From assembly GCA_001414345.1 (NCBI GenBank), contig LLCB01000112.1, forward strand, positions 104,017-168,016: a stretch of DNA of 64,000 nucleotides, given 5' to 3'. The notes below the pieces were generated by a model. That model did not search any database and was not told where the DNA came from. It was given only the letters and a program-made list of their open reading frames with translations. The stretch comes from Hymenoscyphus infarciens. Lineage: Eukaryota; Ascomycota; Leotiomycetes; Helotiales; Helotiaceae. Position 1 is the first letter of the stretch, and every line of letters starts with the position of its first letter. Both the position numbers and the translations under genes were made by a program. Shown piece by piece: positions 1-64,000 of this stretch.

Positions 1-255
1 AGTGCCAGGGGCCCTTGCCGCCTTGCTTCCCCCTCCCCCTCCCCCTCCCCCTTGCTAGATCGGCAGAGGCATCGAACATCCCTCCTTCTTTTTGTTTTCT
101 CTGCAGATCCAGAGAGCTTCTTTGCAGCATTGCACCACCCCTCCCTGTTTGTTCGACCGCTGCTCTGACATGAGGGCATTCAAAACCACACCACCCAAGC
201 CACAGCCTCCTTACTATAGCATAACCTCGTAACCCCATCAAACGCCGCGCTCAAA

Positions 256-292
256 CAATTCAATTCAATTCAATCCAATCCAATCCAATTCA
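256..292. repeat. CAATT/CAATC pentanucleotide repeat
   Basis: Seven or so tandem copies of CAATT, drifting to CAATC, lie in the distal upstream region. This is a simple microsatellite with no function visible. Confidence 0.8.
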
Positions 293-526
293 ACGGTCTG
301 ATCACTTAAGCGTATTTTGGCGAACCAGCGTTTGGAATTTGAATTCCGCCTTGGCTTGGCCTGTCCTGTGGGATACGGGACCATCTTTCGGCATCCCGTA
401 ATTGCTAATAAGGCTTGGGAGGAAGATTGGGAGCAGCCAGCAGCCCAAGCATCGAAATGCGGGCAGCATCGTCACCATCGTATCATTATGACCTCGGCCC
501 TAAGAACCCTAGGAAGGCCTGTTCCG

Positions 527-549
527 TGCCTGCCTGCCTGCCTGCCTGA
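527..549. repeat. (CCTG)n microsatellite
   Basis: Five tandem GCCT/CCTG units. Simple sequence repeat in non-coding DNA. Confidence 0.75.
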
Positions 550-3500
550 CGAGCGAGTACCCCGTACGAATCAAAACTTCAGCAGAAGCGCCTACAGTTG
601 CTATCGCCGCAGTACGGAGTGTACTTGTATACGTATACGACCTGTGGGATGTGAAGTTTGGTTGCCATTGTCGCAGGGCCAAGTCGTTTTCTGGAGCCGT
701 GGATTTCCCCCACACGAGAGGACCTCTGCTGATAAAACCCCGACAGGACACAACACAACCCAACCTGCACAACCACCGTCGATATGGGGGGATTGGCGCC
801 CATGATGCCACATCAGTGGGAAAAAAGGGCTCTCCGCTGCCCAGGTGCATTGTGGGAGCTGCGTGGGAGCTTCCTTGATTTAATTCACAAACGATTCTCT
901 GGCAGCGACGACGCGCTCTCTACCTCGATTTCATCACGTCCTGGCTCAGAACTCCTGAGCCAGACCAGGCCAGGAATGCCATGTCTCATCCAACAAATGC
1001 CATCTCCGGCAGTCGCGCTGCCTCCCGACTGCCTCCCGACTCACGGTGCAGTGCCCACTGCCCACTGCCCAACCCAACCCAGCCAGGCGGTGCGAGCGGG
1101 AGGGCACTGAGAATTCGGAATTTCAACTGAAACCTCCGCAACCCAAAGCAAAGCCGCTGCTGGGTCGCTCCCAGTTGCTGCCATCCGGATCAGCTTCCAC
1201 AACTCCAGACGAACGAACGCGCGGTGGACCGTGTTGCGACGCCCACAAAGTTCCCACTGCCAACTGCCAGCAGATTTGGTGCTTTGCGAGGTGGTGATGA
1301 GGGCATCACGGCAATTGGACGACAAGTGAGTTTTTGAAACTTCACCATGTGACGACGATGTGCCATAGTGGCAAGATTAGCTAAGTGACGACACGATCCC
1401 GCGGATGCACCAATTCAACACTATGGATACTTAGCAGGGGCAGGAAAGCCCCGCGAACAAAAAAAAGTTGGAACTTGGCAGGGGGAGCACATGGCATCAG
1501 CGACACAAGAGACGGGCGACCAATCACTAGAAGGAGCTTTCTGCCCTACGTTCCTGAAAACGAGGGACCAAGCTGCGCCGTTTTGCGAGGAGCGTTTGTC
1601 ACGAAGACCTTGGCTTGGCTGGTGGATTGGACAGCATTTCGTTAGTCACTTTGCTGCTGATCACGATCACCTCGGCGTCTGTCTCTTTCTGCCTCTGCCT
1701 TACAACGTGCAGTCCTCGTTGGGCCATGACCTATTAGGCTATTACGGACCGGAGTCATCCCCATGAAGCGTTTACACGAAAGATAGGGGCCTTTTCACCG
1801 TGACAGCGTTGTCAATTTCTGCCTGCCTTGTACTCCTCCGAGTGCTTAAAGCAAGATCAAGATCGGTTCGGAAGAAAATTCCAACTATAAACCGCTGCCT
1901 TCTCGTGCCGTCCCTATCAACAATGGAAAAGCACCACACAACGAACAGAGAGAGTGTGACTCCGCCCTCGTAATCAAGTGCATGCAAGGAGATAAGGAAG
2001 AGACGAGGTGGAGCAAAACAATCAAAAAGCGGGCCTTGTCCTCTTGCATGACCCCCAAATTATCCTGGTTGAAACGGGCGTATCCCAGGCATTATGACGC
2101 GCTTTCTTATTGCGAGAAATCTTCACAAGAAAATTAGAGGCATCCAGGATCGTCCATGCCCCCTTTTCCGGTGTCGACAACTCCACTTGCCAAGACCAAA
2201 AACCAATGGAACAGTTCGCTTGCTCAAAGTCGGGCTTCAATGGCTTCAACGTCCTCCGGTGCCGCGACGAAAAGTCCCAAGAAAAAGACAAGCAAGAGAG
2301 TGAAAGGCGAAATGAGTGGTGTGTAGCGTAGCGATGGTTTTGGAACCTGCTGATCAAGGCGGCGGTGAGCAACGAAGGTCCAGCAAATCGTCGTTCCTGA
2401 CGGACCCTGCTCGTCGTGCCTAGCTCAGAAGGGTCTCGTGAACCTGCAAGCAAGAGCCTCGTTGAGCGGTGTACAGTGTCAGACAGAGTGGTGTTGGTTG
2501 AATGGTTCACGCCAGTCCCAGCCTATTATTCCCAGCATCCTTTCTGGCTGCTTTTTTCGCTGGACTGTTGGTGCTGCTGGTGAGTGCGGGGCGGAGGGGG
2601 AGGATTGAGGCTTGTCCCACGTCTGCAGGAGTGACTGCAGTGACGGCAATGCGTGCATGGCCCCTGGTGTTGCCAAAATAAACTTGAGCAAGTAACGGGA
2701 CGCTAGAAAAGGCGTGGTGTGTTGTAAATAGTGTTGAGCCAGACCCAGAGTAAGAGCCCAAGTCCCCGTCCTCCTGCATCTGATGAAAAGAAGGCTTTGT
2801 GGGCTGGGGATATTAAGTTCTCATAGCCCCTCTGTTCTTTGTCCAAAATATACTCTCGTACAACTTCTCTCACAAACACTCGGCTTGACCTGAGAACACC
2901 ACCAGCCTGCCCTTGACAACAAACGCTCACAAAGTCACTTCTCCAAGCCAGCCGCTAGTGGACCATCTGCCCTTGCAACCATCGCTCCGCAACGCAAAGA
3001 AGAACCCGGCCTGCCCTACCCTAAGCCCTAGCCTAAGTCAATACGCTACCCTGCCTGCCTATACTTACCATTACACCTTGAAATACTCCTTCCTGCTGCT
3101 GTTTGTTTTGTGCGTATCTTACGAAGCACCGGGCATTGGCACTACGTACAATAAAGTAACGTAGTTCTTGGTAACTCCGTGGATTGGTATAGCTCATTCT
3201 TTGTTGTCTTACCACCTCCAAGCCTTGAGAGACAAGGCGAAGCGAGCGCTGCCGAGACAGAAAAAGACAAAGTTCTGCCAAAATCCACCTTCTGTTTCTC
3301 CTGTATCCTGGCCTGACGCTCATCATTCATTCACTGCCCTTCCGTACACCTACCTACTACTTACTACACTACACCTGGTTGGCCCCCAGCTCCGCTCCTC
3401 CAAGGCTTCTTCCACACCACCCCTGCCCCTCGCCCGCCCGCCAATTTACCCTAAAAAAAGCCAATTAACGCCAAATCAGAGCTAAAATTGCTTCGTGCCG

Positions 3501-3686
3501 AGCCAGCGCCTCCAGAAGGCCGAGCAAAGCAGCAGCCAAAAATACGAAAATACGGCCTACGCCGTAAGCTAACCGAGGGCCCTCCCGGCCCCGCCCTGTC
3601 TTCAGTGCCCTCCCTTCCAGGTTTCCTTTGGGGGACCCATTTCAGCTTCTCACGGCGGAGTGGAGAGTGAAGCGCAGCACCAGCCC

Positions 3687-3737
3687 TGCACCTACCTGCA
3701 CCTACACCTGCACCTGCACCTGCACCCCCCCCCCCCC
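3687..3737. repeat. CACCTG hexamer repeat followed by poly-C
   Basis: Tandem CACCTG/CACCTA hexamers run directly into a tract of more than ten C residues. The tract lies about 700 bp before the PLC start codon, within the pyrimidine-rich promoter or leader region. Confidence 0.75.
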
Positions 3738-4446
3738 AGCTTCCAATTTCTCGATACTTCCTCAGCCCAATTTCCAAAATTGCGAGTCCCATCTAACCAC
3801 ACTACTTCTCCCCAACCCGACCCGAAACCAGCTTCATTTCTCGTCCTTTTCAACAAACACTCCTTGACTACTACTCTACTTCTACTTCTGCTTCTGCTTC
3901 TGCCTTGTCCGCGACTCTAGGCCCCCTCACTCCTTCCAACTCTTTCATCGTCTCGTCTCCTCTCCTCGAGCGAAATTATTTCTGCGCGCGTCGACTGTCC
4001 ATCCACTTCCTACATACTTCCGCCGCTGCCTCCCGCGCCTGCACTGCATCTCGCCGTCAAGCCGCCCCCATTCGGACGACTGCAGCAAGACACGCATACA
4101 TCTGAAGAAAGGGTCCGCGAATACAAGGAATAGCTGGATGCACCATTGTCCAAAAGGGATATTTCTCAACACCACCTGACAAGGCATCCAACATCCCAAG
4201 CAACTACCCCACGAAGCGTGCCTATATCCGTACTATCCGCCGACTGAGTTCTGCCCCTTCTATACCACTCGCCCTGCTCCTAGTCCGCTATATCTCGTTG
4301 CAGTAAAGACTCGAGCAAGACCGACATGCGTTCAATCACAGGCCTTTGGCTCTTTTCATAAACACCTTGCGCCTGATCTATTGGCCTCGACGTAAGGCTG
4401 CGCCATTGGACCTCTCCATACGCATAACACACTCAACACACACACG

Positions 4447-7400
4447 ATGACCTCGAATTCTTCAAGCCCTTCATTTCGGGCAACACCTACTATGGACGCA
4501 ACCACCCCGAAAGCAGTAAACCCCACCTCCTCGAGATCGTCCTCTTGCCGGCGCACCAAACCAAGCAACGTCCAGACGAACTTTCTCCCCTCAATTACCT
4601 CCACCCCTTCCATCCCAGCCTCTGCGATCAGCGCCTCTTCAGTCACCACCTCGAGCTCCCTTCAAGCCTCCCCTATCATGTCACCCGAAAGTACACAGCT
4701 TACCACCAACAATTCCTCCATACAGGGTTCTCCCGATGGCCTTCGTGGCCGCGATTCCGAATATCCTCTCCCGCCCTTTGAACTACCAGAGTCAATTGTG
4801 TCGCGCAAGTCGAGTCAAAGTGCAATGAGCGAGGCCCTCGCTCAGAGCAAGTCCCCGGGGCTCATCAGAAGGTTATCAAACAGAGCAAGCAAGTTTACAA
4901 ACCGTCGCCGCCAATCTTCCAACACAGCAATGAGCCGAGAGCACAGTTCAGGCCCTGTTATTATGCGAAGAAGAAGTGATAGCACCAATACGGCTCCAGA
5001 AGGTCGAGGACCCTTCTTCTCCGACTCTGATTCTGATGCGGCTGACTACCGCGAGGATGGATTCCACCCACCCAATTCCGATCCTGACTTCCCTACAAGT
5101 ACTACTGCGTCCATTGGTTCTACGACTGCCGCCTCTGCCCCCAGTCCAGGTCCAGTGATTCCCAGCATCCTTCTCCGAGGAACCTCCATGACAAAAGTCA
5201 CAAAAAAGAAGAAGAAGCTATTGACATTTGTCCTGGAAAACGAGGCTGCCAAAGTTTCTTGGGACAAGAGTCGGCCTGCAAAGTCATTCTATATTGATGA
5301 TATCAGAGACATTCGAGTAGGATCTGATGCCCGAAATTACCGAGAAGAATTCGGAGTTTCCCCTGCGGACGAATCCAAATTCTTTTCCATCATCTACGCT
5401 GTTCCGGACAAATCCAAAGGTCGTTCTCAAAAAGTCATGCATCTCATTGCAGGTGACGAGCAAACTTTTGATTTGTGGACCACGACACTGGACGCGATAT
5501 CGAAACACCGTCAAGATTTGATGGCATCATTGTCCTCATTTCATGACAAGGCTGTCAGATCTTATTGGCGGACGGAGATGAATAAGGTGTTTCAAAACAG
5601 ACCTCATTCGGAAGATGATGAGCTGATTGACATCGTTGGGGTGGAGCGGCTTTGCCGATCTCTTCATATTCATGGATCGTCAACTTACCTCCGCAGCAGG
5701 TTCGATCAAGCCGATGTCTCGAGATCCGGGAAGTTGAACTACGTCGAATTCCAAGGCTTCGTCAAGTTGATGAAGAGACGCGAAGACATCAAGGTCCTGT
5801 ACCACAACTTGGCACTCGATTCCGAAAAGGGTCTGACAATGCACGAGTTCTTCAACTTTCTTAGAATAACCCAGCAGGAAGACGTGGATGGCGATCGCGC
5901 ACACTGGGAAAACATTTTCAACAAGTTCTCTCGTCGTTCGAGGTCCAAAGACCAACCCAAGCAAGACGCTGTCGAGCGTGAAGCTCCACGTATGAATGAG
6001 GCCGCATTGAGCAGCTACCTTATCTCTACCTTCAATGTGCCACTCAAGAACCTACCAGCAGCTTATGACTTGACTCGACCTTTGAATGAATATTTTATTT
6101 CCAGCTCCCACAACACCTACTTGCTAGGTCGTCAAGTCGCCGGGCAGTCTAGTGTTGAGGCATATATCTCAGCACTAAGCCGCGGCTGCAGGTGTGTGGA
6201 GGTGGATTGTTGGAATGGAGGCGATGGACAACCTGTTGTTATGCACGGGCGAACACTAACTACCCAGGTCTCCTTTCGCGATGTGATGTCCACCATCAGC
6301 AAATACGCTTTCGTCAAGTCCGCATTCCCGCTTTGGATCTCGTTGGAGGTGCATTGTAACCCACAACAGCAGTCATTGATGGCGAAAATCATGAAGGAAA
6401 CATGTGGTTCAAAGTTGGTCACCGAGGCATTGGACCCATCGTCAGAAGAACTTCCTTCACCATCGCAGTTATTGAACAAGATTCTCATCAAGGTCAAAAA
6501 GCCACGCATGGTCGAGGAACCTGCCGTCCTAGAACAAGGTATCACTCGAAGCCGTGGTAGCAGCCTAAGCTCCCCATACATTCGACCTCTACAACTTGAT
6601 AACTCGTCGATCTCTTCTGCTTCGGGCCTCTTGCCTCCGAGTCCATATCCTCCCAAGACGATGCGATTATACCGAAGCGGCCAAGTCAAATACTCTGGAA
6701 GCGAGGGCCAGGATAGCCTGAGCAGCAGCACCAGTGACAGCGAAAGTTTGACCGAAGACATTGCCCGAGCAAAGGACAGCAATCGAAAGAACAAAACGAG
6801 CAACATTGTCAAGGAGCTTGGCGAGCTCGGAGTCTACAGCGCCGGCGTAAAATTCCGTGGATTCGATTCCCCAGAGAGCAAGGAATACAATCACATCTTT
6901 TCCTTTATGGAGAGCACATTCGACAAGAACAGCCGGACCGCCGAGGACAAGCGAGCCATCACTCGGCATAACATGCGTTACATGATGCGGGTTTACCCTA
7001 ATGGCTGGCGGGTGGCCTCCACCAACTTTGACCCTCTCAAGTATTGGCGACGTGGAGTCCACATGGTTGCCCTCAATTGGCAAACGTACGATCTCGGCAT
7101 GCAGATGAGCGATGCCATGTTCGCCGGCGGCACTGATCAATCCGGTTATGTCCTCAAACCAAGTGACCTGCGCGAGATTAAAATGATCCCTACCGTGCCG
7201 GAAGAAGCAGGTGCTGGTCACATCAAGCGGGAACGAAAGAACGTCAATTTCTCCATCGATGTCATTTCCGCCCAACAATTGATGCGCCCCAAGGGACTTG
7301 CCCCTAACCGGAGCGTTGATCCATATGTCGAGGTCGAAGTTTATCATGCAGATGATAAGACCAAAGATAACAAAGGCGTTGTTGGAGCAGGTGGTTTGGA

Positions 7401-7857
7401 TGCGTCTGCCAAAGATGGTGCTTCGGGATTAGGCACACCTCATCGACGTCGCACGCACATTGTCAAGGAAAATGGATTCAATCCAGTCTTTGACAAGAAG
7501 TTCAACTTCGACCTTACGACCAAGTATGAAGACCTCGTGTTCGTCCGCTTTACTGTCAGATGCTCCACCGATGGCCAAAATTACAATGACAAAGCTGCCC
7601 CATTGGCCACGTACACCGCAAAGCTCAGCAGTCTCAAACAAGGATATCGAACCCTTCCACTCTTGGATGGTAATGGAGACCAGTTCTTATTCTCTACATT
7701 GTTCTGTCGTATCAAGATCGAGCCCATCACCAGTATCTACGTTGACCACTCTGACGCCATCGAAAGAGAGGGCGTATTCAAGACCATTCGCCAGACCGTC
7801 TTCAACCGCACTCCCATGTCACCAAAACCTGCCCCAGTTGACAGCGGTTCTCAGTGA
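4447..7857 (+). CDS. Phosphoinositide-specific phospholipase C (delta-type layout)
   Basis: One uninterrupted 1136-residue frame encodes a eukaryotic PI-PLC, which cleaves PIP2 to IP3 and diacylglycerol at the membrane. Visible order: a disordered Ser/Pro-rich N-terminus (about 1-240); a PH domain (about 245-350, basic patch KVTKKKKKLL); an EF-hand region (about 370-480); the X box (about 540-690) with SSHNTY at about 553-558, EVDCW, and MHGRTLT at about 599, carrying the two catalytic histidines; a low-complexity linker; the Y box (about 785-905); and a C-terminal C2 domain from about 930 (DVISAQQL, DPYVEVEV). The long N-terminal extension is usual in filamentous ascomycete PLCs. The start follows a CA-rich leader. 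Both catalytic histidines and the metal-binding Glu/Asp are present, so the enzyme should be active. No intron signals are needed to keep the frame. Confidence 0.96.
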   Translation: MTSNSSSPSFRATPTMDATTPKAVNPTSSRSSSCRRTKPSNVQTNFLPSITSTPSIPASAISASSVTTSSSLQASPIMSPESTQLTTNNSSIQGSPDGLRGRDSEYPLPPFELPESIVSRKSSQSAMSEALAQSKSPGLIRRLSNRASKFTNRRRQSSNTAMSREHSSGPVIMRRRSDSTNTAPEGRGPFFSDSDSDAADYREDGFHPPNSDPDFPTSTTASIGSTTAASAPSPGPVIPSILLRGTSMTKVTKKKKKLLTFVLENEAAKVSWDKSRPAKSFYIDDIRDIRVGSDARNYREEFGVSPADESKFFSIIYAVPDKSKGRSQKVMHLIAGDEQTFDLWTTTLDAISKHRQDLMASLSSFHDKAVRSYWRTEMNKVFQNRPHSEDDELIDIVGVERLCRSLHIHGSSTYLRSRFDQADVSRSGKLNYVEFQGFVKLMKRREDIKVLYHNLALDSEKGLTMHEFFNFLRITQQEDVDGDRAHWENIFNKFSRRSRSKDQPKQDAVEREAPRMNEAALSSYLISTFNVPLKNLPAAYDLTRPLNEYFISSSHNTYLLGRQVAGQSSVEAYISALSRGCRCVEVDCWNGGDGQPVVMHGRTLTTQVSFRDVMSTISKYAFVKSAFPLWISLEVHCNPQQQSLMAKIMKETCGSKLVTEALDPSSEELPSPSQLLNKILIKVKKPRMVEEPAVLEQGITRSRGSSLSSPYIRPLQLDNSSISSASGLLPPSPYPPKTMRLYRSGQVKYSGSEGQDSLSSSTSDSESLTEDIARAKDSNRKNKTSNIVKELGELGVYSAGVKFRGFDSPESKEYNHIFSFMESTFDKNSRTAEDKRAITRHNMRYMMRVYPNGWRVASTNFDPLKYWRRGVHMVALNWQTYDLGMQMSDAMFAGGTDQSGYVLKPSDLREIKMIPTVPEEAGAGHIKRERKNVNFSIDVISAQQLMRPKGLAPNRSVDPYVEVEVYHADDKTKDNKGVVGAGGLDASAKDGASGLGTPHRRRTHIVKENGFNPVFDKKFNFDLTTKYEDLVFVRFTVRCSTDGQNYNDKAAPLATYTAKLSSLKQGYRTLPLLDGNGDQFLFSTLFCRIKIEPITSIYVDHSDAIEREGVFKTIRQTVFNRTPMSPKPAPVDSGSQ

Positions 7858-9131
7858 TTTTACCATGTCATTCCCCTATCGACCACATTCAATTGAAGTG
7901 TACCAAAAGTTATCGTGTATTTCAGCGCCTCTTTGAAATTGTAGACATACCATTTTCCTTTTACCATTGATTTTTGCAAGCGAGCGTCGGGGTCGTTTCT
8001 ATTTTCTTTCGACTTTTTTTTTATGGCACACCAAGCAAGATGGGCCAGGGCATTTTTCAGCATCGCAATATTATACAGGGAAGGGAAAAGTGGCTCGCGC
8101 TACACGATTTGCATTGATCGGGAACAACACATTAGCATGGCCAACGGCGCTCGTGCGAATACTACTACAAACATCACTCGCTATTTTTTTTTCTTTTGTC
8201 ACACGCAACTCTGGGGATTCTCGAACTGGGTTGGGTTCTATTTGCGATTCTGGGTGGATCCCATTGGTTCTTTTTTTCAGTTGAAAGAGGAAATTCGTTT
8301 TCCGGACTTTCCTCTCACGATTCCATCGAATGGATGCAAGGTTGATTTTGTTACAGCTGGCGCTGCTGGGGAAAGTTGGGGGGAGTTGTTACGTAGCTGC
8401 TGGACTGGTCTCTTGCGCTGTTTTTCACACGACTTTATTTCTTTTTCCTAATATCTGAATACTTTACGTCTTTCGATTCCGTTCTTTGGGGTGGTGGTGG
8501 AATTGATCCGGTTTTATGTTTTTCTATTTCTCTTCTAACGAATACCCTATTTTTGCAATCCAGGCGTTACTTTTTGATTTATTTTTGCGAAAGGGGGGTA
8601 TCACTGGGACTGTGGGAATTTGAATTCCATCGCAGGGGATTCGCATAAGGGTTGTGTGGGTGGGGGGGGGTGTGTTTTCTTTTTTGGATCAAATCACAGG
8701 GAGAGCGAGTGGATAGCCTGATGAGGCATGAGCTTTGAGCTTTGGGAGCTTGGAATTGGGCTCCGTTTTATGTAAATGTAGGGGTGGAATAAAATACTTT
8801 TTTAAGTTGCATGATCGTTCTCTCATCTTTTTCTTCTTCTTTCTCTCCTACTAAGAGAGCTTGAGGGATGACAGGAGGGAATATTCTTTTTCTCTCTCTC
8901 TCTCCTTTTCTCTCTTCTAAATTAATATGAGAGGGGGCATTGGGGGGTAGGTAGGTTGGATCAGGGCTTTTGATTACCTAAATCCTATCGAGACCTTTTT
9001 TTTTTTTTTAGATAACCTAGCAGGGAGTGGGTGGGATGGGGTGACTACGCAAGAATGACAAGTTCTGATTTTTCCTCTCTCTCTCTCTCTCTCTTACATA
9101 AGCTGTTGTTCGTTCCCCTGTTATGCCGCCA

Positions 9132-9243
9132 TAGTACTTACAGTTTGTAGTACTTACAGTTTGTAGTACTTGCAGTTTGTAGTACTTGCAGTTTGTAGTA
9201 CTTGCAGTTTGTAGTACTTGCTGTTTGTAGTACTTACAGTTTT
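9132..9243. repeat. 16-bp tandem repeat, unit GTAGTACTTACAGTTT
   Basis: About seven head-to-tail copies of a 16-bp unit. The variation is limited to the A/G in ACTTACAG versus ACTTGCAG and one CTG variant. This is a minisatellite in non-coding DNA. Confidence 0.9.
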
Positions 9244-9244
9244 G

Positions 9245-9284
9245 TGATTGGATTTGATTGGATTTGATTGGATTTGATTTGACT
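9245..9284. repeat. 10-bp tandem repeat, unit GGATTTGATT
   Basis: Four tandem units of GGATTTGATT immediately follow the 16-bp array, the last one drifting to TGACTTG. Confidence 0.85.
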
Positions 9285-9496
9285 TGTGATTCGAAGTGAA
9301 ATCAGAGCTATTTTTCCTTCCTAACTACGAATACAAAAACCGTCGGATCCACCAAACCAACCAACCAACCCACCCGTCCCACGAGACGGGTTGATCTTTT
9401 CACTCAGTCCAACTTTTGAATCACGTCCAACGGGATTCATAGATACTACGCTTGCATCTGGAGTCTCCAAACCCCCCCGCGAGTCCTGGGTGGGAA

Positions 9497-9546
9497 TTGG
9501 TATAGTTGATTGGTATGGTTGATTGGTATGGTTGATTGGTATAGTT
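9497..9546. repeat. TGATTGGTATRGT tandem repeat
   Basis: Three to four copies of a 13-15 bp unit containing TTGATTGGTATGG. Simple tandem repeat. Confidence 0.75.
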
Positions 9547-9611
9547 GTGGAAATTAGAGATATTTTAGTTCAGTTCTATGTTTATCCTTCTATCTATTCC
9601 CCTTGCTAGAT

Positions 9612-9716
9612 GATGATGGATGGATGGATGGATGGATCTTTTGGCTAGGGGACTTTATGAGGTTGGTTGGTTGGGTTGGTTGGGTTGGTTGGGTTGGGTT
9701 GGTTGGTTAGAAAGAA
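9612..9716. repeat. GGAT microsatellite and GGTTGGGTT array
   Basis: A GATG/GGAT tetranucleotide run at about 9612-9638 is followed at 9662-9716 by tandem GGTT and GGGTT units. Both are low-complexity arrays. Confidence 0.8.
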
Positions 9717-9940
9717 AGTTGTCTTACTTTGCTAAGTTGTCTTGCTGAAAGTTGTTTTTTTCCAAGAATGAGAGGGAGGAGCGATTTCTAGAAGGTGAGT
9801 GAGGGTAGGGTGAGGGTGGGAAGAAGCTGGGATGTCATTCTTGGTCGTAGCTTGTTTTGCGTGATGATTTGTCTCTGGATACTAACTAGTAGCTGTAGCT
9901 TTCTTTATACTCACGATGTTCTGTGAATTAACTTCTTGTT

Positions 9941-9979
9941 TTGGCTTGGCTTGGCTTGGCTTGGCTTGGCTTGGCTTGG
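9941..9979. repeat. TTGGC pentanucleotide array
   Basis: Nearly eight perfect TTGGC units lie just outside the left end of the Tc1-like element. Confidence 0.9.
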
Positions 9980-9997
9980 ATTATTTGTTTATTCATT

Positions 9998-10076
9998 TAC
10001 AGAGGACGCGGTTATATATATGGAGACTACAGGGCAGTGCACTGTAGGGGTACCCTAAAGGGTGGTCAGTGCCCTA
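9998..10076 (+). repeat. Left terminal inverted repeat of the Tc1-like element
   Basis: About 77 bp pair with 15303-15381 in inverted orientation. Most mismatches are transitions (A/G or C/T). The arm is much less AT-rich than the element interior. Confidence 0.88.
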
Positions 10077-11791
10077 AACCGCTTTTTAGCCCTAGTAGCC
10101 CCTCTATTTTAGCGAGTCCATAGGGGGGTCCTTCTTATAAACACTCTTATAATACTATTATTTAATATATTCTTTTAAAATTAAAACTCTATTATCTTCT
10201 TTATTTAGTCTATCTTTTAAGCTCTTTTACTAGCCCTTTTTTACTAGTAAAATGTCTAAATTTTTAGGTAGTAAAGAGAGTCTTCTTTTAAAGGATAATA
10301 ATAGCTATTTATAAGATTATAACTTAGAATATAATTCAGATTATAATCTTTTTAATAAAGAAGACGATAAGAAGGAGGACCCTTTTAGTAGACTAGAATT
10401 AGAAGATCTAGATACTTATTTATAGAACGTCTCTTATACTTTAGACTCTATTTCTTCTACTTTTATACTTCTTATCCTACTTTGTCTCTCTTCTATTATT
10501 CTTCAACTAATTATTATTACATAATAAGCTATAGATATTGCTTCTATAGTAACCTCTATTTTATATCTAGGCTAGCTTAAAGGTAAAGAATAGAATACTA
10601 TTAGAGTAAGAGTTATAGCTTTATTACTTTATAATTATAAGTAGTCTATAGAATAAGTGACTAAGAGGACTAGAATCTCTTACTCTTCTGTCTTTAAGCT
10701 ATAAAAGAAGGCTCTAGAAAGAGAGTAGATTTATAAGATAAATATAAAGACTTAGTATATTAATAATAAACTCTATCTTAGAAGGCTATTAATTATAGAG
10801 AAAGTTTAACTTTATATTCTTAAAGTTATAACTAAGAATAGTATAATAAAAGAATAGTTATATTAGTAAATTATATAAGAAGTTTAAGAGACTCCTAGTT
10901 ATATAAAAGACGAGGACCTATCTCTGAGTACTATTTATAGGTTAATAAGAAGTAAGAGTTACTAAGTTTATAAAAGAATAATAAAACCAGGTTTAAATAA
11001 GTAATAAAAGAAGGCTTATTTAGACTAGTATTTACTTTATAAAAAGTAGACTTTAGAAGATTAGAAGAACGTTATCTTTACTAATAAGACGTCGGTCTAA
11101 AAGAGAGAGGTAAAAGGGCGAAGAAGGGTATAGAGAACAAAGGAGAAGATATATTATTAATATATTATTACATATTAGTAGAAAGGGTTTAGTAAGTTTA
11201 TATAATAGAGCTCTTTCTCTTATAATATAAAAAGGCCTTATTATATCTAAGAAAAGGAGATAAAGAAAGAGAAAGAAGATTATAAAAGAGATATTATAAT
11301 ATAGAATATAGCTTAGTTCTTTTAAGATAAGGAGAAGTAGAAGAGTCTTTAAGACGTAAAACAATAAGCAAAGATAGACTAAAAACAACGAGATATTAAG
11401 ATAGTAAAGACTTAGTATTAAAAGAAGTATTATAAAGATACTCTTTAACTTCTTATTAATTTACTTCGTCCTCTCTTTAAGTATAAAGAGTCTACTAGTC
11501 TTATTATTTTAAAAAAGAGACGAGGGAGGATAAACTAGTACTAGTATTAAGAGAAGATTCTACGTCCTTTACTTCTTCCTTTTATATAAAAATATAAGAA
11601 GGATTAGCTAGAGACTTTAGTACAAGAAGATAATGCCTTTACTTATGCTTACTAAGAATAAGAGAAGGTCTTTAGTATATATACTATATATAAGCTTCTT
11701 TAGCTAGGAAACTCTCCTAATCTTAACACTATAGAGCCGACTTAGTACTAGATAAAGAGAGAAATAATAAAAGAGCGACTAATTAATACTA

Positions 11792-11938
11792 TAGTAATTA
11801 TCTATTTTACTCTCTAAATAATAATTTATATCTTAAATATCTCTTAATTAATAAATAATACCTAGAATACCTCTTATTTTTATATCTCTTATTTTTAGAG
11901 AGTAAAACTATTAAAATAGAGGTATTCTAGTTAGTAAA
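11792..11938 (+). repeat. Left 147-bp terminal inverted repeat of the MULE
   Basis: Matches the reverse complement of 14912-15058 over its whole length with a handful of transitions. Outer sequence is TAGTAATTATCTATTTT. Internal landmarks are CTCTCTAAATAAT, AATACCTAGAATACC and TTAGAGAGTAAAAC. Confidence 0.9.
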
Positions 11939-11999
11939 TGTTTACTACTTTTACTATATATCTATACCTATTTTTAAGTAAATTAAAACTATATACTAG

Positions 12000-14850
12000 A
12001 ATATCTTATAATATTCAAGTACTAAAATCTATTCCTTCTCTATCTTCTTCTACTATTACTACTACTACTAATATACTAGCTTTTAAGTATAAGGATAAGA
12101 TAGAGTATAAGTAGTATATAAAGCCTTATTATATAATATTAAAAGAGCTTAATTAACAAGAATAATAAGATAAAGCTATTATAAATAAATTAATAAGTAA
12201 TTCTATACTAGTAGACACTAATACTTTAAAAGATATTATATAAATTAGTTAAGAGTAACCTACTCTTAAAAAGGTAAAAGAGGTTATAATTATTTATCTA
12301 ATTAATTAGGACAAATCCTATAAGATTATAAAGTTAGATAAAGGTTAGTTTATCTTTAAGTATAAGATAAAAGAGATATATAAATTCTACTTATATATTA
12401 TCTTTTCTAAGAAGACTTAGTATATAATTCTTTAAGTATATACTCCTTACTCTTACCTAACTAATATATACCTTAATCACTATAGTAAGAATAGTATATA
12501 ATATATTCTTAATATCTATATTAAATCTATTAATTAAGATTCTAACCTTAAAATAAAGAATTTAGTAAATAATAAGAAGTTACTTAGCTAAGGTAATACT
12601 ATACTAAATCGTTAAGTATATTACGCTATCTAAAAGTAATATAAAAAGAGTCTTAAAAAAGAAAAGAATTCGTTTATACTTATACTAAATTATATAAAGG
12701 TACTCTAAGATTTAGATCCTACTTACTATACACGTTTTTAAATTAACTAAAAAACTATAGAATTTAAGAGCATATTTATTACTCTAAGACCTCTTTATAA
12801 TACTACTAAATATATCTACTACTTTACTAGAATTAATACTATATATACTTAATTAAAGTTTAAAATAGTACTAGTAATTACTATTATAATTAATACTAAT
12901 AATAAGATATTACTAATTTACTAAGTATTATTACTAAAAAAGGATAAGAAGTTATAGAAGTAGTACTTTATAAATATAGTATATACCTTTTAAACTCTTT
13001 AAATAATATATAAGAATAGTAATAAATAGGTACTAATTAGTAACTACTAAAAGAGCTTATAAAAGTAACTTCTAATAACCTTTCTAAAAGCTTATACTTT
13101 TATATATTATTAGTATATTATAGATAATATCACCTTTCACTATAGTAAGGAATTAAAATAACTTTAGTAAAGACTTTACTATATAAAAGATAAGAATACT
13201 TACTAGGAAACTCTATTTTAAATAGCAAAGTTTAAGAAGAAGTATAGTAATAAAACCCTCTCTAAATACATTACTACTATTCTAACTAATATTTATTCTA
13301 TATATAAGGTTATCTCTATTAAAAGACTTTTATAATATAACTATAATATATTAAATATTATTAAGAGTATTAACTTAGTATAAAGCAAGATTTAGAATCG
13401 TCTACTAATATAACTACTTAATAGTATATAAGATTAGATAATAAAGAAGTTTTATTTATACTATAATTTACTTACTAAATTTAATAATACTAAAGTCTTA
13501 AATAAGCTATAAAAGCTCTATCTTAAAAGGTTAGAGTATACTAAAAAGTATAAAGTTATTCCTACTAGTAAAGACGTCTACTAAATTAATACTCCTAAAA
13601 AACATTACTACTAAGTTAATCTTAAAAAGCATACTTACTTATACCTCTCTTTTTAGGATTATTAATTACCTTACTTATATATAATTACCTATTACTAATA
13701 TCTTATTATTAATATTATATAATTCTTCTATTATAGCTATTTACTCTTAAATTATTATATAATATACTATTCTACTTTTAAGCCTTTCCTTATAATTAAT
13801 AAACTTTATTCTACTCTTAGTATTTTACTACTACTAATTAAGTACTATATAAGATAACTAAAAAAGGTATATATCTACTAAGAGTATTAACTATTAAATT
13901 ATAAGTATTATAATTACTAAGAAGTTAGCTATAATTTAAGAATATATATAGATATACTATTAGCTTATAAGTATATATAAAAGGTAAAAGAGGTAGTTTT
14001 TAAGAAAGATAGTAACTAATTAAGTAATAACGAGTTTAGAGACTAAGAAGTCTTCTTTAAAGATATTAATAATAATCCTCTCTACTAATCTAATCTTACT
14101 ACTATTAATAAAGTATAAATTACCTTCTATTATTAAAACCGAGTTTTAGAATCTCTTAAAAATAAGGATAAAGATAAGGATAAAGATAGTAAAGAGGAAT
14201 ATAAGAAGGAATTTAATAGCTTTTCTAATAACTTAGAAGACTTTTTCTTATTATCTAAGCTACTATTAGAGGAGCTATTTAAGCTTAATAAACTCTTAAT
14301 TATAAGTATAAGTAATAATAGCAAAACTAAGCAAGCTATAAAGAGTATATAATATTAATATAATATTACTAGTAGAAGAGGAATTAATAAGTAATTTATT
14401 AAGCTAAGAGTATATCTTAAAGTTTTAAGTACTTAAGATAAGAAGGAAAAGCAACGATTAAGTAATAGTTAGAGTATAATCGATAGATATTATTACTATA
14501 TAGATTAAGAGCATATAGTAGATATTAATAGACGTTGTCTTATACTATTAATATTAGATTAATTATATAGAGTAAAAGTAGTAGAGTAGGAGTAAAAGTA
14601 GGAGTAAGAGAATATAGACGTTTAGAGTGAAATTAGTATAAATAGTACTAAGCTAAGAATTAATTCTACTATATAAGGAGGAATTAGAATTAAGGTTAAT
14701 CTAAGTACCTAGAAGGGCTAAAAAGCTATTAATTTAAGAGATAAAAGCGTTAAACGAAAGCGTAAGAATTAGAGTATTATACTATTAGAGAGTACTCGTA
14801 AAAGTTTATATATTAGGAAGTGGGTAGATAGTATAGTAGTAGGTTAATTT
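12000..14850 (+). pseudogene. MULE transposase, RIP-mutated
   Basis: No open frame survives. Read through stops, 13125-13500 keeps a plausible protein order: ITFHYSKELK, then KDKNTYQETLF, AKFKKKYSNKTL, YITTILTNIYSIYKV and FNNTKVLNKL. A later stretch (about 13605-13690) reads HTYLYLSF-stop-DYQLPYLYIIT. If its Tyr codons are restored to Cys or His by undoing C-to-T changes, it resembles a SWIM zinc finger (CxCxnCxH), common at the C-terminus of MULE transposases. This, the 147-bp ends and the 9-bp duplication support a MULE. Exact limits of the old gene are not visible. Confidence 0.65.
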
Positions 14851-14911
14851 ACTATATTTATTAAATTTTTAGTATATTAGTATAAAGAAAATAATAAATA
14901 AGGAAAATATC

Positions 14912-15058
14912 TTTACTAACTAGAATACCTCTATTTTAACAGTTTTACTCTCTAAAAATAAGAGGTATAAAAACAAGGGGTATTCTAGGTATTATTTATT
15001 AATTAAGAGATATTTAAGATATAAATCATTATTTAGAGAGCAAAATAGATAATTACCG
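14912..15058 (-). repeat. Right 147-bp terminal inverted repeat of the MULE
   Basis: Inverted copy of 11792-11938. Read from outside it starts CGGTAATTATCTATTTTG, preserving G residues that are A in the left copy. Confidence 0.9.
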
Positions 15059-15302
15059 TTAATACTAAGAAAGTATTAAAAGAGGTATAGATTAAGTACT
15101 AGGAAGACATATCTTAGGAGAAGATATAAGTATAAATTAAGCATATTCTAAAGTATATTAAAGAGATTATTAAGCTAGAAGGGAGTAACGAGTATAGGGA
15201 AGGAAGGCTAAAGGGTAAAGAGAAGCTAAGAGTATATAATTAACTTAATTAGTTAGGAATAGCTTTAAAAATACATTAACAAAATTACCTCTAAAGTGGC
15301 TT

Positions 15303-15381
15303 TAGAGCACTGACCACCCTTCAAGGTACCTCTACAGTGCACTGCCCTATAGTCTCCATACATATGACCACGTCCTCCGTA
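15303..15381 (-). repeat. Right terminal inverted repeat of the Tc1-like element
   Basis: Inverted counterpart of 9998-10076. Shared blocks are GGAGACTA, GGGCAGTGCACTGTAG and AAGGGTGGTCAGTGC. It ends in a TA dinucleotide at 15380-15381. Confidence 0.88.
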
Positions 15382-15539
15382 TTTATTTATTTCTCTGGGT
15401 TGGATGATTTGAAAGTTGGATGATTTGAAAGTTGGATGATTTGATAGAAAGGATTAACCCTCCCTCCTGTGGGACGGGTGGGTTGGTGGATCTCACGATT
15501 GGCTAGATGCGGGGTGGTTTTGGGTTTGAGGGATGGATA

Positions 15540-15629
15540 CTCTCCCCCCCCTTAATTGTCTGTAGACGCACAGACATTTTCACAGCCAAAATGTCTGTGC
15601 GTCTACAGACAATTAAGGGGGGGGGAGAG
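15540..15629. repeat. Near-perfect foldback palindrome with oligo-C/oligo-G ends
   Basis: Two arms of about 40 bp (15540-15580 and 15588-15629) are exact reverse complements apart from one extra G in the outer homopolymer. They are separated by a 7-base loop, CACAGCC. From outside each arm reads CTCTCC, poly-C, TTAATTGTCTGTAGACG, CACAGACATTTT. The outer C-run plus TTAATT resembles the ends of the neighbouring MITE-like copies. A short plus-strand frame across it is a by-product. Confidence 0.92.
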
Positions 15630-16026
15630 TAGAGAGAGGGATAGAGAGAGGGATAGAGAGATATATAACGGAACGGGGTGGTGGGGTTTGGTCTGGTCTG
15701 GTCTGGTTTGGTTTCTACGCCTGGGAGGTCAGCTAGCTAACCAGCTAGCTAACTACAGTAACTATGAAAAAAAATTGATATTGAATTCCTCTTCTTCTTT
15801 TTTCCTTTTTTGCTTTTAATTTTTCTTTCGCTTTTCTTTTGCTTTTTTTCTTTTTTGCTTTTCTTTTGCTTTTTACCTTTTACTTTTTTGCTTCTGCTTT
15901 CGCTTTCCTTTTAAGTTTTGTATTACAGGTAAGTAAGTACTATGTTGCGTTTACTAGTAGCAGCATAATTACAACGGACTTGAGATGAAGAAGAAAAATA
16001 ATCTAGGCTGATCGACTCTCTCTCTT

Positions 16027-16152
16027 TCCCAGCTAAATTAAATGTTCTTTCTGAGAGCTGGGAACGTTGGAATTGTGAGGGTGTTGTACTGGAAAAAGGA
16101 AGAAGAAGGAGGGTTAGGTAGGTTTAACGTTTATTTAAAGGGGGGGGGAGAG
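16027..16152 (+). repeat. MITE-like repeat, copy 1
   Basis: Starts AAATTAAATGTTCTTTCTGA, continues AGCTGGGAAC, and ends AACGTTTATTTAAAGGGGGG followed by GAGAG. It shares this order with the copies at 16461-16572 and 19236-19355. It is non-coding and about 125 bp long. The ends (C-run plus TWAATTAA and TTTATTTA plus G-run) form short imperfect inverted repeats. Confidence 0.75.
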
Positions 16153-16460
16153 AGAGTATAGTAACATTTTGAGATGAAAAATATAGACTGTACTTACTTC
16201 GTCCTAGGCGACATAAAGGGTGAATAGGAGGAGGGTTAGGGTTAGAGTTAGAGAGTGAGTTAGTTTATTAAGTTTTCAGAGGGGTTTTGAAGTAAGGACC
16301 GCTTCTAGTAGTAATAAGCAGGACGTGTTGCAAGGTTATTTTATATGTATATAATGATTTACTCAACTCTAAGGATTCAGGGATTACGAAACGTCCTGTC
16401 AACTTCTCTAATATGCTATAATATGAAGCATCGGAAATGTGGCGATTACATACTCCCCCT

Positions 16461-16572
16461 CCCTCTAATTAAGTGTTCTTTCTGACAGCTGGGAAACTTG
16501 AAATCCTGCGGGCGTTGCACCAAAAAAAAGAAGGTTCAGGTCTCAACGTTTATTTAGAGGGGGGGGATATAC
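16461..16572 (+). repeat. MITE-like repeat, copy 2
   Basis: Same family as copy 1, 300 bp away in the same orientation: CCCTCTAATTAAGTGTTC, TTTCTGACAGCTGGGAA, a GCGGGCGTTGCACC block, AAAAAAAAGAAGGTTCAGG and a GTTTATTTAGAGGGGGGGG end. Confidence 0.75.
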
Positions 16573-16802
16573 CATTTGGATACTTGGCGTTTATAAGGCC
16601 AGGGACGAAGTGCCTGATCTAGCGCGATCGAATTACGGCAAGGTTTAGGAGGTTAGGGTTTAAGAGGTTAAGGTTTAATAGAAGGGTGGGCGGAGGTGGG
16701 TTGGTGTGGGACAGATGATGGGAGGAGGAGTTGGAGGTTTTGGGTTGGGGTTTGGGTTTGGGTTTGGGGACTAAAGGGGATAGTGGCATGTCGAATGTTA
16801 AG

Positions 16803-18140
16803 TAAGAGTTGGGGCCACAGCTAGTGGGCCCTCTAAGCGAACCCTACTAAATTGATACTTATTACTTAAAAATCTATTATAAATCTAACTTTAAGTCTTT
16901 TACCTTAAAACTTATATATATTATTAATAAATAGTAGCTAATCCTTTTACTTTAATAACATCCTCTAACTTATAAGTTAATCGCTTAGTATATCGCCTAT
17001 AATCACGTAGATCTACTAAATCCTAGAGCCTTTAAATCTCCTTAATTAATCCCTTTTTAGAAGTCAGTATAAAAGGCAACTTCTTTAACTCTTCTTTTAT
17101 CCACTACTAGACCTTCTCTATTACGTTTAAATTAAGCGAAGAAGGAGGCTAATTAAAGCTACGAATGTTATATTCGAGCTTAGCTAAATAAGTATGTCCT
17201 TTATATACTTTTAAACCGTCCTCTATAAAGATATAATTAGTACTAAGCTTATTAAATAGTAGAAAGATAACTGGTTTAAGAACTTAATCTCTATATACCT
17301 AAGAATTCACCCCTTTATAGCCTTATTCCTTTTCTAGAAAGATAAGAGGGGACTTATAATCCTAGCTGATTATACTCTAAATTATAACTAATACTCTCTT
17401 TAAGTAATATGTTAACTGAATATAGTCTAGATATCTCTTTTCGTCTATATATTATATTACTTAAACCCTCTTACTCTTTCTAAGCTTAAATATATACTGA
17501 TCTAACTATATAACCTTCCTCTAGTCCCCCTTTTGCCTATAAGTAGCTACCTAATCTAATATCCCCTACTAGCGGTGTAATAATATAAAAGTAAGACGTT
17601 TCTTTACTTATATTCGGCTAATAAAGGGTTAAGGATATATAATATATTATTAGTAGCTAGTATAGCGAAGTTCTTAGTAGATGGTATAAAGAGAAGTAGG
17701 TAAGTTAAGAGCGTTTTTAACTTATAAAAAAGATATCTAATAAGTAGTATAATTTTAAGATATAAACTAAAGAATTTAGTAGATATATTATTTAAATAGT
17801 AATCTCTTTTAATATTACTTTCCTTTATAGGTTATTTAACTTAAATTAGCCTTATAGATCCTTTATATAGTAGATTTAGATACTCCTAATTCTTTAAAGA
17901 TAGCGTTTTAGGATTTTCTATCTACTTAGGCTTAGCGTACTCTAGCACGCTTCGGTGTAGGCTAATTCTGGCTAGGCTCGTGTATATAAGAGGGAGAGAG
18001 CATTTAATCTACTATTTTTAATTTAAAGAGTTTTAGTTAAAAGGTTAAATTATAGTAAGTTTTTAAAAAGGGAGTGTCAAAAATTAAGGTAGGGGGTCAT
18101 CTCGCTTAGAGGGGCTCACTAGCTGTGGCCCCAACTCTTA
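16803..18140 (-). mobile_element. Second RIP-eroded Tc1/mariner relic
   Basis: The left end (AGAGTTGGGGCCACAGCTAG, 16805 on) is repeated inverted at the right end (to 18138), and the two continue to match through CCCTCTAAGCGA. A TA flanks each end (16803-16804 and 18139-18140), as expected of Tc1/mariner targets. Length is about 1.34 kb, a little short for the family. The interior is AT-rich and stop-riddled and reads as a Tc1-type transposase on the minus strand. It is not closely similar to the element at 9998-15381. Confidence 0.87.
16900..18020 (-). pseudogene. Tc1-like DDE transposase remnant
   Basis: On the minus strand, stops ignored, 17230-16920 reads FIEDGLKVYKGHT, then YNIRSFN-stop-PPSSLNLNVIEKV, then KEELKKLPF and TKRLTYKLEDVIKVKG. 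These match the EDGAPVH, WPPxSPDLNxIE and C-terminal blocks of fungal Tc1/mariner transposases. Stops lie at expected Trp codons and the expected SPDLN is SLNLN, consistent with RIP transitions. The N-terminal DNA-binding part is not recognisable. Confidence 0.78.
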
Positions 18141-21100
18141 CATTTGGTTGTAGGGTTGTGGGGTTGTGGTTGTTAGGTTGGGTTGGGGTTGAGGAGTTTA
18201 ATGTTAAGGAGGTGGAGATGAAATTGTGAAATTAAGTATACCTAACTTGGAAGCTTGGAAGGAGCCCTGTGAGATTTTGGGTCTCATCAAAAAGGTGTGT
18301 GTCTGGGCAGTAGTAACACTCCGGGAGGTGTCGCGCTCTTGATGAACAAGTAGAGGTGGTGGAAGCTTCGGCCCGTAATGTTTTGGAGCTATATGATCGT
18401 TGACCCACCACATAACAAGGCTATTTGACGAAATAATGCAATGGAATCACTCGTCGGGGGCCTTCCCACACTGTTGTGGGTCATCTTATAGATTAGAAGC
18501 GGTTGCTTCTACTCTCTTTATATGTCTAACACCTAGCCTCAACTAGCGAGTTTATGTTGCCTAACTATAACGGCATTTGAGAACAGTAATAACCTTCTGT
18601 TGGATATAGCAGAGATGGTTCTTAGTTTTTCTTGTTAGTTAGTTTACTTTTAGAATACTAAAACTAGGTACTCTCTTACCCTTTCTATACAAATCTCATA
18701 GCGATATACAACTAAAAACGTTTGAAATTCCTCCTTCGCAGAACACCACTATTACGACAATAGTATTCCTAATAGAGCTCGGAAAAATACCTATAAATAA
18801 AAAAATCAAGAATAAACCCCTACTCGATAAATAATAATAGAACAAGGCTTGCATCTTGTTCAAAGATGGGTATTGTAGTTTTATTTCCAAATCACACCAT
18901 TCCGACGGTTTTCCCGTCCCCGTAGAGACTGCGCCTTCTTACCTATTTTCCTCAACCTAACCCGCTAGCACATAAATCTATTGTCTTTCTCACAGGTGAC
19001 GTGACAGGTTAGGCACTTATCGTATTCAGAGATAAGGCCTCATTTACAGTTCACATTTAAACTTTTTAGCGGATCCCCCTTCCTTGCTTTCCCCTCCCCT
19101 TTTTGTGGAGCTCATGCGAACTGGACTGGGTGTAGACACGGCGATCTACCGGTCCGTTTGTGGGTTTCTTTGCAGTCCCGAGGTCTTTGCCGCGGTTGGA
19201 TATGGTTGGGTGTTAAGCAGGAGGCTTGGTTATACTCTCCCCCCCCCCCTCCTAAATAAACGTTAAACCTGAACCTTCCTTTTTTTTGGTATTACACCAG
19301 CACGATTTTAAGGTTCTTAGCTGTCAGAAATAATATTTAATTAAGGGGGGGGCAGCGTAGGTTCTTAGCCCTTGTTTACTTATATGGTTTCATTTTCCTT
19401 ACGTATATATACTTCTTCGTGGGTCTGCGTGGGTTTGTGGGTTTGGGACTTGACTGGCCGAAGCACCTGGATGAGAGAAGGGATGGAGTGTTATTTCTTG
19501 GCGTGGGAGTCGGGTCAATGCTCACCTTTCTTTACTTTTGGGGCATTCTAGTCATTGTTTTGGAAGCTTATTTAAAGAGGGGTATTTTGAAAAAAAAAAG
19601 CTTATCAGTTTTCAATTTTCTATATGGAGGTTTTTCGAGGTGTGGTGGGGTGGAGGCTTGTTTTGTTTGATCGACGATGTAGGATGGTGTGATTTAGAGT
19701 TTGTTTGGACTTGCGAGGGGCTTTTGAGGATGTGGTACATGTGGGGTTTTTAACGGGGCTCTGTTTGTCTGGGAGTTGAAAATAGATTGTTAGTGAGGGC
19801 TTAGCAAGTTGCGTTCTCTTGATATTTTCTGTGGAGAGAAGAACCTAGGTTTTTGTTTTTGGTTTTGGACGAGACTCAAGTACTGGCTTAACGCGGGCTG
19901 AGAATTATGTAATACTAGTTGAGGTGCAGGTTTCATCCTGGCTTGAGGTTTTCTATTTCATCACAGCTCGCTTAGCCAGGGAGGCATGATGCGGACTTTC
20001 TTCGTTATTGTGAGGGCAGAGGTCTATTCTCCATGGAATATTATCTGCCTGGACATAAATGTGTATACCATAAGTGGACAGGCGGCTGTTTGTAAAAAAT
20101 TGACATCCTAAACAAGTGGACTTATGTTATTCTATGACCAGGTCACTGGTGCTTGCCCCTCTGGTGAGCAACTCCGTATAACGACTTTTTCTTTTCTTAG
20201 AAAAAGCCGCACTTGAAGCGTTCAGCGTGTGTATTAAAGTAACTTGCTTTAAGTGAGTCAGTATTTAAAGCTCACAGTTTCGACACTAAGAAGAGAATCG
20301 ACAGTGACAAGATCATCGGTAATAACTAATCCACATGTATGATTTGAGTTCTACATGAACGCGTGTAGAAGAAATTTGATTCAAAGGTGAGCGTTCGACT
20401 CTTAACACCAACATGGTGATGTTTTCCTCGACAACCGATGACACACATTTTCAAGAAGCGCGTGTGGTCTCGGCTACCATTTCTCTGAAACAAGCGACGA
20501 AGTATTATTGTAGAAGTTTGTTTTTATAGTGAGCTGAAAAAAGAGAAGGATTTCTTGCGAGAATGTGTTTGAGAACCCCTCTTCTGAAATTCTGGGTATA
20601 CTCTCTAAGAAAATCAAAGATAACTCTTGACGGGGCCGATGAAAATCTTTATTCAGAAGTAAAGGAAACATATATAGCGAAAATCGTTTCCTGAGACTCA
20701 CAACTTCGTGGTGCTAAGAAAAGAGTTCTCTTTCAAAAGTGAGCAGAAATGGTATTACCAGCTGATGATTGTTAATTGCTGGATATCAAGTACTGGCTAA
20801 AACAGACGACGTGAATCCAATGCTACTCGCCAAAAGAGCAGGAACCCCATGTGGGATAATGGGAACATCGGCCGAGCAGATTGCTTTGTTCAAGCCGACC
20901 TTGTGAAGTTGTGATTCCTCTTCAGCATCTAGAGTTTGTAATAAATGAAAGAAAAGACTTCCTCTGAATATTTATGTCAAATTGTCGAAATTCTTTCTGC
21001 TTTAAAATGAACTACAACTCCATTTACTGATTGCGTCTTTAATTAGCCATCTCAGAAAGTAAAGAGTCTACGAAAAGTTACGGGTGCGTAACAAACAACC

Positions 21101-22540
21101 TATTTTCCGAGGAAGCGGATTTTTAGTATAAAAGTACTGGAAAGAAATCTTCTCAACAATTCAAACTCCGTGCTAGTTGAATCCTTGAGGAGGGAACGGA
21201 ACAAACTCACCAAAAGTACCAAGACAACCTTTGCTTTCCGTCTGCATTATCAGTAGTTTTCCAACTACTAAAACAAACAAGCTCCCGGAATCTTTTACTG
21301 GTAGCAAATATAAATAAGAGAGTTTAGAGTCCCGACAGTATGGAAATAACTCACAACAAAAGTCCGAGCTAGCGTAACATATCGTTAACGTCGTAGGTGG
21401 TGGGAAAGCTGGGGATGTTAGAGTGACTGGCGGCTCACTGGCGAGGAAATCACGGCTTACTAGCAAGAGCATTGACCGGTTGCATGCGACGTTTTTGGAA
21501 CCTTACTCGCATGTAACTCTTGGCTTAGTCGGTGCTTGCTCAACGCTTACTCGCAAGTTAATGGGCTTGATTACGAGGTTGACAAGAACCTGTCGTCGAG
21601 CCTATGTATTTGAGTCACAATATATATACAGATGAATGACTTGGAATAATCGAGCACATCGTGGGTATCTGCCTCTTGTCTCTTCTTCCCTTGTGTGGAT
21701 TGGACCCGTTTTCGATAGTTTGTTTGAACTAGGATGTGTATCATTGGTTACAAATGATTGATTAACCACCCAAAGTTTCATGTGAAAGGTGAAAAGGTTG
21801 TCTCTCGGGGGTATACAGCAGCAGGTAATACTACTACTGCTTGGCTGTTTATATACCGTATCCTCAGACTAATTTAGGAATCATCATATGCGTCGATGTC
21901 ACGCACGAGTAGTAAATAATTCGAGTGGATTATGGTAATATTCATTACTCTGCTCTAACCATCTCAGCTCAGAGTAGTTGGAGTAATAACTCACGACCAC
22001 TCGTGAAGCCCCTTCTTTAAACTCATTACATTGTTTCTTTTCTCTAGAAGATGCCTCAATTTCAAGTTTTTGCTACTACTCAGCCTAAGAATGAGGATAG
22101 ACCATCCAGTAGATCAATTGAAAATAAAACCATCAACAATAGCAAAGTAAACGACCACAATTTTGATCTCAGGGGTAAGATAATTCCTTCCCTCGTTTTT
22201 CAATTGAAATACCAAACAGAGGTATGATACGGGGAAAGAACATTAATAAGCTCTGTTCAGTCGAAAGTCTTACAGTCTGGGTGACTTCATTGAAGGTGTT
22301 TTACTACAAATACTAAATTAGTAAAACAAAATAGCTCGCTTAATTGGCTAGTTAACCTTCTCAAAAGTGGAGCAAGCTAAGACGTCGGAGGCCCGATGAG
22401 ACTGTTGCTAGTACATTTCCCGATAGTCTGGTACCTTCCCCGCTTTCTTGAAATGACGCCAACGTTTGAAATGCTTCACAAGAGAATATTTCTGTCTAGA
22501 CTTTTGACTATCGAATATGCGTCCATCACTACATCTCATC
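18141..22540. other. Gene-poor region with one MITE-like copy
   Basis: I find no supportable gene in 4.4 kb. Open frames up to about 100 codons occur on both strands (for example 21173-21472 minus and 19419-19670 plus). They show no domain, no signal peptide and no consistent codon pattern. Base composition is moderately AT-rich without the extreme signature of the RIP relics. The only recognisable unit is the repeat copy at 19236-19355. Confidence 0.5.
19236..19355 (-). repeat. MITE-like repeat, copy 3 (inverted)
   Basis: On the minus strand it reads CCCCCCCCTTAATTAAATAT, TTTCTGACAGCTAAGAACC, a GGTATTACACC-type block (plus-strand spelling), AAAAAAAAGGAAGGTTCAGG, then TTTAACGTTTATTTAGG and a run of more than ten G. 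This matches copies 1 and 2. It is the most intact copy, with the longest homopolymer ends. Confidence 0.78.
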
Positions 22541-22548
22541 CATGGTTC

Positions 22549-23281
22549 GACTCGATCATTACAACCCTGGAAGAGATTAACAGGGACCATACCAGCAGTA
22601 TGTGCCGCAAAATGTGGTATAGTCTCCTTCCCCCAAAACTAACAATATCCAAAAAAAAAACCCCCAAAAAAACCCCCTTTCTTATTGTTTGATTTTAGAT
22701 CAATACTCCGCAGACATACAGAAAGTTGGCAAAAACCCGGTCTCTGCGCGGAAGACTCGACTTATGCAACAGATTACATAAGCTGTAAAGCATGTGTCGG
22801 CGGCACGTTCTCCTTAAAAAATGATACGGACCAATTCCCACAATTCCAACCTTATGTCGAGTATTGTGCCAGTTTGAGCACACAATCGAGTACAAGGAAT
22901 GGAACGGCCACTGCTTTAGTTTTTATTGGGCAACGCCCCACTTCTGTTGCCAATTATCCAAACACGGAGACAACATCCAATACTTCAAATACTAGAAAAA
23001 GCAAGGCCTGGATAGCGGGTGCAGTCATTGGTCCAATCCCACTTCTTTTACCCCACTCTGTGGCATTCTTCTTTATACAAAGATGAAGGCGAAGTGGAAA
23101 TCGAGCACAGGTGATTAGGAAAGAAGACAGGGTCGATACGGAAGAAAAGACACCTTAGTTACATGGTGATAGTATGAGAATACCGGTACATGAGCTTTCT
23201 GCTGAGGGATATCATGAATTACCAGCGAGAGAACCAGTTGGATCGGAACTATCTGGTGTAAGATACGGGGAAGGGGGATGA
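22549..23281 (+). pseudogene. Decayed paralogue of the Cys-rich one-TM protein gene at 23560-24380
   Basis: The order of the neighbour's protein is recognisable: an upstream exon reading PWKRLTGTIPAVCAAKC (the live gene has PAVCFAQC), a donor GTATAG, an acceptor near 22699, YSADIQKVGKN, then LCAEDST, YISCKACV, EYCASLSTQS, and the membrane segment WIAGAVIGPIPLLL. A frameshift falls in the A/C run near 22730-22740. A TGA follows FFIQR at about 23084 and a TAG follows EEKTP at about 23157. The tail (HELSAEGYHELPAREP, SELSG) still matches the neighbour's PEMPAREP and SELWG. With at least one frameshift and two stops it cannot make the full product. It faces the intact copy in inverted orientation. 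Confidence 0.7.
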
Positions 23282-23559
23282 AGTCTAGAAGTTTGTAACA
23301 AAGATCTACACTCTCTAGAAGGAACTAAGTTATATCTACTCATTGCAGAGAATAACGCAAAATCCGAAGTCTGTGTAGCTTAAGAACGTATATGTGCTTT
23401 GGATATATCTGTATACAAGAAATAAAATATCACTTAATTGAGTGTTTAATTCATTCTTGGAAGAGGACGAACCTAAGAGACCAATGCAGGTTCTCGCATT
23501 CGAGACTCTAGAGACCTTCTCGTACATCAAATCACGACCGCATTACAATCTCTCATTAA

Positions 23560-24380
23560 TCACAGATCACATCGCCCGTCCTTACCCCATAGTTCTGAAG
23601 CAACAGGTTCCCTTGCTGGCATTTCTGGCATAGGATCATGATAGTTCCCAGTAGGAAGCTCATGGAAAACCCTACTATCACCGTATAATTGTGCTTTCTT
23701 CTCCTCCATATCATCCTTGGCCTTCATCCCTCCAACCCCACGCGCCTCTTGTGTTTTTTGTTTTTTCCTTCGTTGGACGAAGAAGAACAAGGCGACAAGA
23801 AAAAGAAGGGCTATTATTGGACCAATGACTGCTCCTGCTATCCATGCATGCTTCTTGCTAGCTTTCGGGGTATTGGATGGCGAAGGAAGATTCGTCCCAG
23901 TGATTTGTTGAATAGCGGGTGTTGTCCCAAGCGAACTAGGAGTAAAGTAAACCGTCGCCGTCGTCGTCTCAGTACGTAGCGAACTAAAACTCGTAATTTG
24001 GGATGTTATAACGGTTGCGTTCCAGAGGGATTGCGGTGTTTGAGTAGCACAAAAGTCGACGACGGGTTGGAACTCGGGCGAAACAAAGGTTTGCGTTGCA
24101 TTTTTGGAGGCATCGCCGTTGGCGGCTACACATTTTTGACAGCTCTGGTAGTCTATGTTGAAGGTCGAGTTGGCTGCACAGAGGGTGGAGGATTTCCCAT
24201 ACTTTTGCGCTTCGATGTAAGCGTTGTCTAAAATTATAATTACTACTAGCGACTTGGAGTTCGCTTCCTAGGAATTGAGAGGGGATACATACTGCATTGA
24301 GCAAAACAGACTGCCGGTACAACTGTTGAGTCTCTCTTCCATGATTGTGTAAATCGCGCTATATACTGAAGTAGTTGCAT
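23560..24380 (-). CDS. Cys-rich single-pass membrane protein (function unknown)
   Basis: A two-exon model (24380-24293 and 24227-23560, intron 65 nt with GTATGT donor and TTTTAG acceptor) gives 251 residues in phase. The ectodomain carries six Cys in the pattern PAVCFAQC, LCAANST, YQSCQKCV, VDFCATQ. A Ser/Thr-rich stalk follows, then one transmembrane segment (IAGAVIGPIIALLFLVALFF) and a basic-start cytoplasmic tail (QRRKKQK) ending with MPAREPVASELWG. This layout is common in fungal cell-surface proteins of unknown role and no enzymatic domain is visible. The predicted start has no good signal peptide, so an upstream exon may be missing. The inverted pseudogene at 22549-23281 is a paralogue. 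Confidence 0.68.
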
Positions 24381-24569
24381 GATAAACAGATGAAAGAGTA
24401 CACCGTTCAAAACAGCTGCGAAAAAGAGACTAATTCATGTTCTAGAAAACGGGGGAAATACAAACTACCCTAGAATATACTGAGCCTCACAAGTGCTAAT
24501 GGTTAAACAGATGCATATGTAAGTAAGATCCTCAAATAAACTGCAAGGTTTGGATTGGGGCGACTCGCT

Positions 24570-25470
24570 CCTGTAACCTCACTCCAAGGCGAAAAATTTA
24601 GATAGGTTGTCGCCAATCAGTTGTCGATGATTCCACTGACAATATTGGTGGCTCCAGGTTGACCAATCACCACTCAGCTGGCTGCAGCAAAGAAATCTGA
24701 GGAGGTTGGGGAAGAAAACCGACCTGCACATATAGGATGAAATTGGTCGGATAATTAGTCTGAATAGCAGAATGAAATCCTGACTGAGAAATCGCAGAGA
24801 ATGGCTCATTAATTCTCCAACCACTTTCACCTTCCGTGGCAAGTTTTGTCGGTACCTAGGTAGTCCAGACTCTTCTCAACCAAGTATGAGGGAAGGAGCA
24901 TTAGTGCAAGGGCCAGGACGAGAGTCGTTCCTTCCCCTACTAAACCACAACTCTCGTCGCAAACCATCTGGATCCGTAAGAAGAATTCTATGACAGAACA
25001 GAAAACAGAAGCTTAATTAAGTATATACTCTCGTAAAACATAATATCCAACTCTTACTTCAAAACACCCATCTGTATTTTACAACCGCAAAAGCCTCTTA
25101 AGTTATGAATTTTTGTGGAAGGCATGCTATTTAGTAGCTTTTTCGAAAGAAAGCCACAGAACCCTTCTCTTATAATCTCATAGTTCATAACTCCCTTTCC
25201 CTTCTCGTTATTATCATTAATCACACAACTTAGTAAATCCTACTACATAATCAGATGGTCTTGGAAACGCCATCATTTCCTTCAAAAACAAAACTTCAAA
25301 AATAGCTTTCTCTGAGGATAAGCATACCGTAATACTTGACCTTCTGAAATTTCTCCTCATCCTCACACTCGTCTTGTCTCGCGCCTTCCCAGTGCTGTAG
25401 ACGTTATTTCATAACAATTTAACGAAGACAGCCAGTTCTCAAAACCTTTCACAACTGTCAAACTCGAGTA
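24570..25470 (+). repeat. Tandem segmental duplication, unit A
   Basis: Shares ordered blocks with unit B about 0.7-1.0 kb downstream: TCGCCAATCAGTTGTCGA plus GATTCCAC at 24610, GGTGGCTC, GAGGAGGTTGG, TTAATTCTCC, AGAAGCTTAATTAA at about 25008, CTTGTCT, and CTGTAGAC at about 25394. Spacing differs by indels, so the copies are diverged. Confidence 0.72.
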
Positions 25471-25489
25471 TTGGCAACCAGTAGACACG

Positions 25490-26275
25490 GTAGAAACGTG
25501 TCGCCAACAAAATACTACTCTCGGGCGTCGTGGCCTCATATCTTGGATGGCGAAATTGTTTCGATAGGATATCGCCAATCAGTTGTCGAGGATTCCACAG
25601 ACAATTGGTGGCTCTCGTTTAACCACTCAGCTACTGCATGGTTAGCCACCAATGCACCTCCTCTATCTTAGTCCCGTTCGAGGAGGTTGGAGAAGAGAGG
25701 TTGGTTACACTGTCAAAATCGACATCCACAAGGAACTCGATTGGTTAATTAATTCTCCGACCACTGTATGTGGGAAAGAGCGAGGTCAATGGCAGGAGCG
25801 AGCAACTCAACCTTGACCCTCACTAAGGTAGGTCGGTAGAACCCGTCACCACAGTCCGCAAGAAGAAAGAACGAGAAAATAGAAAGCTTAATTAAAATAG
25901 AAGAATAATCTTACTTTAACCGCAAAGGACGGCTCCAAGCCACCTCACCACATATACAAACCAAACTATCCTGAAAACACCGTCTCGCCTTCTCTCAAAA
26001 CCATGAGTTCAACTATACCTTTCAAAATACCAAAATACTGCAATCCTCAACCTCTTGAAGTTTGTCCTCAAACTCATACTTGTCTAGTCTTACCCCTACC
26101 TACCCAGCCCTGTAGACTTATTCTTCAACACAACAAGTCTCACGAAGCCAAATTCTCGTCAGTCGTCACTGTCAAACTCAATAAAAATATCGACAGTTAC
26201 AAGGAAATTCGACAGCAAGAAGATGAACAAGCACCAAATCGATCTCCCCTCCCAACTAAGCACCTAGAGCTCTAA
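25490..26275 (+). repeat. Tandem segmental duplication, unit B
   Basis: Second copy: TCGCCAATCAGTTGTCGA plus GATTCCAC at 25573, GGTGGCTC, GAGGAGGTTGG, TTAATTCTCC, GAAAGCTTAATTAA at about 25884, CTTGTCT, CTGTAGAC at about 26112, and a CTGTCAAACTC block at the end. Unit B has a 90-codon frame (26003-26275) starting MSSTIPFKIPKYCN. The equivalent part of unit A has stops, so coding potential is doubtful. Confidence 0.72.
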
Positions 26276-27000
26276 TATCAGCTAATTTCGAAATCTCAGT
26301 CCTTTTGATTGCACAAAGAATCACACATACACGTTGCACCCACCTATCAACGAACAGTCCTGGGACCTTCCGAATACCCTACCCTTCACGCCTTCAAAAA
26401 GGACACTGTTCGCTCCAGAAAACCAGGATTACCGCGTAAATATATATATTCTCTGGATTTGATGCTCATCATTCTTAGTCTTGATCAGTCGTGGCTCACT
26501 TGGAAGAAGCGTCCATTGGGTTCCCTTGTAAAGGTAGATCTCTCAAAGTCCTCTCGGGTGAACTCTCCAGCAACATCATGAATGAACGTGCCCACATTTT
26601 GCCAACAAACATCAAGAACTGTGGCAGGTCTTCCATGTAGTAGATCAGAAGGATGATTATCTAATCCTCCATGAATTACCATATCCAACCCTCACGAAAC
26701 ACCCTCGCTCCCCCAAACCGCAAAAAAACCCAATCATTCAATTCATAGAAAACATATCATTCGGCATTCCATCGTACTTAAGTTAATTGCATTATTCCAG
26801 AAGAAAAAGCAACTGAGCCATCAGAAAAGCGCAAGCCAGGTCATCAAGGAGCCTTTTCCCAGCTCCAGCTTCAACCCGGAGAAAAAGAACACCCATGCCA
26901 AATGCACAAAAGGCACCCGCTCCAAGAAATGCAGAATCAGACAACAAAAGACCGTTCCAATCCACCACGCCTTCATCTCATCATTCCCAAAATAGGAGCA

Positions 27001-29243
27001 TCAACGTCCAGGAGGCGGCGGTCTAGGACCAACAATCTGCCGTCTCCCACTCCCAATACCCTGGGTACCCCGATTCTGACCATCACCCCCCGTATACCCA
27101 GTCCACTGATTAACATCCCACTTGCCTCCAATTCCACCTCCGATTCCATCAACCCCTGCCCCAGTCGGAACCTTAGCCTTAATCTCCTTCTGCGACTCCT
27201 CCCATTCCTGCTGCCGTTGACGTTCCATCTCCATCTCTCTCTCTAACAAAGATTTCGATGCCCATCCCCCAGCTTTAGTCTTCTGTTGAGATGCCACACG
27301 ACGACGCTCTTCGGCGTCTCGTTCAGCTGTGCTGTCGAAATTACCGAGCTCGTTGGAGTAGGTGGTCTGAGGGCGGGCTTGTTGGGGTGCGGGGTTGGAG
27401 GATAGGTAGCGCTCTGTGCGGTTTTGGGATGAGGTTTTTGGGTTGGGGGTAGGTGGTTGTGGTTTGGGAGTTGATGGTTTTGATAAGGAGGCGTATTTTG
27501 ATGGGTCTGGAAGTGGTCTTGAGCCTGTGTTGTTTTTTACTACACGTGGTGCTGGTTCGGGGAGTGGTCTTGAGCCGGAATGATGCTTCGCTACTCGTGG
27601 TGTAGGTTCTGGAAGAGGTCTCGACCCTGAATTGTGCTTTGCTACACGAGGCGGAAGTGTTGGTTCTGGTAGAGGACGTGGTGATTTTGATAGAGGAGGG
27701 CTTTGGTGTTCACTTCCCTGAGACGAAGACCACTGTTTCCGAAGGTACTCGCGTTCATTTTTTCGCCATTCTTCGTCGCCGTTTTTATGCGACTGGGGAG
27801 GTCGGCTTCGGGATTGCGCTCGTGGTCTGGTGACTTCCTCCTTCATCCGATTTGAGAAATCATGCTCTTCGATTTCTTCGCGACTTTCCTCGTGACTCCT
27901 CTGACTTCTCTGGGCTATCTTTGCCTGTCGCTCGTTCTCGTATTGGCGTTCTCTTTCCCGTGCTTGTTCCAATTGTCTCTCCAGATCCTTAATCCGATCG
28001 CTCTCAGATCCATTGTTTTGGGTGTTTTCTGCCTGGTATTGACTTAAATATTGACCTCGTAATCTGGCATCGCTATTTCCTCGAGCTCGTTTCCGTTCTG
28101 CCTGCATTCTTGCATCGGCTTCTTCCTCTTCCTTTTGACGCCTCTCCTCTTCTATCCGCCATCTCTGTTCTTCTTCCTCCCATCTCCGCTTTTCTTCTGC
28201 GGCTTTTTGTCTTTCCTGTTCCCGCAATTCCTTCGCCTCGTCAGCCCATCTCGCTTCTTCTGCTATTCGTGCTCTCTCCTCCTCAGCGGCTTGTTCCTCC
28301 ATTCTTCTTCTCTCCTCTTCCTCTGCTTCTTGCTTTAATCGCTGCACCTCCGCCTCCCTTTCCTTTCGCAGCTTGATTTTCTCTGCCATATTTGGAACAT
28401 GTGGACCAGCACTTGTAATTTGTCGTCTTCCTCCAAATGATACCCCTAGATTCCCCTGACTTGCACCTCCCATATAACCATATTGTGCGATATTCCACGC
28501 GGGGGATGTCGCCCCTTCGTCGGCCTTTTTACTCCAACTGCTAACCCCGCCGGGTGACATGGGCGTGCCACCATTTTTCGTAGGACTCCATCGACCACCA
28601 TTCGAATCGCCGGTTTTGCTCGAGGTCAAGGGGGGTGCCGCTCTCGATGTTGGGTTGTAAGCGGAAGATGAGTTGCTAGTGTTGGAGTTTCCCCTCGGTC
28701 TGCCATAACTTCCACCACCAACTGCGCCTGTTGCTTGAGGACTCATAACACCACCGCGGGACTTTCCACCGATTGGACTTGGGAAATGATTAGGCGCAAT
28801 GCGATGCGCTGCTCTGCCGAATGAGCCCAAGCATTGTAAAACTTGCGCGGGGTCCTTCGATTCGTAGAGGTCGACTGTGAGGAAAATATCGTGCGATTGG
28901 AGGTTGAAGGGGGGTTTCTGACATGCTTGAAGGAATAGGGAGATGTTCTCCATCTGTACAAAAGGCATTACAGCCCTTGCTTTGAATCGTAGAGTGTTTG
29001 GTACAGCTAAATTGACGAGTCTAAGAGAATAAACTGTCAGCAGGTGGTAGAGAAAGGTTACACTATGGAAACATACTTGCAAAGAGCGACTCCATCTTTC
29101 AGACTGTCGAGGAGATCTCCCGGCGCCAACCGTTCTCCCAAGGATTCCTCGATAAAAGAACGTACTTCATTTGCCGCTTGGGGGGTGTATCGATCCAGGC
29201 GCAGTTTGCGCATATCTTTGTCGAGGGAAGTAACTGAAGCCAT
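27001..29243 (-). CDS. Calponin-homology domain protein with long coiled-coil tail
   Basis: Two exons (29243-29077 and 29020-27001; 56-nt intron with GTATGT donor and TTAG acceptor) join in phase to 728 residues. The first 150 or so form a type-3 calponin-homology (CH) domain as in transgelin and yeast Scp1: RSFIEESLGERL, LLDSLKDGVALCK (split by the intron), PFVQMENISLFLQAC, DIFLTVDLYESKDPAQVLQCLGSFGR. A Ser/Gly-rich linker follows, then a strongly charged Glu/Arg/Gln segment (about residues 245-470) typical of a long helix or coiled coil. A Pro-rich region with repeated SRPLPEP motifs comes next, and the end is PRPPPPGR. Likely role (inference): actin-associated crosslinking or scaffolding in the cytoplasm. 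I chose the inner ATG (MASVTSLDKD) over one 18 codons upstream because it starts directly before the family's N-terminal helix. Confidence 0.9.
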
Positions 29244-30138
29244 GATTGTGATATTATGGTGTAACGGCCTCGAGATGGCTAAAGAATATGGCAATTTGAG
29301 GTTCTTGCATTGATGCCCGAGATTCCTTCAAGCGTTGTCACGGCCCCACAAATGATGCCTAGATTATTTGTGCCTCAACTTTGAGGAGTCCATGTGCAGG
29401 TGGCTTGAGTGGAGATTCCAGTCACAAACGTGACCTGTAGCTATTCACTCTTTCTTTTCGCTAGTTCTGGAGCTTCATGGACTGATATATTTAGAAATTC
29501 TTGGAGTGTAGAATAAGCTCTATTTTCCAACAGAACTTCAACTAGCCAAGGTGGAGTCACATGACCAATATAAGAGATTTCGGGTCGGGTGTGACATATA
29601 ACGCCCGCCATTCTTATTGGTTCAAGTGTCAGCCAATAAGAGTGCAAAGATCTGAGACACTTGATCACGTGTGGCTCAGCAAGGTTACTTCCCCGCTTGT
29701 CTCGCGACGATTTTCGCTCCTGCCGCTCGGATAAAAAGACAGGGTTGATTGCATCAACGCTAGCCGTATTGGGAAGAGATGGGTGTTGCCTCAGGATGGA
29801 TCGCATCGCGCAGACTCGCGGTTGCCCGGTAATCCAACCAATGTCTTTCCCGAGCGAGCCTTTCATCTTCTACTTAGAGAGCGTCCATCGACCTTTCGGC
29901 TTCTTCTCCCTCCCACACCTTCTTCTCTGACTTTTTGAGCCTCCCCTCCATCCTTCCCACCGCCATTCCATTCTCTTGCGCACCGTCTCCATCTCCACCT
30001 GCCATCCTCCAACCTACACCTGAACATCTATCCAACTCCATCTACCTCCGTCCCTTTCAATCGTTATCAGCTTCAACTTACTCACTCGTTACTCGTACCC
30101 ATCTCTCATAAGCCTCATCTCTACCACTCACAGTCACC
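29244..30138. promoter_or_regulatory. Divergent intergenic region with E-box and CCAAT-type sites
   Basis: This lies between the head-to-head CH-domain gene (minus) and the gene at 30139 (plus), so it must hold both promoters. Visible elements are a CACGTG palindrome at about 29664, ATTGG/CCAAT boxes near 29618, 29630 and 29835, and a CT-rich, ATG-poor leader at 29880-30138. The long minus-strand frame 29441-29866 overlaps these elements and is not taken as a gene. Confidence 0.5.
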
Positions 30139-31152
30139 ATGTACGACCAATCATACATGTCGTCCTCACCTCTTCTAGTTCTCTCGGCGCAACATCCTCA
30201 AAATTCATTCATGGACCACAACCCTTTGTCATACACCTCACCTTTCGCCAAGGGCAGCAATCCACAAACACCATCCTCTGCCTGGTCCAACCGTACTCCA
30301 TACAAGAACGTCCCATCAAGCGCAGGAAGAAAACGTTCACGCGACGAGGCTGCCGATAACCTGGCTGAAGATGAATACTTCCCCATCCAAGCTATAACCC
30401 CAAAAGCCGAACCTGAGAACGAAGATGAGTGGGTTTATGGCGAAGGCATGACATTGATCAGACCTGACCGAGGTGGCATTGCCATTGAGGCATCCTCGCA
30501 AACGGGTACCTGGGCGGAAGAAAAAGCTGAACAAGAAAAGGCACAAGCGGAAGGACAGGCAAAGTTACTCTCATCAAGTCCAGAGAGACCCATCATACGC
30601 GCCGCCAAAAGTCAAAGGCTCGATTGCACCGCTACGCCATATATCACAGAAGATTTGATGCAAAACGGAGCTCTCATGACCCCTTCAGCACCTTCACCCG
30701 AGAGAACAGGATTCACCGAGCCTACGATTGACGACTTTACACGGCATCTCGGGATTGGATGGTCACGAATCAGCAACGATGAACACATACAAGCCGCCGC
30801 GAAAGGATGGAGTCGCTTCATTGAAAATCATTTCCCCGTCACCAACGCCAAAATCGCTCTTCAAAGCAAAGGTCTGGCCAGTTATCTCGTCGAAGCAAAT
30901 GAAGGATACTTTTTGTTCGACGAAGCTCTGAAGCAAGGTCGACTGGTAAGTACTAATTTGGAAACCGTGTGGGCTAACCTTCAGAATCCCGTACCCATCT
31001 TCGATGGTGAAATGGTCATGGAAGCCGGTGCGACACCCAAGCTCGTCGGAGCATCCGTCGTCAACGAAGCGCCAATGGAAGAAGTTGACGTCGCTATTAA
31101 CGGAGAACAGCATCTGGACCAAGGTATTGAGGTTGAGATGGATCTGAGTTGA
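30139..31152 (+). CDS. Conserved-looking fungal protein of unknown function
   Basis: An open frame of 337 codons follows a CT-rich leader and an ACC-ATG start. The N-terminal half is polar and disordered, with a basic stretch GRKRSRDEA that could be a nuclear signal. The C-terminal half looks folded: DDFTRHLGIGWSRIS, QAAAKGWSRFIENHF, KGLASYLVEANEGYFLF, DEALKQGRLV. I recognise no named domain; a nuclear or regulatory role is a guess. A 39-nt in-frame segment (30946-30984) has intron-like ends (GTAAGT, internal CTAAC, CAG). Spliced, the protein would be 13 residues shorter, but 39 nt is below the usual fungal intron length, so I keep it as coding. Confidence 0.8.
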   Translation: MYDQSYMSSSPLLVLSAQHPQNSFMDHNPLSYTSPFAKGSNPQTPSSAWSNRTPYKNVPSSAGRKRSRDEAADNLAEDEYFPIQAITPKAEPENEDEWVYGEGMTLIRPDRGGIAIEASSQTGTWAEEKAEQEKAQAEGQAKLLSSSPERPIIRAAKSQRLDCTATPYITEDLMQNGALMTPSAPSPERTGFTEPTIDDFTRHLGIGWSRISNDEHIQAAAKGWSRFIENHFPVTNAKIALQSKGLASYLVEANEGYFLFDEALKQGRLVSTNLETVWANLQNPVPIFDGEMVMEAGATPKLVGASVVNEAPMEEVDVAINGEQHLDQGIEVEMDLS

Positions 31153-32687
31153 GCTTTTGGAGGTTTAAAAGAGGTTTTTATTTCAACGGAGTTTGCGTTT
31201 ATTTGCTTGGGTTGGGGGATTGCCTTGGATCGGCTGGGGATTAGGGGAATCAATCATGACTGAGGAGGTTGCCTCACATATGTACATTAGGACAAGGTCA
31301 TCAAGCGGGTTGGCAAAGGATTGCCTCCAGCGTTTACTGGCTTCAACAGAAGCTACAATTACAAAATATCACGATATCAACCGGAACCTCCTTCTCCTTC
31401 CTGTAGACGACTAGGCAGCTAGAGAGATTGCACGAGGACAAGCCTCCAAACTTCTAGAAGCGTGACTCTAAACGAGTCGTTCAGTGAAATGGCAAGGTTT
31501 CCCCAAGACCCTGTAGTTGCTTCCGGGGATTGATTCGGGAAAAGTAATGATTGGTTATCCCTTTGTGCCGCACTTAATGCAAGGTTTATGAAGAGGGTTA
31601 GAGTCTTCACAAAGAACGGTTATTGGCGGAGTTGGGTTGGCTCTCCTTCTCCTCGGCAGAAGTCCTGCTGAAAGCGGCGGCGCACTTGGACTGGCCAACA
31701 ACTTCCGTTTTCTAACCGACCCAGTCTCACGATGGCTTGTGGTGCTTATTTGCCGACCAAGAGCCTGTTTGCGTCTTTTATTCGTCGGTTTCAACGAGGG
31801 GTGGCTGGCTCGGAATCCCTGATTTTTCTTTCCAGCTCTGCGGAGGACCTCTGACATCTCAGGGATTGGATGAGCGATTTCGGAAGTTCTTCTGGGTGCA
31901 GTGCAGTGCGGTGCAGCAGCTCAGCGCAGTGCAGCTCCAAGCTACCCAGGTGAGCAAGTGAGCAAGAGAGAGTGGTTTTGGATCGCCACTCCGCGAGCAG
32001 AAGAAGCCTGTGCGTGCGTGAAGGGTGAGCGTGATCGCGATTTTCACCGATGGGACCTGGGCTGGGGACCTACTACCTAGTACGAGTAGGTAAGGAGAAG
32101 TGGTACGTGGTACGAGATTTCCCTTCATCGAGTTTCTTCTCTGTCCTCTCTTTTATTTGTGTTTCCATTGTGTTGCCATTCTTTTTTGTGAACTGCGACG
32201 TGACCGCAGCAACTGCTTATCACGCCCCTCGCTTTTTTCCAACTCTACGCCCCCGGGGTCTTGGAGACATTGTAGGGCGACTGCAGAACGCGAAGGGAAG
32301 CCTTGACAAGGCCGAGGGCTGTGCGGCGACAATTTAAAGAAAGGAAGAAGGATCGAAGTTGCGCTGTGCGTAACGAAGGGTGACACGAAGAAGAAGGTCG
32401 GCCATCTATTTACCATCGGACGATATACAAACCTTCCCCACGACCGCGGTTTATGTACGACGATGAGATGTTGACTGGTGAACCACTTTTTCTCTATCTT
32501 GTTTACTTACTTTGTACCAACAAATATCTCGATCTTCAACCATATTTTTCCTGACTCCTTGGGTCAATATGTTGCATTACTCCAGATCTCGAGAATAATC
32601 GCATGTCGCCAATTACTGCATAGCTAACTTGGGGGAACAGGAGGGAATACTGTACATGAATCGAATTGTTAATCGCATCCACCAATA
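31153..32687. other. Intergenic region, no gene seen
   Basis: Short frames on both strands overlap each other and lack family features. One at 31555-31857 (minus, 100 codons) is Arg/Lys-rich with a single CxxC (CIKCGT) and was not accepted. The final part is presumably promoter and leader of the BTB-like gene. A GCAGTGC-type short repeat occurs near 31900-31940. Confidence 0.5.
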
Positions 32688-34223
32688 ATGGTTTCGCAGA
32701 TGGAACTCGAGCCATCTAATGCCGTGGCCAGGCGGGGTCCCTCGTCAGTCGCGAGTTCATCCAGGCATCGCAGAGGAAGGCGACAAGGAGCAGGCTATGT
32801 TTCCAATGAATTTCCCGAGTTCTCACATACAGGTGATGTAGAGATATTGGTGAAAGCTGGCTCAAGAACGAATCGCTATTTATTACATCGCCTTATCCTC
32901 ACACAGTGCTCGGGCTTTTTCGAAGCAAGCACAAGCCAGGAATGGTCGCGCGCAGAGGAAATAGGAGGGGAGTTGGCGCGCATTGGAGAGGATTCCGACA
33001 GTGGAGCTGCGAGGAACAACAGAGAGGTCAAGAAGAGATGGAGATACGAGTTGGACACCGGAGTCGGGAACGATGACATTCCAATGCTGGTGCAAAAGGA
33101 GAATACATCCATCTCCCTATTCGGCGCAAACGATGGCAAACCACCACCAGTTCGCAACAAACCTCCCACCTCGAACCCCTCCTTCTTCCGCTCCGTCGCA
33201 AACCTCTCGCTCCCTTCCTCACACGCGCCACCCCTTCCGATATCACAGGAAGACCAAGACCTCCTCACGGATTACGATAACCTCTTTCGAATATTCTATA
33301 ATCATCCCCCGGCACTCGATGCGGTCGATATCGCGGCTGCGTATCTACAATGCAAATCCCTCCTCACACTCGCAGATCTATACGATGCCTTGGGCGTCGT
33401 AGGCCCGCGAATCGACCATCACCTCTTACAATTCCAATCCCGACTCTGGAAACAAATCGCCAAGTACCCCTCCTCATATCTCCGCCTCGGATATCTCGCG
33501 CAATCGAAGACCATCTTTCAGGAAGCGCTCATCCACGTTGTCGGGACCTGGCCCCAAGGCGAGCGACATATTAGAAGTCAACTCCCGGATACAGTGCTTG
33601 AAATCATCGAGGACAAGGTGGAGGATTTGGCAGATATGGTGGGGAAGATTGAGGGGAGACTTTTCAGGTTGAATCTCACCACTAATCGGGGGGAACGGGT
33701 GACGCCGTATAATTCTTATTTGGATTGGCTCGTTGTATCTCTCTTCCGATCCTGGCTTGCAGATGCTACTTCTCCCCCTCCTCCCCCTCCTCCGCCATCA
33801 ATACTTCGCCCTCCACGCTCAAGTCACAGTCATGGTCACTCGAGACATAATACCTCAACCTCGATCTCAACCTCGACGCAAATACAACCCTACACCTCCC
33901 CCACCGCCTCAGCATCACACCCCCGTTCTCACAACTCTCCAGTGGCTTCCAACCCCACCATCGGACGTACATTCCGCACTATTGGGAGTAGTCCTAGTAC
34001 GTATTTAGGACACGATGAGTGTAAGAAGTTCCTCAAATTACACCCGGAGTTGTACTCGCGCGATAATATGAAGAAGTTTGAGCGCAGGATGGAGGAGGTT
34101 CGGGGGTTGGCTAGGGAGGTTGTAAGGCCGCTTATGAGGAGTTCGCTGCTTGGGGCCGCTGAGGGGGTGGGGTATTTGACTTGCACGCGGGTTGAGGAGA
34201 GGGATTTCGTGTGGTTGGAATGA
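32688..34223 (+). CDS. BTB/POZ-like domain protein
   Basis: A single 511-codon frame. Residues about 45-90 look like the start of a BTB/POZ fold (HTGDVEILVKAG, YLLHRLILTQCSGFFEAS). After an insert of about 100 polar residues the fold appears to resume (about 185-240: YDNLFRIFYNHP, AVDIAAAYLQCKSLLTLADLYDAL). Helical segments follow (KYPSSYLRLGYLAQSKTIFQEAL, PDTVLEIIEDKVEDL). The last third is a Pro/Ser/His-rich linker with eight consecutive Pro, followed by a charged helix (MKKFERRMEEVRGLAREV). Fungal BTB proteins of this kind commonly act as adaptors or chromatin-linked factors, but the partner is not deducible. The second in-frame ATG, four codons on, is an equally possible start. Confidence 0.78.
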   Translation: MVSQMELEPSNAVARRGPSSVASSSRHRRGRRQGAGYVSNEFPEFSHTGDVEILVKAGSRTNRYLLHRLILTQCSGFFEASTSQEWSRAEEIGGELARIGEDSDSGAARNNREVKKRWRYELDTGVGNDDIPMLVQKENTSISLFGANDGKPPPVRNKPPTSNPSFFRSVANLSLPSSHAPPLPISQEDQDLLTDYDNLFRIFYNHPPALDAVDIAAAYLQCKSLLTLADLYDALGVVGPRIDHHLLQFQSRLWKQIAKYPSSYLRLGYLAQSKTIFQEALIHVVGTWPQGERHIRSQLPDTVLEIIEDKVEDLADMVGKIEGRLFRLNLTTNRGERVTPYNSYLDWLVVSLFRSWLADATSPPPPPPPPSILRPPRSSHSHGHSRHNTSTSISTSTQIQPYTSPTASASHPRSHNSPVASNPTIGRTFRTIGSSPSTYLGHDECKKFLKLHPELYSRDNMKKFERRMEEVRGLAREVVRPLMRSSLLGAAEGVGYLTCTRVEERDFVWLE

Positions 34224-35155
34224 GGGGTGGCGGAGAGAGGGAGAGGCAGGTGAGAGAGAGGTGCTGTGATGACTTTTATGATTTTTACGATTTGAGCTGG
34301 TGGCCTTGTTATACGGGGTAATTTGCGACCTCCCTCCTCCTAGTGAGGCAGAACTGTCTATGTATGGATGGATGTGGTGGTGGATTTTGATTTTCTGTTC
34401 TCATTTCTGTTCTTGTTGGATTTTATTTTTTTGTTGAGGTTTTGGATTTGGGATACCCACAGTACACAGGATCGCGTTTTTCTCTTTTGTTTTTGTTTTT
34501 ACGTTCCTTGGAGTTGGATGGACAGGAGGCGGATGGGTTGAGGGGGAATGAATGATGTAAGACTCGTGGGGCTTGGAGTGGGCTGTGGAATGTGTGGATA
34601 GTCTGGTGCCGGTATCATCTCGATATACTAGGAAATGAGGATGTGGCCGAGAGACCGAGAGGCTGAGATGGAATTGAGAGATGAGATGGAATTGTAAGGA
34701 AACATCACAATACATGGTTTGGTTCTAGATCTCGTCGTCTTGTGATGGGCTTGGTTCGTCTTATGAGGTAATAACTTCTCAAGTAATAACTTTTCGCCAA
34801 GTGATAAATTCTCGACAAGTGATCAGTTTCTTCGCGCTCAATCTCCTAGTGGAAAGTTTCAAGAATTCGTGTCTTTGAGCCTAGGTAGGTACAGCCTCGG
34901 AGATATATATACTAGTAACCCTATTTTTATTATTTGACTTTCTAGGAAGAGCTCTCTCTCCCTTGATATGCCCACCTTTTCTTCGCCATCCCAGTAGTGG
35001 GGGGAATGCTACTAGTAGGCTTCAAGCTGAAAGATTTACATACTCTCGGAACGGTCGTACCTAAGATATGTTGAAGAAATTTCCCGATTTATTAGATGGC
35101 ATGATATGTAGAACCGAATCTTTTCGAGGACGCTTTTTTGGGAGAGGGGGATTTG

Positions 35156-35238
35156 CTGTTTTGTTGGATTGTTGGATTGTTGGATTGTTTGATTGTTGGA
35201 TTGTTTGATTGTTGGATTGTTGGATTGTTCGATTGTTT
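35156..35238. repeat. GTTGGATT/GTTTGATT 8-bp tandem array
   Basis: About ten units of an 8-bp repeat, mostly GTTGGATT with some GTTTGATT, in non-coding DNA. Confidence 0.88.
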
Positions 35239-35290
35239 CCCTGCTTTCGAATTTTAGCTTACTAAGTTACTAGCTTGTTAGCTTATTAGC

Positions 35291-35333
<43 letters not shown>
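35291..35333. repeat. (TTG)n trinucleotide repeat
   Basis: About 14 uninterrupted TTG/GTT units. Simple sequence repeat. Confidence 0.92.
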
Positions 35334-35739
35334 GAAGGTATCTATCTATCAATCTTACTTCTGCTTTTCCAAAGTTAGCTAGTTGCTTGATTTACGGCTT
35401 GAATATTTTTTGGGAGCGAGACTCTTGCTTGCATTTTTGGGATGGGTTCTTTTCGCTTCTGGTGGTGGGGTGGGGGTGTGGAGGGGGGTTCTCTTATGTT
35501 TGTATGTTTTCTAAGGTTAGAGAATTTGTGGGGTGGGGATGGGAGAGAGAGATGGGAGATTTGTATATTGTGGTGATTGATGGGTTTTGGGTTTCGAGGT
35601 TTGGGGTTTGGAATGGTCTTTGAGTGTTTGATGATTAGTGGAGTGGTTGTGGTTGAGTGGTTGTACTGGGTTGAGGGGTGATTTAGGATGTAGTAGTATG
35701 GTGTTGATGTGTTGTTGTTTGGACATTACTAATCGTGAA

Positions 35740-36660
35740 TTATCCCTTACTATCCGCTTATTCTCTTATTCTCTTACTCTCTTGCTTAACTTGGGTATAT
35801 ATAAGAGAATGTAGAAGAAGAGAATATAGAAGAGAGAGAGAGAGATAAGTAAACCTTGTAGAGTAAAGTTTTTCATAGCGTGAGTAAGAGGTAATCACGT
35901 TCCCTAACCCCGCTTCTACTCTTACTCTCTCCTCTCCTCTCTTATTTACCTAGGAATAACAACGATAGTAAGGAAACAATGTGATAGTATAGAGAATAGT
36001 AGGTACGCGTATATATACTAGTGCTATCTCACTATGCTACCTTACTATGCTACTATTCTTATATATAATACCTGCTATCTCTACTCTCTAATTAGCCTAT
36101 TGTTAAGAAAGCGAATAACTTACTATTCGTCTTAATCTAGATAGCTTTGTAGTATAGGATAGTAGAGAGAGAGAGGAAAGAGAATTAGTCTTGGAAATTA
36201 TTATCTACTGCCTATTTAAAGTGACACTTTATACTTTACGATTTGCGATTTAGTCTATTCCGACTTTATAGTGCCTCTAAGACGCTCTATAAGAAGAGAA
36301 AAGCTTGAATTGTAGAGCTTTTATTGATGTATTTTCTTATGAGAGTAAATCGAAGAGTACGAGGGTTTTAATAAGTTGAAAAAAAAGAAGAGTAGATAGA
36401 AACTATTTCTAGAGCAACGTTAATATACTTTCACTACGATACTAGCCTTGATTCTAACTAACTAGTAGTAGATATATCGTCGCAGCTTTATTCTACTTCT
36501 CGCTCTTATAAAAGAACACCGTCGAACATAGAAATGATTTTATATATAGAAGGTTCAAGGATTATAATTAAGGCTTAAAAAGGCTCGTTGCTTAGTTATT
36601 ATTTTAATATTTTTAAATTAGTAGAGGCATTGTAATGCGTAATTAGCCGGGTTCTTACTT
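35740..36660. repeat. AT-rich block, probable RIP-mutated repeat relic
   Basis: Base composition shifts abruptly to AT-rich, with many TAGTA, TATATA and GAGAG words and few CpA-containing runs, resembling the interior of the RIP-eroded transposons at 10-15 kb. A partial palindrome is visible around 35955-36060 (GATAGTAAGG versus CCTTACTATGC). No terminal repeats or coding remnants could be assigned. Confidence 0.35.
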
Positions 36661-36929
36661 TTCCCGAGGCCGATGAATAGCTTATTCAAGAATTGTTATA
36701 TACGGTGAATATGAATAACGCATAACGGTCTTCTTTTTCTCCGCGAATGACGAATATCAAGAGCTCTATTCAAGCATTCGTTGTGCAGACAGAACAGGCG
36801 GCTCTTCTCGCCATTCAGCAAGTGGTCCACGAGCAGAAAAGCTTTTAAGGGTATGTAGCATATCACTGCGGGGTGTGTTTTCTTGATCATTGCTCATGAG
36901 ATTCATGCACAGGCTATTCGGAGACAAAG

Positions 36930-38462
36930 ATGGACGACCTCATAGAACGCCTCACAGGGCTTGGCCTCACAATCGAGAAATTGATGAAGATTGGAGGTAA
37001 CTCCAGGCCTATCCCTAGGAGTTTTGCACGAGCGAAAGGTAGTGCACCTCGCGAACTACGGGTTTCGCGATGTCGAGTCGAAGCTTGAACCCACCGAAGA
37101 TACGATATACCCCGCGTGCTCGTTGACCAAAGCTATGCTTGCAGCTACGCTGGGTACCTTGGTTGAAGAGAAAAAGATAGGATGGGATACTCGCTTGACA
37201 GACATCCTTCCCGATTTCAAGATCAGAGACGACAAGCATCGCACACAATGTACCAGTACCGACATCTTATCACATCGAACTGGCATGTCAGTCGGAGACT
37301 ATTATCTTGGTGCCCAGAACAACGTCCTCATCTCGCCCAAAGACTCGATGGCTTTCTTGAGTGACCAAAAGGCCATCCAACCTTTCCGAGGACAGTTCCA
37401 ATACAACAACCTGGGCTACGAGCTAGCCGGTCACGCAGTCGACACAGCTTCTGATACTCATTGGGCAGACTTGATGAGAAGTCGGATCTTTGAGCCACTG
37501 AATCTCCGGAGAACACTACTAGATTATCCATCGAAAGACGACAAGAATGTGGCAAAGGCTTACGAAGCACTTGACGATGCTTCTCCTGCCGAAATCATCA
37601 CTGTTCAAGCCACAGATAAGGTTTTCAGCGGAGCTGCAGCAGGACTTCGAAGTTCCGTGAACGACTTGCTTTCACTCTACGATGCATTCATACATGCTCT
37701 CAATGACCAGGCCAAGACATAATTGACGTTTACCCCTCACTCCCCCTTCAAACATGTGAATGATCTTGTGGAACCAGAAGTACATCTCAATCAAGAAAGT
37801 ACGAGTGATGGTTCCTACGCCTTTGGCTGGGCTCGCGTGCAGCTCCCTGGAAGGATGGGTGCTGTTCACCACAGGTTGCAATCCCGGATTGATGCCAGAT
37901 GGCATGCCAGTTGTTGGTAAAGGGGCGCCGCCCACCCTCGTCGTTTACCACCAAGGAAGTCTTCCCTCTCTGCTGTCTTGCTGGTTCCGCAAACTCACAC
38001 AGCAATTGTTGTTATGACCAATTCGCTTGCGCTTTGCGACACACCTGACTAGGTAGCACAGCTCATTCTCGAAGAGATTCTGCAGGTTCCGGAGAGGAAT
38101 GATTATGTTGCTGCTGCTAATACGGCCGTGCAAGCAACTCTTGCTTGGTATCCCAAAGTTACCACAGAACTGAACGAGAAGCAACAGAAGAACACATCCT
38201 CAAGGAAATTGCAGGCATATGTAGGGACATACTGGAATGAGATCAACACCATGAAAATGGTGGTCACCATTGATGATGGGCCGCTCCATTACGCAGTGCA
38301 AGGTCTGGACTCGGAAATGCTGCGCGGGGACGGTGGGTTGATCAAGGGGCAGAGTTCTGGCTAATAAAATTTGGAGTGGGTGCCAATGGCAACATTGATC
38401 GTCTAAATTGGGTTCATGACATAGAAGTGACAGAGGGAGAATATTTTTTCAAGAAAGAGTGA
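36930..38462 (+). pseudogene. Beta-lactamase-like serine hydrolase, multiply frameshifted
   Basis: The protein belongs to the beta-lactamase/penicillin-binding-protein-like esterase superfamily. The SxxK nucleophile motif is SLTK (ACSLTKAM, about 37120) and the YxN motif is YNN (QFQYNNLGYELAG, about 37400). HQGS at about 37950 could stand for the third, HxG-type motif. The frame is broken at least four times: a shift in the GG run near 36998; TAA at 37720-37722 after NDQAKT; a shift near 37862-37870; and a shift near 37965. A TAG then follows CDTPD at 38051, and one more shift near 38357 precedes the end FWLIKFGVGANGN to FFKKE. Substantial similarity is retained across all segments, so inactivation is probably recent. 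Substrate unknown. A short 5' exon upstream of the acceptor at 36912 is possible. Confidence 0.83.
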
Positions 38463-39461
38463 CTCGGAAGTTCCGTAAGAGCGGAGTTTTGGTCTATTCA
38501 TTTTAAACTTGATATATCCGATATATTATTAGTTAAGTTCTACTCGATATAATAATTATTAGAGACTCTCTTAATTTTTTATTGATAGTATTAGTATCTA
38601 AATCTATTTATAACTATAATTATAAGTATCTCTATTCTCTTCTTCTTAAACATATTTCTAAGATATCTTAGTATCTACTAAAAAGTCTCTGTTTTCTTAT
38701 CTCTTAAAGAGTACTGCGAATTATAAAATTCTAGAATCAACCTAGGGTATATGAAAACATGCCTAAACACGATGAAAGATCTACTAAATGTGATCGTCTA
38801 TCTCTCACGGAATGATTCAAACGTCTCGAAAGCTTCTAGAACTTGGCATGCGCTTTTTCGCTACATAACATCGTCAACAAAATAATCCGATCAAAAGGGC
38901 TTTGAGGCTTTTCACAGCATCGTCGTGAGGTTGAGGTTGATATTGAGTATTAGGTTTGTTAGTGGCGTTCGGGAATTTTTACACTTTTCGAAGGTCACAT
39001 GACATTTTTGCCTACTCTTGAACTTTAGTTCTCAAAGTTTCCAATTCTTATTCATAAGCAAACCTTTGTTTCAACTTTCTTGGGCATGAATCAGGGAGGC
39101 TCTTCTTTCTCTTCGAATGCGCAAATTTCGGAGTACCTAGTCTTAAGGGGGTGGCTAGATGCTTACATAAAAGCTTGTCATCATTGCAGCTGAAAAGTCT
39201 CCGATGACAATTGCTGATCCAGCAGTTACTACCCACACTTGCCTTCAGTCTACTCGCTGGCTCCTTGTCTTGTGCCCTGAATGTGGGCCATGATAGCCTA
39301 AGAAGCACGCCCCAGCGAGCAGATTGAAGGCAGTCGCGAGTAAGTGCCCAAGGGAGTATGGATTTCCAATGCTCTTCTAATTGACCCCTCCAAACCTCTC
39401 TTCGTTTCTCTCCATATCTTTTTGTCTCGTTTGATACCTATAATATCTTCAATTCTTCTCG
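38463..39461. other. Intergenic region with a short AT-rich relic
   Basis: At about 38510-38720 the sequence is highly AT-rich with TATATATT and TAATAATTATTA words, probably a short RIP-mutated fragment. The rest up to the pirin start shows no gene. The 86-codon minus frame at 39048-39308 has no recognisable features. Confidence 0.5.
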
Positions 39462-41183
39462 ATGAGGGTGCTCTTCCTCTTGTTTTCCATCATTATCGCA
39501 TTTCTCTCTGTCGCATTCAAGGCCAGCATTACCACGCAGTTCACAGCTCTCACCAGCCTGCTAAATCAAAACAACACCACTTACCTGCCACTTCGACTCC
39601 TCAATCGACTCAATCGAGATCCCAATTCCGCAAACATGACAGCTGCTCGCACAATCCGTAAAGCCTTTCTGGCAGTCGAACAAGCAGAGGGTGCTGGAGC
39701 TAGAGTTCGTCGCTCAATCGGAACATCACAACTACAGAACCTCGACCCCTTCCTCATGCTCGATCATTTCAATATACCACCTGGAGCAGGCTTCCCGGAT
39801 CACCCACATAGAGGACAAGAAACGATTACATATCTGTTGGAAGGAGCGGTCGACCACGAAGATTTCATGGGAAGTGCTGGCACAATTGAAGCTGGGGATC
39901 TACAATTCATGACGGCAGGTAGAGGCATAGTCCACGCAGAAATGCCAAGTCAAAACCAACGAGCGAACATTGGAATGCAGTTATGGGTCGACCTCGCGAA
40001 GATAGACAAGATGTGCGAACCAAGATACCGAGATTTGAAAGCCTCCGAAATACCACATGTTGATATCGACGGAGGAAAAGTCAAGGTCAAGGTCATCAGT
40101 GGTAAAAGCCATGGAATCGACAGTGTTCAGGAGTTGGCAAAGACTGAAGTATGGCTTCTCGACATCGACATAAAACCAGGCGGAAAGATCACACAAGAAC
40201 TACCAAAAACGTTCAACGCATTCGCATACACGCTCGGAGGAAGCACCCAGTTTGGTGAAGGAGATGACAAGACCCTTATTGGCCAATATCATAACGTTGT
40301 ATTTGAACGGGATGGAAATGAGGTCATTGCGGAAGTAGATGAGAGTGCCACCGAGAATGGTCATTTTAGTGAGTCCACACTTTTATTTTCTTCTAGCTTT
40401 CGCTCCAAAAAAGTTTCCCAAAGACCCGACCAACAGAAGTTTTTGTTCGGTTAGGTTAATGATGGGACTCGCTTGTCCCTAACCCTTCAGGTACTTCCAA
40501 CGAAGCACCTTTTAAAAACATGAACAACCTCAAAAATAATATGCCTTTTCAGGCCCTTTTTGGCGTTCGCTGGGACCATTGACCATTGCCCATCGCCCGG
40601 GATCAGCCGTGAGCCTCAGCGAACGACTGATCACGGGAGGTGCAAAAGAAAAAGAGAGAAAACAATTGCAAAAAGAGAAATTTGTTGCGTTCGCCGGGAA
40701 TCGAACCTACACGATGTTAGAGGGGAATTTCTGTGTGCTACAATGTTGAACAACTTACCCGGGGCCAATGCATATGTTCTTCAACAGTGGACTGTTGAAA
40801 TTGGCAAGCATCGATTTTACCACTAAACCACAAACGCTTATCTTGCTGATGGAATAAGACTATCTTATTTTACAATAGGTAGCTCATACCATTGTGGGGG
40901 AGATTTTGGTTTTAGCGAGATCAGCCCGGAGCTAGTACCTTTGTGGGGCGATCATAGAATTTTTCTTCCGCCAAACATGATATAAACATCTACTGACTTT
41001 GATTTCACTCTAGTTCTCGTAGCCGGTAAACCTCACAATCAAGCGGTTGTACAATGGGGACCTTTTGTGTTGTCAACAGAAAAAGACGTCAAGCAAGCCT
41101 TGAAAGACTACCGCTTTTCTCAGAACGGATTTGAGCGTGCAGCAGGATGGAGCAGCAAAATTGGAAAGACGATGGTTTCTTGA
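39462..41183 (+). CDS. Pirin-family protein (bicupin)
   Basis: Exon 1 (39462-40368) and exon 2 (41014-41183) join in phase through a 645-nt intron (GTGAGT donor, CTCTAG acceptor). The conserved N-terminal cupin carries the pirin metal-site motifs: HPHRG in FPDHPHRGQETITYLLEG, VDHED, and IVHAEMP (the His and Glu ligands). The C-terminal cupin ends with exon 2 (AGKPHNQAVVQWGPFVL, KDYRFSQNGFER). Pirins are iron-binding nuclear or cytoplasmic proteins, some with quercetinase activity. Two starts are possible. The outer ATG gives 358 residues with a hydrophobic N-terminus (VLFLLFSIIIAFLSVAF), a signal or anchor sequence unusual for pirins. The ATG at 39636 gives a standard 300-residue pirin starting MTAARTIRK. 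The intron is long for such a genome because it contains an antisense tRNA gene. Confidence 0.93.
40670..40674 (-). terminator. RNA polymerase III T-run terminator of the tRNA gene
   Basis: Five consecutive T on the minus strand, 12 nt past the tRNA 3' end, with further T-rich runs downstream. This is the expected Pol III stop signal. Confidence 0.75.
40686..40837 (-). tRNA. tRNA-Gly(GCC) with a canonical intron and a second, T-arm insertion
   Basis: On the minus strand the acceptor arms are GCGTTTG (40837-40831) and CGAACGC (40693-40687), with discriminator A at 40686. The D-arm (GTTT, AGTGGTA, AAAT) and anticodon stem GATGC/GCATT pair. The anticodon loop TTGCCAT carries GCC at 40805-40803. 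A 29-nt intron (40801-40773) after position 37, the normal place, contains a 9-bp hairpin. A 52-nt insertion (40758-40707) lies between T-stem positions 52 and 53. Removing both leaves T-arm CCGGG, TTCGATT, CCCGG and a 71-nt tRNA. The A box (TGGTTTAGTGG) and B box (GGTTCGATTCC, its first G coming from the insertion) are both present, and TTTTT follows 12 nt downstream. The gene sits antisense in the pirin intron. Confidence 0.88.
40707..40758 (-). other. 52-nt spliceosomal-type intron inside the tRNA gene
   Basis: The insertion begins GTAAGTTG, has CTCTAAC with its branch-like A about 11 nt before the end, and ends GTGTAG. These are the donor, branch and acceptor patterns of this genome's protein-gene introns (compare the 48-nt intron at 45114-45161 and the 48-nt intron at 49215-49262). 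Its length fits the usual fungal range. Exact excision restores a perfectly paired T-stem and the universal TTCGATT loop. That it is spliced by the spliceosome is inference; the motifs are seen directly. Confidence 0.72.
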
Positions 41184-41596
41184 GCTGCAGAAGAGGAGTT
41201 GAGAGGTTGTGTGTGTTTGATGATTGCATTGGTGGTGTTTATTTCAAGCTTGCAACGGAATATTGAATAAAAAAAGCTGTCTATTTTTCTCAAGTGTTTG
41301 GTGATGTTCCTTGTAATCTTTTGCTCGCGTTCCTTTCTATTGTGAAAAGAAAGCAGAAAGTTCTCAACCCCAAGCTTTCGACATTCTTCAGAGTACACTT
41401 GCCGTGTTGAAAAATGTACGAACTATTCTAGGGCGATTACAAAACTCCTTTGGGAATGTTTAAAAACACCCGGACTTCAAATAATCAAATAATTTCAACC
41501 CTTTTCGCATGAAGTATGTTGTAGAATCTCCGAAGTAAGACAAGGGGGGGTTTCTCGGAATAGGTACATCGACAAAGAGCCGTGATACTTCAGTGA
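41184..41596. other. Convergent intergenic region between pirin and HET genes
   Basis: Contains the 3' ends of two convergent genes. No open frame with a recognisable product; the 92-codon minus frame at 41120-41398 overlaps pirin exon 2 in antisense and was rejected. Confidence 0.5.
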
Positions 41597-43809
41597 TTAT
41601 ACTATAGTCAATTCCTGCTGCTCCATCCTACAGAAATATTGCCTATTCCCCTCCACTATCCCCACTTCCGCCAGTCCAATTCTCTCATAACTTTGAGCAT
41701 CTATATCCACACATCTTAAAACCAGCATCCATGCCCTCCGAAAAGCAGGACCGGCAGATGGTTCCCGATATGTGGGCAAGAATCGCAGAAAGTATACCAC
41801 GCCGCTGGTAGACTCGAGCGCATTCACATCCCAACGCGAACTTCTCTGGTAGGTCTGCTCAGTTGGTAAGCGAGAGCAGTCGCTATGTGGTGCCAATTCG
41901 AGTGGGGTGTCTGGGGAAAATTCGATCAAAGGGAGGTATGGAACAGGCTTTTTGATAACTTTCTCCAACTCTTTCAGGAAGACACCATCGGTTGATAGAA
42001 CCGACCAACTGTATTCCGGTTCTGACTCCGGGAAAACTGGCTCTTCTAACGTGATATCAAGTTGTACCCTGATAAGCACACCCCTCACACGAAGACTACC
42101 TCCGGTGACCTCGCCGTAAGGGCTGGTTCCACGGAGCTGCGTGTTTGCATCGAGAAGGGACACACTATCATTTGAAGGCGTCTCATAGAGCCAGTTGGCA
42201 TATGAGATTTGTGTGTTTACTGAAGCCCATGACCAGGACGGAGGCCCTGGCTTCAAAAATGAGTTTCTTGTCCAGCCTCCCGCAGTCCACAAGAGTTGCT
42301 TCCATATGAAAGGATCTGTCTTCCATATTCCTGCCAGGTACGAAACCTCAATAGTCTCGTTGAACCTTGTGGCAAGCGCAGATATAGCAGGTAGCCTGTC
42401 ACTGTCGAATGTAAGATTGCGTCTAGTGAACTCCGCTACTATGTTGGTCCACTGCTGACAGTCTGGTCTTGAGAATTCCTTTCTGTTGTTTTGCCAATGA
42501 GGCGAATGGGGGCCTTGGCCCCTGTATTTATCAGGCATGATTTCAATACACTCACACCAATTATGTTTTCGGCAATACCACTCCAGCTCTTTTGCACCAA
42601 ACGAAATAACTCTTGGTGAAATAAGCATCTCCTGAAATACCCAACCTCGGGTATAGAGTGGATTACCTACTTCACAGGCGCGCGCCTCAAACTCGGTTAC
42701 GTTCGGTTCCGTTACTATGCAGTCGAACTGGGTTCCATAACTCTCGCAATGAATGGTACATATTCGACGTCTTTCTGTCAAATGAAGAAATCCTGCGCGA
42801 CTATTTGCAGCTCGTGCGGCTGCTATGGTTAGGTAGGCGTTCGAGTAGTAGTCGGCCATCTTTTGCCCTTCGGAGTCCCAATCGTCCCTATGAGTCGCGA
42901 GTAAGTGGAAGTTCAATCTTTTCCAAGGCCTTTTATAAGAACGAATCATAAGAGTTTTGTCCACTGGATCTTCTCTATTAGAGTTCTCCGCGACCTTCTA
43001 GGACTACCAAAAGTATCGTTTAAAAAGGCTTAGCAGCTTCAGAAACTAGAGCTTCCCATTCTTCTGGATATTCTCGAGTGATAGCTGTCACCCATCGAAA
43101 GTGTTTCCGCTCACAAGACGAGCTGTAAAAGGGGCACCGAAAGGAATAACCGAATTTCTTACCTATCTTGCTGAACAATGCACATAGAGTCCAACCATAA
43201 ATATCTTATTCCCAATTTCCGTGTGAGGACCACTGCATCACGAAAAGTCATTGGCAATTCGTCAATAGCAAAACCCTTCTTCCGGGACACGATGTTGTTA
43301 CGAAGAGTGATGAACGGCGACGGTCCACCCCAGCAATGGCTAAGAATGGTATATTTCGCCTCCTCGTTTGGCATCGGACAGTAGAGCTTTAGGATGTCGC
43401 TTCCTACGTCGATAACCCTCTTGGGAAGTTTTGGCGTTTGACCTTCGAGGCAGCCATGCTCGTTGCAGTCGTCAACCAAGCGAGCCACACGTTGTATGCT
43501 CTGTCGATCGGAATAGTCGACAAAATGTCTCTCCACCGAAAATGAAGTAATTGGTACTTGTATGTTACCACTTGGAAAAGTGAAATCGAGCCCGTCAACC
43601 CCGTAACTTTCGCCAACGACAATGACAAGGCCAACCCAGCTACTGGACAGGAAAAAGTTGTTTTTTGGCTTAGGATCAAGTATAAAAAGAGATATTTCTT
43701 CAAATATTAGAGTACAGGAAGTGCATCCGTCATCAGAGGATTTGCGTATCTGATTAGATGTGAGGTTATTGAACATTCCGTGACAGGTTGAGCATTCTTG
43801 CATACTCAT
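41597..43809 (-). CDS. HET-domain (heterokaryon incompatibility-type) protein
   Basis: Exon 1 (43809-43163) and exon 2 (42887-41597) join in phase across a 275-nt intron (GTAAGA donor, CATAG acceptor) to give 645 residues. The HET domain is clear: YTILSHCWGG, then AIDELPMTFRDAVVLTRKLGIRYLWLDSMCIVQQD, with the junction restoring RDDWDSEGQKMADYYSNAYLTIAAARA, and further on LYTRGWVFQEMLISPRVISFG. The N-terminus has Cys-rich CSTCHGMF and DGCTSCTLI. HET proteins act in non-self recognition and regulated cell death in filamentous ascomycetes. Most are members of large variable families and their triggers are unknown. The order HET core, REWxxQE-like block (here RGWVFQE), then a variable C-terminus is standard. 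The intron is somewhat long, so an extra micro-exon is possible, though the join is natural. Confidence 0.9.
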
Positions 43810-44750
43810 CTTACTCGTGGAAATTTTGTATAGTCAGGATGCGGTAAACATAAAGTGGCTGGTTGCCAACGGGGTTCCCCTCTCTTATCTACCTATTGGG
43901 CATATCTCAAGGCACGATGTAACCCTATGCAACTCAGATATTGCGACCCTACTACAGGCAGCTCAGCGTCTCATGATGGGGAACTTAGAAATCAAGAGCT
44001 GCAATAAAATGGATCTCGTTGTTTTAATTTTCTGGGATAATTCAAGATAGTATTCTAACTCCTTTGAAAACTACCTCTTTTCGAGTAACTATACTCACTT
44101 GTCTTGGAATGCTGCAAGAACGAGAGCGATTTATTGCCGCTTTTATCTTTCGCGAGCATCCTTGTTGCAAAATTGCCCCTGATTGCGAAACCGACAAAAT
44201 TACTTGCATTTGCGTGGGGAATTGCTTTTCTCAAGTTGGAAAGTCGTCCCCTTTTTGCAACTGCCGAGTCCCTCTTCGAGAATGGAAATGCGGAGTGTAC
44301 AAAATTTGTGGATTTTGACGGGTTGCATCACATCCTTTCTCCATCCCCGTCAGCGAATAGGAAGTCGCTTATTTCACAGATTTCGAACGTCGGGCAGGTG
44401 AACCCCATACCAAAAAGCAGTGTAAAGGCCCTTTGCAAGTGATTTGGCAGGCTTTTTTATAGGGGTTGCTGGAAACATGTTTACTTGCTTGGCCGTGAGT
44501 CCCGATGTCGTCGACAGCAATTAGGGTGGGTTTTCTGTGGAACTGTACCTAGTCGAAACCAACATCTATGAGCATGCCAAGGGGAAAATGAAGGGGCAAT
44601 AATGAGTGAGAGCGAAGTATATAGGTTGGAGTGTGCTGCTTTCAGTCTTTTGCTCTTCAGTCACTCCGAGGCCAAGCTGTTTACCACTTCTCGAAGACAC
44701 TCAGTACATTCTCTCGAAAGTCATTCTGTACTGCTCTAGATCTATTCAAC
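43810..44750. other. Divergent intergenic region between the HET and dioxygenase genes
   Basis: Holds the promoters of the HET gene (minus) and the dioxygenase gene (plus). Overlapping short frames at 44064-44442 have no family features. A TATATA at 44618-44623 lies about 130 bp before the dioxygenase start. Confidence 0.5.
44618..44623 (+). promoter_or_regulatory. Candidate TATA box of the dioxygenase gene
   Basis: TATATA in GC-balanced sequence, 128 bp upstream of the ATG at 44751, at a plausible distance for a start site about 30 bp downstream and a leader of about 100 nt. Position and motif only. Confidence 0.4.
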
Positions 44751-45809
44751 ATGCATTTCGCCAATACTATCCTGGCCGCCGGCCTTATCGCTTCCACAGT
44801 CGTTGCTCACCCAGGACCTCACCCAGTTGCTAGCCGTTCTGAGGTTCAGAAACGCAATGTGATGGCAAAGAGATGTGCCGGTGCCGCTGCAGAAATGAAC
44901 CAGAAGAGATACGAAAAGAGAAATCTTGCCAAACGCTCTTTCGAGGCTCGAGCCAACGCTACCTACCAAATCACCACTGAGGCTCCTTACTACGAGGTCA
45001 TCCAAAACGATACCTGTGTGTTGACTCCTGAAGTGACACAAGGACCTTATGTCTGGCCTCGCTCGCAAACTCTCCGTCAGGATATGGCGGAGGGAGAGTC
45101 TGGTATTCCATTCGTATGTATTCAACACCTTCTTTTGAACACATGTTCTAACAATATCTAGGTTCTCGATGTTGGAGTTCTTGACATGGCAACTTGCGGC
45201 CCACTTGATAACGTCCTTGTTGACTTCTGGCACTGCAATGCCACAGGAAAATATTCATCTTTCACTGGACGATCTTCCGACACTCCTTTCCTCGAGCTTC
45301 TCGAATCTTTGAACATTACCGACACCTTCGAAATTGGTGTTACTGATTTGCACACCGACGATACCACTTTCCTCCGTGGAATGTGGCCTACAGACGCTGA
45401 TGGAATGATGGAGATGAAGACAATTTACCCCGGATTCTACGTGGAGCGTGCTATCCACATCCACACCCAAGTCCACACCAACTGGGTTCTCCACGACAAC
45501 GGCACCATCAGCTCAGCTGATACCGTCTCAACCGGACAGCTCTATATGCCAGAGGAACTCAACATTGAGATGATGAAGCTTGAGCCATACGCAAGCCACA
45601 CTGCCATCAATCGTACTACCAATGAAGCCGATCGCCTCATGTACCAGAGCCAGGGTGGTGGCTACAGCCCAATCATCTCCGTTGTGCCAATGGACGGAGT
45701 TGACCCAGCCAAGGGAATAATTGGATATGTCACCATCGGTGTTGACACTACAGCTATTGAGACTGGTGATGCTGGCAGTGGTGGAGCTTATGGTAGAGTA
45801 AGAAACTAA
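44751..45809 (+). CDS. Secreted intradiol ring-cleavage dioxygenase-like protein
   Basis: Exons 44751-45113 and 45162-45809 (48-nt intron, GTATGT donor, TTCTAAC branch, CTAG acceptor) give 336 residues. The N-terminus is a signal peptide (MHFANTILAAGLIASTVVAH) followed by a Lys-Arg-rich stretch that could be a processing region. The catalytic part has the intradiol layout: LTPEVTQGPYVWP with the first Tyr ligand, VDFWHCNATGKYS with the second, and HIHTQVHTNW with the two His ligands. Extracellular members of this family in ascomycetes are thought to open catechol-type aromatic rings during lignin or phenolic breakdown (family knowledge). The C-terminus is Gly/Ser-rich. All four metal ligands appear to be kept. 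The ATG upstream at 44631 has no signal-peptide logic and was not used. Confidence 0.9.
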
Positions 45810-46021
45810 GGGTCTTGTATCTGTCAAGATGGGGTAGTTTTTGGTTGGTTCTAGGTAACGTTCAATTCAGGCATTTGGAAGATTGGGGAAATCCGTGTAC
45901 TTTGCACATGTAATTAGCTTGTTTTGAAGATTGTCCACGCCGAAATTTCGCCGGCTATCACCCTCACTTCACCACCTTTTTTTTTCATTTCAACCTAGAG
46001 TCTTTTCTCATATCACCAACA

Positions 46022-46132
46022 ATGGCGACCTTGCTAGGTCTTCCTGCTGAGCTCCTTCATATCATAGTCCTCAAACACGTTCTCACTACCCCATTAAACA
46101 AACCCCTCAATGCCAGGGCAAGAAAGACTTAG
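46022..46132 (+). pseudogene. F-box protein fragment
   Basis: A 36-codon frame starts MATLLGLPAELLHIIVLKHV, the usual beginning of a fungal F-box (LPxEL), then meets TAG. Downstream to about 46400, scattered stretches in other frames (ALLEHRQLRSVASGAF and RRFFDAAPDFREF) look like more of the same protein. This suggests a short decayed F-box gene or an unannotated multi-exon gene. Too short to classify further. Confidence 0.45.
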
Positions 46133-46559
46133 CAGTCGAGTTCCAGGTTAGTAGAATCATCTAAATAACAGACACTCGTGCAGCCCTTCTAGAACATCGT
46201 CAACTTCGAAGTGTTGCTAGCGGTGCTTTTATTGTCTTTCATCTGCACACTTCAATGAATTTCATGACTTCACGATTTCAATACTAAGACCGGTCATTCA
46301 ACAGTCAAGATGGGGTTAGTTCGCCGATTTTTCGATGCTGCACCCGACTTCAGAGAGTTCAGTGATGACAAGCCGACATTGCTTGAAATATGGGTATGCC
46401 AATAGCTTCATTTCAGTCTTTTAGATTCTTACGACAGTTTTTGTGGACAAGTTGGAGAAATCGGGTTTGTGGGGGGTGAAGATTTCAATGATCTCCAACC
46501 TTTTGCGTCGTGTTTTATGCGGAGGGAGCAAACTATTACATTTTCCAATCCACCATGTC

Positions 46560-47709
46560 CGAGAATCAAACTATTTGCTAACAACAACTCCTTACAATGG
46601 TGCATAGTCTACGCCATAACGGACATCTTCCTCGGTGTCTTTGGGAGCTACATACGGACAGAGAAATTTTACAGAGAAGACATTATTATGCTTGGTGCAA
46701 TAATTCCACTTCTCCTACGCCAGGTTCAGCTTCAGGTAGTTCTCTTTTTCGGTACAAACAATACAATCACAGACGGAGTAAGTGCTTCAAGCAAAGCAGA
46801 CGCGAAACTGGAAGCAAGTTGGTGCTTGTCACAAGGGTCCTCTACGTAACGTATTTGTGGGCATTCAAGTTGAGCACAAGTACCATTTTGCGCAGCCTTA
46901 CCATGAGTACTGCAAGTTCGAATTGTAAAAACCAGAAAAAATTGAAGGGGTTTTATGGATTTCCGTTTATCACTTATTGCCTCAGCCCTTGGGACATGCC
47001 GTCCCTTTTCGGGGTACTTGCAGATAACTCTAGACCCGGGGGCGCAATGCAGAAGCGGACACGAGTTTTTGGTAACAATGGGACTGTCGAACGGGACATC
47101 AAATCTAGCGTTGATCTCGTTTCCGCTACCAGTGATTTTCGCAAGCACATTGAGTGGCTGGCAGTAAGTACACCCTTCAATCTCGTGCCCTTGCAGCACT
47201 CAGCTAACCAAAAGCCTAGAAATTTCTCGATCCTGGTCCCCCTAGCTCTCCCGATTTTCTCCATAATCTTCACGATTTACCAAGTTTCTAGTCGCCTCTC
47301 GAGTTCAAACGCCAATACCCAGGCACGACGCTCCCTCCTCCCTTCCCTCGATATTCTTCTTGCCACTTTTATTGCCAATGCCGTCGTGCTTGTGTCACTC
47401 ATTCGTGAGCGAGGGTTAAAAAAAAAACCGAAGTGGAAATGGAAAAACGTATCGGCAATAAATGGCACTAAAGTCATCAGAGTCAGGATAGTGTAAGTAG
47501 GCTGGAACTCAAAGGCTAGTGATTGGAAAGCTAGCATGAGTCCCAAAACCTATACCCAAGCCATTACTGGTGGGGACGATGAAAATAACGAGAAATCTTG
47601 GGAGAATGGGAGCCGGAAGACCGACGAACAGGGGGTAGAGATGGAAAGCATAGGCAGAACGAGAAGTAAGGATATGGATGATGGATTACGAATGGCGGGG
47701 GTCGAGTGA
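46560..47709 (+). pseudogene. Rhodopsin-like fungal integral membrane protein, frameshifted
   Basis: The segments match the seven-TM 'rhodopsin domain' membrane proteins common in filamentous ascomycetes: SLQWCIVYAITDIFLGVFGS, EKFYREDIIMLGAIIPLLLR, FFGTNNTITDG, then in another frame GSKLVLVTRVLYVTYLWAFK and LKGFYGFPFITYCLS, then in a third frame CRPFSGYLQITLDPGAQC, LSNGTSNLALISFPLPVIF, and after a normal intron (about 47163-47219, GTAAGT donor, GCTAACC, CTAG) LALPIFSIIFTIYQV and LLATFIANAVVLVSLIRERG. Frame changes near 46795 and 46975 have no intron signals, so the gene is most likely dead. The C-terminal tail is hydrophilic and ends at 47709. These proteins have no proven general function. 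Micro-introns are the alternative explanation. Confidence 0.72.
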
Positions 47710-48292
47710 CCGAGAATGGGAGGTCGCTACCTCTCGATAAATTTACGGAGTATACGACAATTTTAGAAAGTCAAGTAATCCTTTGCATTAACCAAAGAAC
47801 ACTTTTGGAAATGAAATACCTATAACTAATAAATGAGAACTATAATCCAATAAGACTTTAGCGTTTGGACTTTGCGGTATGCTTGTACAGTACGACAAGG
47901 TAAGAGCTTCAGTCTTTGCTCCGCGTGCCCTTACTTCTTTAGAGACTGTGCGAAACTGTCTAATTCAAACAACGTCTTGCTTAAGAAAGGTTAACGGAAC
48001 CAAAAATTGAAGTCCTTAAATCTTTCAAGTAATTTCTAACGATAGTCCTGGCAGTAAAACAAGGAGGTGTAATATTACACAAAGCAACTAAAACTGTCGA
48101 GAACAACACCCCGAAAAACGAACAACCGGAGAATGTTATCTTCAATATACCTTCGCAAATATGTAAAATGAAACTATTATCGCCTTATATTATTACATAT
48201 ATGATTATATCGAATCATAACATAGAACATAAGATATGGATGGTATCTGAAAAAAGAAGCTAAAAACAGTGAAGGGGGGGGCATATATCATA
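47710..48292. other. AT-rich intergenic region
   Basis: No open frame worth reporting; the 3' ends of the rhodopsin-like relic and the convergent regulator gene lie here. Confidence 0.55.
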
Positions 48293-50673
48293 TCATTCCA
48301 TCTTAAAAACAACTGCGCCTTCCGATAGCTGTGCGTCATCGGGGCTAGGCCAAATAGTGTTCTCATTCCATGTCACATTGCCCTGGGGGATATTCTCAAT
48401 TTCTTTATAGACACCGTCTTCTGCAATCTCACCAACTATGCTGCCACGCCATTTCCATGATGGGGAAGGTTGCGGCGCCAACCCAGGTTCGAGCATTGCC
48501 TCATTTGATGGAGGTAGTGTTGCAGGATCTGAAAGAGGAGGGGTGAGATTCTGTGAAAATCTCTGGATTTCGGGCTTTTCGGCGGCTTTTGCGAGAAGGA
48601 GATTGGCGTATTGTCTTTGCGAATTGGGGGACTGACTGAGAGTCTTGACAAAAATAGAGAATGGGTCTTGCGTGACACCATAATTGTCACTAGCGATGCT
48701 TGATCCACAAGCTTGTATAACGTCCAACATTGTATTGCCAATCTCGAATATCTTCTCAAATATTCCCATTCCATGAACCTCGATGCTTGTTGTAGGAAGC
48801 GATGATATTACATCTAGGAGAGAATGCGCAATCTTGAGCGGATAACGAAAAGTCATACTCTCATCTTCGGCACTAGAGGAAAGAAGACCCTGTCTCATCG
48901 AGGATTGCCATACGATCAGTCGAAGCCATTGCTTCGTGACTAGAATATCTGCTTTTTGAATGTCGGTCAAAGAGATATGTGCTGGATGCGGTAGATTAAG
49001 TTGCCGCTGCAGGGCAGTGTAGGTTATTGTTGAACCAGGGGCATCTGAGGCTTCGTTCCAGGAATCAACGAATGATGAATCAAGCAAATGATATGAATGA
49101 ACTAGATGCATAAAGCCGGAATGAATTTCTGGTGCTTCATACTCATGGAGTGTCGTCGGGAAATCCGGGGTCTTCTGGAGAGTAAGTGGCTTATGGCGTA
49201 AAATCGCAAATGATCTGCAAATTGTTAGAGTTATTTGCGGCAAATGGAGTTTTGTTTAATACCTTTCAGTGACATATAAAATCCAGAATGTCCTCCTCCG
49301 ACAAAGTGATTCTCCAGGGGGCAAGCCAGTGTAAGCTTTTTCATCATGCAGACCCAAGTCCTGACTCATCGTCATGGCCTCTCTAAGATAATACCAAGAT
49401 TTGCGAGATTGATTAAGCTCGAAGAATGCTGTTGATACAAAGAATGAAGAAATGACAGCCCCTAGTGATTTGTCCTCGACAAAATCATAATGCTGTCGAA
49501 CTGAAATACACTCGTCGAGAAAAAAGCGGCCGGCTGCTTCCCACGACGGCGGTCCAGGTGCAACAATGCTCTTTCCAGACATGTGTGTGGAAGTAAGAGC
49601 ACAAAGAGCGTATAAGAGGTTTTTTTCAAACATTTCGAGTGGTCGAGTGATGGAAGCGCGAAGAGTGGATATGTATATGATCGGCATTATTGGATAGATA
49701 TGCTCCATAAAAAGGTCAATACACGTTGGAATTAAATAGAGATAGCTAGCAGATGTAGGGCGAAACTGATCAGTGGTGAAAATGCTAGTTGGCTCATCGA
49801 TGGGCTCTGCGACGTCCGATAGATTGGGATGCCATCTTTTGGGGCCAGTTGGGGAGGGATTTTCATCAGCGTCTGACAGCCATCGATCTATGCTGTAGGT
49901 TTGTTAGCACTCCTGGAAGTAAGTAGAAGTAGATCACAGGCCGTTAGATTGCAAAAGTGGAATGGAGAAATAGTAGATGATTTGAGGCGTATCACGTGTT
50001 CAAGACCCCAGAGGGTTTCTGTTGGGTTTCAACCGCTACCGGTAGTGTCGGCCGATATCAGATTGACCTTTTTCAAATTGGTCGACGATACCAGAAGGAT
50101 TTGCCACTTGGTCGGTCGAGATAGACGGAGTTCTTGAGTGGAAAGATTGAGAAATTTCAAGAATAACACCCACTTGAGCATGTTCTAGCGGTGGTATAGT
50201 GGCGGTCACTACTCTTAGGAATTTGAAAAACGTAGGTGTAAACTTACGAAGGCGTGCCAGTACTCTGACTTCCCGTAACAGACCCTCCACTTGATTGTGT
50301 CTTCAAGTTTGGTTTTCCATCATCAGCTCTGAGCTCATTTATGACTCTACCTGTACCTCTTTTCGGTCCCCTTCGTTTGGGGACGTGGTCCCTTTTGCAA
50401 CTTAGGGACGCGTTCTTGCAAGGCGCGCAAGGAAATTCGCCATCGCATCGTATGCCTTCGTCCCGTAATTAGCGCTTGAACTTGAAGTATGATATGGCAG
50501 GTGTGGTCGTGTGCAACAGCTTGCTTGCTTAGATAAAGCCAAGTAGGGGCTGTATATGGCACCTGCACCTGCGCCTGCATTAGGATATAGCGTTACTTAC
50601 GACGTCTTCGGCAATGGTCGCAGACAGTTCTGCGGCCCGTGATTGGTTTGCTCGCGCTGGCTTCTGGCGACAT
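48293..50673 (-). CDS. Zn2Cys6 fungal-specific transcription factor
   Basis: Exon 1 (50673-50601) starts MSPEASASKPI and reaches VCDHCRRR. A 145-nt intron follows, and exon 2 (50455-50248) continues IRCDGEFPCAPCKN, then LSCKRDHVPKRRGPKRG. Together these form a complete binuclear Zn2Cys6 DNA-binding cluster with a basic linker. The downstream exons 49892-49263 and 49214-48293 (48-nt intron, CTAAC branch) encode the fungal-specific regulatory domain: TSASYLYLIPTCIDLF, YALCALTSTHMSG, SWYYLREAMTMSQDLGLHDE, CRRRTFWILYVTERSFAILRHKPLTL. The part between 50247 and 49893 holds one or more exons I cannot fix. A frame with GVILEISQSFHSRTP is probably one, but its left splice would need a 34-nt intron. 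Target genes are unknown. An intact protein of around 700 residues is likely. Confidence 0.83.
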
Positions 50674-53302
50674 CCTGAGCACGATGCCATCTGCCCAGCT
50701 AGTAGTGCTACCGTTGAAACATGAAAAAGCGAAAATTCAGCGAGAGAAATGGCGCCGGTGATGATTATGAGGGGTGGAGTTGAAGAAGATGGTGGTTCCG
50801 GGCTCAAACAGCGAAAAAGGCGGGGAATTACACGCTAAATCTATACTGGGCTTAGGGGCTCGCTTAGCGTCTACGCATAAATACCAACCGGCTTCTTAAT
50901 AACCTATCACGTCAAGGAGCGTTTCCACAAAACAAGCTTTGATAGCCACCTGAGGAGGTTTACAGATATATCTTATCTAGACGTACACAGTACCTTATCC
51001 AGCCTCACAAATGAACAAACTACACCGACAACTTTCCACAGTACCAATAACCAATTATGTCCACTTACAACCCAAGATTCTAAAACAGAAGCTTCGTTGG
51101 TTGTTCAAGGCCTAATACAATTATGTTTCGTTTCTTACTGACTCTCCTCCCCTCGTCCAATCGGAAGCTTAGAAAGGGGAAGTTTTCTTGTGACTTTTGA
51201 CTTACCTCGATATTGCTGTTCGTACTTCCTGAAATTTTGGCTTCTTCTTGAAGAAACTGTTTGCAAGTCTGAGCAATCGGTCGAAGTTCTATTGCCTATC
51301 GCAGAAGGTTTCTTCAAGGTTTCGAAAAAGTCACGCCACCCATCAATTTCTTCAATCGGTCTTAGTTTCTATTCGATTTGTTCAAAAATGCGATTAATCG
51401 CTCTCAAAACTCGAAACAATTGATTGATGTATATGGTCATGTGATCGACCTCACATCACGTGGGCCTAGCACTTGCGTCATGGGTTTATGGAGAACTGCT
51501 TCTGTACCATCCTCCATAAACATCTACATCTTGACATGCTTACTAGAATTGTTCCCGGCGGCGAGTTACTACCCAGAGCCGATTTTATGAATGCTAATGC
51601 ACTCAGTCTTCCGATCACTTGACGTGTTTCAACCTTCCGCCAATGGAATGGTCGCTCAATTCTATTCATAATTGGGTAGAACTGCTGGTCATATGGCAGA
51701 GACAAACGAACACCCAAGAATGAACTTGCTGCGCTCTGGAATACATCAAGGGCTCTTGCTGGTTGTCCTACTCCGTACACGTGTTAAAGTGTATGTCATC
51801 CGTTGACACACGCAATGGCATAGGAAGGATAAACCCACAACCATAGCCAATCGCATTGAACTTTCTTCTTGGGAGGAAAATCAAACAAAGCCAAGCGGCC
51901 GCAGCGGAATAATGCTAATAGTTCAGAGCAAGCTCGAATGCTTCGAAAAGGGCTCGATTTCGCTCATATTCTTTTGCGAATGACATCATTTCATCGACTC
52001 TTTCTCTTGTCCTAGTTGGAAAGATAGAGCTGCGTTTTACTTTCATAGTTTTCTAGCTCTCTGTACTTTGCGAGATGGCAATCTGCTTCTCATCTCTATT
52101 CTGTTTCATGACCTTTTCTTGATTTTCGTATGATATAAAGTACATTACTTTAGCGAGTCGTGCGTTCGTCCAGAGCCAGAATTTTTTTTATGTTAGAAGC
52201 CGTCCACCAGTTACAGATTGCGAAGTGAGTGCCCAATCGGACGATTCAGACAAAATGTTGTTGGTACGAAGTACAGTAGAGGGAATTTGAGAATTTGACT
52301 TTCTTGATGCTCCTTTATATCCAGCCTTCTACAGCGTTCTGCCTAGGTATTTGATGAAAGCGACTCGTAAAACTCCACCCCAAGAGGGGCATTCGAATAA
52401 CACAACTCCCCTAAGCTTACGACACAACTGGCATCACCCCATTCCATTTCTATCTGAAAACCTCGCTCAATGTCGGTTCCTCTTGGCGCCAAGTTGGCAA
52501 GGCGCTTGGCGATGCCACATTCCGAGGGTTTGAGGTTTCAGGATGCCAGCTGGCTTGGCTTGAACTGACGAATAGGTGGACTGTTGTCCCGAGTTTCCGT
52601 CATTCGATGTGCTCGGTGTTGGTGATCATGGTGTTTTGTTGATGCGGGTGATATGTGGGGTTATGGGAGTGATACCACCGCATTAAAAGCAAGCTTAACA
52701 GTTAGCTTTATCTGGGGAAGGCTATCAACCATGGTATCGGGCATATGTTGAACAAGTTCGATATAAACTGATCGAGTATGGACCAACTTGCGCCCCGTCT
52801 GAATTAAACAAACCTCGGAAAGGTCGGAGGTTCGGCTCAATTCTGGGGATGTCACACATGCTGGACGAACATCCCAAGTCGATTTCTCCGGGCTCGTACC
52901 CCTGTGTTAATCATTACAATACCCATTCCTCCCTTGAGGGGGAGGCTCATCCCATCTCACATTCAGTAATCAATCTATTTCCAAACAAACAATTCGTTTC
53001 GAAATATATTGTTTCTATGGAGCTTTCCACGCCTCAATCAGCTTCATCGCAGATTATTGGTACAAGGGAGACATTAGGTATGAGTTGACGTAAGTATATG
53101 TCAATGGTCCTTTAGAATTCTCTCTTTTATTCCCCATCATTCATATTTGCTTTCACGCTCTCTCTTCTTCATCAACTACCAAACATACAAGCTCTGCGAG
53201 CACATCAGTCTTTGCTTCTTTTCTGAACTTTGCTGAGCATTGCACATTTCATTCAATAAACCATCCAACCTTCTTTTAACCAACACCCAAACAACACTCA
53301 AA
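50674..53302. other. Gene-poor region upstream of the pectate lyase-like gene
   Basis: No supportable gene in 2.6 kb. Frames at 51135-51317, 51478-51780 and 52661-52855 lack domains, splice structure or signal peptides. A CACGTG occurs at about 51456. The last 200 bp are CT- and A-rich leader for the gene at 53303. Confidence 0.5.
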
Positions 53303-54295
53303 ATGAAGTTCTCAAACATCAATCTCGCCATCGTGGTTCTTGCTCTCGGTGTCTCTGCCGCTCCTCAAGGAAACCATGGTCTCGTAGCTCGCGATTGTGA
53401 CGAGTCTGCCTCTGTATCAGCATCCGCATCCGGTCTTGCTCTAAAGGTCAACGCCGCTGCATCAACCAAGAAGTCTTCCGCTTCGACTACCAAGAAAGCA
53501 AGTTCTGGAGCAACATCTGCTGCAGCAAGCGGAAAGGTAAAGGCTTCCCCTGGCGCTTCATCCAAGAAGGCTTCTACCACCGCATCCCCAACATCGGGCT
53601 CATCAGGCTCGTCCGGTGGATCTCTCCCAGCATCATCTGGTACTTCCGTTCTCTCTGCTGCTCAAACCATCGCAGCCGGTGGATCTTTCGACGGTGGAAT
53701 GGTATCTTTCGACAGAGGTGTTTCTTGCACTGGACAAGCAGAGGGTGACGATTCCGACGCAGTCTTCAACATCGAAGAAGGTGGATCCCTTTCCAACGTT
53801 ATCATCGGAGCCAATCAAATTGAGGGTGTTCATTGCCAAGGTGCTTGTACTCTTACCAATGTTTGGTGGGCAGCTGTGTGTGAGGACGCTTTCACTATCA
53901 AGCTCCAGGATGCCAGTGCTACGACAACCATCAATGGAGGTGGAGCTTTTGGAGCTGAGGATAAGGTCATCCAACACAACGGTGCCGGAACAGTAAAGAT
54001 TCTTGACTTCACCGTCGACACCTTTGGCAAGCTTTACAGATCCTGCGGAAACTGCAAGGCCAGCAACGAGAGACATGTTATCATTGACGGTGTTACTGCC
54101 ACTGGAGGAGACCTGATTGCTGGCGTCAACGGAAACTTGGGCGACACCGCTACTATCACCAATTCCAAGCTTTCCAGCGTTAAGGAAGTCTGCACCAATT
54201 TCAAGGGTGTCGCTTCTGGATCTGAGCCAACCGAGGTTTCTTCCGGAGCTGATGGAAGTGTCTGCATCTTTGGAAGTGATGTCACCTCTGCATAG
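53303..54295 (+). CDS. Secreted pectate lyase-like protein (PL3 type)
   Basis: An intronless 330-residue protein starting MKFSNINLAIVVLALGVSAA, a clear signal peptide; the ATG 21 codons upstream would bury it and was rejected. Residues about 30-120 form a low-complexity Ser/Ala/Thr/Lys-rich stretch. The catalytic part (about 130-330) has the family-3 pectate lyase look, a right-handed beta-helix of small parallel-beta turns: TIAAGGSFDGGMVSFDRG, SLSNVIIGANQIEGVHC, TLTNVWWAAVCEDAFTIK, VIQHNGAGTVKILDFTVD, GKLYRSCGNC, RHVIIDGVTA. Such enzymes cleave homogalacturonan in plant cell walls, usually with Ca2+. The fungal family is extracellular. Its role here is plant material degradation (inference). 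Confidence 0.9.
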   Translation: MKFSNINLAIVVLALGVSAAPQGNHGLVARDCDESASVSASASGLALKVNAAASTKKSSASTTKKASSGATSAAASGKVKASPGASSKKASTTASPTSGSSGSSGGSLPASSGTSVLSAAQTIAAGGSFDGGMVSFDRGVSCTGQAEGDDSDAVFNIEEGGSLSNVIIGANQIEGVHCQGACTLTNVWWAAVCEDAFTIKLQDASATTTINGGGAFGAEDKVIQHNGAGTVKILDFTVDTFGKLYRSCGNCKASNERHVIIDGVTATGGDLIAGVNGNLGDTATITNSKLSSVKEVCTNFKGVASGSEPTEVSSGADGSVCIFGSDVTSA

Positions 54296-54660
54296 AGCGT
54301 CGTTGAGGGGGAGAATTACTGTATAAACCTTTCGAGTTCACACTCGGCACTTCCTTTCCAGACACTCATTGATTGACAGTTGTTTGGGACATTTTTGACG
54401 GCTTAAAAAGGGGCATAGCATAGATGGCTTTTTTGTATGTATTTTATTTCTTCTTGCACATATAGTTTTAAAACAATTCTTCATAAGCTTCTTGGTCATA
54501 TATTATTGCATTGATATGTGTGAATCGTTCAACTTTCCATCGTCCCACTGCTCCTACTGTCCACTAGTCTCACTATGATAATTTGTAGAGACCTCGCAAT
54601 GGAAAGTAAAAGGGGCAGTAAATAGTTCAGATTCCTCAACACCAAAAATCCACCAACACA

Positions 54661-54850
54661 ATTTTCATCTGATCTCCATTCTTTGAACCAACACATCTGG
54701 GACAATTTCAAAAATGCGATGTGCAACAAAACCGCTTTCAGACGATACATATCCACTTTCTTTTTCGTCTGATCTCCTCAGTTCCTGAAATTTAAATTTA
54801 AATCTTTGGGACAATGAGAGAAATGCGATGTGCAACAAAACTTTTGACTA
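54661..54850 (+). repeat. Diverged ~105-bp tandem duplication
   Basis: Both units start TTTTC(A/G)TCTGATCTCC and end GGGACAAT, then AAATGCGATGTGCAACAAAAC (unit 1 about 54661-54735, unit 2 about 54762-54842). The middle parts have diverged. Confidence 0.75.
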
Positions 54851-54992
54851 ACCTTGTACCTTACTTCTCCTTCTTCCAACTCACTGGGGTAACTCGTGAC
54901 ATTGACTGTAATAGAAATTTGGAACAACGAGCTCTTATCTACTGTCGCGTTGGTTTCATTTTGAACAAGCAAGTCTGTGAATATTTAATACA

Positions 54993-55107
54993 GCAGTAAA
55001 TATTTCGTTCTCGTTACTTCTATAGTCATTGTCAGTGATTAACCTAATAATCGAGCTTCATTGTTCTCTAATTTGTCCCACCTTGACGATTAAATATTTA
55101 CTGCTGC
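54993..55107. repeat. Inverted repeat pair CAGCAGTAAATATTT
   Basis: CAGCAGTAAATATTT at about 54993-55007 and its exact reverse complement at about 55093-55107 flank some 85 bp, forming a potential small foldback. No coding content. Confidence 0.65.
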
Positions 55108-55363
55108 TTTTACTTTACTGTTTGTTGGCGATGAGTCTTCACCTGAATAATTAAATGGGTGTGCCTTTAGACGCGCCGGAATGACGTAGGCGTGCTTGGC
55201 GAAACCAAGTGTTACGGAAGGGTCCTGGTCAACATAACAAAACACTTCGAGAAAAAAAAAGAAATAACCAAACAATGTATCGATGACCCTTTAGTTTCGA
55301 GAACCGTTGGTCTCATAACAACGCCGCCAATCTTTCCAGAAAAGCTCCTAGCCAGCTGGTAAG

Positions 55364-57052
55364 ATGAAGGGAGTACTTCGGGTATTCCCGAGCATCAGAG
55401 CATCGCAATGTCAGATTCCCATCCTCAGTCTCTTCGACAAGCATCACTCTCAACAACCGCAAACTCTACGATTCCAATCTCCATTACCACAACGAAACCT
55501 CTCTTGTGCAAGAATTCTCTTGGAGAAAACGAAACATACCGATAAAGCCAAAGAGTTAAGCAAGAAGGGGCTTGAGGGAGACGCAGAGGGCGAGGGCAAG
55601 GGCGACGACGGCTTCAATTCCCAAATCGACCATGCCATCAACGAAGAGAAAGAGATACAGGCACGAACGCCATGGCATAGAGAAGGTGCAGATCAACCAC
55701 CAGTAAGAAGGAATCGCAGTGCTGGTGCAATGACGATGGGTTCGTGATAATCCTACCTTGCGATCCCAAAGCAAGACTAACAAAAGCACAAAGGCAAACT
55801 TCTCACTACACCCTCACGCCTCCTGAAATTAATATTACCTCTGACTACCCTCGACAAAAACTCGGACCGAAAATCCATAGAACCACTCGCTCTTCTTGTT
55901 CACCCCCAACAACCCCTCTCCTACCTCGAACGGCTCATTCAATCCGAACTCCCCATGATACGAGGAAAAGATGGCAAAGAGAAGATACCAGACGTGTATT
56001 TCCGCGCGGAAGATAGTGCAGAAGACGAAATAAAAACAGATCCCCGAAAAGACCGCGATGCGGACGAGGAGGAAGGCACAGACGAACAAATGGTTGATGG
56101 CAAAGTCATAAAGCTCGGGAAGATCAAGGACGCATCCAGCGACGAGATCAAGGATAAGCGGGTAGACATGCGAAGTGGGCTCAGAGGGGGCCCAGGCGAA
56201 GGCGGGGTGGAATCATATTCTGGACAAGGGAGAGAGGGGGCTACTGCAGAAAAAGATCAGAAGTTTGTACGCTGGTCCTCTTCTACGGAAATAGGAGATT
56301 TTATTCGTGATGCTGCTCGAGGCGCGGAGTTCGCTGTCGAAATTGAAGGAGCTTCCAAAGAAATCCGCGTTGGTGTGCCTTCATTTAATGATCGTACTCA
56401 TTACCTACGTGTTCGCCTGCGGAAAACTTCAAGAAAGCTTGCGGATTTAGCAAGTGTGAAGAAGGAATGTGATGAGCTTGCGCACAAAAGCGCCCAGAGA
56501 CTAGCTATGGGTGGGTTTGGTGTTTTAGCGGCGTGGTGGGGAGGTTGTTATTACTTTACTTTTCAGACAGATTATGGCTGGGTGAGTCTGAAATTTTTCA
56601 TATGTGAAATTTCTCGCTGCGTCGTCGAAAGAGCAAAGAAGCTGACTTCCGGGTACTAGGACACCATGGAGCCCATTACTTACCTTGCTGGGCTTTCGAC
56701 GATTATGCTTGGTTATCTGTGGTTCCTCTACCATAACCGTGAAGTATCCTATCGCTCCGCCCTCAACTTAACCGTCTCTCGCCGTCAAAATACCCTCTAC
56801 CAAGCACGCGGTTTTGATGTTCAAAAATGGGAATCTATGATCGAAGAAGCCAATGCGTTACGGAAGGAGATTAAGATTATCGCTGACGAGTATGACGTTG
56901 AGTGGAATGAACGAGAGGATGAAGGGAGTGAAGTTGTCCACGACGCGTTGAAGGAAGAACGCGATAAAGATGAAAAGGGAAAGAGTGAGGATGATCAGAA
57001 AGATGATGATACCAAGAAGGGGAAAGAGAAGAGTTCGAAGCATGATGATTGA
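55364..57052 (+). CDS. Mitochondrial calcium uniporter (MCU) pore subunit
   Basis: Three exons (55364-55739, 55794-56581, 56660-57052; introns 54 and 78 nt) give 518 residues in phase. The N-terminus is Arg/Ser-rich without acids for about 50 residues, as in a mitochondrial presequence. Two coiled-coil regions flank two transmembrane helices: [21 protein letters not shown], then the pore loop, then [18 protein letters not shown]. The pore motif is WDTMEP, formed exactly across the second intron (W before it, DTMEP after it). It corresponds to the conserved WDIMEP with Thr at the third place; the selectivity Asp and Glu are kept. The C-terminus is a highly charged Lys/Asp/Glu tail. MCU carries Ca2+ into the mitochondrial matrix. 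The first intron uses a weak donor (GTTCGT) but has a good GACTAAC branch. Confidence 0.93.
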
Positions 57053-58181
57053 TTGGTTTTCGAGTTTTGGAGTTGAATACCCGGAGGATATAGATACAAC
57101 ACATGACGGGGACGTAAAATAGTCTCCTGGAAATTACGCTCGTCCGCCTTGTTCATGCCTTGTTCGTGAAATATAACGCATAGAAGAGATCGTAGAACCA
57201 AGGCATATTTTTTCTCATTACTTATAGAAGAAACCTCACGGGTCGTGGACACCTTTGCGCGGTAGACTTAAGCGGAGAACTGATGTGTTTTACTCACCAA
57301 TGTGGCAATTTCTAATTTCTTCTAGACATGTGTCGATGACGTAGTTTTTTTTTTTTTTATAGATATAAGTAGCTATAGTACTATATACTTTTCTACAACT
57401 TAGAACTTTATTAATTGACTCAATTAGCTTAAAGATTCTCAAATAATTTGATCTGATGATCAAACTTACAAGACTCATAGTTGGTGAAGAAAGTAAACTA
57501 GAGCTGAATTGTTCCTTTCATAGGACTATGATTTCTTTGATTTTTCCAACTTACTCTCGTGTTCCTGTCATTCCCGGGTACTATCACGTGTGACCTAAGC
57601 TCAAACTCTTTCTATTTCCTTTCACTCTTCCAATGCGTGCGAGGGAAGAAGTGGTGCCTCAAGAGCCAGCAACCGGGAAGTGCTTGATCGTTTGGATAAG
57701 CGAAAGCGGGCGAAGCGAGTCGCACAAGGGGGATCGCTTGCCTCAGCTAGTATACTTATCTTTAGACCCTTTTGCGCCTTCTGAAATTACATGTAACCCT
57801 ATTCCTGCCTGCCCGCCCGTTTTTTCAGAGAGCCAGGAAAATCAGCAAGTGCTCCGCACAACGCAATGAAAAACCAACGACGACTAGATCTACATGTTTT
57901 GTTTCCGGGTAAATAACTTATGCGACTCAACATAAATTACCCGTAATTCCGTTTCATCTACCGCCCCCATCACGGACATACACAGCCGACAACCAAAAGC
58001 AATCAAAAGCAAAAGTTCCAACTGCTTGATTTTCCCACCGTTTCACAACACCAACTTTTGACGGGATACATTTCTCAAGCAACCGATGAAAGGCTGACGC
58101 GAACCATGATACCTATCGCAAAAGTTCAACGTTCGAGAGAAGTTCGACAACAGGGGTTTTGCTTGTTTTTGCGTTTGATGA
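57053..58181. other. Intergenic region, no gene seen
   Basis: Contains a long T-run near 57347 with a short AT-rich tract to about 57430, a CACGTG at about 57588, and otherwise unremarkable sequence. Frames at 57290-57478 and 57633-57869 lack family features. Confidence 0.5.
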
Positions 58182-58682
58182 ATGGACAATCAAGAGCCTC
58201 GTAGCACACTTGAGAGGACATACGAAGAGCAACCGGGCTTGGAGTACAACCAACTAGATTTGGATAACAGTAATAGACAGCCTGAAATCCCCACAGACCT
58301 AGTGCTTTGATCGCACGGTACTGGCGAACAAAGTAAGGACAAGGGCCAAGGTGTGGGCGCAATTTGCGGAATCAAGAGAAAACCATTTACTATTGTAGCG
58401 ATACTTGCGGCTTGTGTTATTATTGCAATTGTATCTAGATCAGTGGGAGGGACTATTGGAACGAGGAACAAGGCAGATCGAGGGGAAATTCATCAACAGC
58501 TCCTTTGTCAAATTCATCGTTGCCTACTTCATCACTGACGAAATCAACAATACCGAATTTGCCCACACCCCCGCGTCCAAGTCCAACACGAGCATTTATA
58601 TCAAGAACCACACTGATATTAGACTGACACCAACAACTTCCAGCATCATGGAGTATTCCATCAGAACAAAACAAATTCCACC

Positions 58683-58790
58683 TGGTATGCTTTATTCACC
58701 ATTTTATAGATTGACTAATAAGATTACGATATCAATTAATATCGTAGGATTGGTTAATAAATTCAGACTTTATAGATAAAACTTTATATC
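58683..58790 (+). repeat. Left terminal inverted repeat of the 961-bp element
   Basis: Pairs with about 59536-59643. The outermost 40 bp differ from the partner at only three positions, all transitions. Confidence 0.8.
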
Positions 58791-59535
58791 TAATAGTAGC
58801 CTAATTTGCGGCCTTTTGACCTAATAATAAAAGAGAGCTTTTTTGATCTCCTTTTTATTTATTTACCTAGCTATATAAGGAGCTTTCTCTCTCTTATCTC
58901 TTACTCTTTTAACTTCATCCTTTACTTCTTTCTTTACTTCATAATACTTAATATTAATAAGATTACTAATTCTCCTCGCGGTACTCGTTTTATGAAAAGG
59001 ATAGGAGAGAGTGCTAGCCGCCGAATATAAGAAAGGAGTATAAGCACTATCTTAAGCGATCTAGTACTCGAGGAGTCCTCCCTAGGCAAAAGAAAGAGGA
59101 TTACCGCCGATGGCTAGGGAATCGGTCTAGGCTAGTAGTCGAAGGAGATACGCTCGTAGAGTAAACCTTTGACTGAAATACTTATCTATAAGCTTAGGCT
59201 TACTTTGAGCTCTAGGATCGGCCGGTATATTAGTATTAGAAGGTAGAATAAGTAGGCAAGTATCTTTTCCTAGCTCGCTATGCTACGTGTGTTTAGGACT
59301 CCTTTGATATTATATACTCTATTTATAGAAGTTTAAAGCACTTTGGTAAGTTAAAACATTGTCTTCTTTCTTACGATTTAGCTAGATCACCTTCTTTAAA
59401 GAGAACTAGCACTAATCTAGCTTATTAGGAGGAAGGAGAGAGTGTATAAAAGAGGGGTAAAAAGGCTAGAAAAGGCTGGGTTTAGGCTGAATAATATATA
59501 TAGATCTAAGAATAGTTTTATTTTAAGCGTTGGTG

Positions 59536-59643
59536 AATAAGGTGTTTAATTCATAAAGTTTGAATTTATTGACTAATCCTGCGATATTAACTAATATCGT
59601 GTTCTTATTAGTCAATCCATAAAATGGCGAATAGAGCATACCA
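59536..59643 (-). repeat. Right terminal inverted repeat of the 961-bp element
   Basis: Inverted counterpart of 58683-58790, less similar toward its inner edge. Confidence 0.8.
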
Positions 59644-60860
59644 GATACTGTTATCACTATGAGACGACTCACAAAACAATCTATGGTCCGTTTCTCCAGT
59701 TTTTTTGTTGCGGGGAACAAGAAATTCGACCCTACTCTTCCAGGAACATCGATTGCAGCGACTGTACCTCGTAATTCCACACAAGCGTGCGCCTTTGCTG
59801 TTAGAGTTCAGATTACTGTCTACTTTTACTCGACAAAGAACAACATCATAGAATTCCACACCACAGATCCTCAAGCTCGCACTTCGTCCATTGGCGGATT
59901 GACGGAAAAACGACTTGATGGCAGTCCAAACTCTCAGCTGGCAGCTGCCTGGCAGCGCTGTTGCTCATCGGAGCCTTGGTGTTTAAATAACGTTGCTATC
60001 ATGTATCAGGATCCAAGCCAGAAACTCAAAGCGATAGATTTCATTTCTGGGAAGGGTGGGGGTGGTGTCTACGTAAGTAACACAGTAGTTGCGCCAGGGA
60101 CCGGCATCGCAATGATTCCACTTGCCGGCAAGGATACGGGGAAATTGCCATGCCTACTGAAGGGTTACTGAAGGGTTATGTAGGGAGTAATTAGGTCACG
60201 CTAGAAGTTTCTTTTGAATGGGGCGTTTGGCAGACTGGTATGTGCCAGTATGCTTTCAAGTACCGAGCTTTGCTAATGAGAGTACGAACGACTTTCGACA
60301 ATCCCCGTGAAGAGAAATTATAGATTGCCGCAAGTCCATTGTACAAGACTGAGTGGGGGTTGTTGGATGTTTATATGGCTAAGTCGTATCCTAATGGAAG
60401 TATCACGAGTAAGTGGTGTAACAACCAGCGATGGTGTGATCTATCTGTTCCAACTCTGGATAAATCACAGTCCAACTTTACTACAAGTTCAATGAATTGT
60501 GATCGGAGAGCTTATGGTATTTCTTGGGGACAAAGACACGAGTACGAGCTAGGTGGCGGAGATGCAGTGAGTTGGACATATATAGGTGCTGTAGTTGTAT
60601 CTTGAGACTTTCTAGTGCGTGTAGGAGACACGTATTATGAAGGAAGAAAGAGAATATATATAAATGGCTGTTTTGCACAAAAACTGCTTTTATTTTTAAT
60701 GTCAGCTTCCTTCTCACTCCCTGAGTCGCCTTCTTAAGTCGCTTGCTATTGTTGAACTCCCATTTCCATAAATGGGGAAGGAAGCGATTCTATATGAAAG
60801 GCCATTCAGATTTCTAAGTGAAATGCACCTTCGCTTCTCGTGTATGCAATTTGAGGGTTC

Positions 60861-61170
60861 TGGTATGCTTTATACACCGATTGCAGAATTAACCAACCAT
60901 TTTGCTACAAGTAGTGAGTCTAGTATTTTAAGCTATTAAATCATCTTGTTCAGACTATTTAGAACAGCTAATTTAATTAAATAAAGTCTCGAATATTTCA
61001 AAAGTATAAAGTGATTGATACTTATCCTTGTAACATCTATTCAATCTGAGTATATTAGACTGTTTAGAAGACTTAAGTTATTCTAGTAAACTATAGAGAT
61101 TGATTAACGGGGAATTCACTATTTCTAGGTGGAATGAGTAAACTACATAATTAGGGAATAAAGCATACCA
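60861..61170. mobile_element. 310-bp MITE-like element with TGGTATGCTTTAT ends
   Basis: Left end TGGTATGCTTTATACAC and right end, reverse-complemented, TGGTATGCTTTATTCCC form a 13-16 bp terminal inverted repeat. It is flanked by a 3-bp direct repeat TTC (60858-60860 and 61171-61173). The terminal word equals that of the 961-bp element 1.2 kb upstream. No coding content. Confidence 0.7.
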
Positions 61171-63416
61171 TTCACTTCAAAGCATAGCTTACTTAAAGGC
61201 CCAAAAGCTTCTATTTTTATATTAGTCACGTTCTGATAATGTCACGTTTTAGAGTATAAGCTCAAGCGTGCCGAATTCTTCTGTCACATCACATTTTTCA
61301 ACCAAAAATTCCGAGCCAAGAACCCCGCTTAAACTCGCTTCCATTTTCTCCTCCTTTATTCGCCCGGGTCTTTATACCGAATTGTATTTCTAATTCAATT
61401 GCGAAAACCCATGGTTTGGTTTCTCAGTCAGTTCGAGACCGTACATGCTTTTCCGATAGAATATTTGAATTCGTTCTCTTCTTAGCTGTGATACCTCGAC
61501 TTGCCCTCACTAGTAAAAGTCACAACGCAATTTAGATATCTAGAGAAACCTAAGACTATAACATGCGGTAAATCGAGTAATACAGGCAAGCACAGCTATA
61601 TCTAAGTAATTAAATGAAGCTGACATGGATCAAGTGTAAGACCTGTAAACATCCAAATCCTTCTTACCTTTAAAATGCGACTTCATCCTCCATTTAGAGG
61701 GTGAAGAAAGCATGGACGCCATCTATAAACCCACTATTATTCTATTTCAGTGTGCCAGTGTTATCGAGCAACCTTATCAACCGCCGAACCCCAGCCTGAA
61801 ACCCCAAATAGACCGCCCGTAGATCCGAATCCTACCCTCTTCACACCATCAAAAATCCCCATCTCACCCCATTACGCACAACACCTATGTCTCCCATAAC
61901 ACCACTTCCAGACCCGGGGGATCACATCCCTCTACCCCGAGAACCCACAATACTTAACACCACGTCATGAAAAAGTCACAAAACGCAAGTATATCATTTT
62001 CCCCCGACGCAAAGCCATATGCCACACCCAACCAAAAGGCCACTCGTATACAACACCTAAACTACCTGCAGGTCACAACCAACCAGAACGCCACATAGAC
62101 ACAACACAAAATACACAACCGACCAAGCATAGCACGACAGGAGAACCGCGGAGCCGGTCCCCTCCATCTTGAGAGGTACTTCACGATTCAACTTGGAATC
62201 AAAGATCTACACCATTGGGAAGGTTGCACAACCATCGCTTTGTCCGAGTTTCGGCTCTTCGGTACCCTATGTCAATCCAGCAACGGCAATTGAAGAGTAT
62301 GTTGTTAGTATTCTTTGTCGGCTGATTGAATGGGAGAAATGTACTTTGTACCTGGCTGCCTATAGAAGTTTGATGATAAGAAATGAAGTAGTTCCCCATC
62401 GAAGGAGGCGACAGGTTAATCGAAAGACTGCATTTAGTCTAGAAGCAAAAAGAAGTTAAGAGTGAAGGTTGTCTATAAGACGGGATAAAGTTCTAGATTT
62501 CAGATACTAGATATCGCCAGGGGGTACACGAAGCGTAACCAGACTAGTGTCAAACCCCTCTCCTCTGCCCCCTATTCGTTTACTTGTGGCCCAACTAGAA
62601 CAATTACCTAAAACAATTAACTTTAATTCACCTTGATGCTTTTAAAAAACTTTGCGACAACAATAAAATGGGAAAGGGCATTACTGTCACGAACTACTCT
62701 AGCAGAAAGTGAGGTTTCCTCACCCCGAAACTACCCTAGGAACTAACAAAAACACTCACTTGCTCCAAAAGACAATTCAAACCAGGCGTCTTATTCAAAT
62801 TGAACATGCTTGCAAAAACCGGCAGTCACAGCCAGAACTTGAGCAGAAAATTACGAAAAAACCCGCATTTTCCCAAACCAGTTTAGAAAAGAGATCGAAA
62901 ACGGCAATACCGTTTACTTCTTGCTAACCCAATGAGAACACGGATCGTAGAAATCGACGTTATTCGTTGAGACTATTCACACCACCTCCCAACCTATCTT
63001 CGCAAAAACCATAGCTATTTAGTTCACCTCCACTACTAATTCCCCAAACGACGAGGACCTAGTACCAATGGAGTTCGCACCTCTCTCATCATCCATACTA
63101 GACAGAGCAAAGCAATCCATAGCCAATCGCTCTGGTGCTTTACAAGGGTCATTAACTCGGTTCTCCAGTAGCCCCCTAGAAGGACTACAACCATTACAAC
63201 CAGCCCTATCACGAACAAATCACCTCTTGCTCAAATCCCACAACCACTGGCGATACAAAGTGACAAAAAGAATGCCCCCCTCCCCAAAACACCAACCTCG
63301 AATAGCACCCACACACCAACATCACCCCTCCATCTCTTTCCGTAAACAACCCCTCCAAAAAATGACAACGCAAGCAAGGGGTGCCTGCCTCGTACAACCC
63401 CCCCCTACAGCAACCC

Positions 63417-63466
63417 TCCAAACTCCGCCAAACCCCTCCAAACCCCTCCAACCCCTCCAACCCCTC
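63417..63466 (+). repeat. CCAAACCCCTCCAACCCCT short tandem repeat
   Basis: Four to five 9-10 bp units of CCAAACCCCT and CCAACCCCT. Low-complexity DNA underlying the Pro/Gln-rich open frame. Confidence 0.75.
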
Positions 63467-64000
63467 CTCCGGACCGGGTTCTCCATCCGAGGGTCCAAAG
63501 TCACCACCTCAAACAGACTCGGAATATTCCTCATACTCCATGGCTTCCTAAGACAACCACCAGTGACAAGACCACTAAAAGGAAGGGAAGAGAAATAAAA
63601 GTAGTCCAAAGACCTTCTCTTGCCCCCCTGCGCGGGGTGGTGGGCAAAGCTATATATATATATTGAATAAGAATACAAGCACACACTATACATGTATAGC
63701 GAACACCCGCGAGCTAAGAAAATCCAGGATACGATAGCTCAGAAGAAAAGGAAAAGAAGGAAGAGTATTATATTACTTTATCTCTTCTCTCTGCACATAC
63801 ATAGAATATATTAGTAAAGTATCAAGAAGAGCGAGCTAGCTTCTAAACACCCAGCTCGGTATAGTGCCCATACACATACACTAACCATCCTTACATTCCA
63901 ACCACCAAAGAAAAAAAAGAGCCTTTCATTTCCAATCTCCCCAATCTCCCCCCCCCCAAAAAAAAAGAAAAAAAAAGACAACAAACCCCCTCCCCACTCC

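What the first reader, a model, noticed from the sequence alone, without database searches (positions are those of the whole stretch)
40686..40837. A tRNA-Gly gene that appears to contain a spliceosomal intron in its T-arm
Seen directly: after removing a normal 29-nt intron at 37/38, the tRNA still carries a 52-nt insertion between positions 52 and 53. The insertion starts GTAAGT, has CTAAC 11 nt or so from its end, and ends TAG, the donor/branch/acceptor set of this genome's mRNA introns, at a typical length. Precise removal yields a perfect T-stem, a TTCGATT loop and exactly 71 nt, the usual tRNA-Gly(GCC) length. The insertion's terminal G also rebuilds the B box (GGTTCGATTCC). Known precedents for spliceosomal introns in non-mRNA genes include U6 snRNA and ascomycete rRNA genes; I know of none in a nuclear tRNA gene. 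If real, one transcript would need both the tRNA endonuclease and the spliceosome.
Basis: partly seen in the sequence, partly recalled or inferred. Interest (0 to 1): 0.93.

Follow-up and report, generated by a model that had tools for sequence, protein, structure and literature searches.

The report
Spliceosomal introns inside fungal tRNA genes
In this fungus a number of tRNA genes appear to carry messenger-RNA-type introns besides the ordinary tRNA intron, so making those tRNAs would need the spliceosome, a route that I found described for no tRNA.

Summary
The window's tRNA-Gly(GCC) (40837-40686, minus strand) has a 29-nt intron at 37/38 and a 52-nt insertion between positions 52 and 53. 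Six Gly(GCC) copies were found: three with the insertion, three without, the latter reading exactly as the predicted joined sequence. The tRNA parts are near-identical; the insertions have diverged but share GTAAG, CCCCTCTAAC and TAG. Like insertions interrupt other tRNA genes of this genome: Trp at 52/53, five Asp and four Ser genes at 60/61, Glu(TTC) at 62/63, Leu(CAG) inside the anticodon and probably before base 73, Thr(CGT) in the D-arm, and two less perfect Arg cases. Of 19 insertions in 18 loci, 17 have GT-AG ends, G5 and a branch motif; all 19 have 10-12 nt after the branch A, as do 10 of 13 reference mRNA-type introns. Removal restores tRNAs. Tests for bulge-helix-bulge and introner-like spread were negative. 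Five Asp genes whose internal B box the intron damages have a perfect one just downstream. RNA evidence and related species are lacking. Best reading: U2-type spliceosomal introns in nuclear tRNA genes of a helotialean fungus, which my ten literature searches found in no paper.

The parts
40802..40837 (-). tRNA-Gly(GCC) exon 1 (positions 1-37), with A box at 40830-40820
   Evidence: A-box motif recalled
40773..40801 (-). ordinary tRNA intron at 37/38, 29 nt, expected substrate of the Sen endonuclease
   Evidence: an intron of 28-29 nt stands here in all six Gly(GCC) copies found
40759..40772 (-). tRNA-Gly exon 2 (positions 38-52)
40707..40758 (-). 52-nt spliceosomal-type (U2-type) intron between positions 52 and 53
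   Evidence: GTAAGT donor 40758-40753, branch CTAAC 40720-40716, acceptor TAG 40709-40707; absent in paralogues L003, L004, L006
40716..40720 (-). branch-site-like CTAAC, 10 nt after the branch A
40686..40706 (-). tRNA-Gly exon 3 (positions 53-73)
40697..40707 (-). B box GGTTCGATTCC, rebuilt by the terminal G of the intron
   Evidence: G000:C16:144713-144723 minus
40670..40674 (-). T5 run 11 nt after the gene, likely Pol III terminator; no run of more than two T inside the insertion

Best explanation
The 52 nt are a U2-type spliceosomal intron in the T-arm of a Pol III-transcribed nuclear tRNA-Gly(GCC) gene, one of a set of such introns in tRNA genes of this helotialean fungus. Proposed order (inferred): TFIIIC binds the A box and the rebuilt B box, and Pol III reads through to a T-run. 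The spliceosome removes the GT-AG intron in the nucleus, which creates the T-arm. Only then can end processing, T-arm modification and export act, and the Sen endonuclease removes the 37/38 intron. Shown here: gene anatomy, paralogues with and without the insertion, conserved signals, genome-matched geometry, restored tRNAs. Inferred: transcription, spliceosomal catalysis, order, function of the product.
For: (1) Three Gly(GCC) copies with and three without the insertion; the latter read CCCCGG|GTTCGATTCC. (2) Insertion interiors of paralogues are little more alike than shuffled sequence (Gly 0.69 vs 0.56, three copies; Asp 0.61 vs 0.58, four of five copies; Ser 0.59 vs 0.56, three of four copies; sd 0.05-0.06), but donor, branch and acceptor are kept and the tRNA exons are near-identical. 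The C80 copy differs at positions 15 and 48 only, G15/C48 to A15/T48, a paired change in the Levitt pair (pair recalled). (3) 19 insertions in 18 loci covering Gly, Trp, Asp, Ser, Glu, Leu, Thr and Arg: 47-57 nt and one of 70; 12 GTAAGT, 2 GTAAGC, 2 GTATGT; 17 of 19 are GT-AG with G5 and branch motif; 10-12 nt after the branch A in 19 of 19. (4) Of 13 mRNA-type introns that I picked from the 93 candidate rows (CCT genes and window), 10 have the same 10-12 nt and 12 are 48-56 nt. (5) ARAGORN: no correct call in 19 uncut sequences (one misnamed), a tRNA call in 19 of 20 after excision; 18 of 18 at the exact site, 16-17 of 18 at shifts of 1-4 nt, 1-4 of 18 at shifts of 10-15 nt. (6) Bulge-helix-bulge pairing not above random. 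(7) Glu(TTC) and Asp copies without insertion have exactly the joined sequence. (8) Perfect B box GGTTCAATTCC 7 nt after all five interrupted Asp genes; best 3 mismatches within 100 nt of the one uninterrupted Asp gene.
Against: No RNA evidence of any kind, and no related species compared. Three uninterrupted Gly(GCC) genes could supply this tRNA. Two of 19 insertions are imperfect: Arg on C108 is GC-AG; Arg on C720 has a GTAAAT donor, leaves one base too many, gains no T-stem pairs (3 before and after) and has an acceptor stem of 3 of 7 pairs. One Asp copy (C422) looks decayed. Leu(CAG) at 34/35 ends in AAG and contains TTTT. The ARAGORN test fixes the site only to about 4 nt, and in 5 of the 19 calls after excision the anticodon named is not the isotype's usual one. 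The Leu 72/73 and Thr boundaries were recognised partly by the splice motifs, and four Asp copies were found with a pattern that holds the donor (16 hits, 9 in tRNA genes; reversed control 9 hits). The four Ser genes with a changed B box have no perfect external one.
Confidence: 0.91

Rival explanations
1. The T-arm insertions are non-canonical tRNA introns cut by the Sen endonuclease at bulge-helix-bulge-like structures, as in red algae.
For: Such ectopic introns exist in eukaryotes, including D- and T-arm positions (PMC4090602 section 5 read; PMC9602550 passages). Many of this genome's tRNA genes have 37/38 introns.
Against: Pairs of a bulge-helix-bulge at the boundaries are no more numerous than at random cut sites (observed 4-7 of 10, random mode 5). 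The rival does not predict GTAAGY, CTAAY at a fixed distance and AG, nor the mRNA-intron length.
Confidence: 0.04
2. The interrupted copies are silent pseudogenes that happen to carry intron-like inserts, and intact copies supply the tRNAs.
For: Three intact Gly(GCC), one intact Asp, one intact Glu(TTC) and one intact Ser(GCT) copy were found. PMC4090602 (section 5) says that D- or T-arm insertions in eukaryotic tRNA genes are mostly supposed to mark pseudogenes. One interrupted Asp copy is decayed.
Against: Exons are kept while insertion interiors are near chance level. Acceptor stems of interrupted Ser genes pair 7 of 7 (G-U counted) with bases changed on both sides, e.g. GGCCATA/TGTGGTC and GGCCAGG/CCTGGTC. 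Five of six Asp genes found, both Ser(AGA) genes found, and the only Trp and Leu(CAG) genes found are interrupted. Splice signals are kept.
Confidence: 0.05
3. The insertions are recently spread introner-like or other mobile elements with splice-like ends (not exclusive of the best explanation as to removal).
For: Several tRNA genes are hit at the same position (52/53 in Gly and Trp; 60/61 in Asp and Ser).
Against: Whole-gene searches with Gly, Leu, Ser and Trp genes found no copies of the insertions outside tRNA genes (the search skips very common words), and insertions of different tRNA families do not visibly resemble each other beyond the signals (by eye).
Confidence: 0.03

Closest known systems
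mRNA-type introns in U6 snRNA and U3 snoRNA genes of fungi
   Same: Spliceosomal introns in small structured RNAs; PMC5832005 (passages) names U3 and U6 as the only such RNAs known to be often interrupted by an intron, and has intron-bearing U3 in Leotiomycetes. U6 is a Pol III transcript; that paper's abstract (start seen) says the same of U3 (I recall Pol II for yeast U3).
   Different: Host is tRNA, several isoacceptors, combined with a Sen-type intron. The four U6 hits over the cut-off in this genome span 95-105 bases against a 105-position model, so no large insertion there.
Spliceosomal introns in rRNA genes of ascomycetes
   Same: Short mRNA-type introns in a non-coding RNA gene (PMC11889510, passages).
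   Different: Pol I transcript (recalled); rRNA genes of this genome could not be examined.
Ectopic tRNA introns of Cyanidioschyzon merolae and nucleomorphs
   Same: Extra introns in D and T arms besides 37/38; C. merolae tRNA-Ile(UAU) has them at 12/13, 37/38 and 53/54, and the outer ones are supposed to go first (PMC9602550, passages).
   Different: In C. merolae BHB motifs seem to be the determinants, for nucleomorphs the mechanism is unknown (PMC4090602 section 5); here no such motif, but splice signals.
Canonical nuclear tRNA introns (Sen complex)
   Same: The 29-nt 37/38 intron in the same gene.
   Different: The insertion lies in the T-arm; a 2026 review describes tRNA splicing as depending on protein enzymes instead of the spliceosome (PMC13149111, a cut passage).

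Membership tests
U2-type spliceosomal intron | GT-AG ends with a donor close to GTAAGT | tested here: met
   17 of 19 insertions GT-AG with G at position 5; exceptions Arg C108 (GC-AG) and Arg C720 (GTAAAT)
U2-type spliceosomal intron | branch motif CTRAY-like at the distance usual in this genome | tested here: met
   10-12 nt after branch A in 19 of 19 ([CT]TAA[CT]); 10 of 13 hand-picked reference introns
U2-type spliceosomal intron | length in the genome's intron range | tested here: met
   47-57 nt and one of 70; reference 48-56 and one of 80
U2-type spliceosomal intron | exact absence in uninterrupted homologues | tested here: met
   Gly, Asp, Glu paralogues; not testable for Trp, Leu, Thr
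U2-type spliceosomal intron | removal by the spliceosome through a lariat | not testable with these tools
   no RNA data
Canonical Sen-type tRNA intron | position 37/38 | tested here: not met
   insertion at 52/53; the separate 29-nt intron is at 37/38
Ectopic BHB tRNA intron | bulge-helix-bulge at the boundaries | tested here: not met
   pair counts not above random cut sites
Group I or II intron | catalytic core matching Rfam | tested here: not met
   no Rfam match over gathering score in the window; 52 nt is too short (recalled)
Introner-like element | many similar copies in the genome | tested here: not met
   no copies outside tRNA genes (DNA search skips very common words)

The most novel reading that the evidence does not exclude
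In this fungus the spliceosome is a general tRNA maturation machine: many nuclear tRNA genes, including the only Trp(CCA) and Leu(CAG) genes found and most Asp genes found, cannot give tRNA without it. In Leu(CAG) splicing would create the anticodon itself and the discriminator base A73, and promoters have adapted, with an external B box behind Asp genes whose internal B box the intron damaged.
Probability: 0.75. Interest if true: 0.96.

Novelty: new variant of a known kind. Interest (0 to 1): 0.94.

Why it matters
tRNA splicing and mRNA splicing are described as separate systems. A genome in which one transcript needs both would tie tRNA supply, and so translation, to spliceosome activity, would show that Pol III tRNA precursors can enter the spliceosome, and would give a natural test of how spliceosomal introns are gained in new kinds of gene. 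It also means that tRNA finders can miss such genes: ARAGORN called none of 19 correctly before excision, so similar cases in other fungi may lie unseen.

Tried and rejected
ARAGORN and Rfam at gathering score on the window gave nothing; the lax Rfam search found the tRNA. A 961-nt probe of 13 fungus-like tRNAs found nothing; an empty answer shows nothing there. Of the 41 new B-box places fetched, most are not tRNA genes by eye; L096, L114 and L115 look tRNA-like in part and were not counted. Seven of 16 hits of the 60/61 pattern (L139, L140, L145-L149) are not tRNA genes. A one-mismatch Trp-like site (C178) has no tRNA body by eye; the 25 two-mismatch sites were not examined (reversed control of that call: 15). 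U6 shows no large insertion. rRNA could not be examined. A model of nuclear tRNAs was built but could not be used on this genome. Counts are biased: after the first finds I searched for insertion-bearing genes, so 18 interrupted of 59 tRNA-like loci read off contig C340 (44, 15 from later calls; a few are decayed or doubtful) is no rate. One search left out Asp C422 and Ser C287. Ten literature searches showed no report of spliceosomal introns in tRNA genes among the papers listed; the library lacks most subscription journals and all preprints.

Full report
What is there. The window lies in an unnamed 65.6-Mb genome of 742 contigs. Its pirin-like protein has, among named records in the list shown, its nearest relatives in Helotiales such as Cudoniella acicularis (72% identity over 97%) and Amylocarpus encephaloides (80% over 74%), so it is most likely a helotialean ascomycete. 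On the minus strand at 40837-40686 lies a tRNA-Gly(GCC) gene with the ordinary intron at 37/38 (29 nt) and a 52-nt insertion between positions 52 and 53. The insertion starts GTAAGT, holds CTAAC with 10 nt after the branch A and ends TAG. Removal gives 71 nt with a full T-stem.

Paralogues. A search of the genome with the 152 nt found six copies: C16 (window), C303 and C80 with the insertion; C66, C448 and C27 without it, reading CCCCGG|GTTCGATTCC exactly as predicted. All six keep a 37/38 intron. Sequence likeness between copies reaches at most about 60 nt beyond the genes. The tRNA parts of C16, C303 and the three uninterrupted copies are the same; C80 differs at two bases, G15 to A and C48 to T, which form the Levitt pair (recalled), a paired change. 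The insertions agree at 37-41 of 52 places and share GTAAG, CCCCTCTAAC and TAG; their interiors agree at 0.69 against 0.56 (sd 0.06) for shuffled sequence. So they are related, and the tRNA and the splice signals have been held while the rest drifted.

A wider pattern. Reading tRNA genes from an Rfam search (63 hits, 19 of them on contig C340, probably mitochondrial; the other 44 all read), from a B-box pattern (59 hits against 22 for the reversed pattern; the 41 new places all fetched), from a Ser query and from a T-loop plus donor pattern (16 hits against 9 for the reversed pattern, 9 of the 16 in tRNA genes), I found the same kind of insertion in other tRNA genes: Trp(CCA) at 52/53; Asp(GTC) at 60/61 in five genes, one of them decayed; Ser(GCT) and Ser(AGA) at 60/61 in two genes each; Glu(TTC) at 62/63; Leu(CAG) at 34/35 and, probably, 72/73; Thr(CGT) at 12/13; Arg(TCT) in the D-loop with GC-AG ends; and a doubtful Arg(ACG). 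That is 19 insertions in 18 loci: donors 12 GTAAGT, 2 GTAAGC, 2 GTATGT, 1 GTTAGT, 1 GCTAGT, 1 GTAAAT; acceptors 11 TAG, 6 CAG, 2 AAG; lengths 47-57 and one of 70; 10-12 nt after the branch A in 19 of 19. In random segments of held sequence the full signature occurs in 205 of 2,000,000 trials; 17 of 19 insertions have it. Caution: the Thr and the second Leu insertion were recognised partly by these signals, and four Asp copies were found through the donor. The boundaries of the Gly, Asp and Glu insertions rest on uninterrupted copies, those of Trp and Ser on the cloverleaf.

Restored tRNAs. ARAGORN calls no tRNA correctly in 19 uncut sequences (one is misnamed Val). After excision it calls a tRNA in 19 of 20 sequences (19 single excisions and one double for Leu). 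The anticodon is the expected one in 14 of 20, the decayed Asp gives ATC, four name another anticodon (Trp, Glu, Leu twice), presumably through another placement of the 37/38 intron, and the second Leu insertion removed alone gives none. Shifting the excised stretch lowers the count from 18 of 18 to 16-17 at shifts of 1-4 nt and to 1-4 at shifts of 10-15, so this test fixes the site only to a few bases; the exact site rests on the stems and paralogues. Acceptor stems, whose two halves lie on either side of the insertion, pair 7 of 7 (G-U counted) in 13 of the 14 genes that I listed, with both sides changed between Ser copies. In Leu(CAG) removal at 34/35 gives CAG, and removal at 72/73 gives A73; the four other Leu genes read here end in A.

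Like mRNA introns. From 93 candidate rows found by open-frame continuity and a branch motif I picked 13 in CCT chaperonin genes (family search) and in the window. They are 48-56 nt (one 80), with 10-12 nt after the branch A in 10 of 13. As a branch motif was required, the distance and the length, not the motif, are the comparison. Bulge-helix-bulge pairing at the tRNA insertions is not above random, and no copies outside tRNA genes were found with four of the genes.

Promoters. At 52/53 the intron's last G rebuilds the B box GGTTCGA(A/T)TCC. At 60/61 in Asp the intron turns GGTTCGATTCC into GGTTCGATTGT; all five such Asp genes have a perfect GGTTCAATTCC 7 nt after the gene, before the T-run, and the one uninterrupted Asp gene has none within 100 nt (best 3 mismatches). 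This looks like a compensating external B box, as in yeast U6 (recalled). Against it: the Ser genes at 60/61 have none (best 2-4 mismatches), and the Asp copies share descent, though the introns of four of them have drifted to near chance level (0.61 vs 0.58).

Supply. Intact copies were found for Gly(GCC), Asp, Glu(TTC) and Ser(GCT). For Trp a DNA search found one gene, and its 16-nt anticodon-arm sequence occurs exactly once in the genome; one site with one mismatch is no tRNA by eye, and 25 sites with two mismatches were not examined. For Leu(CAG) two searches found one gene. The searches are weak for short exons and the genome may be incomplete, so 'only copy' means only copy found.

Mechanism. 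Most likely Pol III makes the precursor, the spliceosome removes the GT-AG intron, and the Sen complex the 37/38 intron. Spliceosome first is likely, since end processing, modification and export read the T-arm elbow (recalled), and in C. merolae too the D- and T-arm introns are supposed to go before the anticodon intron (PMC9602550, passages). The uninterrupted Gly copies still hold the 37/38 intron, as copies of a spliced intermediate would, though gene conversion explains this too.

Novelty. PMC5832005 (passages) names U3 and U6 as the only small structured RNAs known to be often interrupted by introns; PMC4090602 (section 5) supposes D- and T-arm insertions in eukaryotic tRNA genes to be rare and mostly in pseudogenes, with nucleomorphs and a red alga as exceptions; PMC13149111 (a cut passage) sets tRNA splicing apart from the spliceosome. 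My ten searches showed no report of spliceosomal introns in tRNA genes. The intron type is known and the host is new, hence new variant of a known kind. What is missing is RNA evidence and comparison with related species.

Noticed in passing
L094, L141-L144 (Asp genes), 7 nt after the gene end: Perfect B-box-like GGTTCAATTCC downstream of all five Asp genes interrupted at 60/61, absent within 100 nt behind the uninterrupted Asp gene (L105).
   Followed up: partly
L053/L084 (G000:C224:5724 onward): tRNA-Leu(CAG) with a GTAAGT..AAG insertion inside the anticodon and a second GTAAGT..TAG stretch right before base 73.
   Followed up: partly
L047/L083 (G000:C145:40351-40526): tRNA-like gene with a long insert after an odd anticodon loop (looks like TCA), no GTAAGT donor; identity unclear.
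   Followed up: no
L142 (G000:C422): Interrupted Asp copy with several G-to-A and C-to-T changes, like RIP decay.
   Followed up: no
L094 (G000:C41:66206-66216, minus strand): A second, degenerate Asp-like T-arm and 3' half downstream of the interrupted Asp gene.
   Followed up: no
L005:1730-1756: Degenerate second copy of the T-arm plus acceptor 3' half about 80 nt downstream of the C80 tRNA-Gly.
   Followed up: no
L137 (G000:C720): tRNA-Arg(ACG)-like gene with GTAAAT..AAAG insertion in the T-arm, one extra G on exact splicing and a poor acceptor stem; may be decaying.
   Followed up: partly
window 40590-40646: Inverted repeat (weak mir-582-like Rfam hit far below its cut-off) just downstream of the tRNA gene.
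   Followed up: no
G000 nuclear tRNA genes: Many nuclear tRNA genes read here carry 37/38 introns, including Gly, Thr, Lys, His, Gln, Asp and Glu (by eye).
   Followed up: no
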